A stretch of DNA of 64,000 nt from Tepidamorphus gemmatus (GTDB taxonomy: Bacteria > Pseudomonadota > Alphaproteobacteria > Rhizobiales > Tepidamorphaceae), in assembly GCF_004346195.1 (NCBI RefSeq), contig NZ_SMAK01000003.1:248001-312000 (forward strand). The letters are read 5' to 3'. A program made the translations under genes and the position numbers. Shown here in pieces: positions 1 to 64,000 of this stretch (positions within the stretch are counted from its first letter, which is position 1; each line of letters starts with the position of its first letter). The notes beneath the pieces were generated by a model. It did no database searches. It had not been told where the DNA came from and saw only the letters and a list, made by a program, of their open reading frames with translations.

Positions 1-426
1 CCGCTCATAGTGCTTGGCGCGGCGCCTGAGATGCGTTGCCCGGGTCTCCTCGTCCATGTCGAGATCGTCGGACAGCGGACCCGACCACAGGCACGAGCAG
101 ACATGCATGTTCCAGGTCAGTGCCGTCGCGCCGCAATAGCGGCCGATCTCAGCAGCGGTCGTCGCATAGGCACGGAAGCCAGCGCCGAGACCGCCATGCT
201 CCTTGGGCACGCTGATGGCGAGCAGCCCCGTCTCATGCAGGTCCTTGTAGTTCTCGGTCGGGAACGTCGCGTCGCGATCGTATCTGGCCGCGCGCGGGGC
301 GAACCGCGCCTTGCCGATCCGGCGCGCCAGCGCGTTCAGCTCGGCTTCCGCCTCGTCCAGCCGGAAGGCCGACGGATCGAAGATCGGCGCGTCGACGTCG
401 ATCTGGTCGAGGTCCATGACGTTCAT
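1..426 (-). CDS. Acyl-CoA dehydrogenase-fold flavoprotein, N-terminal part (cut by window edge)
   Basis: The first 142 codons are present, from ATG at 426; the rest lies beyond the left edge. The visible part reads as the N-terminal helical domain of the acyl-CoA dehydrogenase superfamily, with segments such as LHETGLLAISVPKEHGGLG and ATALTWNMHVCS. The start overlaps the stop of the upstream hydrolase gene by 4 nt (ATGA), so the two are probably translationally coupled. This fold also covers the oxygenase component of two-component flavin monooxygenases, such as the C2 component of p-hydroxyphenylacetate hydroxylase. Because C1-type flavin reductases are encoded next door, an oxygenase role is more attractive here than fatty-acid oxidation. 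That is inference: the flavin-site and catalytic residues lie outside the window. Confidence 0.75.
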   Translation of the reverse strand, partial: MNVMDLDQIDVDAPIFDPSAFRLDEAEAELNALARRIGKARFAPRAARYDRDATFPTENYKDLHETGLLAISVPKEHGGLGAGFRAYATTAAEIGRYCGATALTWNMHVCSCLWSGPLSDDLDMDEETRATHLRRRAKHYER

Positions 427-1175
427 CGGGCGTCCTCCCGTATCGTGTCCAGAAACCGCCGCACCGCGTCGGCGAAGCGGTCGGGGCATTCGAGCGGGGC
501 CATGTGGCCGGTCTTCTCGAGCACCTCGAGCCGGGCGCCCGGGATGATCTCGGCCATGCGCATCATCGTCTTCAGCGGCGCATTGCGGTCCTCGTCGCCG
601 GCGATCAGCAGGGTCGGCACGGCGATCGCGCCGAGTTCGTCGCGCCGGTTGAAGGTCACCAGGCATTCGAGCCCTGCCCGGTAGCTCGCCTCGGGCAGCT
701 CCGCCAGCAGCCGCTCGACGGTCACCGCAGCGGTTGCATCCGGTGCCGAGCCGAGCAGTTCGCCGGGCGCGGCCGCGGCCAGCTCGGCCATCGTCCGACC
801 CTGATCGAGCGGGCCGAGCCGCGCCTTCAGGAAGGCCTGCTGGAACGATCTGTCGCGGCTGCCGAATACCGGTGTCGTGCCCGACAGGATCAGCGCCGCC
901 AGCCGGTCGGGATGACGGTGCGCGAGCTCCTGGGCGACCATTCCGCCGATCGAATGGCCGAGCGGGATCGCCCGCGCGATGCCGCGCGCGTCGAGATCGG
1001 CGACGATGCGGTCGGCGAGGCTCTCGAACGTGAACGGACCATCGAGCGGCCTGCCGCCATAGCCCGGATAGTCCCAGGCGATGATCGGGATGGCGCCGCC
1101 GAGCCGTCCGACCACCGCATCGAACATCCGGCAGTCGGAGCCGACCCCGCTGAGCAGGACAAGCGGAGCGCTCAC
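423..1175 (-). CDS. Alpha/beta-hydrolase of a ring-cleavage operon
   Basis: A 250-residue alpha/beta-hydrolase. The nucleophile elbow GHSIGG lies near residue 95, the probable acid is in AGDED and the catalytic His is in KTGHMAPLE near the C terminus. The length and layout fit small hydrolases of aromatic degradation such as enol-lactonases and NicD-type N-formylmaleamate deformylases. It sits between the NicX-like dioxygenase gene (4-nt overlap upstream) and the acyl-CoA-dehydrogenase-like gene (4-nt overlap downstream). By analogy with nicX/nicD it would hydrolyse the ring-opened product. Another possibility is deformylation of N-formylkynurenine, because no classical KynB is visible near kynA. 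The fold is secure; the substrate is not. Confidence 0.85.
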   Translation of the reverse strand: MSAPLVLLSGVGSDCRMFDAVVGRLGGAIPIIAWDYPGYGGRPLDGPFTFESLADRIVADLDARGIARAIPLGHSIGGMVAQELAHRHPDRLAALILSGTTPVFGSRDRSFQQAFLKARLGPLDQGRTMAELAAAAPGELLGSAPDATAAVTVERLLAELPEASYRAGLECLVTFNRRDELGAIAVPTLLIAGDEDRNAPLKTMMRMAEIIPGARLEVLEKTGHMAPLECPDRFADAVRRFLDTIREDAR

Positions 1176-2218
1176 GATGCGGCCTCCACCAGCCGCCCCT
1201 CCTCGACCACGGCGACGCCGTCGAGACGGATCGTGCAGTTGCGGGTCGGCAGGTCGAAATGACCCTTGGTGAACCGACCCGCGAACTCGTTCGCGCCGGT
1301 CGAGAACAGGAAATTGCCGGCGAACGCCCGGATCTCGGTGCCGTTGGTATCGCGCTGGTCGTACATGGCAAGCGCCTCGTAGCGGGCGCCCTCGTTCAGC
1401 CCCCAGCCGACATGGCTGACGGCATAGGCATTGCGGTCGCCCCAGGCGGCGAAGTAGCGACGCATCAGCTCGGCATCGGTGCCGCTGCCGGCGATGTCGA
1501 CCACATAGTCGTCGGCGATGGTGAGCCGGACCGGGCTTTCCAGATAGCGCTTGAAGGTCAGGTTGACATCACCGGCATCGAGAACCAGCGTGCCGTTGAC
1601 CGAACCGGCCTTCGGGAACGAGACGACGATGCCGCCCGGCCAGTGGGCGACCGTCCCCGGCCGGTCGGTGTAGCCCCAGACACCGGCGGTCGCAGCCTCG
1701 CGCATGTTGACGGTAAGATCGGTGCCGGCCCTGGAGACGACGCGCATCTCGCTGGCGCGGCGCACGGCCTTGACCGCGGCCTTGACCCTCGCCTCCATCG
1801 AGGGATGCGGCACCAGCCGTTCCAGCGCCTCGGGATGCTCGTTGGAGATCATCATGATGCGCGCCCCGCCGGAGATGATCTCCGGCAGTTCCGGCGCGTG
1901 CAGCAGCCCCTCCAGCGTGCAGTCGACGACGAGCGAGGCCGCCTTCAGCCCCGCGATCGCCGCGCGCTGGCCCGACAGCGCGCAGGAGGCGCCGGTGGAG
2001 CGCACCGGAACCGGTGCGTCCTGCGGCGGGGTCGGCACGACGATGTGGAAGACGGTGGCACCAAGGCGCGCGAGCGCCAGCTCGCAGAGATGGACGTTGA
2101 GGGCACGCGACTGGGTTTCGGACAGAATGACCGCCATCTCTCCCGGCGCGACCCTGCAGAGCTCGAACACGCGCGTGAAGGCGTCGATCCACTTCGCCTC
2201 GATCCGATCGCTCAGCAT
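1172..2218 (-). CDS. NicX-like ring-cleaving dioxygenase (2,5-dihydroxypyridine 5,6-dioxygenase family)
   Basis: A 348-residue protein related to the M29 aminopeptidase fold but resembling NicX/Hpo, the non-heme Fe(II) enzyme that opens 2,5-dihydroxypyridine to N-formylmaleamate. It shows the family blocks HWPGG, GTLVLDAGD, VSHVGWGLN and GNFLFSTG. The likely iron ligands are present: His269 in SHVGWG and the His320-x-Asp322 pair in GHFDLPTRN. The length matches NicX (about 350). It is the first gene of a leftward, 4-nt-overlapping operon with a hydrolase and an acyl-CoA-dehydrogenase-fold protein. A TACAAT -10-like box (2288-2293, minus strand) and a motif shared with the kynA upstream region precede it. 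The true substrate may be a hydroxypyridine or a hydroxylated aminobenzoate. Confidence 0.8.
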   Translation of the reverse strand: MLSDRIEAKWIDAFTRVFELCRVAPGEMAVILSETQSRALNVHLCELALARLGATVFHIVVPTPPQDAPVPVRSTGASCALSGQRAAIAGLKAASLVVDCTLEGLLHAPELPEIISGGARIMMISNEHPEALERLVPHPSMEARVKAAVKAVRRASEMRVVSRAGTDLTVNMREAATAGVWGYTDRPGTVAHWPGGIVVSFPKAGSVNGTLVLDAGDVNLTFKRYLESPVRLTIADDYVVDIAGSGTDAELMRRYFAAWGDRNAYAVSHVGWGLNEGARYEALAMYDQRDTNGTEIRAFAGNFLFSTGANEFAGRFTKGHFDLPTRNCTIRLDGVAVVEEGRLVEAAS

Positions 2219-2300
2219 CGGGCCTCCATTCGTCCTCTGGCGGGGCTTCGCACCCTTGTCTTGCGGATGAGCCTAGCACGTCGCATTATTGTATGAAAAG

Positions 2301-2330
2301 TGATAATTTGAGGTTTGAAGTATTGGTGCC
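2301..2330. promoter_or_regulatory. Candidate operator in the nicX-like / flavin reductase divergent promoter
   Basis: The 148-bp gap between the two divergent start codons contains an AT-rich island unusual for this window. The core ATTTGAGGTTTGAAGTA (2306-2322) recurs with one mismatch upstream of kynA (4909-4925), and flanking TGAT and GGTGCC are shared as well. The core can be read as two direct heptamers (TTTGAGG, TTTGAAG) or as a weak dyad. On the minus strand a TACAAT box (2288-2293) would place this motif over the -35 region of the dioxygenase promoter. A MarR-type domain is encoded by the adjacent rightward gene and is a candidate ligand. Confidence 0.55.
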
Positions 2331-2366
2331 GTCACGCGGCGCCCCGGAGCAACCGCGGAGATCCGC

Positions 2367-3311
2367 ATGAGCGATCCAGTCGCCTTCCGCATGGCGCTCG
2401 GGCGCTTCGTCACCGGCGTCACGGTGGTGACGACGCTCGACGCGGCCGGCGCGCCGATCGGGCTCACGGCCAACTCGTTCAACTCGGTGTCGCTCGATCC
2501 GCCGCTGGTGCTGTGGAGCCTGTCGCGCCGCTCGATGAACCTGCCGGTGTTCGAGGCGGCATCGCATTTCGCCATCAACGTCCTGTCGATCGACCAGAAG
2601 CACCTGTCGGACCGCTTTGCCCGGCCGGTGGAGGACCGCTTCCGGGATGTCGACTGGACGCCGGGTGCCGGCGGCGTTCCGGTTCTGCGTGATTGCGCCG
2701 CGGTGTTCGAATGTGCCAGCCACGAGCGCTACGAGGGCGGCGACCACGTCATCTTCATCGGTCGGGTCGAGCGGTTCGACCATCAGAACCGGGTGCCGCT
2801 CGCCTATCACGCCGGCGCCTATGCGACGACGGCACGCTACACCGGTACCTTCACCGAAGGCCCGTTCACCGATGACTACCTGCTCTATCTGCTGGCGCGC
2901 GCCTCGAGTCTTGCCTCCGGCGAATTCCACGCCGAGCTTGCCGAACTGGGTGTTCCGGTACCGGTGTGGCGGGTGCTGGCAATCCTGGCTGGCGCGGAGG
3001 GCGGCCGGACCATCGGCGAGATCGCTGCTCGGGCGCTCCTGAAGCAGCCGACCGCGACCAGGATCGTGGACCGCATGCAGGAACAGGGCTACGTGGTGCG
3101 CTGCCCCTCGTCCGACGACCGGCGCCGCGTCGTCGTGCAGCTCACCGCGCTCGGCAGCGAGCTCGTCGCCGACCTGATCGCGCGGGCGCAGGCGCACGAG
3201 ACGGCGCTGCTCGCCACCCAGACGCCCGCCGAGGCGGAGATCCTGAAGCGCGTGCTTGGCCAGCTCATCGACCGGCTGGTGGAGCGTCGCGACGGACGGG
3301 TGCCGCGCTGA
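2367..3311 (+). CDS. Flavin reductase fused to a MarR-type winged helix (C1-like), copy 1
   Basis: A 314-residue two-domain protein. Residues about 1-160 form a flavin reductase domain of the HpaC/DIM6 type, with FVTGVTVVTT, GLTANSFNSVSLDPP and the GGDHVIFIGRVE segment. Residues about 170-314 form a MarR-like domain whose wing keeps the DDRRRVVVQLT signature. Length and order match the reductase (C1) of Acinetobacter p-hydroxyphenylacetate hydroxylase, in which the MarR-like part senses substrate and relieves autoinhibition. It would supply reduced flavin to a partner oxygenase, probably the acyl-CoA-dehydrogenase-fold protein at the left edge. The intact wing leaves open a second role in DNA binding. 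GGAG lies 6 nt before the ATG. Confidence 0.85.
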   Translation: MSDPVAFRMALGRFVTGVTVVTTLDAAGAPIGLTANSFNSVSLDPPLVLWSLSRRSMNLPVFEAASHFAINVLSIDQKHLSDRFARPVEDRFRDVDWTPGAGGVPVLRDCAAVFECASHERYEGGDHVIFIGRVERFDHQNRVPLAYHAGAYATTARYTGTFTEGPFTDDYLLYLLARASSLASGEFHAELAELGVPVPVWRVLAILAGAEGGRTIGEIAARALLKQPTATRIVDRMQEQGYVVRCPSSDDRRRVVVQLTALGSELVADLIARAQAHETALLATQTPAEAEILKRVLGQLIDRLVERRDGRVPR

Positions 3312-3404
3312 CCGGCCGCTGCCAATGGTGGCGTCGCGGGACCGCCGCGCTATAGTCCGCCGGCCGCCGCCGCGACGGATGGTGCAACAGGAAAGACGAA
3401 GCCG

Positions 3405-3827
3405 ATGCTGACGCGACGCTCGACCAAGCTCACCCATGCCGGCGCGCTTGCCGCGCTCGCTGCCTGCGTGGCCCGGGCAGAGGCGATGGGCGTGCCGCAA
3501 TGCATCGCTGTCGTCGATGCCTCGGGCGTGCTGCTCGCCTTCGTGCGCATGGATGGCGCGCGGTTCCTGTCCAACGAGTCGGCGATCGCCAAGGCGACGA
3601 GCGCCGCATCCACCCGCATGCCCACCTCGCGGCTTCCTGTCGACATGGAGGTGAAGCTTGCCCTGGCAACAGGCGGCAGGCTGACCAATCTCAAGGGCGG
3701 AGTGCCGATCATCGTTGAGGGCGAGTGCATCGGCGGCATCGGCGTCGGTTCCGGCACCGGGTCGCAGGACCTGGAGGTCGCCCGCGCCGGCCTCGCCGCG
3801 ATCGGCGCCGAAGACCAGACGGCCTGA
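3405..3827 (+). CDS. GlcG/HbpS-family protein
   Basis: A 140-residue protein of the GlcG/HbpS (DUF336) family. Family features include the ALAACVARAEAMGVPQCIAVVD segment near the N terminus (quoted here as ALAACVARAEAMG followed by VPQCIAVVD), a central MDGARFLS and the C-terminal glycine-rich GECIGGIGVGSGTGSQDLEVA. Family members are small cofactor- or heme-binding proteins often found in aromatic or glycolate catabolic operons; few have a known reaction. No signal peptide is visible, so it is probably cytoplasmic. It lies between two paralogous flavin reductase-MarR genes on the same strand, 93 nt after the first and 13 nt before the second, and is probably co-transcribed. Its role in the route is unknown. 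Confidence 0.75.
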   Translation: MLTRRSTKLTHAGALAALAACVARAEAMGVPQCIAVVDASGVLLAFVRMDGARFLSNESAIAKATSAASTRMPTSRLPVDMEVKLALATGGRLTNLKGGVPIIVEGECIGGIGVGSGTGSQDLEVARAGLAAIGAEDQTA

Positions 3828-3840
3828 CAAGACCCAGCAG

Positions 3841-4809
3841 ATGAGCGCCACGTCCGCCGCGCCTGCCCCGGGTTCGCAGGACAGCTCCGGCGACAGCCGC
3901 GAGCTGCGCCGCGCGCTCGGCCAGTTCGCCACCGGGGTGACGGTCGTCACCACCCGCGATCCCGCCAGTGGCCACGCCGTCGGCATGACCGCCAATTCCT
4001 TCTCCTCGGTCTCGCTCGAACCGCCGCTCATCCTGTGGTCGATCACCCGTACCGCACGCAGCCTGCCGGCCTTTCTGGCCGCGTCGCATTTCGCGGTGAA
4101 CGTGCTGTCGGCCGAACAGATCGACCTGTCGGTGCGCTTCGCGCGCCCCGCCGAGGACAGGTTCGCGGGCATTGCCTGGCGGGAAGGTCTCGGGGGCGCC
4201 CCGCTGTTGCCCAATCTGTCGGCCCTCTTCGAGTGTCGCCGGGTTGCCAGCCACGAGGGCGGCGACCACATCATCCTTGTCGGTAAGGTCGAGCGGTTCG
4301 CGCGTTTCGAGCGTCCGGGCCTCGTCTTTGCCCAGGGTCGCTACGGGCTGGTGGCCGACCATCCGATGCAGCAGCCGGCCGCCGCGCCGGAGTCCGGTCG
4401 CGATCCCCATCCCTATGACGATTTCCTGATCCCGCTGCTGTTCCGCGCCTACGAGACACTGTTTGCGGCCTTTTCCGAGGAACTGGAGGCGGCCGGCACG
4501 AGCGGGCCTGAGATGCGCATCCTCGCCGTGCTGTCGATCCGGCCGGGGGCCAATTTCGACCGGCTGACCCGCGCCGCCTATCTCGGCGAACAGACGACCG
4601 AGGCGGCGCTGGCGCGGCTGATTGGCGCCGGCCATGTCGCCGGCGACCGCCGGACAGGGCTCATGCTGACCGAGTCCGGCACCGCCCGCCTCGCCTGGCT
4701 GATCCGCATCGCCGAGCGGTTCGAGGCGGGCCGCATGGGCGAGCTCGGCCCCGGCGAGGTCGACCGCCTGAAGGCGATGCTGCGCCGTCTCGCAGGCACC
4801 GGCGGCTGA
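3841..4809 (+). CDS. Flavin reductase fused to a MarR-like domain, copy 2
   Basis: A 322-residue paralogue of the gene at 2367, with the same domain order. The flavin reductase part (about residues 20-180) has FATGVTVVTT, GMTANSFSSVSLEPP and a GGDHIILVGKVE segment. The C-terminal part (about 195-322) is recognisable as MarR-like, but the wing is short: GDRRTGLMLTESG replaces the longer DDRR-type wing of copy 1. This copy may therefore keep only the ligand-sensing role seen in C1-type reductases. It begins 13 nt after the GlcG-like gene at an ATG with only a weak ribosome-binding site, suggesting translation linked to the upstream gene. A second two-component monooxygenase, or a division of labour between the copies, is possible. 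Confidence 0.85.
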   Translation: MSATSAAPAPGSQDSSGDSRELRRALGQFATGVTVVTTRDPASGHAVGMTANSFSSVSLEPPLILWSITRTARSLPAFLAASHFAVNVLSAEQIDLSVRFARPAEDRFAGIAWREGLGGAPLLPNLSALFECRRVASHEGGDHIILVGKVERFARFERPGLVFAQGRYGLVADHPMQQPAAAPESGRDPHPYDDFLIPLLFRAYETLFAAFSEELEAAGTSGPEMRILAVLSIRPGANFDRLTRAAYLGEQTTEAALARLIGAGHVAGDRRTGLMLTESGTARLAWLIRIAERFEAGRMGELGPGEVDRLKAMLRRLAGTGG

Positions 4810-4904
4810 CAGCGGACGGTTCGCCCGGGCTGCCCCCATCCCAAAGGGCCGCTGTCTGGCGTCGGGAATCACGGGGTGACCTGTGCGCGGGATCGCGGCG
4901 GCGA

Positions 4905-4935
4905 TGATATTTGAGGCTTGAAGTACATCGGTGCC
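4905..4935. promoter_or_regulatory. Second copy of the shared candidate operator, upstream of kynA
   Basis: The core ATTTGAGGCTTGAAGTA (4909-4925) differs at one of 17 positions from the element in the divergent promoter at 2306-2322. TGAT before it and GGTGCC after it are also shared, with 1-2 nt spacing differences. It lies about 100 nt before the kynA start, in the 217-bp gap after the second reductase-MarR gene. Conservation of a non-coding stretch this long at two promoters of one catabolic cluster points to a common regulator. Confidence 0.55.
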
Positions 4936-4981
4936 AGTGCGACCTTTCGCACCATGCCGAAGAACCGGGCAGCCGGCAGCC

Positions 4982-5013
4982 CCGGCGGTGTACCGAGCCG
5001 GCGGTGTACCGAG
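4982..5013 (+). repeat. Perfect 16-bp tandem duplication before kynA
   Basis: The unit CCGGCGGTGTACCGAG occurs twice without a gap (4982-4997 and 4998-5013). The second copy runs into the GAGAAGG ribosome-binding site of kynA, whose ATG is at 5027. Gain or loss of a unit would change leader length but not the start codon. Confidence 0.8.
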
Positions 5014-5026
5014 AAGGACATCCGCG

Positions 5027-5845
5027 ATGACGACCGGTGGGATCGAGACCGACTTCCGCGACCGGATGAGCTACGGGGACTACCTGCAGCTCGATCTGCT
5101 GTTGTCCGCGCAGACACCGCTGTCGCCGGAGCATGACGAACTGCTGTTCATCACCATCCACCAGGTCAAGGAGCTGTGGATGAAGCTGATGAACCACGAA
5201 CTCGACGCCGCCATCCGCTTCATCCGCGCCGATACCCTGCAGCCCTCGTTCAAGTGCCTTGCCCGGGTCGGGCGCATCCAGGAGCAGCTGATCCAGGCCT
5301 GGGACGTGCTGTCGACGATGACGCCGGCCGATTATCTCGCCTTCCGGTCCCATCTTGGCGCCTCGTCCGGGTTTCAGTCGTGGCAGTATCGGCTGCTCGA
5401 GTTCAAGCTCGGCGCCAAGAACGCCGGCATGCTGGAACCGCATCGTCATCGGCCCGACATCCTTGCCATGCTCGAGGCCGCCTACGCGGCGCCCAGCATC
5501 TACGACGAGGCGCTCAGCGTGCTCGCCCGGCGCGGTTTTCCTGTTCCGGTCGAGGTGCTCGCCCGCGACGTCCGCCGGCCCTATGTGAAGAATGACGCAG
5601 TCGAGGCGATCTGGCTGGAAATCTACCGCAACCCCTCACGCTGGTTCGACCTCTACGAGCTCGCCGAGGAGCTGGTCGACATCGAGGACGCGTTCCAGCG
5701 CTGGCGCTTCCGCCACATGAAGACCGTGGAACGCATCATCGGCATGCGCGCCGGCACCGGCGGCTCGTCCGGCGTGCCCTATCTGAAGCGCGCCCTCGAC
5801 CAGTCGTTCTTCCCCGAACTCTGGTCGGTCAGGACGCTGATCTGA
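5027..5845 (+). CDS. kynA: Tryptophan 2,3-dioxygenase
   Basis: A 272-residue cytosolic heme enzyme that oxidises L-tryptophan to N-formylkynurenine, the first step of the kynurenine route. Family motifs are clear: [14 protein letters not shown] with the distal-side His45, the [10 protein letters not shown] segment carrying the Arg that holds the substrate carboxylate, [12 protein letters not shown] with the probable proximal heme His, and the GTGGSSG loop near the C terminus. The length is typical for bacterial TDO (about 270-280). The ATG at 5027 was chosen because GAGAAGG lies 8 nt upstream and the family N terminus begins here; longer in-frame starts run into the tandem repeat. No kynurenine formamidase of the KynB type is adjacent. 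The upstream motif suggests co-regulation with the ring-cleavage operon. Confidence 0.95.
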
Positions 5846-5969
5846 GTCGGATGCGGCAGCGTTGCACCATCGGCGCTGGCACAGTCCGTCTCATCCCGGC
5901 CGCCATCGCCCGTCGTCGCCCCTTCACCGCCCGTGGTCCCGGCCAAGCGCCGCACGATCCCGCATCAGC

Positions 5970-5998
5970 GTCCCCGGATCAGGGTCGCCGTCCGGGAC
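5970..5998. repeat. Inverted repeat in the kynA-kynU-like gap
   Basis: The 339-bp gap 5846-6184 holds no convincing gene. It contains GTCCCCGGA (5970-5978) facing TCCGGGAC (5991-5998), which could form a hairpin with one bulged base. A similar TCCCGGAC/GTCCGGGA pair lies in another intergenic region at 10432-10457, so this may be a dispersed intergenic palindrome. It may also act as a terminator for kynA, although no T-run follows. Confidence 0.4.
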
Positions 5999-6184
5999 GA
6001 GCCGCAGGAGATGGTCTCCGGGACGATTCAGGAATGGCATGCCGGGGATGATGGCGATGAATGATGGAGGGAGCGGTCGAGTCCGGGCATGGCCTGGATC
6101 GAGCTCCGGCGACCCGCAGGTTGAACCGCGCGGCAATCTGCTGCGCAGTGCGCGACCGCGGCCGGAGGCGTCGAGGGATCGGCC

Positions 6185-7339
6185 ATGCTCGACCTGAAGG
6201 CGCACTTCTCGCGCTTCCTGATGTGCGAGCAGGGTCGGCTGCATTTCGCCGCGCACAGTCATCATCCCTGGCCGGATGTGACCCGCAACGCGCAGCTCGA
6301 GGCGTGGGACACCGCCGCCCGGCTGATCGATGACAAGTGGGACTACGTGCTGGGGCCGCTTCTCGACGAGGTTCGCCGTCATGTCGCAGGGCATCTGAAC
6401 CTGCCGGATCCGGCAACGCTGGTCTTCGCGCCGAACACGCACGAGCTGCTGAACCGCCTCCTGTCCTGTTTTCCGGCCGGCCGCCGGGTGCGGATCGTCG
6501 CCAGCGACGGCGAGTTCCACTCCTTCTCCCGCCAGATCGCCCGGCTCGCCGAGGACGGCCTCGTCGATCCCGTCGTCGTGGCGGTCGAACCCTTCGAGAC
6601 GTTCCCCGACCGCCTGGCGGAGGCGGCGCGCGCCCGAGCCGACCTCGTTTTCGTCAGCCAGGTGTTCTTCAACTCGGGCTTCGCTTGGGAGGATTTTGCC
6701 GCACTCGCCGCAGCGGCCGGCGAAGCGATGGTGGTGATCGACGGCTATCACGGCTTTCTCGCCCGCCCGACCGACCTGTCCGGCGTCGCCGGGCGCTGCT
6801 TCTATCTCGCCGGCGGCTACAAGTATGCGATGTCGGGCGAGGGAGTCTGCTTCCTGCACTGCCCGCCAGGCTGGGCGCCGCGCCCGCGCGACACCGGCTG
6901 GTTTGCCGCATTCGGTGCGCTGACCGCGAGCGGCGACGGTCGCGTCGCCTATCCCGCCGACGGCTGGCGGTTCATGGGGGCGACGTTCGACCCCACCGGC
7001 CTGTTCCGGATGCGGGCGGCGATGCGCTGGCTCGCCGACCAGGGACTCGATGCCGCCCGCATCCATGCCCATGCCCGCGCACTCGGCGACCGCTTCCTCG
7101 CCGCCCTGCCGCTTGCCGGTCTCACGACCGAGCGCCTCCTCGTCGATCCGTCCCGTCATGCGATCGGCAACTTCCTGACATTCGATCTCGACGGCGCGGC
7201 GGCGCTCTATCGCCGCCTGCACGATGCCGGCATCCTCACCGACGTGCGCGGCCGCCGGCTGCGCTTCGGCTTCGGCCTCTACCAGACGGCCGGCGATGTC
7301 GATGCGCTGATCGCCCGGATGGCTACCCTTTCCGCGTGA
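6185..7339 (+). CDS. Kynureninase-like class V PLP enzyme
   Basis: A 384-residue fold-type I PLP protein. The PLP Lys is probably Lys213 in LAGGYKYAMSGEG, and Asp186 in VVIDGYHG would pair with the pyridine nitrogen. The arrangement, including SDGEFHSFSRQ, the GYKY motif and a C-terminal LRFGFGLYQT block, parallels kynureninase (GCTYKYLNGGPG and MRFGFTPLYT in the Pseudomonas enzyme), though overall identity looks moderate. The likely reaction is hydrolysis of kynurenine, or a ring-substituted form, to an anthranilate plus alanine. Position directly after kynA on the same strand supports this. A related cysteine-desulfurase-like activity cannot be excluded. The ATG at 6185 begins the conserved region; no strong ribosome-binding site is visible. 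Confidence 0.7.
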   Translation: MLDLKAHFSRFLMCEQGRLHFAAHSHHPWPDVTRNAQLEAWDTAARLIDDKWDYVLGPLLDEVRRHVAGHLNLPDPATLVFAPNTHELLNRLLSCFPAGRRVRIVASDGEFHSFSRQIARLAEDGLVDPVVVAVEPFETFPDRLAEAARARADLVFVSQVFFNSGFAWEDFAALAAAAGEAMVVIDGYHGFLARPTDLSGVAGRCFYLAGGYKYAMSGEGVCFLHCPPGWAPRPRDTGWFAAFGALTASGDGRVAYPADGWRFMGATFDPTGLFRMRAAMRWLADQGLDAARIHAHARALGDRFLAALPLAGLTTERLLVDPSRHAIGNFLTFDLDGAAALYRRLHDAGILTDVRGRRLRFGFGLYQTAGDVDALIARMATLSA

Positions 7340-7487
7340 GAGCCGGCCGGCAGATCGCCGCTTTGGTTACCCGACCTTAAACATTCTCGCGCCTTTTTTG
7401 TCGGCCAGTCGATGTTCCGGCGTGCCCGTCGCGCTACAGTTTTCCCCGATGACCCGCCCGTCCATGAGCCGAGGAGGAGTTGCAGGC

Positions 7488-8669
7488 ATGCAGACGACAG
7501 CGACAGTCGCCATCGCGCTCACCCTCACCCTGGCCGCCGGCCCGGCCGCCGCCAGTTTCGCAGGCTGCGTCGCCGCGCTGAAGAGCGCCGCCCTCAAGTC
7601 AGGTGTCAGCCAGTCGGTTGTCGATCAGGCGTTCAACTTCAACGCGCCCAACGACGTGGTCCTGCGTCTGTCCAAGGTCCAGCCGGAGTTCAAGACGCCG
7701 ATCTGGGACTATATCGGCTTCCTCGTCGACGAGCAGCGTGTCGCCGACGGGCGGGCGATGATGGCGAAATACGATGCGGTGCTGCGCCGCGCCGAGCAGC
7801 AGTTCGGCGTCAACCGCTACGTCATTGCCGCCGTCTGGGGTGTCGAGACGGATTACGGCCGCGAGTCGGGCAGCCATTACCTGCCGCACGCGCTGACCAC
7901 GCTGGTCTGCGAGGGCGGGCGGCGCAAGGATTTCTGGCAGGCCGAGCTGATCGCCGCCCTGAAGCTGGTCAGCCGCGGCGACCTCGAGCTCAGCGAACTC
8001 TATGGGTCGTGGGCCGGCGCCTTCGGCCAGACCCAGTTCATTCCGACGACCTATGAGCGGCTGGCCGTCGATTTCGACGGCGACGGCCGCCGCGACCTCG
8101 TCAGATCGGTGGCCGACGCGCTCGGCTCTACCGCCAACTACCTGAAGCGCGGCGGCTGGCGGCCGGGCGAATCCTGGATGATCGAGGTGAAGGTGCCGCG
8201 CGGCTACGATGGGCCGTCCGGGCGCACCAACCGCGCCTCGCTGTCGAGCTGGGGCCAGCGCGGCATCGTGCGGGCCGACGGGGCTGCCTTGTCCGGCAGC
8301 GCCCAGGCTGGCCTGCTGCTGCCGGCCGGACCGAACGGGCCGGCCTTCCTGGTGTTCCCGAACTTCGATGCGATCTATTCCTACAACCGCGCGGAATCCT
8401 ACGCGCTGGCAATCTCGCATCTCGCCGACCGGCTGGCCGGCTACCCGGCCTTCCGCACCCCCTGGCCGACCGACGATCCCGGGCTGAGTCGCGCCCAGCG
8501 GCTGCACCTGCAGAAGCTGCTGCTCGCGCGCGGCTACGACATCGGCGAAGCGGACGGCAAGATCGGCCCGGCAACGCGGGCCGCGATCGCCGACGCGGAG
8601 AAGCGGCTCGGCATGCCGGAGACCGGCCGCGCCGGCATGAAGATCTACCGGGCACTAGGCGGCGGATAG
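7488..8669 (+). CDS. Lytic murein transglycosylase with C-terminal peptidoglycan-binding domain
   Basis: A 393-residue exported protein. A signal peptide covers about residues 1-23 (hydrophobic stretch ending in AAGPAAA). An MltB-type transglycosylase domain follows, with the catalytic Glu in WGVETDYGRESG and the family block GSWAGAFGQTQFIPTTY. Residues about 335-390 form a peptidoglycan-binding domain (LLLARGYDIGEADGKIGPATR). It would cleave the glycan strand to 1,6-anhydro-muramyl ends in the periplasm. The ATG at 7488 is chosen because GAGGAGG lies about 10 nt upstream and the signal peptide starts there. A strong inverted repeat follows the gene. Confidence 0.92.
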   Translation: MQTTATVAIALTLTLAAGPAAASFAGCVAALKSAALKSGVSQSVVDQAFNFNAPNDVVLRLSKVQPEFKTPIWDYIGFLVDEQRVADGRAMMAKYDAVLRRAEQQFGVNRYVIAAVWGVETDYGRESGSHYLPHALTTLVCEGGRRKDFWQAELIAALKLVSRGDLELSELYGSWAGAFGQTQFIPTTYERLAVDFDGDGRRDLVRSVADALGSTANYLKRGGWRPGESWMIEVKVPRGYDGPSGRTNRASLSSWGQRGIVRADGAALSGSAQAGLLLPAGPNGPAFLVFPNFDAIYSYNRAESYALAISHLADRLAGYPAFRTPWPTDDPGLSRAQRLHLQKLLLARGYDIGEADGKIGPATRAAIADAEKRLGMPETGRAGMKIYRALGGG

Positions 8670-8706
8670 CCGCCGGACCGCCTGGGGTAAGTCCCGCAGA
8701 CGCGGA

Positions 8707-8756
8707 GAGCCGTTCTGCATCCGGTACTGTGACGAAACCGAGATGCAGAGCGGCTC
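8707..8756. terminator. Long inverted repeat between convergent genes
   Basis: GAGCCGTTCTGCATC (from 8707) pairs with GATGCAGAGCGGCTC (to 8756), 15 positions with one G-U pair, extended inward by CGGT/ACCG. It lies between the convergent transglycosylase and gpmA genes and probably works for both directions. No T-run flanks it, so intrinsic termination is not certain. Confidence 0.55.
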
Positions 8757-8779
8757 GCCGCATCCAAAGATGAACCGCG

Positions 8780-9400
8780 TCAGGCCGCGAGGTCGAGCCG
8801 CTCGGCGACGGTCGAATCCGCCGCCAGCCGGTAGACGATCGGCACGCCGGTGGCGAGTTCGCGCTTGACGATGCCGTCCGGGCCGAGCCGCTCCAGCACC
8901 ATGACGATCGAGCGCAGCGAGTTGCCATGCGCGGCGACCAGCACGCGCTCGCCGCGCAGCACGCGCGGCAGGATCTCCGACACGTAGTAGGGAAGCGTCC
9001 GCGCCACCGTGTCCTTCAGGCTTTCCCCGCCCGGCGGCGCAATGTCGTAGGAACGGCGCCACAGATGCACCTGCTCCTCGCCCCACTTCGCCCGCGCGTC
9101 GTCCTTGTTGAGGCCGGTCAGGTCACCGTAGTCGCGCTCGTTCAGGGCCTGATCGCGGATCACCGGCAGGCCGGTCAGCCCCATGTCGTCGAGGATGATG
9201 TCGAGCGTCCGTTGGGCGCGCGACAGCGCGCTGGTGAACGCCACGTCGAAGGACAGCCCGGCGGCCTTGAGCTGGGCTGCCGCCCGGTGCGCCTCGGCCA
9301 CGCCCTGCTCGGTCAGGCCGGGATCGCGCCAGCCGGTGAACAGGTTCTTGAGATTCCACTCGCTCTGTCCGTGGCGAACGAGCACCAGCAGTCGATCCAT
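8780..9400 (-). CDS. gpmA: 2,3-bisphosphoglycerate-dependent phosphoglycerate mutase
   Basis: A 206-residue member of the histidine phosphatase family that interconverts 3- and 2-phosphoglycerate in glycolysis and gluconeogenesis. The phosphoacceptor motif [10 protein letters not shown] is at residues 8-17. The family blocks [28 protein letters not shown] and the second His in [11 protein letters not shown] are all present. The short form (about 206-211 residues) is usual in Rhizobiales. The start at 9400 has an AGGGAG ribosome-binding site upstream. It follows dapB by 34 nt on the same strand, so the two are probably co-transcribed. Confidence 0.96.
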
Positions 9401-9434
9401 CAGCAAACACTCCCTGCGCGCAAACCGGAAGAAA

Positions 9435-10247
9435 TCAGTCGCCCAGTCCCAGCACGTCGGCCATCGCGTAGAGGCCGGGCTTGCGGCCGCGCGCCCACAG
9501 TGCCGCCTTGACCGCGCCGCGCGCGAACAGGCTGCGGTCCTCGGCGACATGTCTCAGCTCGATCCGCTCGTGGGGGCCTGCAAAGATCACCGTGTGGTCG
9601 CCGACCACGCTGCCGCCCCTGAGCGTCTGGAAGCCGATGTCGCCGCGCCGGCGGGCGCCGGTATGGCCGTGACGGGTCCAGACCGCATGGTCCTCGAGTG
9701 CGATGCCCCGGCCGGCGGCCGCCGCCTCGCCCAGCATCAGCGCCGTGCCGGACGGCGCATCGACCTTGTTCCTGTGATGCATCTCGACGATCTCGATGTC
9801 GAAATCCGCATCCAGCGCCGCCGCTACCTTGCGCACCATTGCCGCGAGCAGGTTGACGCCGAGGCTCATGTTGCCGGAGCGCACCACCACCGCGTGGCGG
9901 GCAGCGGCCTCGAGCCGGGCCAGGTCATCCGCCGACAGGCCGGTGGTGCCGACGATGTGGGCGATGCGCGCCTGCGCGGCAAGTTCGCTGAACGCCACCG
10001 TCGCTGCCGGCGTGGTGAAGTCGAGCACGCCGTCGGCGCGGGCGAACACCGGCAGCGCATCGTCGGTCAGCGGCACGCCCAGTTCGCCGATCCCGGCGAG
10101 CATCCCCGCGTCCTGACCGAGTTCCGGCGCCCCCTCGCGCTCGATCGCGCCAACCAGCGTCGTCCCCTCCGCCTCGACGACGGCGCGCACCAGTGCCCGG
10201 CCCATGCGGCCGGCCGCGCCCACCACGATCAGTCGCATGTCGGTCAT
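9435..10247 (-). CDS. dapB: 4-hydroxy-tetrahydrodipicolinate reductase
   Basis: A 270-residue NAD(P)H-dependent reductase of the diaminopimelate/lysine pathway. The N-terminal Rossmann motif is [10 protein letters not shown] (residues 8-17). The conserved DFTTP and GTTGLS segments, the catalytic block [16 protein letters not shown] and a C-terminal GDHTVIFAG are all visible. The length is typical (about 270). It shares strand and spacing with gpmA downstream. The 319-bp gap before it (10248-10566) carries only hairpins and no gene, so a promoter probably lies there. Confidence 0.97.
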
Positions 10248-10431
10248 CGCGCCCTCCCTGTGGCCGAGCGGTATATCAGGCGTCCGCCGGCGGACAAAGC
10301 TGTCGCGGTTCGCGCGGGCCCGGCATCGAACGTGAAGACGAAACGCGGATTGGACCGACAGCCATCATCATCCCGCCTAAGCGGCGACCGGACCGGAACC
10401 GGGGCGCGATCGGTCCGTCCTGCCCTCCCGA

Positions 10432-10457
10432 TCCCGGACCGGCTGCGTCGTCCGGGA
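10432..10457. repeat. Intergenic palindrome TCCCGGAC/GTCCGGGA
   Basis: Perfect 8-bp arms at 10432-10439 and 10450-10457 with a 10-nt loop, within the 319-bp gap upstream of dapB. The arms resemble the imperfect pair at 5970-5998. No coding potential was recognised in the surrounding gap. Confidence 0.5.
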
Positions 10458-10494
10458 TGACGCTCGGTATCGTGCAGGATGACGCAACAGCGCT

Positions 10495-10515
10495 GCCCTC
10501 CGGACGACGGAGGGC
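10495..10515 (-). terminator. Hairpin downstream of the pyrF/DUF1330 genes
   Basis: GCCCTCCG (10495-10502) and CGGAGGGC (10508-10515) form a perfect 8-bp stem with a 5-nt loop, about 50 nt beyond the stop of the DUF1330 gene on the minus strand. No T-run follows in that direction, so termination is plausible but unproven. Confidence 0.45.
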
Positions 10516-10566
10516 GTTTCGTCCGGATGGACGGAATCCTTGTCCGGCCTTCGCGGGGAGGCGCAG

Positions 10567-10872
10567 TCAGGACGGCTGCTCGCCGTCATAGCCCTCGACG
10601 ACGACCAGGTCGACCTCGCCCGCATCGCCGCGCACGGCGAGGGCGTGCTGGTACTCGGGCGAATGGTAGCAGTCGAGCGCCGCTTGGTAGCTGGGGAATT
10701 CGATCACCACGTGCCGTGGCTTCAGGTCACCGAGCTTGGATTCTGCCTTGCCGGCCCGTACCAGGAAGCGGCCGCCATACTTGGCGAAGGCGGCGCCATT
10801 CGCAGCCTGGTACTTCCTGTATCCGTCGGGGTCCTTCACCGTGACGTGCCCGACCCAATAGCCCTTTGCCAT
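10567..10872 (-). CDS. DUF1330 family protein
   Basis: A 101-residue protein with the DUF1330 pattern: an N-terminal GYWVGHVTVKDPDGYRKY, a central FLVRAG and a RHVVIEFPSYQAALDCYHSPEYQ block. Members have a dimeric ferredoxin-like (ABM) fold and no established reaction. It lies 47 nt downstream of pyrF on the same strand. Association with pyrF and dapB is recurrent in Rhizobiales, so co-transcription is likely, but it gives no firm functional clue. Confidence 0.85.
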   Translation of the reverse strand: MAKGYWVGHVTVKDPDGYRKYQAANGAAFAKYGGRFLVRAGKAESKLGDLKPRHVVIEFPSYQAALDCYHSPEYQHALAVRGDAGEVDLVVVEGYDGEQPS

Positions 10873-10919
10873 GTCTGTTCTCCCGTGCTGACAATGGTTG
10901 TGCGCGACCGCAGGCCGAC

Positions 10920-11630
10920 TCAGCCGACGGCCGCTGCAATCTCGGCGATGATGGACCGTGCGGCCGCGTGCGGGTCCGCCGCGCTGATCACCGGACGCGC
11001 CACCACGAGGCGGTCGGCTCCTGCGCGGATCGCGGCGGTCGGCGTCGCCGCCCGCTTCTGGTCGCCCGCCGCAGCGCCGGAAGGCCGAATGCCGGGTGTG
11101 ACGAGCTCCAGCGCATTGCCGATGCGCGCGCGGATCGCCGCCACCTCCTGCGGCGAGCAGATCAGGCCGTCCATGCCAATCGCCGCCGCCTGCTCGGCGC
11201 GTCGCAGCACCAGGTCGGAGACATCGCCTGCATAGCCCGCCTCGGCAAGATCGCCAGCGTCGAGGCTGGTCAGCACCGTCACACCGAGAAGTCTGAGCCG
11301 GGCATCGCCGCGCGCGGCGACCGCCGCCCGCATTGCCTGGGGATAGGCATGAATGGTGGTATAGGTGACGCCCATCGCAGCGATCGCCTCGACGGCGTGA
11401 CCGACGGTGTTGGGGATGTCGAGCAGCTTCATGTCGAGGAACACGTCCTTGCCGGCAGTGGCGAGACGGCGCACCAGCGGCAGGCCGCCGGAAAAGGCGA
11501 GCTGCATGCCGATCTTGTAGATCGAGACGGCCTCGCCGAGCCGCTCGACCATCCGCTCGGCCGCCTCCGGCGTGCCGATGTCGAGCCCGATGATCAGCCG
11601 CTCGCGCGCTGTCATGCTCGCAGAGCCCAT
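10920..11630 (-). CDS. pyrF: Orotidine 5'-phosphate decarboxylase
   Basis: A 236-residue TIM-barrel enzyme for the last step of UMP synthesis. The catalytic DxKxxDI signature is present in [13 protein letters not shown]. The N-terminal IGLDIGT strand, the C-terminal VTPGIRP phosphate loop and [10 protein letters not shown] are also visible. The start at 11630 has GGAG upstream; an internal ATG six codons in (MTARE) is an alternative. It is followed by the DUF1330 gene and lies downstream of an FMN reductase gene on the same strand. Confidence 0.96.
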
Positions 11631-11720
11631 GAGGCCACTCCGTGTCGCGGGGGACAGATGCCGGCCGGCGCAGCGGTTGTGAATCGCCTCCGCACGCCTG
11701 TCAACCGCATCGGCGGCAGG

Positions 11721-12302
11721 TCAGGCCGCGAATGTCCTTGCCATCTCGACGAGGCGCTGCGACACCGTCCTGAGCATCGCCATCGGCCGCTCGGCGATGA
11801 GCCTGCCCTCAGCGTCGAAGGCAGAAGCGGCTGCCGGTACCGAAACCATTTCCGGCACCATCAGCGCGCCGAGCGCATTCTCGAGCGTATGGCGCAGCTG
11901 CAGGAGCCCGCGATAGCCGCCGAAGCCGCCATCCGACGCCGCGCCGAGCGCGAACACCCGTCCCTTGTAGGGGCCGGGCCTGCGGTCGGTGGCGCCGGGG
12001 CGCGACACCCAGTCGATGGTGTTCTTCAGGAGCGGCGTGATGCCGCCATTGTATTCGGGCGCAACGATGAGGATGCCCTGGTGTTCGGTGAACAGGTTCG
12101 CCAGCCGCTTCGCGGCGTCGGGGATACCCTCGGCCTGCTCGAGGTCGCCGTTGTAGATCGGCATCGGATAGTCGGCGAGCGAGATGTGCGAGACGTCGCC
12201 GCCCGCCTCGGCCAGCGTCCCGGCTGCCACGACGGCCAGTTTCTCGTTGATCGATCCTGTCCGGATGCTTCCGGCGAAAAGGAGGATCTTCGGCTTCGAC
12301 AC
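11721..12302 (-). CDS. NADPH-dependent FMN reductase-family flavoprotein
   Basis: A 193-residue flavodoxin-fold protein of the NADPH_FMN_red family (ArsH/ChrR/SsuE-like). The phosphate loop is FAGSIRTGSINEKL near residue 10, and the flavin-contact block is VAPEYNGGITPLLKNTIDWVS. Family members reduce quinones, chromate or free flavin; the substrate here is unknown. No membrane segment or signal peptide is seen. It stands between pmtA and pyrF on the same strand, with about 90-nt gaps on both sides. Confidence 0.85.
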   Translation of the reverse strand: MSKPKILLFAGSIRTGSINEKLAVVAAGTLAEAGGDVSHISLADYPMPIYNGDLEQAEGIPDAAKRLANLFTEHQGILIVAPEYNGGITPLLKNTIDWVSRPGATDRRPGPYKGRVFALGAASDGGFGGYRGLLQLRHTLENALGALMVPEMVSVPAAASAFDAEGRLIAERPMAMLRTVSQRLVEMARTFAA

Positions 12303-12399
12303 GTTCGCTCTCCCCGCTGCCAGTCCCTGCTGCCGGCAGCATCTAGCGCCGACGTGCGGTCCGGCCAGCCCGGTGGCCCGGGCGCGGCATGCGGCCGGG

Positions 12400-12993
12400 C
12401 TATTTGCGGCTGTAGACCCAGACCGTGGCGGGCGGCAGATTGAGCAGCACCCTGCGGGCCAGACGCACGTCGAAATCGCCCGCGCCGGCAGGCACCGGCG
12501 GCTGGACCGCGTAGCTGAACTGGATCAGCGGCATGCCAGGCCCGCCTGCCGCGAGGCAGGCCTCGATCAGCTCGACGCGGCGGCGCAGCGGGCGGCTGAG
12601 CAGCGGCAGCCCGGTGACCACCGCGGCGAGCGGGCCGACCTCGAGCGCATCGAGATGGCTGCGGATCGCGTAGGCATCGCCCTGGATCACCCTGACATTC
12701 GGAAACCGCTCGCCGAGCAGCCGGCAGAAGTCGCGGTTGTACTCGATCAGCAGCAGCCGTTCGGGCGGGATGCCGCGATCGAGCAGCGCCCTCGTGAACA
12801 CCCCGGTGCCGGGGCCGAGCTCGACGACCATGCCATCCCGGTCGAGGTCCACTTCCGCCGCCATGGCGCGGGCGAGCCAGCGCCCGGACGGGCTGACGGC
12901 GCCGATCTTGAGCGGATTGCCGATCCATTCCCGCACGAAGCGCAGTTCGTCCAGGATGTCCTGCTTCTTCAGGTCGCTGCGGCTGGTCGTCAT
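12400..12993 (-). CDS. pmtA: Phospholipid N-methyltransferase (PmtA type)
   Basis: A 197-residue SAM-dependent methyltransferase. Motif I is VELGPGTGVFTRALL, followed by LLIEYNRDFC and a C-terminal LPPATVWVYSRK. The N-terminal FVREWIGNPLKIGAVSPSG matches the PmtA family of rhizobia, which methylates phosphatidylethanolamine stepwise to phosphatidylcholine at the membrane surface. The length agrees (about 190-200). Its position next to dnaJ-dnaK is a recurring arrangement in Rhizobiales. Members of the rRNA-dimethylase-like branch look similar, but the NPxxVGAxxPS and PPAxxWVY blocks favour PmtA. Confidence 0.82.
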   Translation of the reverse strand: MTTSRSDLKKQDILDELRFVREWIGNPLKIGAVSPSGRWLARAMAAEVDLDRDGMVVELGPGTGVFTRALLDRGIPPERLLLIEYNRDFCRLLGERFPNVRVIQGDAYAIRSHLDALEVGPLAAVVTGLPLLSRPLRRRVELIEACLAAGGPGMPLIQFSYAVQPPVPAGAGDFDVRLARRVLLNLPPATVWVYSRK

Positions 12994-13118
12994 GCTGATC
13001 CGTCGTCCGTGGGGTCAAACCAAACCGACGTAAGGGCAGAATTGGGACAGAATGGGGCTGGAGACCTTGCTTTGCGTGGCTGTCCGAGCAGTACGATCAC
13101 CCGCGCCCTCGCCCCCGG

Positions 13119-14255
13119 TCAGCCGCCGAGCCCGCCCCAGAACTCCCTGACCTTGGAGAAGAAGCCGGAGGATTCCGGGTTGGTCGTCTCGGAGGAGACC
13201 CGCTCGAATTCCTCGAGCAGCTCGCGCTGGCGGCGCGACAGGTTGACCGGTGTCTCGACCACGGTCTGGATGTAGAGATCGCCGGACTGCGCGCTGCGCA
13301 GCACCGGCATGCCCTTGCCCTTCAGGCGGAACTGCTTGCCGGATTGCGTGCCGGCCGGAACCTTCACCTTGGTGCGACCGCCGTCGAGAGTCGGCACTTC
13401 CAGCTCGCCGCCGAGCGCCGCCGTGGTGATCGAGATCGGCACCCGCCAGAACAGGTCGGCGCCGTCGCGCTGGAAGATCTCGTGCGGCTTGACCGAGAGG
13501 AAGATGTAGAGGTCGCCGGGCGGACCGCCCCGCAGCCCGGCCTCGCCCTCGTTGGAGAGGCGGATGCGGGTTCCGTCCTCGACGCCGGCCGGAATGTTGA
13601 TCGACAGGGTGCGCTCGCGCGCGACGCGCCCGGCACCGCCACAATCGGCACAGGGCGTCTCGATGATCTCGCCACGGCCCTGGCAATGCGGGCAGGTCCG
13701 CTCGATGGCGAAGAAGCCCTGCGTCGCCCGCACCTTGCCCATGCCGCCGCAGGTCGTGCAGGTCCGCGGGCTGGTGCCCGGCGCCGCCCCGCTGCCCGAG
13801 CAGCTCTCGCAGGCGACGCTGGAGGGCACGCGCACTTCGGCGGTCTTGCCGGCGAACGCCTCCTCCAGCGTGATCTCCATGTTGTAGCGCAGATCGGCGC
13901 CGCGCTGCCGGCCGCCCCGCCCGCGCCCGCGTCCGCCGCCCATGAAGTCGCCGAACAGGTCGTCGAAGATCGAGGACATCGAGGCGGCGAAGTCCGAGTT
14001 GAAGCCGTGCCCGCCGCCGGCCGCCATGCCATCAAAGGCGGCGTGGCCGAACTGGTCGTAGGCGGCCCGCTTCTGGGGATCCTTCAGGATCTCGTAGGCC
14101 TCGTTGATTTCCTTGAACTTCTGCTCGGCCTCAGCGTCGCCTGGATTGCGGTCCGGGTGGTACCGCATCGCCAGCTTGCGGAAGGCGCTCTTCAGCTCGT
14201 TCTCGCTGACGGTGCGGCTGCAGCCGAGGATCTCGTAGTAGTCACGCTTGGACAT
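13119..14255 (-). CDS. dnaJ: Chaperone DnaJ
   Basis: A 378-residue type I J-protein. The J domain (1-70) has the HPD triad at 33-35. A Gly/Phe-rich linker (about 75-115) precedes four zinc motifs: [24 protein letters not shown] and CADCGGAG (149-208). A C-terminal substrate-binding region follows. It delivers clients to DnaK and stimulates its ATPase. It lies 135 nt downstream of dnaK on the same strand, with a small hairpin in the gap, and is probably transcribed from the heat-shock promoter ahead of dnaK. Confidence 0.97.
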
Positions 14256-14299
14256 GGCGCGCCTTGATCTCCCGCCTCGTCCGGCTAACGGCCAGGGCG

Positions 14300-14315
14300 C
14301 GTCCCTGCCGGGACG
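14300..14315. other. Small hairpin in the dnaK-dnaJ gap
   Basis: CGTCCC (14300-14305) and GGGACG (14310-14315) flank a 4-nt loop in the 135-bp spacer. It could be a processing or partial-termination structure that sets the DnaK:DnaJ ratio; this is inferred from position only. Confidence 0.35.
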
Positions 14316-14390
14316 TGGGAACGAAGCGGCCCCCGATCAGGTGGAGCATGCGCTCTACGCGATCGAGGGCCGTCATGCTGGACCTCCGGA

Positions 14391-16301
<1,911 letters not shown>

Positions 16302-16439
16302 GTCGTACCTCTCTTTCCGGCAGGCCGCCGGGGCCCTCGGACGAGGCACCCGGCCCTTCGGACATGATTTCGAAGGGGTCTGCGAACGGCCCCCATTGAC
16401 GAATGGAGTCGTCGCCACGCAGGGCGACGTTCCGGGCTG

Positions 16440-16468
16440 ATATAAGGAGGGGCCCGAGGGCACGCAAG
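16440..16468 (-). promoter_or_regulatory. Putative RpoH (sigma-32) promoter of dnaK
   Basis: On the minus strand, CTTGCG (16463-16468) and CCTTATAT (16440-16447) are separated by 15 nt, close to the alphaproteobacterial RpoH pattern (CTTG plus a CyTAT-type box). A transcript would have a leader of roughly 130 nt before dnaK. No CIRCE repeat is present in the gap. Confidence 0.5.
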
Positions 16469-16550
16469 GCGGGAGAGCGATGACGCGTGCGATGCGCCGG
16501 GGCCGTCGGGCGGTCGGGCAGGCCGTGCATCAGCCGAGCCGGAGGACGCG

Positions 16551-17201
16551 ATGGGACACGCGAGGATCGAACTGCGACCGGGGTGCTTGCATGTGCCCGG
16601 CTATCTGGACCGGGAGGCGCAGGAAGCGCTCGTCGCCGATCTGAGGCGGATCGTCGAGGCGGCGCCGTTCTTCACGCCGCGGATGCCACGCACCGGAAGG
16701 CCGTTCTCGGTGCGGATGACCAATTGCGGACCGCTCGGCTGGGTTTCGGATGCCGCCGGCGGGTATCGCTACGTGGCGACGCATCCCGAAACCGGCGCGC
16801 CCTGGCCGCCGATGCCGGCGCTGGTGCTGCAGGCCTGGCGCGAGCTGGCGCCGGCAGCCGCACCGGCCGAGGCCTGCCTCGTCAACCATTATCTGCCGCA
16901 GGCCCGCATGGGGCTGCATCGCGACGAGGACGAGGAGGACATGACGGCACCGGTGGTGTCGCTGTCGCTCGGCGACACCGCCATATTCCGTATCGGCGGG
17001 ACCGGGCGCAGGGATCCGACATTCTCGATCCGCCTCAAGTCCGGCGACGCGCTGGTGCTCGGCGGCCAGAGTCGGCTGGCCTTCCACGGCGTCGACCGGA
17101 TCGTGGCCGGCAGCTCGACGCTGCTGGCGGGCTGGCCGCCCGGCGGCGGCAGGCTCAACCTCACGCTGCGCCGCGTCAGCCGGACCGAATCTCGGCCGTG
17201 A
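16551..17201 (+). CDS. alkB: Alkylated-DNA repair dioxygenase AlkB
   Basis: A 216-residue Fe(II)/2-oxoglutarate dioxygenase that oxidatively removes methyl groups from 1-methyladenine and 3-methylcytosine. The iron ligands are seen in HRDEDE (His-x-Asp) and FHGVDRI (second His). The 2-oxoglutarate arginines are in the C-terminal RLNLTLRRV. NHYLPQARMGLH and SLGDTAIFRIGG match E. coli AlkB. The gene is divergent from dnaK and alone on its strand. The ATG at 16551 follows GGAGG at 5-7 nt spacing. Downstream, 17202-17333 holds no gene but contains CCGGGATGGAAC twice (17305-17316, 17319-17330). Confidence 0.93.
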   Translation: MGHARIELRPGCLHVPGYLDREAQEALVADLRRIVEAAPFFTPRMPRTGRPFSVRMTNCGPLGWVSDAAGGYRYVATHPETGAPWPPMPALVLQAWRELAPAAAPAEACLVNHYLPQARMGLHRDEDEEDMTAPVVSLSLGDTAIFRIGGTGRRDPTFSIRLKSGDALVLGGQSRLAFHGVDRIVAGSSTLLAGWPPGGGRLNLTLRRVSRTESRP

Positions 17202-17333
17202 CCGGACGTCCGCCCGGACGCGACAGCAAACGAGCCGCCGCAACGTCGCCGGTCCCGCAGATGGCAGCGCCCGCTGTGGCGGGAGCTGCCGGGGGATGCG
17301 GTTACCGGGATGGAACTGCCGGGATGGAACGCC

Positions 17334-18959
17334 TCAGGGGCCGCGGAAGGCCTGCATCAGGCCGGCGCGGGTCGTCCAGCGCGACTGGTTGGCAGAACCG
17401 GTTCCGTCGACGAGCTGGTTGAAGCCCCAACCGAGCCGGGCGTTGCCGGGCTCGATCTGGGTCGAGGAATAGTCGCCCCAGCGGCACACGCCAGCAGGCT
17501 GGCGGGCACAGCCGGTCATCTGCGCCTGCGAGCTGCCGATCAGCGCGTAGCGCCAGCGCGCCGAGTCAGCCGAATCGGCCGGACCTGAGAACAGCAGCTG
17601 CGAGGCCCGGCCAGCATTGCGGTTGCCGGGGATCGTCCGCGTCGCCGAGATGAAGACCGGGGCATCCGCCGTGCCGTAGCTGGTGGCGACAGAGGCGTTG
17701 AACAGGTTGTCGGACTCGTCCTCGACCGTGGTCGGCGTGAAGATCAGCGTCGGTGACACCGCATCGTTCAGGGTTGAGATGTGGTAGAGGCGGATCTTCG
17801 CGGTATCCCGCACTTTGATCGAATGGACGTTGACGATCTTCTGCTGGTTCTGGATGCTCGGCGCCACGAACCGGCCATCGAGTGTGTCGAGCAGCTGGCC
17901 GTTCGGCTGGGCCGCCGCCGGCGGCGCCCACCAGGTCGGGATGACGACCGGCGCGATCGGCGTGAGCGTGTCGTTGGCCACGCCGCCGCCGACCGCGGTC
18001 ACCACGCGACGCTCGATCCGGCTGCTCGAGCCGCTGCCCGGCGACAGGAACGCGGTCGCTGCCGAGGCGTCGAGCGAGATCGTCGCGGCCAGGTTTGCCG
18101 GCAGCTGGTTGAAGCACTTCACCGTCATCGGCGCGCCGCTCAGCGACGCCCGCTTGTCCATCGACAGGATCGCCCCGCGTACGCCGCCGGCCAGACCCTT
18201 GTCATTGGCCGTCACGAACCAGCGCGCATTGCTGACGCCGGCCATCGGGAAGTCCCAGGTGGAGCCGACGCTGCGCTTGCAGAAGCGCGCCGTGCCCTCG
18301 CTCAGCATGATTCGGTAGAGGTTGTAGGTGCGCCCGGTGGCGTCCGTCGACACCGCGACGTACTGATACTGGTCGGAATTGCCGGAATCTGTCGACACCG
18401 CGGTGACGAAGAACCGCCGGCTCCTGCGGTCGTAGATGACCCGCGGATCCTTCAGCTGCGCCGTGGCCGGAACCCCGACGCCGGCGAAGAAGGCCGCGAG
18501 CGACTGCTGGCCCACTCTCGCGCAGTTGTTCTTGTTGTAGCGGCTGATCGCCGAATTGGTGACGACCACCATGATCTGCGGGCCGACCGCGCCATTGATC
18601 CCGGAGGGAGCCGCGCCGGTGGAGGCATCCGTCTGGCAGACGCGCCGGCGGTTCTCGTTGCGCACCCTGACGGTCAGTTCGGTGGCCTCTCCCGCCGCGA
18701 CCAGGCTGGTCGCGCCCTCGGACCCGCCGGCCAGCGCCTTGATCCGCAAGAGCTCGGCCTCGCCGGCCGGAATGATGCGCGGTGCGCCGGCATTGGCGGC
18801 GACGGCCTGCGCCCGGCTGCCGGCCGGAATGCTGTGGCTCACCGCGCGGATCGTCTGCACCTCGGCCTCGTCCTCGGCCTGCGCCGACGGTACCGTCGCA
18901 GCGAAGGCCGTCAGGAACGCACCGAGCATCAGAGCCCGGCGAGTGGAAAGCATGGACAT
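17334..18959 (-). CDS. Secreted protein of unknown function
   Basis: A 541-residue protein not recognised as any family. An N-terminal Arg-containing signal peptide (STRRALMLGAFLTAFAAT) ends near AQAED, so it is probably exported. Four or more Cys residues suggest periplasmic disulfides. The body is rich in short beta-type stretches, Asn, Ser and Thr, with repeated contexts such as DPRVIYDRRSRRFFVTAVS and APVFISATRTIPGNRNAGR. This is reminiscent of beta-propeller proteins that interpret per-blade measurements, but no repeat signature was confirmed. The start at 18959 has GGGGGA just upstream; an ATG two codons later is possible. It is a monocistronic unit between alkB (convergent) and grpE. 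Confidence 0.75.
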   Translation of the reverse strand: MSMLSTRRALMLGAFLTAFAATVPSAQAEDEAEVQTIRAVSHSIPAGSRAQAVAANAGAPRIIPAGEAELLRIKALAGGSEGATSLVAAGEATELTVRVRNENRRRVCQTDASTGAAPSGINGAVGPQIMVVVTNSAISRYNKNNCARVGQQSLAAFFAGVGVPATAQLKDPRVIYDRRSRRFFVTAVSTDSGNSDQYQYVAVSTDATGRTYNLYRIMLSEGTARFCKRSVGSTWDFPMAGVSNARWFVTANDKGLAGGVRGAILSMDKRASLSGAPMTVKCFNQLPANLAATISLDASAATAFLSPGSGSSSRIERRVVTAVGGGVANDTLTPIAPVVIPTWWAPPAAAQPNGQLLDTLDGRFVAPSIQNQQKIVNVHSIKVRDTAKIRLYHISTLNDAVSPTLIFTPTTVEDESDNLFNASVATSYGTADAPVFISATRTIPGNRNAGRASQLLFSGPADSADSARWRYALIGSSQAQMTGCARQPAGVCRWGDYSSTQIEPGNARLGWGFNQLVDGTGSANQSRWTTRAGLMQAFRGP

Positions 18960-19170
18960 GAATCCCCCGATTCGGGTTTGCAATGTTCATCGCTCCGCGG
19001 CGATCGCGGCGAAGCTACTATGGGCGCCGGTTCGCGGCAAGCGCGGCAATGCCCCTCCCGGCCGCAAGGCTACGACCTAGAGCGCTGAGAATACAGCAAC
19101 TTCTTCCAGGCCTACGCGGCCAGGGCCGACCTGTTACATAAAGGCGACAGCCGTCCCTCCGGCCGGCGGA

Positions 19171-19836
19171 TCAGGCGGTGCGGTCGATCCGACCGCCGGT
19201 TGCCTCCTCGCCCGCGGCCGGCTCGCCGTCCTGCCGGGCCGCCGGCCGGGGCCCGCCGCGCGAGATGCCGACCATGGCCGGCCTCAGGCAGCGTTCGCCG
19301 ATGGTGTAGCCCGGCTGGACCACCTGGACGACGGTTCCGGCCGGTACCGACTCGTCCGGCACCTCGAACATCGCCTGGTGCAGGTTCGGATCGAAGCGGG
19401 CGCCCTTCGGATCGATGCGCTTGACGCCGTGCCGTTCGAGCACGTTCAGCAGCTCGCGCTCGGTCAGCTCGACGCCCTCCAGCAGCGCGACGAAGGTGGC
19501 GTCGGCGGCGGCACGCGCCTCCGCGCCGACCGTGTCGAGCGCCCGGCGCATGTTGTCGCCGACGCTCAGGATGTCGCGGGCGAACTTCGAGATCGCGTAC
19601 TGGCCGGCATCGCGCACCTCGCGCTCGGCGCGCTTGCGCAGGTTCTCCGCCTCGGCGATCGAGCGCATCAGGCGATCCTTGAGATCCGCAATCTCGGCCC
19701 GCAGGGCCGCGGTCGGGTCGATGTCTGCCTCGGCGCGGGCGGGTTCGCCGTCCCCGGACGCCTGTGGCGCGGAGGGCTCGGCGGCCGTCTCCGGCGTGCC
19801 GGCCTGCGACTCGGCATTGTGCTTGTGTTCGGTCAT
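19171..19836 (-). CDS. grpE: Nucleotide exchange factor GrpE
   Basis: A 221-residue co-chaperone that releases ADP from DnaK. An acidic, disordered N terminus (about 1-40) precedes the long coiled-coil helix ([20 protein letters not shown]). The beta domain has [24 protein letters not shown] and [24 protein letters not shown]. The C-terminal tail is Gly/Ala/Arg-rich. It lies 127 nt downstream of hrcA on the same strand, the usual alphaproteobacterial order. Confidence 0.97.
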
Positions 19837-19963
19837 CGCTGCCTCTGAGCGGAAGTCTCGGTGAAAGGGTCGCCCCCGATATCGAGGCTTGCGGGCGAGA
19901 AATCAACCGCTCTGGCGTCAGCGCCCGCGCCGCAGCGCGTCGCGGCCGCCGCGACCGTCCGGC

Positions 19964-21070
19964 TCACTCCCGGTCGATCAGCCTCCCGACCACCTGGGCA
20001 GTGTATTCCACCACCGGCACGATGCGCGCATAGTTGAGCCGGGTCGGCCCGATGACGCCCAGCACGCCGACGATCTTGCGGTTGGCGTCGCGATAGGGCG
20101 TCGCCACCACCGTCGAGCCGGACAGCGAGAACAGCTTGTTCTCCGAGCCGATGAAGATCTTGACCCCCTCGCCGCGTTCGGCATGCGCCAGCAGTTCGAT
20201 GATATCGTTCTGCTTCTCGAGATCCTCGAACAGCAGGCGGATGCGCTCGAGATCCTCCAGCGCGTTCAGGTTCTCGAGCAGGTTGGCGTGGCCGCGCACG
20301 ATCAGCGTGTGCGGGCGCTCGCTGCCCGAGCCGGCCCAGGTCGCCAGTCCCGCCTCGACGACGCGGCGGCTCAACGCGTCGAGCTCGGCTTCCAGCGCCT
20401 TGCGCGAGCGCTCCATGTCGGCCTTCAGGTCGTTGAGGGTGCGCCCCTGCAGCCGCGCGTTCAGGTAGTTCGAGGCCTCGACCAGCGCCGAGGGGGGGAT
20501 GTCCTCGTCCAGCGTCAGGATGCGGTTTTCCACAGAACCGTCATCGCCGACCAGGATCGCCAGCACCCGGCGCGGTTCGAGCCGCACGAAATCGATGTGC
20601 TTGACGCGCGGATCGGCCTTCGAGGCGAGCACCACGCCGGCGCCGCGCGACAGGCCGGACAGCAGGTTGCCGGCCTCCGCCAGCACTGCCTCCGGCGAGC
20701 CGTCATGGGCGTGCGCGCGCACCCGGCTCTCGATATGGCTGCGTTCTGTCTCGCCGAGGTCGCCGATCTCGAGCAGCGCGTCGACGAAGAACCGGAGGCC
20801 GAGCTCGGTGGGCAGCCGTCCGGCGCTGGTGTGTGGGGCGTAGATCAGCCCGAGGCCTTCCAGATCGCTCATCACGTTGCGCACCGAGGCCGGCGACAGG
20901 CTCATCGGCAGGCTTCGCGACAGGTTGCGGGAGCCGACCGGCTCGCCGCTTTCCAGATAGGCTTCGACGATGCGCCGGAAGATTTCGCGCGAACGCAGGT
21001 CGAGCTCGGCCAGCGGCGAGCGGCTGCCGGCTGGCGTGACGGAACGTCCAGGCGGTCTTATCTGGTTCAT
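19964..21070 (-). CDS. hrcA: Heat-inducible transcription repressor HrcA
   Basis: A 368-residue repressor. The N-terminal winged helix (about residues 20-100) shows [22 protein letters not shown] and [23 protein letters not shown]-like regulatory part follows, with [12 protein letters not shown] and a C-terminal [22 protein letters not shown]. HrcA normally binds CIRCE inverted repeats at groESL and similar operons; no CIRCE was found in this window, so its target probably lies elsewhere. The gene is divergent from rph. Confidence 0.97.
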
Positions 21071-21078
21071 GGCAAAGG

Positions 21079-21109
21079 ATTATGTGAGGAGCCGGCACGA
21101 CCGCGTCAA
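21079..21109 (-). promoter_or_regulatory. Putative promoter of hrcA-grpE
   Basis: On the minus strand, TTGACG (21104-21109) and CATAAT (21079-21084) lie 19 nt apart, just before the hrcA start. The hexamers are good but the spacer is long for a housekeeping promoter. A CTTGAC reading would also suit a heat-shock sigma factor. Confidence 0.35.
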
Positions 21110-21213
21110 GCACATCACCGGCGCCGATCGGGTCGGGGTGGCGAAGCGGGGGGGAAGCCGCTAGAACGACGCTCGCCGGCCGCCGTGCCGGCCAATTCCA
21201 GGGAGACCGGACC

Positions 21214-21927
21214 ATGCGACCCTCGAAGCGCGCCGCGGACGAACTGCGCCCCGTCAGGCTGGAGCGCGGCGTCTCGCGCCATGCCGAGGGCTCCTGCCTC
21301 GTCCGCTTCGGCGACACCGAAGTGCTGTGCACCGCCAGTCTCGACGACAAGGTTCCCGGCTGGTTGCGCGGTTCCGGCAAGGGGTGGGTGACGGCCGAGT
21401 ACGGCATGCTGCCGCGGGCCACCACCGAGCGGATGCGGCGCGAGGCGGCCGCCGGCCGCCAGAGCGGACGCACCATGGAGATCCAGCGCCTGATCGGCCG
21501 CAGCCTGCGCGCGGTGACCGATCTCGTCGCACTCGGCGAGCGCCAGATCGTCGTCGACTGCGACGTCATCAATGCCGATGGCGGCACCCGCACGGCGGCG
21601 ATTACCGGCGGCTGGGTGGCGCTCAGCGACTGCATCACCTGGATGATGCGCCGCGAAATGCTGGCCACAAGCCCGCTGCGCGACCATGTCGCCGCCGTCT
21701 CCTGCGGTGTCTATGCCGGCACGCCGGTACTCGATCTCGATTATCTGGAGGATTCCGAGGCCGAGACCGACGCCAACTTCGTTGTCACCGGTTCGGGCAA
21801 GCTCGTCGAGGTGCAGGCAAGTGCGGAGGGCGCGCCGTTCAGCGAGGCTGAACTCGTCGCCATGCTCGCCCTGGCCCGCCGGGGCATCGACCGGCTCGTC
21901 GATCTCCAGCGCATGGCGATCGCCTGA
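21214..21927 (+). CDS. rph: Ribonuclease PH
   Basis: A 237-residue phosphorolytic exoribonuclease that trims tRNA 3' ends. Family blocks are present: [49 protein letters not shown] and [18 protein letters not shown]. It begins the rightward rph-rdgB-hemW unit, divergent from hrcA. The stop codon shares one nucleotide with the rdgB start. Confidence 0.98.
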
Positions 21928-22580
21928 TGGCGGCCGGCCGGCGCCGGCTCGACCCCGGCAGACTCGTCATCGCGACCCACAATCGCGGCAAGCTCGCCGA
22001 GATCGCCGCGCTCGTCGGCCCGCTCGGTTTCGACCCCGTCGCCGCCTCCGATCTCGGCCTGCCCGAGCCCGAGGAGACCGGCGACAGCTTCGAGGCGAAT
22101 GCCGCCCTGAAGGCGCTGGCCGCGGCCACCGCCGTGAGCCTTCCGGCACTCGCCGACGATTCCGGACTCTGTGTGGCCGCGCTCGGCGGCCAGCCCGGCA
22201 TTCACTCGGCCCGCTGGGCCGGCAGCGACCGCGATTTCGCGCGCGCCATGCGCAATATCGAGGAACGCCTGCAACAGAAGGGCGCCACCGGGCCGGACGC
22301 GCGACGCGCCTGTTTCGTCGCCGTGCTGGCACTTGCCTGGCCGGATGGTCATGTCGAGACGGTGCGCGGCGAGGTGCACGGCACGCTTGTCTGGCCGCCG
22401 CGCGGCAGTGCCGGCTTCGGCTATGATCCGATGTTCCTCCCGGACGGCGAATCGCGCACCTTCGGCGAGATGTCCGCGGCGGAGAAGCACGGCTGGTCAC
22501 CGGGCGATCCCGAGCGTCCGGGACTGTCGCATCGGGCCCGCGCCTTCGCCGCGCTGGTGGAGGCCTGCCTTGCCGGATAG
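21927..22580 (+). CDS. rdgB: RdgB/HAM1 non-canonical purine NTP pyrophosphatase
   Basis: A 217-residue enzyme that hydrolyses dITP, ITP and XTP to keep them out of DNA and RNA. Motifs include [18 protein letters not shown] near the N terminus, [26 protein letters not shown] (seen as two adjoining blocks) and [20 protein letters not shown] followed by [20 protein letters not shown]. It overlaps rph by 1 nt and hemW by 11 nt. Confidence 0.96.
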
Positions 22581-23748
22581 ACCGAGCTCGCCCCGCCCGC
22601 AGGATGCGGATCCGGGCTTCGGCGTCTACGTACACTGGCCGTTCTGCGCGGCCAAATGTCCCTATTGCGACTTCAACTCGCATGTGCGGCGCGAGATTCC
22701 GCAGGTGCGCTATCTTGACGGGCTGGTCGCCGAGCTCGGCTACATGGCGGCGCTGGCACCCGGCCGCACGGTTCGGTCGGTGTTCTTCGGTGGCGGGACA
22801 CCCTCGCTGATGGATCCCGAGACGGTCGCCGGCGTACTTGACGCGGTGGCCGCCAACTGGCCGGTCGCCGCAGACGTCGAGGTCACGCTCGAGGCCAACC
22901 CGTCCAGCGTCGAGGCGGACCGCTTCGCCGGATATCGCGCGGCAGGTGTCAACCGGATCTCGCTCGGCATCCAGGCGCTCGACGATCAGGCGCTGCGCCT
23001 TCTCGGCCGTCTGCACGACGTCGCCGCCGCCCGCGCTGCGCTCGACATCGCCCATGCGACCTTCGACCGGGTGTCCTTCGACCTGATCTATGCCCGGCCA
23101 GGCCAGACGGTCGCGGCCTGGACGGCCGAACTCGACGAAGCCTGCCGGATGGCCGGCGAGCATCTGTCGCTCTATCAGCTCACCATCGAGCCGGAGACGC
23201 CGTTTGCGGCGCTGCACGCGCGCGGCAAGCTCGTCGTCCCGGACGACGAGCTCGGTCGCGCCCTCTACGACGTCACCCTGGAGACGACCGATCGGTACGG
23301 GCTGCCAGCCTACGAGATCTCCAACCATGCGCGCCCGGGTGGCGAGTGCCGGCACAATCTCGTCTACTGGCGCGGCGGCGAATGGGCCGGTGTCGGACCC
23401 GGCGCGCACGGCCGGCTCGACGTGATGGGCGTGCGCACGGCGCTGTCAACGGTGCGCGCCCCGGAGGCATGGCTGGCCGAGGTCGGCCAGCGCGGTCACG
23501 GCGTCGTCGAGCGGATCGAGCTGACCCGCGAGGAGGTGGCCGACGAATATCTGGTGATGGGCCTGCGCCTGGCCGAGGGGGTCGATCCGGCCCGCTATCG
23601 CCAGCTCGCCGGCCGCGAGCTGACCGCAGACCGCATCGGCGATCTGGTCGGTTACGGCCTGATCGAGCGGCTCGCCGACGGCCGCTTGCGGGCAACGCCG
23701 GCCGGATTTGCCGTGCTCAATGCTGTGGTCGGCGACCTGGCTGCCTGA
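22570..23748 (+). CDS. hemW: HemW-like radical SAM protein (heme chaperone, formerly HemN-like)
   Basis: A 392-residue radical SAM protein. The CxxxCxxC cluster motif is in [18 protein letters not shown] near residue 25, followed by [22 protein letters not shown] and [14 protein letters not shown]. It lacks the extra N-terminal region of true coproporphyrinogen oxidase HemN and so fits the heme chaperone HemW. The start is taken as TTG at 22570, inside the end of rdgB: it is the only start that keeps the whole conserved N terminus, and GGAGG lies about 7 nt upstream. The stop codon lies within a 16-nt tandem duplication. Confidence 0.93.
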
Positions 23749-23769
23749 CGCCCCGGCTGCCTGACGCCC
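23739..23769 (+). repeat. 16-nt tandem duplication at the hemW stop
   Basis: GGCTGCCTGACGCCCC (23739-23754) is followed directly by GGCTGCCTGACGCCC (23755-23769). The hemW stop codon is in the first copy, so the protein is not altered. It lies in the short gap before the convergent lipoprotein gene. Confidence 0.7.
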
Positions 23770-23830
23770 GGTGCGCCCGATCTGATGATCCGGCGCCCGG
23801 CGCAATGGCCCTGTGCTGGCCCCGGACGCT

Positions 23831-25039
23831 TCAGCCGCCCGCCGCAAACGAGCGCGGCGCCGGCTCGCGGATGCGCACCTGGCCGTTGCCGATCTCGAGG
23901 ATGGCAAGTCCGCGCTGGATCGTACCATTCTGGCGGAACCGGAAGATGCCGTCGACCCCGGAGAAGCCGTCCGGATTGGTGAGTGTCTGATTGGTGAAGG
24001 CGTTGGCGCCCTGGATGCGCGACAGCGCAGCGGCCAGCGTCACCGCGTCGTAGGCCAGTGTGGCGTTGCGCGGCGGCTCGACACCGTAGCGGTCACGGTA
24101 CTTTGCCTGGAAGGTCTGCCAGCCGGTCGGGTCGGGCCCGGCGAACCAGCCGCCGGTCAGCGCACCGAGTCGCCAGACGGCGGCATCGTTCCACTGGCCG
24201 GAACCGAGGAACTGCACCCGCCGCGCACCGACATTGGCGGCCGACAGCTGCGCCAACAGGGTGGCGAGCGCCGGCGGCCCCTCGGGCATCAGCAGCGCGT
24301 CGGCCTGCGGCGCCGCGCCGCTTGCCACCGGCGCGACCTGCGCCACGGCGGCCTGCATCTGCGCTTCGTCCGCACCATAGCGGGCAACCGTGACGACCCG
24401 CCCGCCTGCCGCAGGGGCCGACTGTTGCAGCGCTGCCTCGGCGATCGAGCCGTAGGGGCTTTCCGGCAGCAGTGCCGCAAACGACCGCTTGCCCTGTCGC
24501 ACCGCGTACTCGACGATCCGTTCGATATCCTGCTCGGGCAGGAAACTCAGCAGATAGACGCCCGGCCCGGCGACGTTGGCATCGCTCGAGAATCCGATCA
24601 CCGGAACGTTGGCGCTGCGCGCGACCGGTGCGACGGCGCTGACCTCGGCGGCGAACAGCGGGCCGACGATCAGCCGCGCGCCGCCGGCTATGGCCGCCCG
24701 GGCACCGGCCTGTGCGCCTTCGGTGGTGCCGCGCGTGTCGATCGGCACGAGCTGGATGTCCGCGGTCGGCAGTTCGGCCAGCGCCAGTTCGGCGGCGTTC
24801 TGCATGGCCTTGGCGACATCCGCCGAGCCGCCCGGTCCCGACAACGGCAGCAACAGCGCGATGCGGTTGGCTCCGGTGCCGAGCGCATCGCCGCTGACCG
24901 GACCGGTGCCGGGGCCGGAGTCCAGACCCTGGCCACAGGCGCTCAGGATGATTGCCGCGCCGGCCACTGCGGTGGCCGTGATCAACCGGCGGCAGGCCGA
25001 TGTTGCCGCGATGGCTGTCCAGTCGAGAATGTGACGCAC
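23831..25039 (-). CDS. LpoA-like penicillin-binding protein activator lipoprotein
   Basis: A 402-residue lipoprotein. The signal peptide (RRLITATAVAGAAII) ends in a lipobox LSAC near residue 30. The rest is a type I periplasmic-binding-protein fold like LpoA/LppC and Leu/Ile/Val-binding proteins: IALLLPLSGPGGSADVAKAM, ARLIVGPLFAAEVSAVAPVA and LAYDAVTLAAALSRI. It probably activates a peptidoglycan synthase at the outer membrane; ligand binding is a second option. The start is inferred as GTG at 25039, since an ATG further upstream would add a charged tail ahead of the signal peptide. The divergent neighbours rsmI and yraN mirror the lpoA region of E. coli. Confidence 0.8.
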   Translation of the reverse strand: MRHILDWTAIAATSACRRLITATAVAGAAIILSACGQGLDSGPGTGPVSGDALGTGANRIALLLPLSGPGGSADVAKAMQNAAELALAELPTADIQLVPIDTRGTTEGAQAGARAAIAGGARLIVGPLFAAEVSAVAPVARSANVPVIGFSSDANVAGPGVYLLSFLPEQDIERIVEYAVRQGKRSFAALLPESPYGSIAEAALQQSAPAAGGRVVTVARYGADEAQMQAAVAQVAPVASGAAPQADALLMPEGPPALATLLAQLSAANVGARRVQFLGSGQWNDAAVWRLGALTGGWFAGPDPTGWQTFQAKYRDRYGVEPPRNATLAYDAVTLAAALSRIQGANAFTNQTLTNPDGFSGVDGIFRFRQNGTIQRGLAILEIGNGQVRIREPAPRSFAAGG

Positions 25040-25266
25040 GTTGCCGACAGGTCCCTCGTCGTGTGGTTGCCCGAACCGCTGCACCCCGTCAGGCGCGCGC
25101 GGGCTCTGCCTCGGCCGCGTATGGTAGTGGCTCGACCGATGGAAAGCAAAGCCCGCCCGCCTTGCCGCCGGCAGTGCCGCATGCATCGGCCCGCGCAACC
25201 GGTGCGCACACCGGGCCCGTGACGTGCTAGTTTCACAGGCGTACGACCCGCCACCCCGGAGACAGC

Positions 25267-26208
25267 TTGGCCCGCCGCCCCGATACCCGGCCGGACAGCG
25301 CCCCGCCCGCGGCCGACCTCGCCGCCGTGGCGGCCGCGCTCAGCGGCGACCGTCCCGACCCTCCCGGCCTCTACGTGGTCGCCACGCCGATCGGCAATCT
25401 CGCCGACGTCACCTTGCGGGCGCTCAGGGTGCTGGCCCAGGCAGACGTGATCGCCTGCGAGGACACCCGCGTCACCCGACGGCTGCTCGAGCGCTACGGC
25501 ATCCGCACGCGGCTGGTTTCCTATCACGACCACAATGCCGAGGCGCGCCGGCCGGAACTCATCGCCCGCCTTGCCGCCGGCGGACGCGTCGCCCAGGTGA
25601 CCGACGCCGGAACGCCGCTGGTCTCCGATCCCGGCTTCCGGCTGGTCGCCGCCGCGATCGCCGCCGGACATCCGGTGTTCCCGGTGCCCGGGCCATCGGC
25701 GCTGATGGCCGGCCTCGTCACGGCGGGGCTGCCGACCGACCGGTTCTGGTTCGAGGGGTTCCTGCCGGCCAGGGCGGCGGCGCGCCGCGCCCGCATCGCC
25801 GAACTCGCCGCGCTGCCCGGCACGCTGGTCGTGTTCGAGGCACCGCAGCGCACGGCGGCCGCGCTCGCCGATCTTGCCGCCGGGCTCGGCGGCGCCCGAC
25901 CGGCGGCGCTCGCCCGGGAACTGACCAAGCGCTTCGAGACGGTGGTGCGCGGCACGCTCGCCGATCTCGCGGCGGCCTTTGCCGCAAGCCCGCCGAAGGG
26001 CGAGATCGTGCTGGTGATCGGCGCGGCGCCGCAAGCTGCCGACCGTCCCGAGGTCGGCGATCTCGACGCCAGGCTCGCGGCGCTGGTCGCCGCCCACGGT
26101 GTCAGCCGGGCCGCCGCGCTGCTGGCGGCGGAGACCGGGCTGAAGCGGGCCGACCTCTACCGGCGGGCATTGGCGCTTGCGGGCGGCGGCTGCGGCGATG
26201 ACGCGTGA
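25267..26208 (+). CDS. rsmI: 16S rRNA (cytidine(1402)-2'-O)-methyltransferase
   Basis: A 313-residue tetrapyrrole-methylase-fold enzyme that 2'-O-methylates C1402 of 16S rRNA. Motifs include LYVVATPIGNLADVTLRAL, ACEDTRVTRRLLERYGI, VTDAGTPLVSDPG and a VFFEAP-like VVFEAPQR. The start is TTG at 25267 with GGAG 7 nt upstream; no ATG is available in a suitable place. The last 11 nt overlap yraN. The 227-bp gap to the divergent lipoprotein gene must hold both promoters; none is obvious. Confidence 0.96.
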   Translation: MARRPDTRPDSAPPAADLAAVAAALSGDRPDPPGLYVVATPIGNLADVTLRALRVLAQADVIACEDTRVTRRLLERYGIRTRLVSYHDHNAEARRPELIARLAAGGRVAQVTDAGTPLVSDPGFRLVAAAIAAGHPVFPVPGPSALMAGLVTAGLPTDRFWFEGFLPARAAARRARIAELAALPGTLVVFEAPQRTAAALADLAAGLGGARPAALARELTKRFETVVRGTLADLAAAFAASPPKGEIVLVIGAAPQAADRPEVGDLDARLAALVAAHGVSRAAALLAAETGLKRADLYRRALALAGGGCGDDA

Positions 26209-26584
26209 GCGGCGGCGTCGAGAACGTGCCGGCCGTGTCGCCGAGATGGCGACCGCCGTGTGGTATGTCTGCCTCGGCTTCCGGCCGCTGGCGCGCCGGT
26301 TCCGCACCCCGCGCGGAGAGATCGACCTGGTGGTGCGGCGCGGGGCGGTGCTGGTCTTCGTCGAGGTCAAGCTGAGGGCTGACCAGACCGCTGCGGCCGA
26401 GGCGGTGCTGCCGCGCGGCCGGCGACGCATCGTCGAGGCGGCGCGCTGGTGGCTTGCGAAGCACCCGGCGCATGCCCGATACACGATGCGCTTCGACGTA
26501 GTGACCTGGGCGCCGCGATCGTGGCCGCGCCGGCTGACGGGCGCATTTGCCGACGACCAGGTGCATACGACCCGACGCGGATGA
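26198..26584 (+). CDS. yraN: YraN family (UPF0102) nuclease-fold protein
   Basis: A 128-residue protein with a restriction-endonuclease-like core: [26 protein letters not shown] carries the E-x-D and ExK pair (quoted in two parts: [12 protein letters not shown] and [10 protein letters not shown]). The family occurs beside rsmI and lpoA in many Proteobacteria; its role is undefined but DNA metabolism is suspected. The ATG at 26198 overlaps rsmI by 11 nt. Confidence 0.88.
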
Positions 26585-26597
26585 ACAGGAGGCGGCA

Positions 26598-27551
26598 ATG
26601 GCGCTCGACGTGGCGGTCCAGATGGACCCGATCGAAGCGATCTCGATCAAGGGCGATTCGACCTTTGCGCTGATGCTGGAGGCGCAGGCGCGCGGCCACC
26701 GCCTGTACTACTACACACCCGACCGGCTGGCGATGCGCGACGGTCGGGTCAGCGCCGCCCTGGCGCCCGTCGAGGTCCGCGACGTCCTCGGCGACCACTT
26801 CACGCTGGGGCCCGCCGAACGCCGTGATCTCGCCGAGATGGACGTGGTGCTGATGCGCCAGGATCCGCCCTTCGACATGGCCTACATCTCCGCGACCCAC
26901 ATGCTCGAGCGCATCCATCCGCACACGCTCGTGGTCAACGATCCGGCCGGGGTGCGCAACGCGCCGGAGAAGATCCTCGTCACCACCTTTCCCGACCTGA
27001 TGCCGCCGACCCTGATCACCCGCGACAGGAGCGAGATCGAGGCGTTCCGCCGCGAGTTCGGCGACATCGTCATGAAGCCGCTCTACGGCCATGGCGGCGG
27101 CGCAGTGTTCCGCATCGCACGCCACGACCTCAACTTCGGCTCGCTCTACGACCTCTTTGCGGTCACTTTCCGCGAGCCGTGGGTGGTCCAGCGCTTCCTG
27201 CCCGAAGTGAAGCATGGCGACAAGCGGATCCTGCTGGTCGACGGCGAATTCGCGGGCGCGGTGAACCGCGTGCCGGCCGAGGACGATCTCAGATCCAACA
27301 TGGTGCGCGGCGGCGCCGCTGAGGCGACCGACCTCACACCCCGCGAACGGGAGATCTGCGAACGACTGGCGCCGGAAATGCGTCGCCGCGGCTTCGTGCT
27401 GGTCGGCATCGATGTCATCCACGGGCATCTGACCGAGATCAACGTGACCTGCCCGACCGGCCTGCGCGCGGTGAAGAACCTCGGCGGTCCGGACGTCGCG
27501 GCGATCGTCTGGGATTCGATCGAGGCGAAGCGGGCGGGACGCCAGATGTGA
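26598..27551 (+). CDS. gshB: Glutathione synthetase
   Basis: A 317-residue ATP-grasp ligase that joins gamma-glutamylcysteine and glycine. Visible blocks are [50 protein letters not shown], the ATP/Mg segment [10 protein letters not shown] and [20 protein letters not shown] (as two adjacent blocks). The ATG at 26598 has AGGAGG 6-8 nt upstream. It follows yraN by 13 nt, so rsmI-yraN-gshB is probably one unit. The 252-bp gap after it (27552-27803) contains no recognisable gene. Confidence 0.97.
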
Positions 27552-27803
27552 ATTCCCGGAAGCTTGTCCATCCGGCTCCGGTGCGCTTCATCGTCTCGCG
27601 GACCTCATGATCCGCTCCGTCTCCCTGAGCCTACACTCCTTGAATCGTCGCCAGCCCTGTCCGGGAACCGAAGTCCGCGTCGCCGGGAAGGGCGCTGGCT
27701 GCCGGCCGTCCGGCGGGCTGTCATGCCTTCGGGCGGAACCGCCCACTGGACGAAGCCGTGGCGCGGTGGGATCCTGCAAGGGCATGAATCGGGGAGGCCA
27801 GTC

Positions 27804-28394
27804 ATGCAATCCAGCAATGCCGCACTGCCGTCCGCTGCCGAGATGACCGAGCGGGCCCGCGAGGCCATCCGGGAGAACCGCACGCTGTTCATGATCGAGG
27901 GCGTGGTCCTGGTTGTCCTCGGCCTGTTCGCCGTGCTCTGGCCGCAGATCGCGACCCTGACGACCGCCGTCTTCGTCGGCTGGCTGTTCATCATCGGCGG
28001 CATCGTCCGCCTGGTCTCGACCGTCCGCCACCGGCAGGCGCCCGGCTTCTGGTGGTCGGTTTTGACCGGTGTGCTCGCCATCCTCGTCGGCCTTGTTCTT
28101 GCCGCCGATCCCTTCGCCGGAGCGCTGTCGCTGACCATGGTGCTGATCGCCATGTTCGTCATCGAGGGCATCTTCCAGATCATCGCCGGTCTCGAGTTCC
28201 GCAAGGCGGCGGCGTCGAGCTGGGTGTGGATCATCATCTCGGGTGTCATCGACCTCGCGCTGGCGGTCCTGCTGCTGGCCGGCTGGCCGGGTACGGCCGT
28301 CTGGGCGGTGGGACTGCTGGTCGGCATCAACCTGCTGTTCGCCGGCCTTGCGCTGTTCATGACCGCCATGGCGGCGAAGGATCTGCCGGCGTGA
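27804..28394 (+). CDS. HdeD-type (DUF308) membrane protein
   Basis: A 196-residue inner-membrane protein with about six hydrophobic helices, for example FMIEGVVLVVLGLFAVLWP and VWAVGLLVGINLLFAGLALF. The paired-helix repeats and the central FWWSVLTGVLAILVG segment are typical of the HdeD/DUF308 family, which in E. coli is tied to acid resistance. Function here is unknown. The ATG at 27804 has GGGGAGG upstream. The gene is followed after 18 nt by a small channel-like gene and the two may form an operon. Confidence 0.85.
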   Translation: MQSSNAALPSAAEMTERAREAIRENRTLFMIEGVVLVVLGLFAVLWPQIATLTTAVFVGWLFIIGGIVRLVSTVRHRQAPGFWWSVLTGVLAILVGLVLAADPFAGALSLTMVLIAMFVIEGIFQIIAGLEFRKAAASSWVWIIISGVIDLALAVLLLAGWPGTAVWAVGLLVGINLLFAGLALFMTAMAAKDLPA

Positions 28395-28412
28395 GCCGGC
28401 CCCCCGGCCGAC

Positions 28413-28853
28413 ATGCTCGTGGAACTCGGCCTGGGGATGGGTATCAGCCTGCTCAACATCGCCGTCCATGCGGCGGCGATGTCTGCGCTGGTGCGGGCAC
28501 TGCGCACCCGTCTGGTGATGTCGTTCCACCGCAGCGCGATGGTGCGGCTGGTGGTGATCATGGTGACGGCCGTCGCCGTGCTGATGGTCGCCCACATCGT
28601 TGAGATCGCGACCTGGGCCATGCTCTATGCAGCGGTGGGCGTCACGCCGTCCGGCGCCAACGGCTTCTCCTTTGCCTTCGTCAACTACACCACGCTCGGC
28701 TACGGCAACGTGCTGCCCGAACCGCGCTGGAACCTGATCGGGCCGATGACGGCGATGAACGGCGTGCTGCTGTTCGGCTGGTCGACCGCCGTGCTGTTCC
28801 AGGTGCTGTCGGTCTCCTATCGCGAGTTGGAACGGATCGCGGTGGATCAGTAG
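28413..28853 (+). CDS. Small potassium-channel-like membrane protein
   Basis: A 146-residue protein with three hydrophobic segments (about 5-25, 45-75 and 110-132). Between the last two is a pore-type loop, FAFVNYTTLGYGNVLP, with TLGYG in place of the usual TVGYG selectivity filter. It fits the Ion_trans_2 group of two-helix potassium channels but has an extra N-terminal helix and no cytoplasmic RCK or cyclic-nucleotide domain. A tetramer would be needed to form a pore. Ion preference is inferred from the filter only. Confidence 0.8.
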   Translation: MLVELGLGMGISLLNIAVHAAAMSALVRALRTRLVMSFHRSAMVRLVVIMVTAVAVLMVAHIVEIATWAMLYAAVGVTPSGANGFSFAFVNYTTLGYGNVLPEPRWNLIGPMTAMNGVLLFGWSTAVLFQVLSVSYRELERIAVDQ

Positions 28854-29015
28854 GGCTGGCAGCGGCGGCGCGGTCGGACGACGGTTCGAATCGCGCCTGC
28901 TATGTTCGCACAATGTTCTTGCGTGCAGCAGCCGCCCGGCGTAGACTTCCGATTGCGGACTACCGCTAGGGCTGCAGGAGGCGGAAGCCTTCTGCGGGGA
29001 AGGGGGCAATCGGAG

Positions 29016-30548
29016 ATGGTCGCGCGCGTCACCACGGTCGCCTTCGTCGGCATCGAGGCCCGCCGGGTCGACGTTCAGTGCCAGGTGGCGTCGGGCATTC
29101 CCGGCTTCGCGGTCGTCGGCCTGCCGGACAAGGCGGTGGCCGAAAGCCGCGAGCGGGTCCGCGCGGCGCTGGCCGCGGTCGGCCTGGCGCTGCCGCCCCG
29201 GCGCATCACCGTCAATCTCGCGCCGGCCGACCTGCCCAAGGAGGGCAGCCACTTCGATCTGCCGATCGCGGTCGGGCTGATGGCGGCAATCGGCGCGCTG
29301 CCGGCCGATGCGCTTTCCGGCTGGTGCGTGCTCGGCGAACTGGCGCTCGACGGCCGGATCACGCCCGTCAGCGGCGTGCTGCCGGCGGCGATCGGCGCCA
29401 ACGGCATGGGACTGGGGCTGATCTGTCCGGCCGAGTGCGGTCCGGAGGCGGCCTGGGCGAGCCCGGACATGGACATCGTGGCGCCTGCCGACCTGATCCA
29501 GGTCGCCAACCATTTCAAGGGCACGCAGCTGCTCGCCCGGCCGCGGCCGGCGGTGCGCGAGCCGGCGGCGGCCCGGCTCGATCTCTCCGACATCCGGGGA
29601 CAGGAGACCGCCAAGCGCGCCCTGGAGATCGCCGCGGCCGGCGGCCACAACCTGCTGTTCGTCGGTCCGCCCGGCGCCGGCAAGTCGATGCTCGCCCAGC
29701 GGCTGCCGTCGATCCTGCCGCCACTGTCGCCGGCCGAACTCCTCGAGGTTTCGATGGTCCAGTCGATCGCCGGAACGCTCGCCGGAGGACGGCTCTCGGC
29801 AGAGCGGCCGTTCCGAGCGCCGCACCATTCCGCCTCGATGGCCGCGCTGGTCGGTGGCGGCACGCGCGCACGGCCGGGCGAGGTCTCGCTCGCCCACAAC
29901 GGCGTGCTGTTCCTCGACGAACTGCCCGAATTCGCGCCGCAGGCGCTGGATGCCTTGCGCGAACCGCTCGAGGCCGGCGAGGCGGTGATCGCTCGCGCCA
30001 TGCACCGGGTCACCTATCCGGCCCGTTTCCAGCTGGTCGCGGCGATGAATCCCTGCCGTTGCGGCATGGCCGGCGAACCGGGTCATGCCTGTCGGCGCGG
30101 CCAGCGCTGTGCGGCCGACTACCAGGCACGGGTCTCCGGGCCGCTGCTCGACCGCATCGACATCCGGCTCGAGGTGCCGGCGATCAGCGCGAGCGACCTG
30201 ATCCTGCCGCCGCCGCCCGAAGGCAGCGCCGAGGCGGCGGCGAGGGTCGCGGCCGCCCGTGCCGTGCAGGGCGACCGTTATGCCGCGCTCGGCCTTGATG
30301 GCGTGCGCACCAACGCCGCCTGCCCCGCCCGTCTACTCGAGGAGATCGCCCGTCCCGATGCCGCCGGCCTGGCGTTGCTGCGCGATGCCGCGGAGGCATT
30401 GAAGCTGTCGGCGCGCGGCTTTCACCGTGTGCTGCGGGTGGCGCGTACCCTGGCCGATCTCGAGGCGAGCCCCTCGGTCGGCCGGCTCCACATTGCCGAG
30501 GCGATCGGCATGCGTGTGGCCGGCTCGACGGTTCTGGCCGCGGCGTGA
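29016..30548 (+). CDS. comM: ComM/YifB family AAA ATPase
   Basis: A 510-residue Mg-chelatase-like protein. A Lon-type N-terminal domain (about 1-190; GIEARRVDVQCQVASGIP, VGLPDKAVAESRERVRAAL) precedes an AAA core with Walker A GPPGAGKS, Walker B VLFLDELPEF and a zinc-type Cys cluster (MNPCRCGMAGEPGHACRRGQ). ComM is a hexameric helicase that helps branch migration during natural transformation and recombination. The ATG at 29016 has GGAG directly upstream. It is a stand-alone gene. Confidence 0.95.
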   Translation: MVARVTTVAFVGIEARRVDVQCQVASGIPGFAVVGLPDKAVAESRERVRAALAAVGLALPPRRITVNLAPADLPKEGSHFDLPIAVGLMAAIGALPADALSGWCVLGELALDGRITPVSGVLPAAIGANGMGLGLICPAECGPEAAWASPDMDIVAPADLIQVANHFKGTQLLARPRPAVREPAAARLDLSDIRGQETAKRALEIAAAGGHNLLFVGPPGAGKSMLAQRLPSILPPLSPAELLEVSMVQSIAGTLAGGRLSAERPFRAPHHSASMAALVGGGTRARPGEVSLAHNGVLFLDELPEFAPQALDALREPLEAGEAVIARAMHRVTYPARFQLVAAMNPCRCGMAGEPGHACRRGQRCAADYQARVSGPLLDRIDIRLEVPAISASDLILPPPPEGSAEAAARVAAARAVQGDRYAALGLDGVRTNAACPARLLEEIARPDAAGLALLRDAAEALKLSARGFHRVLRVARTLADLEASPSVGRLHIAEAIGMRVAGSTVLAAA

Positions 30549-30681
30549 TCGGCGGTCCGGCGCGCCGTCCCGTCCCGACCTGCCGTCCCCGGCGGGCAAC
30601 GCGATCTTAATCGCGATCGTGTAGCGGTCGACCGATCGCGCGTCGGGATGATGCGCCAAGCCCGGGACCTGTCGACCGCCG

Positions 30682-32973
30682 ATGCCGCCCCGCCGAGCCG
30701 AGTCCTGCCGGGACCCGTCACGCCCGGACCCGTCGCTCCGTCAGCCTCGGGCATTTGCGGGTCGACGCATCGACCCGGGTGCGGTCCTCGTCGCGATTGG
30801 CCTGGCGGCGACGGTTGTCTGGCTTGCGGGGGCGGCGGTCGCCGCTGCAGCGCCGTCCGCCTGGCAAACGGCGCTGGCCGAGCTGCAGTCCTGGTCGCTG
30901 GCCGCGCTGATCGCGACCGTTCCGCTGATGGCCGGGCTGCTCCTTCTGGCCATGCGCCGGACGCGCGCCCTCGCCGCGACCGCCGCCCATCTTGGCGGCC
31001 GCCTCGAGGACGCACAGGATCGCATCTGGGAACTGTCCGAGGACCTGCGACACCATCGCGATCTGCTCGACGCGCAGGGCGCGATCATCGTCCGTCGCGA
31101 CCGCGAAGGCCGCCTGATCCACGTCAATGACCGCTTCTGCGCGCTGTTCGGCTTCGACCGCGCCATCGTCCTCGGCACCCGCGCGATGCCGCATCCGCTC
31201 GACGAGCCCAACCGGCCGGGGCCGATCGGCACCCCCGTCGCTGCCTTCGAGGCGCGCTACCGCACCGCCGACGGCATCCGCTGGATCCACTGGCAGGACG
31301 TCCCGGTGCGCGACGATGCCGGGCGCCTCGTTGCCGTGCAGAGCATCGGCCGCGACGTGACCGCACGCAAGGAAGCCGAGGCGGCGTTGCGGCGTGCCCG
31401 CGACGCGGCGGAAGCCGGCAACCGCGCCAAGTCACGCTTCCTCGCGGCGCTCAGCCACGAGATCCGCACGCCGATGAACGGCGTCATCGGCATGGCCGAC
31501 CTGCTGCTCGACACCGGGTTGACGCCCGAGCAGGCGACCTATGCCCGCGCGGTGCGCACCTCGGCGGCAAGCCTGCTCGGCATGATCGACGAGATCCTCG
31601 ACTTCTCCCGCATCGAGGCGGGCCGCATCGAGCTCGCGTCGGAACCCTTTGCCGTCGCCCCGCTCATCGAGGACGTCGCCGAGCTGCTGCAGCCGCGTGC
31701 CGAGGAGAAGGGCCTGGAACTGTGCGTCTTCGTGTCCGCCGATGTCGGGCCGGCACTCGTCGGCGACGCCGACCGGGTCCGCCAGGTGCTGCTCAACCTC
31801 GCCGGCAACGCCGTGAAGTTCACCGACCGCGGCGGCGTCTCCATCGAGGTCCGCCCGCTGCCCGGCCGACAGGGCGTCGCGATCGCGGTCCGCGACACGG
31901 GAATCGGCGTGCCGGCCGAAGCGGTCGACCGCATCTTCGAGGAGTTCGAGCAGGCCGAGGGCGGGCCATCGCGTCGGCACGGTGGCACCGGCCTCGGGCT
32001 TGCCATCTGCCGGCGGCTGGTGACGGCGATGGGCGGCGACATCACGGTGTCGTCCCGCCCCGGCCGCGGCAGTGTGTTCCGGGTCGCCCTGCCCCTTGCC
32101 CCTGCAGGTGGTCCGCAGCCGGCGAGACGCCGCCGGCTGCTCGAGGGACGCTCCATCCTGATCGCCGCCGCACAACCGCTGCTGCGCCAGACGCTAGCCG
32201 CCACGCTGCGCGAGGAGGGCGCCCGGGTCGAAGCCGTCGCCCGCGGCGCGACGCTCGCTGCCCGCCTCGCCGCTCCCTGTCGCCACGACGCGGTGCTGGT
32301 CGACCTGCCGCTTGCCGACGCGGCCGAGCCCGCCCGCTTGCCGACCATCGTGCTGGTCACGCCGGCGCGCCGCCAGTCGCTGCCCGCCCTGATCGAGGAG
32401 CGGGGATTCGCGGGCTATCTCGTCAAGCCGGTGCGGCGCCAGTCGCTTGTCACCCGGCTCGGTGTCGCCTGCGGCGCGGGCAGTGCGGCAGCGCGCGAAC
32501 CGCGTTCGGGCGAAGCCATGCCGGACCCGGCTGCGGCGCGGGGCAGCCGCACCGCCGTGCGCGCCCTCGACATCCTTCTGGCCGAGGACAACGACGTCAA
32601 CGCCCTCCTGACCGAGGCGTTGCTCGCGCGCATGGGACACCGGAGCGAACGGGCCCGCGACGGTCTTGCGGCCGTGGACATGTATCGGGCCGCGCGGCGG
32701 CGGCGGCGGCCGTTCCCGGTCGTCCTGATGGATATCCACATGCCCGGTCTCGACGGGCTCGAGGCCGCCCGGCGCATCCGCGCGCTCGGCGGCGAGCATT
32801 CGTCCGGTGGCCCGCTCATCGTCGCGCTCACCGCCAATGCCTTCGCCGAGGACCGCAGCGCCTGCCTTGCGGCGGGGATGGATGGTTTCCTGGTCAAGCC
32901 GCTGACCCGCGAGGCGCTGGCCGCATGGCTTGAGCCCGACTCGACGTCTGCCACGCGGTCCGCCCGGCGCTGA
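30682..32973 (+). CDS. Hybrid sensor histidine kinase with two receiver domains
   Basis: A 763-residue membrane sensor kinase. Two hydrophobic helices lie near 33-55 and 73-92. Next come a PAS-like domain (about 125-230, ending RDVTARKEAE), a HisKA domain with phospho-His259 in LAALSHEIRTPMNG, and an ATPase domain with NLAGNAVKFTD, RDTGIGVP and GGTGLGLAIC. The first receiver (about 490-610) lacks the acidic pair near its start (ILIAAAQ), though it keeps VLVD and YLVKP, so it is probably degenerate. The second (about 630-750) is complete: LLAEDND, LMDIHMPGLDG and FLVKP. No adjacent response regulator is encoded, and the signal is unknown. Confidence 0.93.
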   Translation: MPPRRAESCRDPSRPDPSLRQPRAFAGRRIDPGAVLVAIGLAATVVWLAGAAVAAAAPSAWQTALAELQSWSLAALIATVPLMAGLLLLAMRRTRALAATAAHLGGRLEDAQDRIWELSEDLRHHRDLLDAQGAIIVRRDREGRLIHVNDRFCALFGFDRAIVLGTRAMPHPLDEPNRPGPIGTPVAAFEARYRTADGIRWIHWQDVPVRDDAGRLVAVQSIGRDVTARKEAEAALRRARDAAEAGNRAKSRFLAALSHEIRTPMNGVIGMADLLLDTGLTPEQATYARAVRTSAASLLGMIDEILDFSRIEAGRIELASEPFAVAPLIEDVAELLQPRAEEKGLELCVFVSADVGPALVGDADRVRQVLLNLAGNAVKFTDRGGVSIEVRPLPGRQGVAIAVRDTGIGVPAEAVDRIFEEFEQAEGGPSRRHGGTGLGLAICRRLVTAMGGDITVSSRPGRGSVFRVALPLAPAGGPQPARRRRLLEGRSILIAAAQPLLRQTLAATLREEGARVEAVARGATLAARLAAPCRHDAVLVDLPLADAAEPARLPTIVLVTPARRQSLPALIEERGFAGYLVKPVRRQSLVTRLGVACGAGSAAAREPRSGEAMPDPAAARGSRTAVRALDILLAEDNDVNALLTEALLARMGHRSERARDGLAAVDMYRAARRRRRPFPVVLMDIHMPGLDGLEAARRIRALGGEHSSGGPLIVALTANAFAEDRSACLAAGMDGFLVKPLTREALAAWLEPDSTSATRSARR

Positions 32974-33100
32974 CGCGTGCCCGCGCCGTCGCGCCGCGGC
33001 GTCCTGCACCGGCCCCCGACCGGACGGCGCACCGACCGTACGCCGCATCCCGTGAGCATGCACACCCGCCCCGGCACGGGACCCGCAGCAGCGTTCACGA

Positions 33101-33118
33101 TTGTCACGCAACTGTCGG
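33101..33118 (+). promoter_or_regulatory. PHO-box-like sequence upstream of olsB
   Basis: TTGTCAC-GCAA-CTGTCGG has the 7-4-7 layout of a PhoB site; each half matches CTGTCAT at 5 of 7 positions. A CATATC/TCATAT -10-like box follows 11-12 nt later. The nearest gene is olsB, whose homologues in rhizobia are induced by phosphate starvation. Confidence 0.5.
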
Positions 33119-33234
33119 CGAACTATGTTTCATATCGCGAAGGAAATGGGGGCGGGACACCCCGGTTCGGGCACCGTGAGGGGACCCGTCACCTTCGGGG
33201 GGAGGCTCGCTGACAGGTGCGGCACAGGGGCCAG

Positions 33235-34152
33235 ATGCGACTGACGGACAGGTTCAGCCCCGGCCGGCTCGTGCGGAAGTTCGGGCCTGTTGCCGGATTG
33301 ACGCCGATGACCTTCGATTTCGGGCGGACCCGGCCGCCCGTTCCGGACAGTTTCGGCCGGATCGGATCGCTCGAGGTGCGGCTGGCCCGCACCGCCGCCG
33401 AGGTGCGCATGGCGCAGAGCCTACGCTACCGCGTGTTCTATCGCGAGATGTCGGCCCAGGCCGGTGCCGGTCACAAGTTCCTGCGTCGCGACGTCGACGG
33501 CTTCGACGGTCTCTGCGATCACCTGCTCGTGATCGACCATGATCCGCCGGCCGACCTGCGCCGCCGCCGCAAGCCGGTGGTGGTTGGCACCTACCGGCTG
33601 CTGCGCCAGGACGTCGCCGAGCAGTATGGCGGCTTCTACACCGCCGACGAGTTCGAGATCGCCGATCTCGTCGAGCGCCACCGGCCGCTGCGCTTTCTCG
33701 AGCTCGGACGCTCCTGCGTCCTCAAGGAATACCGCAACAAGCGTACCGTCGAGCTGTTGTGGATGGGCTGCTGGGGCTATGTCCAGCACCACGAGATCGA
33801 CGTGATGATCGGCTGCGCCAGCCTCGAGGGCACTCGGCCCGATCTGCTGGCGTTGCCGCTGTCATTCCTGCACCACCATGCCGCGGCGCCCGAGGAGTGG
33901 CGCATCCGTGCCGTTCCCGGCCGCTACGTGCCGATGAACCGGATACCGGCCGAGGCGATCGACGCGCGTGCCGCGCTGCATTCGCTGCCGCCGCTGGTGA
34001 AGGGCTATCTGAGGCTCGGCGCCTTCGTCGGCGATGGCGCGGTGGTCGACCACCAGTTCGGCACCACCGACGTCTGCATCGTGCTGCCGGTCTCGGCGAT
34101 AAACCCGCGCTATTTCGGCCATTTCGGCCCGCCCAGGGAACGGCTGTCCTGA
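33235..34152 (+). CDS. olsB: L-ornithine N-alpha-acyltransferase (ornithine lipid synthesis)
   Basis: A 305-residue GNAT-type enzyme of the OlsB family, which transfers a 3-hydroxyacyl chain from ACP to ornithine, the first step to phosphorus-free ornithine lipids. Visible blocks are LRYRVFYREMSA, VVGTYRLLRQDVAEQYGGFY, LELGRSCVLKEYRNKRTVELLW and DVMIGCASLEGT. The length matches family members. The ATG at 33235 follows AGGGG at 5 nt; an in-frame GTG at 33217 is an alternative. A PHO-box-like site about 115 nt upstream points to PhoB control. It is convergent with maeB; the gap 34153-34257 holds no gene. No olsA is adjacent. Confidence 0.88.
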   Translation: MRLTDRFSPGRLVRKFGPVAGLTPMTFDFGRTRPPVPDSFGRIGSLEVRLARTAAEVRMAQSLRYRVFYREMSAQAGAGHKFLRRDVDGFDGLCDHLLVIDHDPPADLRRRRKPVVVGTYRLLRQDVAEQYGGFYTADEFEIADLVERHRPLRFLELGRSCVLKEYRNKRTVELLWMGCWGYVQHHEIDVMIGCASLEGTRPDLLALPLSFLHHHAAAPEEWRIRAVPGRYVPMNRIPAEAIDARAALHSLPPLVKGYLRLGAFVGDGAVVDHQFGTTDVCIVLPVSAINPRYFGHFGPPRERLS

Positions 34153-34257
34153 TCTGCCGGTGTGACCTGCCGGGCGGCGGGGCGTCGCGACCTGCCGCGC
34201 CCCGCACGTCGCCGCGCTGCACCCTCCACCCGCCGGCTGTGGGCAGCCGCCGATCTT

Positions 34258-36540
<2,283 letters not shown>

Positions 36541-36685
36541 CGGCCGTGCGTCTCCCCGCGTTTCCTCAAAGGCTTGTGTCCCGCCGATGCGGGATGGCGA
36601 CCTTACAGAGGGGCTGTGCACCACTCAAGCTGTCGCGCGGCGGCGACGATGAATCGCCCGGGTCGATCTGCTAGGGTCGCGGGCC

Positions 36686-39442
36686 ATGACCGTCAGGCCA
36701 CCCGATAGAGCCGCCGCCGCGGCGGCGACCGTTCCCGTACCCGATCCGGCCGAGGATGCGCGCGTCACCCCGATGATGCGCCAGTACCTCGAGATCAAGG
36801 CCGCCAATCCGGACTGTCTGCTGTTCTACCGGATGGGCGACTTCTACGAGATGTTCTTCTCGGACGCCGAGGTGGCGAGCCGGGCGCTCGGCATCACGCT
36901 CACCCAGCGTGGCAAGCATCTGGGTCAGGACATTCCGATGTGCGGCGTGCCGGTCCATGCCGCCGACGACTATCTGCAGCGGCTGATCGCGCTCGGCCAC
37001 CGGGTCGCCGTGTGCGAGCAGACCGAGGATCCCGCCGCCGCCCGCAGGCGCGGCTCAAAGGCGGTGGTGCGCCGCGACGTGGTGCGGCTGGTGACGCCCG
37101 GCACGCTTACCGAGGACACGCTGCTCGATTCCCGCCGCAACAACTATCTCGCTGCGGCCGCGCGCGTGCGCGGCATGGGCGACGACGTGGTGGCGCTGGC
37201 CTGGGCCGACATCTCGACCGGCGATTTCGCGGTGGCGGAGACGCAGGCGAGCGAACTTGCCGCCGCGCTCGCCCGAATCGAGCCGGGCGAGCTGCTGGTC
37301 TCCGATTCGCTCTACGACGATCCGCAGTTCCGCCCGCTGTGGCGCACGGCCGGGTGGACGGTGACGCCGCTGCCGGCTGCGAGCTTCGATTCGATTTCGG
37401 CCGAGCGCCGGCTCCGGGATTATTTCGGCGTGGCGACGCTTGATGGCTTCGGCGCCCTGTCGCGGGCCGAACTTGCCGCCGCCGGTGCGGTCGTCGCCTA
37501 TGTCGATCGCACCCAGATGGGCTCGCGCCCGCCGCTGTCGCCGCCCGCGCGTGAGCCGCGCGGGGCGGTCATGGCGATCGACGCGGCGACACGCGCCAAT
37601 CTGGAGTTGGTCGCCACCCTGTCGGGCGAGCGGCGCGGCAGCCTGCTGGCCGCGGTTGATCGGACGCTGACCGCCCCGGGCGGCCGCGAGCTGGCTCGCC
37701 GCCTCGCCGCACCGCTGACCGACCCCGCGGCGATCTCTGCCCGCCACGATGCGGTCGAATGGCTCGTCGGGCGCAGCGAGGTGCGCCGTGCCATACGCGA
37801 GACGCTGCGCACCGCGCCCGACATCGCCCGCGCCCGCGCCCGCATTGCGGTGGGCCGGGCCGGTCCCCGCGACCTTGCCGCGATCCGTGACGGCATCGCC
37901 GCCGCCCGTTCCGCCGCAGCGACGCTGGGCGCGGCCGGCGACGCGCCGGCCGCCATTGCGGCGATCATCGATCGGCTCACCGGCCCCGACGTGAGCCTGC
38001 ATGGGCGGCTCGAGGCAGCCCTGGTCGATCGGCCACCCTTGCTGCGCCGCGACGGCGGCTTCGTCAGGCCGGGCTTTTCCGCCGATCTCGACGAGGCGCG
38101 CGCCCTGCGCGACGAAAGCCGCAAGGTGGTGGCCGGCCTGCAGGCGAAGTATCAGGAGGCGACCGGCATCCGCACGCTGAAGGTCCGCCATAACAACGTG
38201 CTCGGCTATTTCGTCGAGACCACCGCCCAGCACATGGAGAAGATGTCGGCCGAACCGCTCGCCGGCGTCTTCTTCCATCGGCAGACGCTCGCCAGCCAGG
38301 TGCGCTATTCGACCGCCGAGCTTGCCGATCTCGAGGGCCGCATCGCCACCGCCGCCGAGCGGGCGCTGGCGCTGGAGGGCGAGATCTTCGACGCGCTTGC
38401 CGCCGCGGTCCTCGCCGAGGGTACGGCGCTGGAGGCGGCCGCCGCCGCGCTCGGCGAACTCGACGTTCATGCCGGTTTCGCCGAACTCGCGGTCGAGCGC
38501 GACTATGTGCGCCCGCTGGTCGAGGCGAGCCTCGCCTTCGAGATCATCGGCGGCCGCCATCCGGTCGTCGAGCAGGCGCTGGCGGCCGATGCGGCCGGGC
38601 CGTTCGTCGCCAATGACTGCGACCTGTCGCCCCCCGACGGGGATGACGGGCGGATCCTGCTGCTGACCGGTCCGAACATGGCCGGCAAGTCGACCTTTCT
38701 GCGCCAGAACGCGCTGATCGCGATCCTCGCCCAGGCCGGCGCCTTCGTTCCGGCGGCACGGGCGCGCATCGGCATCGTCGACCGGCTGTTCTCCCGCGTC
38801 GGTGCTGCCGATGATCTGGCACGCGGCCGCTCGACCTTCATGGTCGAGATGGTCGAGACCGCCGCGATCCTCAACCAGGCAGGCCCGCGCGCGCTTGTCA
38901 TCCTCGACGAGATCGGCCGGGGGACGGCGACCTTCGACGGTCTGTCGATTGCGTGGGCGACCGTCGAGCACCTGCACGAGGTGAACCGCTGCCGGGCGCT
39001 GTTTGCGACGCATTTCCACGAATTGACGGCGCTTGCCGAGACGCTGCCGCGGCTTTCCAACGCGACGGTGAAGGTCAAGGAATGGAAGGGCGAGGTGATC
39101 TTCCTGCACGAGGTGGCACCGGGAGCCGCCGACCGCTCCTATGGCATCCAGGTCGCCAGGCTTGCCGGATTGCCTGCGGCGGTCGTCGCGCGCGCCCGCG
39201 AGGTTCTGGAGAGGCTCGAGGAGACCGACCGGCGTGCCGGCACCGCCGGTCTCGTCGATGACCTGCCGCTGTTCTCGCTCAAGCCGCGCCGGGCCGCTCC
39301 GGCGGCCGCTCCGTCGCCGCCCGTTCATTCCGTGCTTGCCGAACGGCTCGCCGCGCTGATACCCGACGATCTGACCCCGCGCCAGGCGCTGGACCTGATC
39401 TACGAGCTCAAGGCGCTCGCACAGGATATGGCGGAGCAATGA
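36686..39442 (+). CDS. mutS: DNA mismatch repair protein MutS
   Basis: A 918-residue mismatch-recognition ATPase. The N-terminal DNA-contact motif is [13 protein letters not shown] (Phe-x-Glu). The clamp and lever region includes [14 protein letters not shown]. The C-terminal ATPase has Walker [15 protein letters not shown], the [13 protein letters not shown] signature and Walker [16 protein letters not shown]. It is slightly longer than E. coli MutS (853). The last 4 nt overlap the glnD start (ATGA), so the two are translated together, an arrangement seen in other Rhizobiales. Confidence 0.98.
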
Positions 39443-42210
39443 ACAGGCCGCAGCGCCATCTCGCGCAGATCGTCGAGGCCGGGACGCTGGCGGCCGAGCT
39501 CTCTGCCCTGCACGCCGAGCACGGCGCGTCAGCGGCCTTCCGCACGGCGATGCTTGCGCGGCTGAAGGCGGTGCGGGCCGAAGGGCTCGCAACGATCGAG
39601 GACTGGCTCTCCGAGGATGGCCGCGGCCTCGCCTGCGCCCGGCGCATCGCCGCCCTGCAGGACGCGATCGTCGAGGCGGTCTTCCTGTTCGCCACCCGCA
39701 CCGCCTTTCCTGCCGACAATCCCTCCGCGTCGGAGCGGCTGTCGGTGATTGCCACCGGCGGCTACGGGCGCGGCACGATGGCGCCGGGCTCCGATGTCGA
39801 CCTGTTGTTCCTGCTCCCCTACAAGAAGACCCCGTGGAGCGAGAGCGTCATCGAGCAGATCCTCTACACGCTCTGGGACATGGAGCTGAAGGTCGGCCAC
39901 GCGGTGCGCTCTGTCGACGACTGCATCCGGCTTGCGAAGTCCGACATGACGATCCGCACCTCGATCCTCGATGCGCGGTTCCTGTGCGGCGACAGGGAGA
40001 TGTTCGAGGAACTCGAGGCGCGCTTCGAGGCAGAGGTAGTGACCGGCACCGGCGCCGAGTTCATCGAGGCCAAGCTCGCCGAGCGCGACGCGCGCCATGC
40101 CAGGGTGGGCGAATCCCGCTATCTGGTCGAACCGAACGTCAAGGACGGCAAGGGCGGGCTGCGCGACCTGCAGACGCTGTTCTGGATCGCCAAGTACTTC
40201 TATCGCGTCGGCACCGGGGAGGAGCTCGTCGATCTCGGCGTCCTCGACCGCTCCGAGGCCCGCCAGTTCCGCCGCTGCGAGGATTTCCTGTGGGCGGTGC
40301 GCTGCCACCTGCACTTCCTCACCGGTCGCGCCGACGAGCGGCTCACCTTCGACCTGCAGCGCGACATGGCGATGCGCCTCGGCTACACGCCGCATCCCGG
40401 CCTGCGCGAGGTCGAGCGCTTCATGAAGCACTATTTCCTGGTGGCCAAGGATGTCGGTGACCTGACCCGCATCGTCTGCTCGGATCTGGAGATGCGGCAC
40501 GTCAAGCGCACGCAGGTGCTGTCGCGCTTCATGCAGCGCCTGCGTCGCCGCAAGCCGGGCCATCTGGCGGAGAGCGGCGACTTCGTCATCGAGGCAAACC
40601 GGCTCAACGTCACCGACGATCTCGCCTTCGAGCGCGATCCGGTCAACCTGATCCGGATGTTCTTCCTCGCCGACAAGTACAACCTGCCGTTCCATCCCGA
40701 GGCGCTGAAGCTCGCCCGCCGGTCGCTGAAGCTGATCGACCAGTCGCTGCGCGAGAACCCCGAGGCGAACCGGCTGTTCATGAAGGTGCTGACCTCGCGC
40801 AACGACCCGGAGGTGGTGCTGCGGCGGATGAACGAGGCCGGCGTGCTCGGCCGGTTCATCCCGGAATTCGGGCGGATCGTCGGGCTGGTACAGTTCAACA
40901 TGTACCATCACTTCACGGTCGACGAGCATCTCGTCCGCTCGATCGGCATCCTGGCGGACATCGAGCAGGGCCGGCATGCCGACGATCATCCGCTCGCCAA
41001 CGAGATCATCCACACCATCCAGAACCGCGAGGTGCTGTATCTGGCGCTGTTCCTGCACGACATCGCCAAGGGCCGGCCGGAGGACCATTCGATTGCCGGC
41101 GCCCGCATCGCCCGCCGGCTGGCGCCGCGGCTGGGCTTCTCGCCGGCCGACACCGATACCGTCGCCTGGCTGATCGAAAACCACTTGACGATGAGCATGA
41201 TCGCCCAGTCGCGCGATCTCGCCGACCGCAAGACGATCGAGGATTTCGCTGCCCAGGTGCAGAGCCTGGAGCGGCTCAAGCTGCTGCTGATCCTTACCGT
41301 CGCCGATATCCGCGCCGTCGGCCCCGGGGTCTGGAACGGCTGGAAGGGCCAGCTGCTGCGCACGCTCTACTACGAGACCGAGCCGGTGCTCGCCGGCGGC
41401 CACAGCCAGACGCAGCGCACCGTCAGGATCGCCGCGGCCCAGGCGGCGCTGCGCGAGGCGCTCGCCGACTGGAGTGAAGCGGAGTTCGCCGCCTATCGCG
41501 ACCGCCATTACCCGGCCTACTGGCTGCGCACCGATCTCGAGCGCCAGATCGAGCACGCCCGCTTCCTGCGCGATCTCGACGTCCAGCGCCGCAAGCTCGC
41601 CACCCGCGCCAAGCCGGACGAGTTCCGCGAGATCACCGAGATCACGGTATTCGCGCCGGATCATCCCCGGCTGCTGTCGATCATCACCGGCGCCTGCGCG
41701 GCGGCAGGTGCCAATATCGTCGACGCGCAGATCTTCACCACCTCCGACGGCTTCGCGCTCGACACGATCTTCGTCTCCCGCGAACTGCCGGAGGATGCCG
41801 ACGAGCGCCGCCGGGCCGAACGCATCGGCAGGCTGATCGAGCAGGCCCTGGAGGGCAAGGCGCCGCTGCCAGATCTGGTCGGCAAGCGCACCGTGCCGAA
41901 GTCGCGGCTACGCGCCTTTTCGGTCGAGCCTTACGTGCTCGTCAACAACACCTGGTCAAACCGCTTCACGGTGATCGAGATTTCCGGTCTCGACCGGCCC
42001 GGTCTCCTGTTCGAGCTGACCGGCGTCTTGGCAAGGCTCAACCTCAACATCGCCTCGGCCCACATCGCGACCTTCGGCGAGCGTGCCATCGACGTGTTCT
42101 ACGTCACCGACCTCACCGGTCAGAAGATCACCAATGCCAACCGCCAGGCGGCGATCCGCCGCCATCTCCTGCAAGTCTTCCAGCCCGCCCGGGAGGGCGC
42201 GCCCGCCTGA
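39439..42210 (+). CDS. glnD: Bifunctional uridylyltransferase/uridylyl-removing enzyme
   Basis: A 923-residue nitrogen sensor that uridylylates and deuridylylates PII proteins according to glutamine level. The N-terminal nucleotidyltransferase motif is [19 protein letters not shown]. The HD hydrolase domain has [15 protein letters not shown] and IENHLTMS. Two C-terminal ACT domains start at [18 protein letters not shown] and [18 protein letters not shown]. The length is within the family range. It overlaps mutS by 4 nt; murJ begins 86 nt downstream. Confidence 0.97.
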
Positions 42211-42295
42211 ACGGCGCGCCGTGACGGCGTCCCCCGTTTCGGATAGGGTCCGCCGCCGCCATCCTGGCGGTTGCCCGCTGATCCAGGGAACCTGA

Positions 42296-43864
42296 ATGTC
42301 GCTCCTGAGGAATTTCGCGACCGTATCTGGGGGAACGGCGACGAGCCGTCTGCTCGGCTTCATCCGCGATGTCATGATGGCCGCCGGCCTCGGCACCGGA
42401 CCGGTGGCCGATGCCTTTCTCGTGGCGTTCCGCTTTCCCAACCTGTTCCGGCGGATCTTCGCCGAAGGCGCCTTCAACTCGGCGTTCATTCCGCTGTTCG
42501 CCAAGTCGCTGGAGGGGCAGGGCGCCAAGTCGGCCCGGCAGTTCGCGGAGGAGGCCCTGTCCGCGCTGTTGTTCACGCTGCTTGTCCTCACGGCAGCGGC
42601 CGAGATCGCGATGGCGCCGCTGATGCTGGTCATGGCGCCGGGCTTCGTGTCCGATCCCGACAAGTTCGATCTGGCGGTGCTGCTGTCGCGGATCTGCTTC
42701 CCCTATCTCCTGTTCATCTCGCTGGTGGCGCTGCTGTCGGGAGTCCTCAACGCGCTCGGCCGCTTTGCCGCGGCGGCCTTCGCCTCCGCCCTGCTCAATT
42801 TCGTGCTGATTGCCTTCCTCGCGGCGATCTTCTGGCTTGGTCTCGAGGAAACGCCGCGCGCGGGAATCTGGCTGGCCTGGGGCGTCTTCGTTGCCGGGGT
42901 CTGCCAGCTCGTGATGCTGGTGGTCGCCTCGCGCCGGGCCGGCATGGGCCTCGCCATCATCCGACCGCGGCTGACGCCCGGAGTCCGGCGGCTGATCGCA
43001 CTCGGCATTCCGGCGGTGGTGACGGGCGGCATCACCCAGATCAACATCGTTGTCGGAACCGTCATCGCCTCGCTGCGCGAGGGTGCGGTCTCCTATCTCT
43101 ACTATGCCGACCGCATCTATCAGCTGCCGCTCGGCATCGTCGGAACCGCCATCGGCGTGGTGCTGCTGCCGGAACTCGCGCGCCGGCTGCGGGCCGGCGA
43201 CGATGTCGGCGTGCAGACGGCGCAGAACCGGGCATTCGAGTTCACTCTGGCGCTGACGCTGCCCGCCGCCTGCGCGCTGATCCTCGTTGCCACGCCGATC
43301 ATCCGCGGCCTGTTCGAGCGTGGCGCCTTCGACCCGGCCGACACGCGGGCGACCGCGCAGGCCCTCGCCGCCTTTGCTTTGGGCCTGCCGGCCTTCGTGC
43401 TCGGCAAGGTCTTCCAGCCAGCCTTCTTCGCGCGCGAGGACACCCGCACGCCGATGTGGTTTGCCGGCATCAACGCCGCCGCCAACATCGTCCTGAGCCT
43501 GGCGCTGTTCCCCGTCCTCGCTCATGTCGGCATCGCCCTGGCGACCAGCATCGCGGGCTGGATCCATACCGGCCTTCTCGCCGGCCGCCTCTGGCGCGAT
43601 GGCTATTTCGTCGCCGATGGACGGCTGAAGTCGCGCGCCCTGCGGGCGATCGCCGCGACGGCGATCATGGCGGCCGTCCTGCTGCTCGTCGAGTGGCTGC
43701 TGCGGCCGTTCTCCGGCTCCGGCCGCGACCTCGCCAACGCGATGGTGCTGGCGGCGCTCGTGGCGGCGGGCGGCGCGTCCTATGCCCTCGCCGCGATGCT
43801 CACCGGCGTGCTGACGCGCGAGGAGTTCGCCCGCGCCCTCGGCCGTCGCCGGACCGGCGCTTGA
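42296..43864 (+). CDS. murJ: Lipid II flippase MurJ
   Basis: A 522-residue inner-membrane protein of the MOP superfamily with about 14 helices. The N-terminal signature SGGTATSRLLGFIRDVMMA and FRFPNLFRRIFAEGAFNSAF are diagnostic. Further blocks are PAVVTGGITQINIVVGT and YYADRIYQLPLGIVGTAIG. It moves lipid-linked peptidoglycan precursor to the periplasmic face. It sits after glnD, as in many alphaproteobacteria, and trpS follows 51 nt later. Confidence 0.96.
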   Translation: MSLLRNFATVSGGTATSRLLGFIRDVMMAAGLGTGPVADAFLVAFRFPNLFRRIFAEGAFNSAFIPLFAKSLEGQGAKSARQFAEEALSALLFTLLVLTAAAEIAMAPLMLVMAPGFVSDPDKFDLAVLLSRICFPYLLFISLVALLSGVLNALGRFAAAAFASALLNFVLIAFLAAIFWLGLEETPRAGIWLAWGVFVAGVCQLVMLVVASRRAGMGLAIIRPRLTPGVRRLIALGIPAVVTGGITQINIVVGTVIASLREGAVSYLYYADRIYQLPLGIVGTAIGVVLLPELARRLRAGDDVGVQTAQNRAFEFTLALTLPAACALILVATPIIRGLFERGAFDPADTRATAQALAAFALGLPAFVLGKVFQPAFFAREDTRTPMWFAGINAAANIVLSLALFPVLAHVGIALATSIAGWIHTGLLAGRLWRDGYFVADGRLKSRALRAIAATAIMAAVLLLVEWLLRPFSGSGRDLANAMVLAALVAAGGASYALAAMLTGVLTREEFARALGRRRTGA

Positions 43865-43915
43865 ATCCGCCCCTGCGATCAGCCATAAGGCGCCGGCATT
43901 TCCCGGAGGAACACG

Positions 43916-44962
43916 ATGGCGGCGTTTCGTGAGCGCGTCTTTTCCGGCGTCCAGCCGACCGGAAACCTGCATCTGGGCAACTATCTCGGCGCCATTAAGC
44001 GCTTCGTCGCGCTGCAGGACACCTTCGAGTGCATCTATTGCGTCGTCGACATGCATGCCATCACCCAGGCGCCGTCGGTCTGGGGCGGCCCGGCCGAGCT
44101 CGCCCGTTCGACGCGTGAGGTCACCGCTGCCTTCCTTGCGGCCGGGATCGACCCGGACCGCCACATCGTCTTCAACCAGAGCCAGGTCGGCGAGCACGCC
44201 GAGCTCGCCTGGGTGTTCAATTGCGTCGCCCGCATGGGCTGGCTCAACCGGATGACCCAGTTCAAGGAGAAGGCTGGCAAGCATCGGGAGAACGCGTCCG
44301 TCGGCCTGTTCGCCTATCCGACCCTGATGGCCGCCGACATCCTCGTCTACAAGGCGACGCACGTTCCGGTCGGCGAGGATCAGAAGCAGCACCTCGAGCT
44401 GACCCGCGACATCGCCCAGAAGTTCAACACCGACTTTGCCGATTCGATCCGCAGGGTCACCGGTGCCGACGCGCTGTTCCCGCTGACCGAGCCGGTGATC
44501 CAGGGGCCGGCGACCCGGGTGATGAGCCTGCGCGACGGCTCCAAGAAGATGTCGAAGTCGGACCCCTCCGACTATTCGCGCATCAACCTGACCGACGATG
44601 CCGACACCATCGCGCAGAAGATCCGCAAGGCGAAGACCGATCCCGAGCCGCTGCCCTCCGAGGAGGCGGGGCTCGACGGCCGTCCGGAGGCCGACAATCT
44701 CGTCGGCATCTATGCAGCGCTCGCCGACTCGACCCGCGCAGACGTGCTCGCCGAATTCGGCGGTGCGCAGTTCTCCACCTTCAAGGCGGCGCTGGTGGAT
44801 CTGGCGGTGGCCAAGCTTGCGCCGATCGCCGCCGAGATGCGCCGGCTGACGGCCGATCCGGGCCATATCGACAGGGTGCTCAGGACCGGCGCCGACCGGG
44901 CCCGCGCCATCGCTGCCCCGATCATGGCCGAGGTCAAGCAGGTCGTCGGCTTCCTGCGCTGA
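43916..44962 (+). CDS. trpS: Tryptophan-tRNA ligase
   Basis: A 348-residue class I aminoacyl-tRNA synthetase. The HIGH-type motif is in [13 protein letters not shown] near residue 13 and the KMSKS loop in [15 protein letters not shown]. Other blocks are [11 protein letters not shown] and [28 protein letters not shown] precedes the ATG. The 260-bp stretch after it (44963-45222) has no plus-strand gene and contains a possible pseudogene fragment on the minus strand. Confidence 0.97.
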
Positions 44963-44969
44963 CGGTGGT

Positions 44970-45077
44970 CGGCGCGGCGGTGACGAAGGTCGGGCTGTCG
45001 AAGCTGCCGAGACGCACCGCCGCGACCGCGCCCGCGGTGGGTGTCGGGGCCGCGATGACGAGGACCAGGGCAATTTC
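44970..45077 (-). pseudogene. Possible remnant of an exported sorbosone-dehydrogenase-like gene
   Basis: On the minus strand this stretch encodes a hydrophobic run (EIALVLVIAAPTPTAGAVAA) followed by VRLGSFDSPTFVTAAP. The latter resembles the mature N terminus of secreted glucose/sorbosone dehydrogenase-type propeller proteins. The frame then degenerates into the trpS end, so at most a signal peptide and first strand remain. It could equally be chance; confidence is low. Confidence 0.2.
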
Positions 45078-45222
45078 CGCCCCCGGCAGCCCCAGATCCG
45101 AACCGATGTTTCCATCCGTGCATGCAGCTTCTGCCGCTCGGACGAAGCGCAGCGCGACGACAGGACCGGCCATCGCGCGACGCCGCTTGCTGCCCTCCCG
45201 AGTCGGTGGCAGCATGCGCGCC

Positions 45223-45714
45223 ATGCCGAAGCGCCGCAGCAGCGAGCCGGGCCACCGGCGCAAGTTCCTCGTCGTCATCGACGACACGCCGGAATGCGAC
45301 CGCGCGGTCTATTTCGCCAGCCGCCGCGCGCGCCAGACGGGCGGTTCGCTGGTGATGCTGTACGTGATGCCGCCCGGCGACTACCAGCACTGGCTGGGGG
45401 TCGAGACCATCATGCGCGCCGAGGCGCAGGACGAGGCGCGCCGGGTTCTCGGTGAATTTGCCGAGAAGGCGCGCAAATGGGCCGGGATCGAGCCCGAACT
45501 GGTGATTCGCGAGGGCAACCGGGCCGAGGAGCTGTTGGCGGTCATCGAGGAGGACGAGGACATCGTTGTCCTGGTGCTGGCCGCCAGCGCCGGCAAGGAG
45601 GGCCCCGGACCGCTCGTCTCGGCGATCGTTTCGCGCTCGGCCGGAACCTATCCGATCCCCATCACCATCGTTCCGGGATCGCTCTCCGACGAGGAGATCG
45701 AAGCGCTGAGCTGA
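45223..45714 (+). CDS. Universal stress protein family
   Basis: A 163-residue single-domain UspA protein. FLVVIDDTPECDRAVYFASRRARQTG begins with the usual V-x-D strand (seen as FLVVIDDTPECDRAVYFA then SRRARQTGG), and ELLAVIEEDEDIVVLVLAAS matches the second half. It lacks the strict GxxG-9x-G(S/T) ATP loop, which favours the non-ATP-binding type. ATG at 45223 matches related proteins (MPKRR-type start); an in-frame ATG at 45214 has a closer GGTGG. It stands between trpS and the Nfu gene and is probably induced by stress. Confidence 0.88.
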   Translation: MPKRRSSEPGHRRKFLVVIDDTPECDRAVYFASRRARQTGGSLVMLYVMPPGDYQHWLGVETIMRAEAQDEARRVLGEFAEKARKWAGIEPELVIREGNRAEELLAVIEEDEDIVVLVLAASAGKEGPGPLVSAIVSRSAGTYPIPITIVPGSLSDEEIEALS

Positions 45715-45745
45715 GCGGCGGCGGGCTTGCCTTCATCGGCCATCT

Positions 45746-45762
45746 GGTAGAATGCTTCTAAA
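45746..45762 (+). promoter_or_regulatory. Irr-box (ICE)-like palindrome upstream of the Nfu gene
   Basis: GGTAGAATGCTTCTAAA contains a perfect TAGAA-N3-TTCTA dyad. It resembles the rhizobial iron-control element bound by Irr, with both right-half TTCTAAA positions and most of the left half present. It lies about 100 nt before an Fe-S cluster protein gene, a typical Irr target class. Confidence 0.5.
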
Positions 45763-45862
45763 CTGGCACTTGGGAGGCGGGGACGATCGCCCCATATCCC
45801 CTCATGACGAGCCATTCCGGTCGGCGCGCGTCCGCGCCGGCGAGCGTTAGGGGACGAGACCG

Positions 45863-46417
45863 ATGTTCATCCAGACCGAGGCCACACCGAACCCGGCCAC
45901 CCTGAAGTTCATTCCCGGCAAGGTGGTCCTGCCCGGCGACACGCTCGACATCCGCTCGCGCGAGGAGGCAGCCGTTTCGCCGCTGGCCGAGCGGCTGTTC
46001 GAGATCGACGGCGTTGCCGGGGTGTTCTTCGGCGCCGATTTCATTGCGGTGACCAAGGATGCAGGCGAATGGCAGCATCTCAAGCCGGCCATTCTCGGCG
46101 CCATCATGGAGCACTATCTGGCCGGGGCGCCGCTGCTGCGTCAGTCGGCTTCGGACTCCGGCAGCGAGGAATTCTTCGACGAGGCCGATTCGCAGACCGT
46201 TGCCACCATCAAGGAGCTGATCGAGACGCGGGTGCGTCCGGCGGTCGCCTCCGACGGCGGCGACATCATCTTCCAGGGCTACCGCGACGGTGTCGTCTAT
46301 CTGCACATGCGCGGCGCCTGCTCCGGCTGCCCGAGCTCGACGGCGACCCTGAAGCACGGCATCGAGAACCTGCTGCGGCATTTCGTGCCCGACGTACAGG
46401 AAGTTCGCCCGATCTGA
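45863..46417 (+). CDS. Nfu-type iron-sulfur cluster carrier protein
   Basis: A 184-residue protein with the alphaproteobacterial Nfu layout. The N-terminal Nfu_N domain (about 1-88) begins MFIQTEATPNPATLKFIPG and contains VAGVFFGADFIAVTK. The C-terminal NifU domain (about 105-180) carries the cluster-binding CxxC in RGACSGCPSSTATLKHGIE. It would hand 4Fe-4S clusters to target proteins in the cytosol. An Irr-box-like element upstream suggests iron control. tsaB follows 100 nt later. Confidence 0.95.
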   Translation: MFIQTEATPNPATLKFIPGKVVLPGDTLDIRSREEAAVSPLAERLFEIDGVAGVFFGADFIAVTKDAGEWQHLKPAILGAIMEHYLAGAPLLRQSASDSGSEEFFDEADSQTVATIKELIETRVRPAVASDGGDIIFQGYRDGVVYLHMRGACSGCPSSTATLKHGIENLLRHFVPDVQEVRPI

Positions 46418-46517
46418 GCGCCGACCGCAGGCGGCGGCGCGCGGCCGGACGACCGTGGATCGCCGGATCGGCGCGCACCCCTTCGTCGTTGCCTTTCGCC
46501 ACGCTGTCACGCCGCAG

Positions 46518-47192
46518 ATGACCATCCTCGCCATCGACACGGCGCTCGCCGCCTGCTCCGTCGCCATCGCAGACGGCGAGCGGACGGTGTCGCGCATCGT
46601 GCCGATGGCGCGTGGCCACGCCGAGGTGCTGATGCCGCTGGTGGCCGAGGTCCTGGCGGACGCCGGGATCGGCTACGACGCGATTGACCGGTTCGCCGTC
46701 ACCATCGGGCCGGGCACCTTCACCGGCGTGCGCGTCGGCGTCGCGGCGGTGCGCGGCATGGCGCTTGCCACCGGGCGTCCTGCGATCGGCGTCTCGACTC
46801 TGGAGGCGATCGCCGCCACCCATGTTGCCGCAGGCCGGCCAGCGGCGCCGTTCGCCGTGGCGATGGATGCGCGCCGCGAGGAGGTCTATGCGCAGGTCTT
46901 CTCGGCCGATGGCGCGCCGCTGGACGACGCCCGGGCGGTGGCGGTGGATATGCTCGCGGCCGGTCTTGCCGCCGACGTGGGTGCCGTCGTCGGCACGGCG
47001 GGCGGCCTTCTTGCGGAAGCGGCGCTGCGGCTCGGACGGTCGGTTGTCCCGACGGCTGCCATCGGCTGGCCCGATCCCGTCGCGCTGGCGCGGCTGGCGG
47101 CGGTGCGGCAGCCGGCCCGTGCCCCCGCGCCGCTCTATCTGCGCGCGCCGGATGCCAGACCGCAGACCGCCGCCCGGCTCGCCCGCGCATGA
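46518..47192 (+). CDS. tsaB: tRNA threonylcarbamoyladenosine biosynthesis protein TsaB
   Basis: A 224-residue actin-like protein that partners TsaD in making t6A at position 37 of ANN-decoding tRNAs. Motifs are ILAIDTALAACSVAI at the start, FAVTIGPGTFTGVRVGVAAV and PAIGVSTLEAIA. The C-terminal half is shorter and more variable, as usual. The ATG at 46518 follows the conserved start; longer in-frame starts are not needed. Its last 4 nt overlap rimI (ATGA). Confidence 0.94.
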   Translation: MTILAIDTALAACSVAIADGERTVSRIVPMARGHAEVLMPLVAEVLADAGIGYDAIDRFAVTIGPGTFTGVRVGVAAVRGMALATGRPAIGVSTLEAIAATHVAAGRPAAPFAVAMDARREEVYAQVFSADGAPLDDARAVAVDMLAAGLAADVGAVVGTAGGLLAEAALRLGRSVVPTAAIGWPDPVALARLAAVRQPARAPAPLYLRAPDARPQTAARLARA

Positions 47193-47668
47193 GCACCATC
47201 GGATTGCCGCGGCGGCTCGCCCCCGGCGATGCGGCGGAGGCCGCCCGGCTGCATGCCGCGGCCATGACCGAACCCTGGGGCGCCGACGCCTGGCAAAGCC
47301 TCCTCGCCGATCCGGCCGTGACAGGGTTCGGTGTCGGCGAATCATGGCGGCTCGCCGGGGCGCTGCTGCTGCGCTCGGTCCTCGACGAGGCCGAGATCCT
47401 GATGCTCTGCGTTGCGCCGGAGGCCCGGCGTCGTGGTCTCGGTCGCGCCCTTGTCGCGGCCGCCCTCGAGACGGCCGCGCGCAACGGCGCCCGCCGCGTC
47501 TACCTGGAAGTTGCGGTTGACAATGCGGCCGCGCTGTCGCTCTACGGGTCGATCGGCTTCCGCGAGGCGGGCCGGCGGAAAGGCTATTACCGGCGCCCGG
47601 CCGGACGCGTCGACGCGCTTCTCCTCGCCCGTCCGGGCGATCTGGAGCAGGCGCGGCGTGGCGGCTAG
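47189..47668 (+). CDS. rimI: Ribosomal protein S18 N-alpha-acetyltransferase-like GNAT
   Basis: A 159-residue GNAT acetyltransferase. The acetyl-CoA loop is in RRRGLGRALVAAALETAARNGARRVYLEVAVDN (blocks RRRGLGRALVAAALE and RRVYLEVAVDN), and ALSLYGSIGFREAGRRKGYY is typical of RimI. It overlaps tsaB by 4 nt, a pairing common in bacteria. It probably acetylates the N terminus of S18, though RimI proteins can be broader. Confidence 0.93.
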   Translation: MSTIGLPRRLAPGDAAEAARLHAAAMTEPWGADAWQSLLADPAVTGFGVGESWRLAGALLLRSVLDEAEILMLCVAPEARRRGLGRALVAAALETAARNGARRVYLEVAVDNAAALSLYGSIGFREAGRRKGYYRRPAGRVDALLLARPGDLEQARRGG

Positions 47669-47700
47669 GATCGGGGCATTGCGGCGGGATCGCGAGGGCC

Positions 47701-48129
47701 ATGGCGGACGAGACCAACCTGATCGAGGAGCAGTGCCTGTCGCGCGGCATGCGCATGACCGACCAGCGCCGCATCATCGCCCGCGTGCTGGCGGCCTCTG
47801 CCGACCATCCCGACGTCGAGGAGCTCTACCGGCGTGCCGCCGCCGTCGATCCGAAGATCTCGATCTCCACCGTCTACCGCACCGTCAAGCTGTTCGAGGA
47901 TGCCGGCATCATCGAGCGGCACGATTTCCGGGACGGGCGCTCCCGCTACGAGCAAGTGCCCGACGAACATCACGACCATCTTATCGACCTGAAGTCCGGT
48001 CAGGTGATCGAGTTCCGCGACGAGGAGATCGAGCGCCTGCAGGAGCTGATCGCCCGCAAGCTTGGCTACCGGCTGGTCGACCACCGGCTCGAGCTCTACG
48101 GCCTGCCGCTGCGCGACGAGGAGCGCTGA
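47701..48129 (+). CDS. fur: Fur/Mur family metal-responsive regulator
   Basis: A 142-residue Fur-superfamily repressor. The winged helix contains MTDQRRIIARVLAAS and ISISTVYRTVKLFEDAGIIERHDF. The metal region has EEHHDHL-type EHHDHLIDL, and the rest runs LELYGLPLRDEER. The final Cys pairs of Zn-type Fur are absent. Proteins of this form in rhizobia often respond to manganese (Mur), so Mur is as likely as Fur. The gene follows rimI and precedes plsC by 6 nt. Confidence 0.88.
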   Translation: MADETNLIEEQCLSRGMRMTDQRRIIARVLAASADHPDVEELYRRAAAVDPKISISTVYRTVKLFEDAGIIERHDFRDGRSRYEQVPDEHHDHLIDLKSGQVIEFRDEEIERLQELIARKLGYRLVDHRLELYGLPLRDEER

Positions 48130-48135
48130 GGCCCG

Positions 48136-48960
48136 ATGGGTACGCTGCGGGCGCTGTTCATCCTCGCCGTGCTGGCACTGGTCACGCCGCCGCTGATGCT
48201 GGTCCAGCTCGCGCTCCTCGCCGTGCGCGCGCCGCTGGCCGCCCGGCTGCCGGTCGCCTATCACCGGATGGTCTGCGCGCTGCTCGGCGTGCGCGTCACG
48301 CTGCATGGCGCGCTCAGCGAGCGCCGGCCGCTGCTGCTTGCCGTCAACCACGTTTCCTGGCTCGACATTTCGGTACTCGGCTCGATCGCGCCGCTGTCCT
48401 TCATCGCCAAGCGCGAGGTCGCCGGCTGGCCGGTGTTCGGCTGGCTCGCCCGGCTGCAGCGCTCGCTGTTCGTCGACCGCAACCGCCGCGCCCACACCGG
48501 CCGCGTCAATCGCGAGATCGCCGCCCGACTCGCCGCCGGCGATGTCCTGGTGCTGTTCGCCGAGGGCACGTCCAGCGACGGCAACCGGGTGCTGCCGTTC
48601 CGCAGCGCGCTGCTCGGCGCAGTGCATGAACTTGCCGGAGACGGCGCCGGTCCGGCTATCAACGTCCAGCCGGTGGCCCTCGTCTACACCCGCCTGTGCG
48701 GCCTGCCGATGGGTTTCCAGCACCGTCCGGTGGTCGCCTGGCACGGCGACGTCGATCTCCTCCCGCATCTGTGGCGGCTGCTCAAGTCCGGCACGATCGA
48801 CGTGACGCTCGCCTTCGCCGAACCGATCCCGCTCGCCACTGCCGCAGAGCGCAAGAAGGTCGCCGGCGCCGCCGAGCATGCGGTACGCCAGCGCGCCACG
48901 CTGCTGATCGCCGGCCGTTCGCTCTCCGAGATACTTCCCGCGCCGGCCGAAACAGGCTAA
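48136..48960 (+). CDS. plsC: 1-acyl-sn-glycerol-3-phosphate acyltransferase
   Basis: A 274-residue membrane-anchored acyltransferase that makes phosphatidic acid. An N-terminal hydrophobic helix ([17 protein letters not shown]) anchors it. The catalytic HX4D motif is in [13 protein letters not shown], and the substrate motif [17 protein letters not shown] follows. It lies 6 nt after fur/mur and belongs to the same run of overlapping genes. Another PlsC-like activity (OlsA) is a possible alternative, since olsB is elsewhere in the window. Confidence 0.92.
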
Positions 48961-49052
48961 GGAGGTCGGGCAGTTCCGACGCGGACACAGTGGACCCTCG
49001 CGGCGCGGGCGACATGGCCGCCCGCCTGGTTTGGACAGGCCAGCCCCCTGGA

Positions 49053-50444
49053 ATGACGGCTTCACGCAGGAAGCACTTCATCAAGACGTTCGGTTGCCAG
49101 ATGAACGTCTATGATTCAGGCCGCATGGCCGACGCGCTGGCGGCCGAGGGATACGAGCCGGCCGAGCGGCCGGAGGAGGCGGATCTCGTCATCCTGAACA
49201 CCTGTCATATCCGCGAGAAGGCCGCCGAGAAGGTCTACTCCGAGGTCGGCCGCCTGCGCGCCCTGAAGGAGGCGCGCCGCCGCGCCGGCGGCGAGATGCT
49301 GATCGGCGTTGTGGGCTGCGTCGCCCAGGCCGAGGGCGAGGAGATCGTGCGGCGGGCGCCCGCCGTCGATCTGGTCATCGGGCCGCAGAGCTACCACCGC
49401 CTGCCGGAGCTGCTGCGCGCCAGCCGTGCGGGCGCGGTTGTGGAGACCGAGTTCCCGGTCGAGGACAAGTTCGACCATCTGCCCGCTGCCGCCCCCGCAC
49501 GCCTGCGCAGCGCGGGCCCGACCGCTTTCCTCACCGTTCAGGAGGGCTGCGACAAGTTCTGCACCTTCTGCGTCGTGCCCTACACGCGTGGCGCCGAGGT
49601 CTCGCGACCGGTTGCCGCGATCCTCGAGGAGGCGCGCCGGCTGGTCGCTGCGGGCGTGCGCGAGATCACCCTTTTGGGACAGAACGTCAATGCCTATCGT
49701 GGACAGGCCGCGGACGGCGCCGAATGGGGGCTCGCCCGCCTGATCGAGGCGCTCGCCGGCCTCTCAGGGCTTGAACGCATCCGCTACACCACCAGCCATC
49801 CGCGCGACATGGATGCGGCGCTTATCGCCGCCCATCGCGACATCCCGGCGCTGATGCCCTACCTGCACCTGCCGGTGCAGTCGGGCTCCGACCGCATCCT
49901 TGCGCTGATGAACCGCAAGCATCGCCGCGATGACTATTTCGCCATCGTCGAGCGGCTGCGCGCGGCGCGCCCCGACATTGCCCTGTCCGGCGACTTCATC
50001 GTCGGCTTCCCCGGCGAGAGCGACCGCGACTTCGAGGACACCATGGATCTGGTCCGCCGGATCGGCTACGCGCAGGCCTACTCGTTCAAGTACAGCCCGC
50101 GCCCCGGAACGCCGGCGGCCGGCCTGGAGGACCAGGTCCCGGAGGCCGTCAAGGTCGAACGTCTGGCCGCCCTGCAGGCCGAGCTCGACCGCGGCCAGGC
50201 GCGCTTCAACGCGGCGACGGTCGGACGTCGGCTCGCCGTGCTGATCGAGAAGCCGGGCCGCAAGCCGGGACAGATGATCGGCCGGTCGCCCTATCTGCAG
50301 TCGGTCTTCGTCGAGGCCGATCCTGGCCGCCGCGGCGAGATCGTCGAGACGTTGATCCGGTCGGCGGGACCCAACAGCCTGATCGGCGACATCATCGCGG
50401 GTGGGGAGGGAAAGGAGCATCGCGCCATGGAGGCCATCTCTTGA
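49053..50444 (+). CDS. miaB: tRNA-2-methylthio-N6-dimethylallyladenosine synthase MiaB
   Basis: A 463-residue radical SAM methylthiotransferase that modifies A37 of tRNAs reading UNN codons. The N-terminal domain carries three cluster Cys ([30 protein letters not shown]). The radical SAM motif is [19 protein letters not shown]-terminal TRAM domain includes [19 protein letters not shown]. The ATG at 49053 starts the conserved region, but the ribosome-binding site is weak, so an earlier in-frame ATG (49014) is possible. The last 4 nt overlap phoH. Confidence 0.97.
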
Positions 50445-51475
50445 GCGACCCCGGCGTCGGCCGCCCGGCTCCCGCCCGCCGCGGGCCGATGCGTGCCGGT
50501 CCGGCCGAACGCATCCTCACCTTCGAGGACAACCGCCTCGCGAGCGACCTGTACGGCCAGTACGACCAGAATCTGGCGCTGATCGAGCAGCGCCTCGGCG
50601 TCGAAGCGAGCGCGCGCGGCAATCATGTGACGCTGCGTGGCAGCGAGGAGGCCTGCGCCAGCGCCGCGGAGGTGCTGGAAAGCCTCTATCACCGCCTGGT
50701 GCGCGGCCAGCAGGTCAGTCTGGGTGACGTCGACGGCGCGATCCGGGTGGCGACGGCGGTGCCCGACCACCAGGACAACCTGCCCGGCCTGAGCGCGCTT
50801 GCCCAGGTCTCGACCCGCAAGCGCACCGTCACCGCGCGCACGCCGCGTCAGGATCTCTATCTGAGGAAGCTTGCCGAGAACGACCTGACCTTCGCGGTCG
50901 GTCCGGCCGGCACCGGCAAGACCTATCTGGCCGTCGCCTTCGCCGCCTCGCTGCTCGAACGCGGCCAGATCGACCGGCTGATCCTGTCGCGGCCGGCGGT
51001 GGAGGCGGGCGAGCGGCTCGGCTTCCTGCCCGGCGACATGCGCGAGAAGGTCGACCCGTATCTGCGTCCGCTCTACGACGCGCTTTATGACATGATGCCG
51101 GCCGAACGCGTCGAGCGCGGCCTGCAGTCCGGCACCATCGAGATCGCGCCGCTCGCCTTCATGCGCGGTCGTACCCTGACGCATGCCGTCGTCATCCTCG
51201 ACGAGGCGCAGAACTGCACGCCGATGCAGATGAAGATGTTCCTCACCCGCCTCGGCGAGGGATCGAAGATGATCGTCACCGGCGATCCGAGCCAGGTCGA
51301 TCTGCCGCCTGGCCAGCGCTCCGGTCTCAGCGAGGCCGTGCGGCTGCTCAGCGGCGTCGAGGGGATCGGCCAGACATTCTTCGGCGAGGCCGACGTGGTG
51401 CGCCATCCGCTGGTCCAGCGCATCGTCCGCGCCTACGAGGCGGCGGAGGATGCCGAGCGGCAGCGGAATGGCTGA
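50441..51475 (+). CDS. ybeZ: PhoH-like P-loop ATPase (YbeZ)
   Basis: A 344-residue PhoH family ATPase. The P-loop is [18 protein letters not shown], followed by [21 protein letters not shown] and Walker [17 protein letters not shown]. It works with YbeY in ribosome and RNA quality control. The start is TTG at 50441, sharing nucleotides with the miaB stop (TTGA); GGAGG lies about 7 nt upstream. It overlaps ybeY by 8 nt. Confidence 0.93.
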
Positions 51476-51971
51476 GGCACGAGGGATGGTTGAGGCCGGT
51501 CTGACCATCGAGGTCGTCGACGAGGCAGGCGACTGGGACTTCGGGGCCGTGGAGACGATTCTCGCCCGCATCCTCCCGGTTCTCGACCGGCACCTTGCCG
51601 GGGTGGCCGGCACGGCGACGCTGGCGCTCGCCGACGACGCCCTGGTGCGCGATCTCAACCGGCGGTTCCGCGGCAAGGACCGCCCGACCAACGTTCTGTC
51701 GTTCCCGTCCGGCGAGGTCCCCGCGCCGGGTGCTCCGCTCGGCGACATCGTGGTGGCGCGCGAGACCGTTGAGCGGGAGGCGGCCCTCGACGGCAAGCCG
51801 TTCGATCACCACCTCATCCATCTCGTCATTCACGGATTGCTCCATCTTCTGGGGTATGATCACGAATCGGACGACGAGGCCGAGGCGATGGAGCGGCTGG
51901 AGACGGCCGTTCTCGCCGACCTCGGCATTCCCGATCCCTATGCCGAGCCCGTCACATCTGCCGGGAACTGA
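51468..51971 (+). CDS. ybeY: Endoribonuclease YbeY
   Basis: A 167-residue zinc endoribonuclease needed for 16S rRNA 3'-end maturation. The metal motif H-x3-H-x5-H is in [31 protein letters not shown] is the other family signature. The start is uncertain: in-frame ATGs occur at 51450, 51468 and 51486; 51468 is preferred because it overlaps phoH by 8 nt. corC begins 7 nt after the stop. Confidence 0.94.
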
Positions 51972-51978
51972 AGGACCC

Positions 51979-53025
51979 ATGCCGAAGGACCAGAACCAGC
52001 CGCCCGCCGAAGACCCTTCGAGTAGCGTCGAGGCCGCCGCCGCGGCCCCTGCCCCGCCAGCCCCGCCGAGATCGCTCGTCGCCCGCCTGCGCGCACTGTT
52101 CGCCCGGCGCGCCTCCACCTCGCTGCGCGAGAGCCTCGAAGGCGCGCTCGAGGAGGCCGGCATCGCCACCTTCTCCGCCGAGGAGCGGTCGATGCTGCGC
52201 AACGTGCTGGCACTCAAGGAGCTGCGGGTTGACGACGTGATGGTGCCGCGCGCCGACATCGACGCGGTCGAGACGGGGGCGACGATCGCCGAGCTGATCC
52301 GGGAATTCCGCAATGCCGGCCACTCGCGCCTGCCGGTCTATCGCGAGACCCTCGACGATCCGGCCGGCATGGTCCACATCAAGGACCTGCTCGGCTGGAT
52401 GAGCGCGAAGGCGACGCTGGGCGAGGCGGAACTCGCGGGCCGGCGCAACCGGCCACCCGGCGGCCTCGACTTCCGACGCGTGCCGCTCAAGACCACCATC
52501 GAGGAAGCGGGGCTGGTGCGCGACGTTCTGTACGTGCCGCCGTCGATGCCGGCCGGCGACCTGCTGGTCAAGATGCAGACCACACGCATCCATCTCGCCA
52601 TCGTGGTCGACGAATATGGCGGGACCGACGGACTGGTCTCGATCGAGGATCTGGTCGAGGAGATCGTCGGCGATATCGAGGACGAGCACGACGAGGCGAC
52701 CGCGCCGCTGATCGAGCCGGCTGGCGACGGCAGCTTCGTGGCCGATGCCCGCACACCGCTCGAGGATCTGCAGGCCGCGCTCGGTGACGGACTCGACATC
52801 GGTGACCTGATGGAGGAGATCGACACGCTCGGCGGCCTGCTGTTCAACAGGGTCGGCCGGGTCCCGGTGCGCGGCGAACTGATCGAGTTCCCGGGTGGCT
52901 ACGAATTCGAGGTGCTGGACGCCGATCCGCGCCGGGTCAAGCGCGTGCGCATCCAGCGGCGGCAGGCCGGGCAGCTGCGGGCCGCCCGGCGCGACCGGGC
53001 CGCTGCCCGATCCGACGCGGCCTGA
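51979..53025 (+). CDS. corC: CorC/HlyC-type CBS-domain protein
   Basis: A 348-residue protein with a Pro/Ala-rich N terminus (about 1-35), paired CBS domains (about 85-220; VMVPRADIDAVETG, LAIVVDEYGGTDGLVSIEDLVEEIVGDI, quoted as two adjoining parts) and a C-terminal CorC_HlyC domain (LGGLLFNRVGRVPVRG). It lacks membrane segments and acts as a cytosolic regulator or partner of Mg/Co transport. It lies in the ybeY-corC-lnt order widely kept in Proteobacteria. Confidence 0.93.
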   Translation: MPKDQNQPPAEDPSSSVEAAAAAPAPPAPPRSLVARLRALFARRASTSLRESLEGALEEAGIATFSAEERSMLRNVLALKELRVDDVMVPRADIDAVETGATIAELIREFRNAGHSRLPVYRETLDDPAGMVHIKDLLGWMSAKATLGEAELAGRRNRPPGGLDFRRVPLKTTIEEAGLVRDVLYVPPSMPAGDLLVKMQTTRIHLAIVVDEYGGTDGLVSIEDLVEEIVGDIEDEHDEATAPLIEPAGDGSFVADARTPLEDLQAALGDGLDIGDLMEEIDTLGGLLFNRVGRVPVRGELIEFPGGYEFEVLDADPRRVKRVRIQRRQAGQLRAARRDRAAARSDAA

Positions 53026-53049
53026 GCCGGGCAGGAGCGGACCGACGCC

Positions 53050-54672
53050 GTGCTCGAGGGGATTGCCAGCCGGTTCACCGTCTCTTGGGGCTGGCGACGG
53101 GCACTCATCGCGCTGGTGGCGGGCGGTGCCTCGGCGCTGGCGATGCCGCCCTACGACCTGTTTCCGATCCTGTTCCTCACCTTCCCGGTGCTGGTCTGGC
53201 TGATCGACGGCACTGTCGCCACCGCCCGAACCGGACGGCTCGGTGCCGTCCTGGCGGCCGCCGGGGTGGGCTGGTGCTTCGGCTTCGGCTATTTCCTCGC
53301 CGGGCTCTGGTGGATCGGCCGCGCCTTCCTCGTCGATGCCGACGTGTTCGGCTGGATGATGCCGTTCGCGGTCGCGGCGCTGCCGGCCGGCCTCGCCCTG
53401 TTCACCGCCGCCGGCATGGCGCTGGCGCGGCTCCTGTGGCGCGAGGGACCGCGGCGCATCTTCGCCTTCGCGCTCGGCCTTGCCCTCGCCGACATCGCCC
53501 GCGGCCATGTGCTGACCGGCTTTCCGTGGAACCTGTTCGGCTATGCGCTGGCCGTCACCCCGGCGATGATGCAGGCGGCGAGCCTGATCGGGGTCTACGG
53601 ACTGACGGTGCTCGCCGGGTTCGTCTTTGCCAGCCCTGCCGCGCTGGTGGGGTCGGGTGGCCGCCTCGCGCGCGCTGGCCTGCCCGTCGCCGCACTGGCG
53701 ATCCTTGCCGGCCTTGCCGGATTCGGCACCTGGCGTCTCGCCCGGGCCGATGTTGCCATGGTCGACGGGCTGCGGCTGCGCATCGTCCAGCCGGCCATCG
53801 AGCAGTCGCGGAAATGGCTGCCGGAGCATCGCAACGAGATCTTTGCGGACTATCTGGCGCTCAGCGATGTCGCGACCTCGCCCGACACCATGGGCATCGC
53901 CGACATCGATATCCTGATCTGGCCGGAGTCGGCGCTGCCCTTCCTGTTCGAGATGGAGCCGGCAGCCCTGCCGGCCATCGCGGCGCTGCTGCCGGACAGG
54001 ACCACGCTGGTCACCGGCATGCAGCGCATCGAGCGCGACCCCTCGGTGCCACAGGGCTATCGCCTGTACAACAGTATCCTGGTGGTCGATCACGCCGGCA
54101 CCATCGTCGATGCCTACGACAAGGTGCGGCTCGTGCCGTTCGGCGAGTTCCTGCCGTTCGCCGAACTGCTCGAGTCGATCGGACTGGAGCCTCTGACCCG
54201 GGTCGCCGGCGGCTTCACGGCAGGTGCGGTGGCGCGTACCATGCAGGCCGGACCCGCTCCCCGCTTCGTCCCGCTGGTCTGCTACGAGGCGATCTTTCCC
54301 GGCGCGGTGGTGCCACCCGGGGAGCGGCCGGGCTGGATCCTCAACGTGACCAACGACGGCTGGTTCGGCAATACGGCCGGGCCCTGGCAGCACCTGCGCC
54401 AGGCACGGATTCGCGCCGTGGAGGAGGGCCTGCCGCTGGTTCGGGCCGCCAATACCGGCATCTCCGCGGTGATCGACCCGTACGGCCGGATGCAGCGCCG
54501 GCTCGATCTCGGCGTCAGGGGCGTGATCGACAGCGCACTACCCCGTCCGCTGCCGCCGACGATCTGTTCCGTCTGGGGCAACATATTTGTGATCTCAGGT
54601 TTGGCAGCCTTTGCCTTGTTCGCGTTTATGCCGTTTCCGCGCAAACAAGGGTTTGCGATTCCGGTTGAATAA
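53050..54672 (+). CDS. lnt: Apolipoprotein N-acyltransferase
   Basis: A 540-residue inner-membrane enzyme that adds the third acyl chain to lipoproteins. About six N-terminal helices precede a nitrilase-type periplasmic domain. The catalytic triad residues are in WPESALPF (Glu), YDKVRLVPFGEFLPF (Lys) and LVCYEAIFPG (Cys). The start is a GTG at 53050 with AGGAG at 12-13 nt. The 180-bp gap after it (54673-54852) is AT-richer and must carry the promoter of the next gene. Confidence 0.96.
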   Translation: MLEGIASRFTVSWGWRRALIALVAGGASALAMPPYDLFPILFLTFPVLVWLIDGTVATARTGRLGAVLAAAGVGWCFGFGYFLAGLWWIGRAFLVDADVFGWMMPFAVAALPAGLALFTAAGMALARLLWREGPRRIFAFALGLALADIARGHVLTGFPWNLFGYALAVTPAMMQAASLIGVYGLTVLAGFVFASPAALVGSGGRLARAGLPVAALAILAGLAGFGTWRLARADVAMVDGLRLRIVQPAIEQSRKWLPEHRNEIFADYLALSDVATSPDTMGIADIDILIWPESALPFLFEMEPAALPAIAALLPDRTTLVTGMQRIERDPSVPQGYRLYNSILVVDHAGTIVDAYDKVRLVPFGEFLPFAELLESIGLEPLTRVAGGFTAGAVARTMQAGPAPRFVPLVCYEAIFPGAVVPPGERPGWILNVTNDGWFGNTAGPWQHLRQARIRAVEEGLPLVRAANTGISAVIDPYGRMQRRLDLGVRGVIDSALPRPLPPTICSVWGNIFVISGLAAFALFAFMPFPRKQGFAIPVE

Positions 54673-54852
54673 TTTAGCCTGCTCAATAGGTGCGAGTAGA
54701 CGTCGCGGCGGTTCCTGCCGTCAGCGAATTGACGTAGAGTCGCATCTGCAACCCAGACCCCGCTCGCCGCAACGGCAGCGGCATCAATCAGAAACCGGAC
54801 CCGACCGCCTCGTGGCGGCACCCACAACGCAGACAAAACGCAGTCAAACAAG

Positions 54853-55260
54853 ATGAGTCGTAAGGCACCCAATCCCATAGACGTTCATGTCGGCAGCCGT
54901 GTCAGGCTTCGCCGCGTGCTGATCGGAATGAGCCAGGAGAAGCTCGCCGAGCAACTCGGCATAACCTTCCAGCAAGTGCAGAAATACGAGAAGGGCATCA
55001 ACCGGATCGGCGCCAGCCGCCTCTATCACATTGGCCAGATCCTGGGCGTGCCGGTCTCCTTCTTCTACGAGGACGCGCCGGGAGCCGCGCAGCCCCGCGA
55101 GGGCTTCGGCGAGACCGAATCCGAACGTTTCGTCGTCGACTTCATCTCCGGTGCCGAGGGGCTTCAGCTCAACAAGGCGTTCCTGCGGATCGCCGATCCG
55201 AAGGTGCGCCGCAAGGTGGTGGAACTCGTCCAGGCGGTTTCGGAGGAGAGCGAAAGCTAG
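54853..55260 (+). CDS. XRE-family regulator (PraR/PhrR-like)
   Basis: A 135-residue regulator with an N-terminal Cro/CI-type helix-turn-helix (about 15-70; GSRVRLRRVLIGMSQEKLAEQLGITFQQVQKYEKG, quoted as RVRLRRVLIGMSQEKLAEQL and GITFQQVQKYEKG). Position between lnt and metK and the sequence of the helix-turn-helix fit the rhizobial PraR/PhrR type, which controls attachment and quorum sensing in some rhizobia; that function is inferred. A strong hairpin follows 45 nt after the stop. Confidence 0.9.
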   Translation: MSRKAPNPIDVHVGSRVRLRRVLIGMSQEKLAEQLGITFQQVQKYEKGINRIGASRLYHIGQILGVPVSFFYEDAPGAAQPREGFGETESERFVVDFISGAEGLQLNKAFLRIADPKVRRKVVELVQAVSEESES

Positions 55261-55305
55261 CCACATCCCTGCTGCGGTCCTTGACGCTGGAAGCGTTGGC
55301 TGTCA

Positions 55306-55335
55306 CAAGGGCGCCCGCCCCGGCGGGCGCCCTTG
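55306..55335 (+). terminator. Long perfect hairpin between the regulator and metK
   Basis: A 30-nt palindrome: CAAGGGCGCCCGC and GCGGGCGCCCTTG form a 13-bp GC-rich stem around a 4-nt loop. No T-run follows. It most likely ends the regulator transcript; a role in the metK leader is also possible since it lies 45 nt before that start. Confidence 0.6.
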
Positions 55336-55380
55336 CTAGCGGCTCGACGCTCCGGCGGCCAGATGAGGGAGAATCCGACC

Positions 55381-56550
55381 GTGGCACGCAGCGACTACCT
55401 GTTCACCAGCGAATCCGTATCCGAGGGTCATCCTGACAAGGTCTGCGACCGGATATCGGACGCCGTGGTCGATGCCTATCTCGCCGCCCAGCCGGATGCA
55501 CGTGTTGCGGTCGAGACGCTGGTGACGACCAATCGCATCGTGCTGGCCGGCGAGGTGCGCGGACCCGACACGATCACACCCGACCATCTCGAGGAGATCG
55601 CCCGACACGCGGTCAAGGAGATCGGCTACGAGCAGGCAGGGTTCCACTGGAAGAACGCCAAGGTCGAGGTCTATGTCCACGCCCAGTCGGCCGACATTGC
55701 CCGGGGTGTCGATGCCGCCGGCAACAAGGACGAGGGGGCCGGCGACCAGGGCATCATGTTCGGCTATGCCTGCAAGGAGACGCCGGCACTGATGCCGGCG
55801 CCGATCTACTACGCCCATCACATCCTCAAGGCGCTGGCCGAGGCGCGCCATTCCGGAGCCCAGCCCGGCCTGGAGCCCGATTCCAAGAGTCAGGTGACGC
55901 TGCGCTATGTCGGCGGCAAGCCGGTGGCGGCCACCTCGGTCGTGGTCTCCACCCAGCATGACGCCGACCTTTCGACCGACCAGGTGCGCGAGATCGTCCG
56001 CCCCTACGTGCTCGAGGTGCTGCCCGAGGGCTGGATGTGCCCCGAGGAGGAATTCTACGTCAATCCGACCGGCAAGTTCGTCATCGGCGGGCCGGACGGC
56101 GACACCGGCCTCACCGGCCGCAAGATCATCGTCGACACCTATGGCGGTGCGGCGCCGCACGGCGGCGGCGCCTTCTCCGGCAAGGACCCGACCAAGGTCG
56201 ACCGCTCGGCTGCCTATGCCTGCCGCTACCTGGCGAAGAACGTCGTGGCTGCCGATCTCGCCGATCGCTGCACCATCCAGGTCTCCTATGCGATCGGCGT
56301 ATCGAAGCCGCTGTCGGTCTATGTCGACTGCCACGGCACCGCGCGCGTCGACGAGGCGAAGCTCGAGAAGATCCTGCCCGAGCTGGTCAATCTGTCGCCG
56401 CGCGGCATCCGCGAGCATCTCAAGCTCAACCGCCCGATCTATGCGCGCACCGCGGCCTATGGCCATTTTGGCCGCCAGCCCGAGCCCGACGGCGGCTTCT
56501 CCTGGGAAAAGACGGACCTCGTCGATGAGCTGAAGCGCGCCCTTGCCTGA
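55381..56550 (+). CDS. metK: S-adenosylmethionine synthetase
   Basis: A 389-residue enzyme making SAM from methionine and ATP. Motifs are [20 protein letters not shown] at the N terminus, [13 protein letters not shown] and [19 protein letters not shown]. The GTG at 55381 is chosen as start because the family begins (M)ARSxYLFTSE and GGGAGA lies 9 nt upstream; an ATG at 55363 would add six residues. No SAM riboswitch was recognised upstream. The last 8 nt overlap trmB. Confidence 0.97.
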
Positions 56551-57247
56551 GCGGTCAGCTCCCGCCGGCCCGGCCCGGCGGCTCCTCTACGGACGGCACA
56601 AGGGCCACCGGCTGCGGCCGCGCCGCGCAAGGCTGGTCGAGGAGGCGCTGCCCCGCCTGCGGGTGCCGCTCGGCGCACCGTGTCCGGCCGATCCGCGCCG
56701 GCTGTTCGACGCGCCGGTCGAGGCGCTGGAGCTCGAGATCGGCTTCGGCGGCGCGGAGCATCTCGTCTTCCGTGCCGCGGCCGCGCCGCGCACCGGCTTC
56801 ATCGGCTGCGAGCCGTTCGTCAACGGCGTCGCTAGGCTGCTGGCGGAGATCGAGGCGCGCGGTCTTTCCAACATTCTCATCCACGATGACGATGCCCGCG
56901 CGGTGATCGACTGGCTGGTACCGGCGTCGCTCGACCGGGTATGGCTGCTCTATCCCGACCCCTGGCCGAAGGCGCGGCACCGCAAGCGCCGCTTCATTTC
57001 CGCCGACACGCTTGCCGCGCTCGCCCGGGTCATGAAACCGGGCGCCGAGCTGCGCTTTGCCACCGACATTGCCGATTATGCCGACTGGGCGTTGCGGCGC
57101 ATCGCGGCCAGCCCGGACTTCGACTGGACCGCCCGCCGCGCGGACGACTGGCGCACGCCGTGGCAGCCCTGGCCCGGCACCCGCTACGAGCAGAAGGCGA
57201 TCGCCGCCGGTCGCAGGCCCTGCTACCTGACCTTCCGGCGCCGCTGA
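56543..57247 (+). CDS. trmB: tRNA (guanine-N7-)-methyltransferase
   Basis: A 234-residue SAM-dependent enzyme that forms m7G46 in tRNA. Motifs are [15 protein letters not shown] (SAM loop), [15 protein letters not shown] and the diagnostic [18 protein letters not shown]. The start is TTG at 56543, inside the end of metK (8-nt overlap); no suitable ATG exists before the conserved start. It is followed by a 246-bp leader to rimP. Confidence 0.95.
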
Positions 57248-57384
57248 TCGCAGCTGCCGGATGCGCCGCCGCTGCCCCCGGCCGGGCGGCGGTCACGCCT
57301 TTTGTTGCGGTTCGGCTTGCGTTTCCGCCGCCCGGCGTATATCTGTTGCGTCAATTCCTTCTCATGACGTCGATGACCGATTGA

Positions 57385-57409
57385 GAGTGGGTTCCTGCGG
57401 GGCCCGCTC
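57385..57409 (+). other. Possible leader hairpin upstream of rimP-nusA-infB
   Basis: GAGTGGG (57385-57391) and CCCGCTC (57403-57409) can pair over seven positions (one G-U) with an 11-nt loop. It lies in the 246-bp gap before rimP (57248-57493), which contains no tRNA or gene. Such leaders can carry attenuation signals; this one is only suggestive. Confidence 0.3.
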
Positions 57410-57493
57410 CGTTGGCCGTTAGTTAGTAGAAGAGTCCTGGCGAAGACCGAACCGATGCAGGGCCGCGAGCCGACCCAAGCGCCTGAGGATGGC

Positions 57494-58054
57494 ATGGACG
57501 AGCCGCGCATCGTGCGCGAGAGCGGACTCGCGGCCCGGGTCGCCGCCATCGCCGAGCCGGTCGCCCGCGATCTCGGCTTCCGGCTGGTGCGCGTCAAGAT
57601 CAGCGGTCGCGACGGCTGCACCGTGCAGGTGATGGCCGAGCGTCCGGACGGCGAGATGTCGGTCGACGATTGCGCCGATCTGTCGCGCGCACTGTCGCCT
57701 GTGCTCGACGTGGAGGATCCGATCGACCGGGCCTACAACCTGGAGATCTCCTCCCCCGGCATCGACCGCCCGCTGGTGCGGCGTTCGGATTTCGAGCGCT
57801 GGGCCGGGCACGAGGCGAAGATCGAGCTTGCCGTCGCCCTGGACGGGCGCAAGCGGTTTCGCGGCCGCATTGCCGGGCTCGACGGCGAGACGGTCAGGGT
57901 GGCGCTGCTCGAGCAGCCGGAGGGGGAGGTCGCGGCGGTACCTCTGGCGGACATCGCCGAGGCTCGGCTGGTGCTCACTGACGACCTGGTGACCGCGGCG
58001 CTGAGGGCGAACAAGGCGCGGCGCAAATCCGCCGGCGAACCCGCGCACGGCTAA
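57494..58054 (+). CDS. rimP: Ribosome maturation factor RimP
   Basis: A 186-residue factor for 30S subunit maturation. Family blocks are [40 protein letters not shown] and [21 protein letters not shown], with a C-terminal SH3-like part. The ATG at 57494 follows GAGGAT by a few nt; an in-frame ATG at 57455 would give 199 residues. It heads the rimP-nusA-ylxR-infB operon. Confidence 0.93.
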
Positions 58055-58068
58055 CAACGGAGACGCTT

Positions 58069-59697
58069 ATGGCGACGGCAGTTAGTGCCAACAGGCTGGA
58101 GCTTCTGCAGATCGCGGACGCGGTTGCGCGCGAGAAGGTGATCGATCGCCAGATCGTCATCGCCGCGATGGAGGATGCCATCCAGAAGGCGGCGCGCTCG
58201 CGCTATGGCAGCGAGACCAACATTAAGGCCGAGATCAACCCCAAGACGGGCGAGATGCGGCTGTCGCGCCTGCGCGAGGTGGTCGAGACGGTCGAGCTGC
58301 CGGCCACCCAGATCAGCCTCGCCGAGGCGCGCGAGCGCAACCCCGCCGCCCAGGTCGGCGACTTCATCGCCGAACCGCTGCCGCCGCTCGACTTCGGTCG
58401 CATCGCCGCCCAGTCGGCCAAGCAGGTCATCGTCCAGAAGGTGCGCGAGGCCGAGCGTCTGCGTCAGTATGAGGAGTTCAAGGATCGCATCGGCGAGATC
58501 GTCAACGGCGTGGTCAAGCGTGTCGAGTATGGCAATGTGATCGTCGATCTCGGCCGTGCCGAGGCGATCATCCGCCGCGACGAACTGATTCCGCGCGAGA
58601 ACTACCGTCCGGGCGACCGGGTGCGCGCCTACATCTATGACGTGCGCTCCGAGCAGCGCGGTCCGCAGATCTTTCTCTCACGCACCCATCCGCAGTTCAT
58701 GGCGAAGCTGTTCGCCCAGGAAGTGCCGGAGATCTACGACAACATCATCGAGATCAAGTCGGTTGCCCGCGATCCCGGCTCGCGCGCCAAGATCGCGGTG
58801 ATCTCGCGGGATTCCTCGATCGATCCGGTCGGTGCCTGCGTCGGCATGCGCGGCAGTCGCGTCCAGGCGGTGGTCAACGAGCTGCAGGGCGAGAAGATCG
58901 ACATCATTCCGTGGTCGCCCGACGCGGCAACCTTCATCGTCAACGCGCTGCAGCCTGCCGAGGTGGTCAAGGTTGTGCTCGACGAGGATGCCGAGCGCAT
59001 CGAGGTCGTGGTGCCCGACGATCAGCTCTCGCTCGCCATCGGCCGGCGCGGCCAGAATGTCAGGCTCGCCTCGCAGCTCACCGGCTGGGATATCGACATT
59101 CTGACCGAGGCGGAGGAATCCGAGCGCCGGCAGAAGGAATTCGCCGAGCGCACCGAGATGTTCATGGAGGCACTCGACGTCGACGAGGTGGTCGGCCAGC
59201 TGCTCTCCTCGGAGGGCTTCTCGAGCGTCGAGGAGGTCGCGCTGGTACCGATCGACGAGATCGCCGACATCGAGGGGTTCGACGAGGAGACGGCCGTCGA
59301 GATCCAGACGCGGGCGCGCGAGCATCTGGAGCGGATCGAGAAGGAACTGACCGCCAAGCGCCGCGAGCTTGGCGTCGAGGATTCCCTCGTCGGGATCGAC
59401 GGCCTGACCACGGCCATGCTGGTCGCGCTCGGCGAGAACGGCGTCAAGACGCTGGACGATCTCGCCGGCTGCGCCACCGACGATCTGGTCGGATGGACCG
59501 AACGCGTCGACGGGGAGACCAGGCGCTACCCGGGCTATCTCGACGGCTTCGAGCTGTCGCGCGAGGAAGCCGAGGCGATCATCATGGCGGCCCGCGTCAA
59601 GGCCGGCTGGATCACCGAGGAGGAACGCGCGGCGATGCGGTCGGCGGAGGCTGACGGCGGCGAAGGCGAGGAGGCCGCGGCTGACGGGAACGTCTGA
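58069..59697 (+). CDS. nusA: Transcription termination/antitermination protein NusA
   Basis: A 542-residue RNA polymerase-associated factor. The N-terminal domain (about 1-135) is followed by S1 (VNGVVKRVEYGNVIVDLGRAEAI seen as two blocks), two KH domains (SSIDPVGACVGMRGSRVQAV; LAIGRRGQNVRLASQLTGWD) and two C-terminal acidic helical repeats (VDEVVGQLLSSEGF; GVKTLDDLAGCATDDLVGW). It is 14 nt after rimP and overlaps the proposed ylxR start. Confidence 0.97.
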   Translation: MATAVSANRLELLQIADAVAREKVIDRQIVIAAMEDAIQKAARSRYGSETNIKAEINPKTGEMRLSRLREVVETVELPATQISLAEARERNPAAQVGDFIAEPLPPLDFGRIAAQSAKQVIVQKVREAERLRQYEEFKDRIGEIVNGVVKRVEYGNVIVDLGRAEAIIRRDELIPRENYRPGDRVRAYIYDVRSEQRGPQIFLSRTHPQFMAKLFAQEVPEIYDNIIEIKSVARDPGSRAKIAVISRDSSIDPVGACVGMRGSRVQAVVNELQGEKIDIIPWSPDAATFIVNALQPAEVVKVVLDEDAERIEVVVPDDQLSLAIGRRGQNVRLASQLTGWDIDILTEAEESERRQKEFAERTEMFMEALDVDEVVGQLLSSEGFSSVEEVALVPIDEIADIEGFDEETAVEIQTRAREHLERIEKELTAKRRELGVEDSLVGIDGLTTAMLVALGENGVKTLDDLAGCATDDLVGWTERVDGETRRYPGYLDGFELSREEAEAIIMAARVKAGWITEEERAAMRSAEADGGEGEEAAADGNV

Positions 59698-60415
59698 CCG
59701 ACCGGATGGCCTCGCGGCGGCGGACCCCGACGTCGCGGCGGCGGACCGGTCGACCGGCGAGGCCGTCGCCGACCGGGGTCCGCGCGACCGCGCGCCGCTG
59801 CGGCGCTGCATCGTGACGCGCCGCAGCCTGCCGGTCGGCGAGCTGGTGCGATTCGTGCTGGGTCCGGACGGCGCTGTGGTGCCGGACATCCGCCAGCGGC
59901 TCCCGGGCCGAGGAGTCTGGGTCACGGCGCGGCGTGAGCTGGTCGCCGAAGCGGTGCGCAAGCGGATGTTCGGGCGCGCGTTCCGCGCCGAGGCGCGGGC
60001 CGGAGAGGATCTGGCCGAGTTGGTCGGCAGCCAGCTGCGCCAGTCGGCGCTCGGTGCGCTCGGCCTGGAGCGCAAGGCGGGTCGCCTGGCGCTCGGCTTC
60101 GCCGAGGTCGATGCGCGGCTGCGGCGGGGGTCGGTGGCGCTGCTGCTGCACGCTTCGGACGCTGCGGCCGACGGGGTGCGCAAGCTCGATCAGGCCGCCC
60201 ATGCCGGCGGTAAGGTCCCGCCCGTTTGCCGAGTATTCACCTCGGCGGAATTGGGTTTGGCGTTGGGGCGGGCGAATGTGGTACATGCTGCCCTCGATAC
60301 GGGCGGCGCGAGCGGCGCGGCGATTGCGCGCTGTCGACGATACGAGACGTACATGACCGGATCGACGCCGGACGGGCGCGCGCATCGACCCGGATTCGCA
60401 GGAAGGACGGAATGA
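59681..60415 (+). CDS. ylxR: YlxR-type RNA-binding protein with L7Ae-like domain, probable CTG start
   Basis: A protein of about 244 residues. The N-terminal YlxR (DUF448) domain has [19 protein letters not shown] and [15 protein letters not shown]. The second half (about 130-215) resembles the L7Ae/L30e fold fused to YlxR in many alphaproteobacteria. From the preceding in-frame stop (59405-59407) to 59813 there is no ATG, GTG or TTG in frame. GTG at 59813 is itself the Val of the conserved RRCIVTR block and would remove it. CTG at 59681 lies 6 nt after GAGGAGG and gives an N terminus ([14 protein letters not shown]) like relatives. The CTG start is inference. The stop overlaps infB (ATGA). 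Confidence 0.8.
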
Positions 60416-63006
60416 CCGACACGAAGCAGCCAGACGACAAGACGCTCTCGCTGGGTGGGCGCAAGACGCTGAGCCTGCGCCGAACGGTCGAGTCCGGCAC
60501 GGTCCGGCAGAACTTCCCGCGCGGCCGGTCGAAGCAGGTTGTCGTCGAGAAGAAGAAGCGCCGCACCATCCTCGGCCAGGACGAGCCGCAGGCAGCGGAG
60601 AAGGCGGCCGCAGCGACGCCACTCAAGGCCGCGGCGCCTGCACCCGAACCGCGTCCGGCAGCGCCGCGCCCGCAGCCGGCCGGACGCGCCGGCGTGGTGC
60701 TGCGCACGCTGACCAGTGAGGAAAAGGACGCCCGCGCGCAGGCGCTCGCGGAAGCCCGCCTCCGCGAGGAGGAGGAACGCCGTCAGGCCGAGATCGAGGC
60801 AAGGCGCCGTGCCGAGGAGGAGGAGCGCCTCAGGGCCGAGCGCGAGGAGGCCGAGCGCCGCCGCGCCGCCGAGGAGGAGCGCCGCCGCCTCGACGAGGAA
60901 GCCCGCCAGCGCGCCGAGACTTCGGCATCGAGCCGGCTGGCCGAGCCGGCCGCGCCCGCGGCCCCGGCAGAAGCCGCTGCGCGGCGCGCGCCGGCTGCGC
61001 CAGCCGCGCCGCCGGCACGCCGCGACGAGAAGGTCGTCGATGACGACACCGAGGCCGGCCGCGCCAAGCGCAAGGCTGCTGCCGAAGTCAAGCCGGTGCG
61101 GCGCGGCGAGGAGCGCCGCCGCGGCCGGCTGACGATCACCAACGCCCTCAACGACGACGAGCGCAGCCGCTCGCTTGCTGCCATCCGCCGCCGCCGCGAG
61201 CGCGACAAGCGCGCTCACGGAATGCGCGAGCCCGGCGAGAAGATCGCCCGAGAGGTGGTCCTGCCCGAGACGATCACCATCCAGGAGCTCGCCAACCGCA
61301 TGGCCGAGCGCGCCGTCGACGTCATCAAGCTGCTGATGCAGCAGGGGCAGATGCTCAAGATCAACGACGTCATCGACGCCGACACCGCCGAGCTCATCGC
61401 CAACGAGCTTGGCCATACGGTCAAGCGCGTGTCGGAAGCGGATGTCGAGGAAGGCCTGTACGGCGAGCCTGACGATCCGGCCGATCTCGTACCGCGCCCG
61501 CCCGTCGTCACCATCATGGGCCATGTCGATCACGGCAAGACGTCGTTGCTCGATGCCCTGCGGGAGACGAACGTGGTGGCCGGCGAGGCCGGCGGCATCA
61601 CCCAGCACATCGGCGCCTACCAGGCGCGCACGCCGTCCGGCGACGTCATCACCTTCATCGATACGCCGGGCCACGCGGCCTTCACCTCGATGCGTGCCCG
61701 CGGCGCCAAGGTGACCGACATCGTCGTGCTGGTGGTTGCCGCCGATGACGGCGTGATGCCGCAGACCGTCGAGGCGATCAATCACGCCCGCGCCGCGAAC
61801 GTGCCGATCATCGTGGCGATCAACAAGATGGACAAGCCGGACGCCGATCCGGGCCGCGTCCGCAACGATCTGCTGCGCTACGAGATCGTCGTCGAATCGT
61901 TGGGCGGCGAGACGCTGGAAGTGGAGGTCTCGGCGCTGAAGCGGATGAATCTCGACAAGCTGCTCGAGGCGATTCATCTGCAGGCCGAGGTTCTCGAGCT
62001 GAAGGCCAACCCGAACCGTCCCGCCGAGGGCGTGGTTGTCGAGGCCAAGCTCGACAGGGGCCGCGGCCCGGTCGGAACCGTGCTCGTCCAGCGCGGCACG
62101 CTGAAAGTCGGCGACGTGCTGGTGTGCGGCGCCGAGTGGGGCAAGGTGCGTGCGCTGATCGACGACAAGGGAGACAATGTCGACAGCGCCGGGCCGGCAA
62201 CGCCGGTGGAGGTGCTCGGCCTCGACGGAACGCCGGAAGCGGGCGACCGCTTCGCGGTGGTCGATTCGGAGGCCCGTGCCCGCGAGATCGCCGCCTACCG
62301 CCAGCGCAAGAAGCGCGAGCGCCAGCACGCCCGCGGCGTCGGCGCCAAGACCTCGCTCGAGCAGATGATGTCGCAGCTCAAGGAGCAGGGCCGCAAGGAG
62401 ATTCCGCTGGTCGTCAAGGCTGACGTGCAGGGCTCGGTCGAGGCGATCATCGGCGCGCTCGACAAGCTTGGCACCGACGAGGTGGCGGCACGCGTTCTGT
62501 CGGGCGGTGTCGGCGGAATCACCGAATCCGATGTGACGCTGGCGGCCGCTTCCGGCGCCGTGATCATCGGCTTCAACGTCCGCGCCAACCGTCAGGCGCG
62601 CGAGGCGGCGGAGCGCGACGGCGTCGAGATCCGGTACTATAACATCATCTACAACCTCGTGGACGACGTGAAGCAGGCGATGTCCGGCCTGCTGGCGCCG
62701 ACGCTGCGCGAGGAGATGCTCGGCAACGCGCTGATCCTCGAGGTGTTCAACATCTCCAAGGTCGGCAAGGTCGCCGGCTGCCGCGTCACCGACGGCGTTG
62801 TCCAGCGCGGCGCCCATGTCCGGCTGATCCGCGACGACGTGGTGATCCACGAGGGCAAGCTGTCGACCCTGAAGCGCTTCAAGGACGAGGTCCGCGAGGT
62901 GCAGGCCGGACAGGAATGCGGCATGGCCTTCGAGAACTATCAGGACATGCGGCCCGGCGACATCATCGAGTGCTATCGGGTCGAGGAGATCCAGCGCACG
63001 CTGTGA
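60412..63006 (+). CDS. infB: Translation initiation factor IF-2
   Basis: An 864-residue GTPase. A variable, charged N terminus (about 1-300) has a long Glu/Arg-rich coiled stretch. The G domain begins [21 protein letters not shown]3 is [10 protein letters not shown] and G4 is [11 protein letters not shown]. The C-terminal domains carry the fMet-tRNA-binding [20 protein letters not shown]. The ATG at 60412 overlaps the ylxR stop by 4 nt and starts the conserved ADDKTLSL-like N terminus ([17 protein letters not shown]). Confidence 0.97.
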
Positions 63007-63098
63007 TCCTGCTGGTCGGGTGAGGGCGGTGCGGTCCGATCCCGCACCCGCCCACGGAGTGACCCGGATGAAGTCGAAGCAACCTGAAGGGGCGCGCC

Positions 63099-63518
63099 AT
63101 GCAGCAAGGCCGTAGCGCCCGGCGGGGCCATGGCACCGGACCGAGCCAGCGTCAGCTGCGGGTCGGCGAGATGTTGCGCCACGCGCTGGCGGAGATCCTG
63201 CAGCGCGGCGACGTCGCCGATCCCATGCTCGAAGCCGTCGCCGTCACCGTGCCCGAGGTCCGGGTTTCGCCGGACCTGAAGCACGCCACTGTCTATGTCA
63301 TGCCGCTCGGCGGCCGGCACGTCGGCGAGGTCGTCGCCGCGCTCGATCGCCATGCCCGCTACCTGCGCGGCCAGCTTGCCCGCAAGGTGACGCTGAAGTT
63401 CATGCCCGATCTGCGCTTCGAGATCGACCGCACCTTCGATGCGGCCGATCACGTCGATCGGCTGCTGCGCACGCCTGAGGTCGTCCGCGATCTGCGACCG
63501 CAGGAGAACGGCGACTGA
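63099..63518 (+). CDS. rbfA: Ribosome-binding factor A
   Basis: A 139-residue KH-type protein needed for 16S rRNA processing and cold adaptation. Family blocks are [39 protein letters not shown] and [20 protein letters not shown]. The final A of the stop is the first base of truB. The 92-bp gap after infB contains no gene. Confidence 0.95.
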
Positions 63519-64000
63519 TGGGCCGGCGCGCTCGCCAGACTGATCTGCACGGCTGGGTTGTCCTCGACAAGCCGGTCGGCATGACCTCGACCCAGGCGGT
63601 CGGGCGCATCAAGCGCCTGTTCCGCACCCGCAAGGCCGGCCATGCCGGCACTCTCGATCCGCTGGCCTCGGGCTGTCTGCCGGTCGCGCTCGGCGAGGCG
63701 ACGAAGACGGTCCCCTTCGTTGTCGACGGGCTGAAGGTCTATCGGTTCACCGTCCGCTGGGGCGCCGAGACCGACACCGATGACAGCGAGGGCCGCGTCA
63801 TCGCCACCTCGGACTTGAGGCCGGCCGATGCGGCGATCGACGCCGTCCTGCCGCGCTTCATCGGCCTGATCGAGCAGGTACCGCCGCGCTTCTCGGCGAT
63901 CAAGATCGACGGCGAACGGGCCTACGATCTCGCCCGCGGCGGCGAGGCGGTGGAGCTGGCACCGCGCCACGTGGAGGTGCTCTCCCTCGCCCGCACCGGG
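63518..64000 (+). CDS. truB: tRNA pseudouridine(55) synthase, N-terminal part (cut by window edge)
   Basis: The first 161 codons are present. The enzyme makes pseudouridine 55 in the T-loop. The conserved start [20 protein letters not shown] is followed by the catalytic Asp in [20 protein letters not shown]. Later blocks [16 protein letters not shown] and [21 protein letters not shown] are visible. It overlaps rbfA by 1 nt (TGATG). The remainder lies beyond the right edge. Confidence 0.96.

Follow-up and report, generated by a model that had tools for sequence, protein, structure and literature searches.

The kyn genes of Pseudomonas and Burkholderia are controlled by KynR, a regulator of the Lrp/AsnC type. 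The system described here would share with KynR the dedicated control of kynurenine genes, and it differs in the regulator family and the operator. The nic ring-degradation genes are controlled by a MarR protein, NicR in Pseudomonas putida and BpsR in Bordetella, and BpsR, the regulator of nicotinate degradation, is released by 6-hydroxynicotinate (PMC6837509). In contrast to both, the present locus has its MarR domain fused to a flavin reductase, and its cluster includes an acyl-CoA-dehydrogenase-fold protein as well as an acyl-CoA ligase. AbHpaC (C1, the reductase of 4-hydroxyphenylacetate 3-hydroxylase, PDB 5zc2) consists of an N-terminal flavin reductase and a C-terminal MarR domain, and this domain is described as self-inhibitory, with the inhibition relieved by ligand (PMC10816480). 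The same structure was the best PDB match of our flavin reductase 1, over nearly the full length (E 6e-52), but in flavin reductase 1 both the wing and the recognition helix are preserved, and a conserved promoter block adjoins it in the 11 fused nicX loci seen. A cluster on contig 5 of the same genome resembles the 2-aminobenzoyl-CoA pathway of Azoarcus evansii (PMC4539516) in combining a CoA ligase with a flavin monooxygenase/reductase. Compared with that pathway, the contig-5 cluster, whose substrate assignment is putative, is extended by a MarR gene, and two of its promoters are preceded by palindromes that kynA shares. Word searches of PubMed Central papers under CC0, CC BY and CC BY-SA licenses found no such regulon, operator or DNA-binding fusion.

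The window analyzed here is a stretch of 64,000 nucleotides from Tepidamorphus gemmatus, and its relevant features are collected in Table 1. A sequence-only reading had connected the ring-cleavage operon and kynA by a 17-bp motif and ascribed both copies to one regulator. We favor, with a probability of roughly 55%, an arrangement in which a stand-alone MarR encoded on contig 5 would act at kynA and perhaps at nicX, and the flavin-reductase fusion would act at nicX and on itself. The 17-mers resemble MarR-type operators, and they probably do not form the pair of one regulator. This arrangement rests on the conservation of the sites, their co-occurrence with the regulators and the company of the sites, from which we infer binding, ligands and repression.

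Table 1. Features of the nicX-kynA region of the window
Feature	Position	Strand	Remarks
Acyl-CoA-dehydrogenase-fold protein, N-terminal part	1..426	-	Continues beyond window; then acyl-CoA ligase, TRAP transporter
Alpha/beta hydrolase	423..1175	-	Pfam; codirectional with nicX
nicX-like ring-cleavage dioxygenase	1172..2218	-	PDB match 7cn3, 2,5-dihydroxypyridine 5,6-dioxygenase, E 7e-60; divergent from flavin reductase 1
Conserved block	2287..2319	.	33 bp, TATTGTATGAAAAGTGATAATTTGAGGTTTGAA; consensus TRTTATATGAAAAGGAATATTTTTANNNNTRAA; proposed operator of nicX-linked MarR
17-bp motif, copy 1	2306..2322	+	ATTTGAGGTTTGAAGTA; right end of 33-bp block; imperfect palindrome ATTTGA-GGTT-TGAAGT (4/6 pairs)
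Flavin reductase 1 with C-terminal MarR domain (about 2862-3311)	2367..3311	+	Pfam PF01613, PF12802
HbpS-like protein	3405..3827	+	Pfam
Flavin reductase 2, degenerate MarR-like C-terminus, wing shortened	3841..4809	+	Alignment
17-bp motif, copy 2	4909..4925	+	ATTTGAGGCTTGAAGTA; imperfect palindrome ATTTGA-GGCT-TGAAGT; without left half of block
kynA, tryptophan 2,3-dioxygenase	5027..5845	+	NCBIfam TIGR03036 above cut-off
Class-V aminotransferase-fold enzyme	6185..7339	+	Accompanies kynA in 4 other genomes

The acyl-CoA-dehydrogenase-fold protein probably provides the oxygenase in a two-component flavin monooxygenase. The cut-off of 340 of the HpaC-type reductase model NF045919 (NCBIfam) was not reached, the scores being 221 (flavin reductase 1) and 234 bits. 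The class-V aminotransferase-fold enzyme is a possible substitute for kynureninase; in profile searches, neither this enzyme nor its relative in L238 matched the kynureninase model.

The two motif copies were confirmed where they had been reported, both on the plus strand and identical at 16 of 17 positions. Copy 1 lies within the divergent gap between nicX and the flavin reductase (2219-2366), as had been described, and copy 2 within the gap between flavin reductase 2 and kynA (4810-5026), 102-118 bases 5′ of the kynA ATG. The probable -35 region that copy 1 was thought to overlap could not be confirmed, since the sigma-70 scan detected no promoter in either the nicX gap or the kynA gap. Elsewhere in the 3.78-Mb genome there was no further match at ≤2 mismatches and only one at ≤3; by the mismatch searches, a common genome-wide word was ruled out. 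Matches at ≤2 mismatches occurred in 112 of 397 genomes of the order and were used as leads, and they are probably mostly due to chance because reversed control columns also hold many matches. A perfect palindrome is absent from both copies, and dyad and inverted-repeat scans of the two gaps gave weak pairs only, none of them falling on the 17-mer.

The stand-alone MarR (G000:C5:73787-74293) is a member of the 2-aminobenzoyl-CoA-type (anthranilate) cluster of contig 5. When the intergenic DNA around 13 of its orthologues was searched de novo for dyads, with loci fetched by protein and the own genome omitted, ATTTTA-N4-TAAAAT was found at 8 of the 13 loci, compared with 0.2 in shuffles; an earlier search over whole loci had been swamped by codon structure and was redone on intergenic DNA alone. 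The eight loci belong to about five genera, and are therefore not eight independent cases. The genomes queried had been chosen for kynA, nicX or motif matches, and the three chosen for motif matches (G293, G207 and G098) supplied no training site. Because many training loci of the first matrix had been fetched by motif similarity, the main argument uses the matrix from the protein-fetched loci. This symmetric matrix ranked the kynA site first in the 64-kb window (22.3) and the nicX site second (17.1), followed by a score of 9.5, and the two scores were reached in 0 and 1 of 100 shuffles, respectively. Both copies thus score as operators of one regulator, and other places in the window do not. 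Among 20 MarR loci fetched (of 34 matches), sites scoring >13 were present only at flavin reductase 1 and the contig-5 MarR. Within 2 mismatches of WTTTNARGCTTRAAGTA the genome has five places: one each in front of kynA and nicX, two on contig 5 (before the monooxygenase/reductase gene and before the SDR-MarR genes) and one preceding an ABC solute-binding gene. The reversed-pattern control gave 4 genome matches against 6 for the pattern at ≤2 mismatches, and 24 against 11 at ≤3. Since the control gives comparable or more matches, the site count alone is not enriched, and the argument rests on the identity of the genes preceded. No site was present within 1.5 kb of the orthologue of the contig-5 MarR (79%) in the sister genus G004, and a site near the orthologue was missing in 5 of 14 genomes. 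The two window sites are closer to each other than either is to the consensus; this mutual closeness could mean one common regulator.

In the two nearest relatives of kynA (70 and 67%), TTTAAATTTAAA and TTTAAGCTTAAA stand about 106 bases 5′ of the match; both genomes have the contig-5-type MarR (65 and 63%), and nicX was not detected in either. The AT-rich palindrome of the promoter gap, imperfect in the window, is perfect (TTTAAGCTTAAA) in relatives. G300 and G365 carry a similar site at about the same place before kynA as copy 2. Among the fetched kynA loci, only 5 of 40 had a site at -84 to -119, and 12 of 40 had one anywhere in the locus. In Bradyrhizobium sp. S69, kynU-site-kynA-kynB and a PRK08255-type gene that bears a site flank the nicX cluster, and the palindrome is present in Bradyrhizobium-type nicX clusters. 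kynA was located within the nicX locus in 1 of 80 cases (L175).

At nicX, the 17-mer is part of the longer block, the consensus of which was obtained from column conservation in 25 non-redundant sequences. Of 38 sequences that have a related MarR as a neighbor, 31 carry the block 5′ of nicX, compared with 1 of 43 lacking such a neighbor, and co-occurrence with a MarR gene is thus seen for both the block and the palindrome (8/13). Loci with the fusion of MarR and flavin reductase keep the block: 9 of 9 named loci, the window and G004. In the same-family genome G005 the block has been relocated together with the MarR, away from nicX, and in split clusters, seen in two genomes, two copies are present. 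The left half TATGAAAAG is retained in the second copies of both split-cluster genomes and in G005, and is absent at the kynA copy. The best block score was 25/30 in the nicX gap and 15/30 in the kynA gap, and the full nicX-type block is therefore not present at kynA. No block was found at 10 loci of flavin reductases, fused or other, away from nicX (best score 19/30). The site at L161 (20/30) resembles a chance AT-rich match, and locus L142 stops at a contig edge.

The recognition helix KQPTATRIVDRM and the DRR wing DDRRRVVVQLT of flavin reductase 1 align with stand-alone MarRs and are intact, and the protein has the top score among the 34 PF12802 (MarR_2) matches of the genome. For flavin reductase 2, the Pfam search of the window proteins gave no MarR match; this and the degenerate, wing-shortened domain in the alignment ruled it out as a candidate, DNA binding by it being unlikely. 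The MarR tree calls for either two separate fusion events or a single one followed by a split, and both fused lineages retain the same 33-bp block. The odds are about even that flavin reductase 1 acts as a trigger enzyme, in which the fused MarR domain still binds DNA and the reductase also switches the divergent promoter. This switching would perhaps be governed by ligand or flavin state, and the same protein would supply reduced flavin to the pathway oxygenase.

It is very improbable that the 17-mers have no common function and match by chance or as remnants of duplicated promoter DNA. The window contains 624 17-mer pairs with at least 16/17 identity (overlapping pairs counted apart), and the flanks TGATA and GGTGCC are common to both copies, which is duplication-like, although they can be aligned only with small indels. 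However, only 2 of the 624 pairs have at least half A+T, the nicX/kynA pair being one, and the local alignment of the two gaps scored 36, above 120 of 120 shuffles (17.0 ± 2.3, maximum 27). In a post hoc test, two matches at ≤3 mismatches were obtained in 0 of 100 window shuffles. The pair exceeds chance expectation for AT-rich intergenic DNA, and each copy has conserved counterparts at similar places in other genomes.

Binding of both copies by the MarR domain of flavin reductase 1, which alone would tie kynA to the ring-cleavage operon, is also unlikely. The intact DNA-reading parts with the best MarR_2 score, the block at nicX in all 11 fused loci seen, the near identity of the 17-mers and the location of kynA downstream of the fusion gene agree with it, and the block following the adjacent MarR makes this domain a good candidate at nicX. 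At kynA, the candidacy was not supported, because the copy lacks the left half that split-cluster second copies and G005 keep, fits the operator of the contig-5 MarR, and has predicted counterparts in genomes without detected nicX. Less likely still, the contig-5 MarR would bind both copies and the fused domain would do no more than restrain the reductase allosterically, as that of Acinetobacter HpaC does. The two copies are indeed the best window matches of the contig-5 MarR matrix, and action of such a domain on its reductase is described for AbHpaC (PMC10816480). Nevertheless, the block is conserved with an adjacent MarR, fused or not, is nearly absent without one and moves with it in G005; the matrix score of the nicX site is no better than those of blocks elsewhere (6-19), and the fused domain, unlike flavin reductase 2 and 5zc2, retains its DNA-reading parts. 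Of the sequence-only reading, a conserved MarR-type element linking tryptophan opening with ring cleavage is supported, and the fusion as the likely binder at kynA is not.

In the preferred arrangement with two regulators, the kynA site would be part of a tryptophan/anthranilate regulon controlled by the contig-5 MarR, a dimer of which would occupy the palindrome and be released by a pathway intermediate, for example anthranilate or its CoA ester; both the ligand and the sign of control are predictions. In this genome the nicX-linked MarR, the putative owner of the 33-bp block, is fused to flavin reductase 1, so that the fusion would regulate the ring-cleavage operon as well as the divergent promoter of its own gene. 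As the predicted sites of the two regulators overlap at nicX, nicX may answer to both, and kynA would answer to the contig-5 MarR, possibly with cross-binding by the fusion.

The neighboring reductase genes provide a clean comparison of MarR fusions, in which reductase 1 seems to keep DNA binding and reductase 2 has lost the DNA-binding features. The proposed regulon would connect the opening of tryptophan with anthranilate breakdown of the 2-aminobenzoyl-CoA type, a transporter gene and a nicX-type cluster in Alphaproteobacteria, and it hints at the substrate class of the nicX-type ring-cleavage cluster.

Both 17-mers described in the sequence-only reading are present, one in the gap between nicX and flavin reductase 1 and the other in the gap before kynA, and neither has a further match with two or fewer mismatches in the 3.78-Mb genome. 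The window contains 624 pairs of 17-mers matching at 16/17 positions (overlapping pairs counted apart), two of which are AT-rich, and the alignment of the nicX gap with the kynA gap scored far above shuffles. The palindrome in both copies, ATTTGA-GGYT-TGAAGT, is imperfect, with 4 of its 6 pairs matching. The probable -35 region placed at the motif was not recovered, as a sigma-70 pattern scan found no promoter at either copy.

Features of the window and of related loci
Feature	Position	Remark
alpha/beta hydrolase, acyl-CoA-dehydrogenase-fold protein, acyl-CoA ligase, TRAP transporter		in a row beyond nicX, left side
nicX		left of the nicX gap; PDB match 7cn3
33-bp block	2287-2319	before nicX
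Motif copy 1	2306-2322	right end of the block
Flavin reductase 1 with MarR domain		first gene right of the nicX gap
HbpS-like protein gene	3405-3827	between the genes of flavin reductases 1 and 2
Flavin reductase 2 with degenerate MarR-like tail	3841-4809	wing of tail shortened, like PDB 5zc2 (intact in neighbouring reductase 1)
Motif copy 2	4909-4925	between flavin reductase 2 and kynA
Perfect tandem repeat	4982-5013	16-base unit CCGGCGGTGTACCGAG x2, directly upstream of kynA start
kynA		downstream of motif copy 2; TIGR03036
Class-V aminotransferase-fold protein	6185-7339	after kynA
The same, beside kynA in fetched loci	L237:6916-8079, L238:7531-8688, L239:1593-2747, L240:13337-14491	
nicX-type block and its MarR (G005)	L088:6692-8503	adjoin a TRAP-transporter gene, without nicX
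Amidohydrolase and ABC solute-binding genes, contig 2 (own genome)	L275:471-2757	strong palindrome directly before the solute-binding gene, which follows the amidohydrolase

The single genome match of the 17-mer search with three mismatches pointed to contig 5, where a row of genes encodes a monooxygenase/reductase that scores above the PRK08255 family cut-off, an SDR, a stand-alone MarR, an acyl-CoA dehydrogenase, a benzoate-CoA-ligase-family enzyme and a RidA-like protein (by eye). The same make-up is described for the 2-aminobenzoyl-CoA pathway (PMC4539516), and we infer a substrate of this type for the cluster. The monooxygenase and SDR genes of the cluster are each preceded by a palindrome, which ends approximately 29 bases from the start of the former and 24 bases from that of the latter.

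The operator was then searched for without the motif as bait, using intergenic dyads of 13 loci with orthologues of the contig-5 MarR, our own genome being left out. ATTTTA-N4-TAAAAT was found in 8 of the 13, from about five genera, and a matrix built from seven distinct sites gave its best window score, 22.3, at the kynA site, followed by the nicX site at 17.1 and then a drop to 9.5; the kynA score was reached by none of 100 shuffles and the nicX score by one. The same matrix gave 27.7 and 27.2 for the contig-5 sites and 28.5 for the contig-2 site, and among 20 fetched MarR loci (of 34 genome matches) it exceeded 13 only at reductase 1 (17.1) and the contig-5 MarR (27.2). Five places in the genome lie within two mismatches of WTTTNARGCTTRAAGTA: kynA, nicX, two on contig 5 and one on contig 2, where the ABC solute-binding gene may possibly belong to an aminobenzoate transporter. 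Because a reversed-pattern control gave 4 matches against 6 for the real pattern at two mismatches, and 24 against 11 at three, site counts prove nothing by themselves, and the evidence is the company of the sites.

The palindrome was found at 15/17 or better in 8 of 35 fetched kynA loci versus 0 of 140 shuffles; in a scan with a separate matrix, 5 of 40 fetched kynA loci had a site at -84 to -119, whereas a score above 20 at any position of the locus was seen in 12 of the 40 (highest shuffle value, 15.6). In G300 (TTTAAATTTAAA) and G365 (TTTAAGCTTAAA) the site lies about 106 bases before the kynA match (70 and 67% identity, respectively), in a divergent promoter shared with a class-V aminotransferase-fold gene, and in G023 and G134 it precedes a long-type kynA. 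The kynureninase model did not match the class-V proteins of the window and L238; these proteins could be a non-orthologous kynureninase. The L175 locus of Bradyrhizobium sp. S69 has a palindrome between the divergent kynU and kynA genes; after these come kynB, ABC-transporter-like genes (by eye), the nicX cluster and, truncated where the locus ends, a PRK08255-type gene that has a palindrome of its own. Among the best 80 of 470 confirmed nicX loci, retrieved with an alignment of seven nicX proteins, 20 contained the palindrome at 16/17 or better, 17 of them at the same site (18.6-18.7 kb; 17.0 kb in L180); in L168, the one read, it precedes a PRK08255-type gene adjoining the nicX cluster. Relatives of the contig-5 MarR occurred in 14/14 genomes asked. 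No nicX was found in G300, G365, G293, G207 and G098, and of the 10 genomes asked, two had weak partial matches.

A single regulator for both operons, with the reductase-1 MarR domain as nearest candidate, had been proposed, and this domain does fit nicX. Of the same best 80 of 470 loci, 37 have a homologue of it no more than 1.4 kb upstream of nicX. The block TRTTATATGAAAAGGAATATTTTTANNNNTRAA, called at 20/30 positions or more, was present in 31 of the 38 sequences (window counted) that have this MarR neighbour versus 1 of 43 that lack it, a contrast partly between lineages since many MarR-less loci are Bradyrhizobium; in a few MarR-less loci the DNA before nicX is too short to judge. By architecture, the block accompanied 9/9 fused genes, 15/16 separate reductase and MarR pairs, 5/10 MarR genes alone and 1/2 with the reductase on the other strand; the window and the sister genus G004, both fused, have it in addition to the nine. 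The sole block-bearing sequence without MarR, L142, has just 250 bases before nicX, and the match in L161 is doubtful; L126, L129, L134, L144, L145, L155 and L179 have the MarR without the block, with a partial block kept in L126 and L145.

The block was also found away from nicX. In G005, of the window's family, it lies (25/30) between a TRAP-transporter gene and a MarR-domain relative (58%), and the nicX relative has none; in the split clusters of two genomes (L166; L210 of G235), a second block with both halves precedes a hydrolase and oxygenase operon. Ten loci with flavin reductases away from nicX had no block (best, 19). From these comparisons, the block follows the MarR. In the MarR tree (42 rows; the program flags long branches elsewhere), the fused state needs two changes, each of them imposed by branches with good support, and 0 of 200 bootstrap trees need only one, meaning either two fusions or one fusion and a split.

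At kynA the same candidate fares poorly, as the copy there lacks TATGAAAAG. Identity between the contig-5 MarR and the reductase-1 domain is 23% (four orthologues, 20-27%), and their recognition helices differ (SNGNVT versus KQPTAT). The nicX blocks of other genomes score 6-19 with the contig-5 matrix, so the nicX score alone is no proof of a second regulator there. As judged from sequence, the link between kynA and nicX is real and MarR-like, and it is probably the meeting point of two MarR regulators, not one. In this view kynA would be a member of a tryptophan/anthranilate regulon, and nicX would be under the nicX-linked MarR, here fused to flavin reductase, or perhaps under both regulators.
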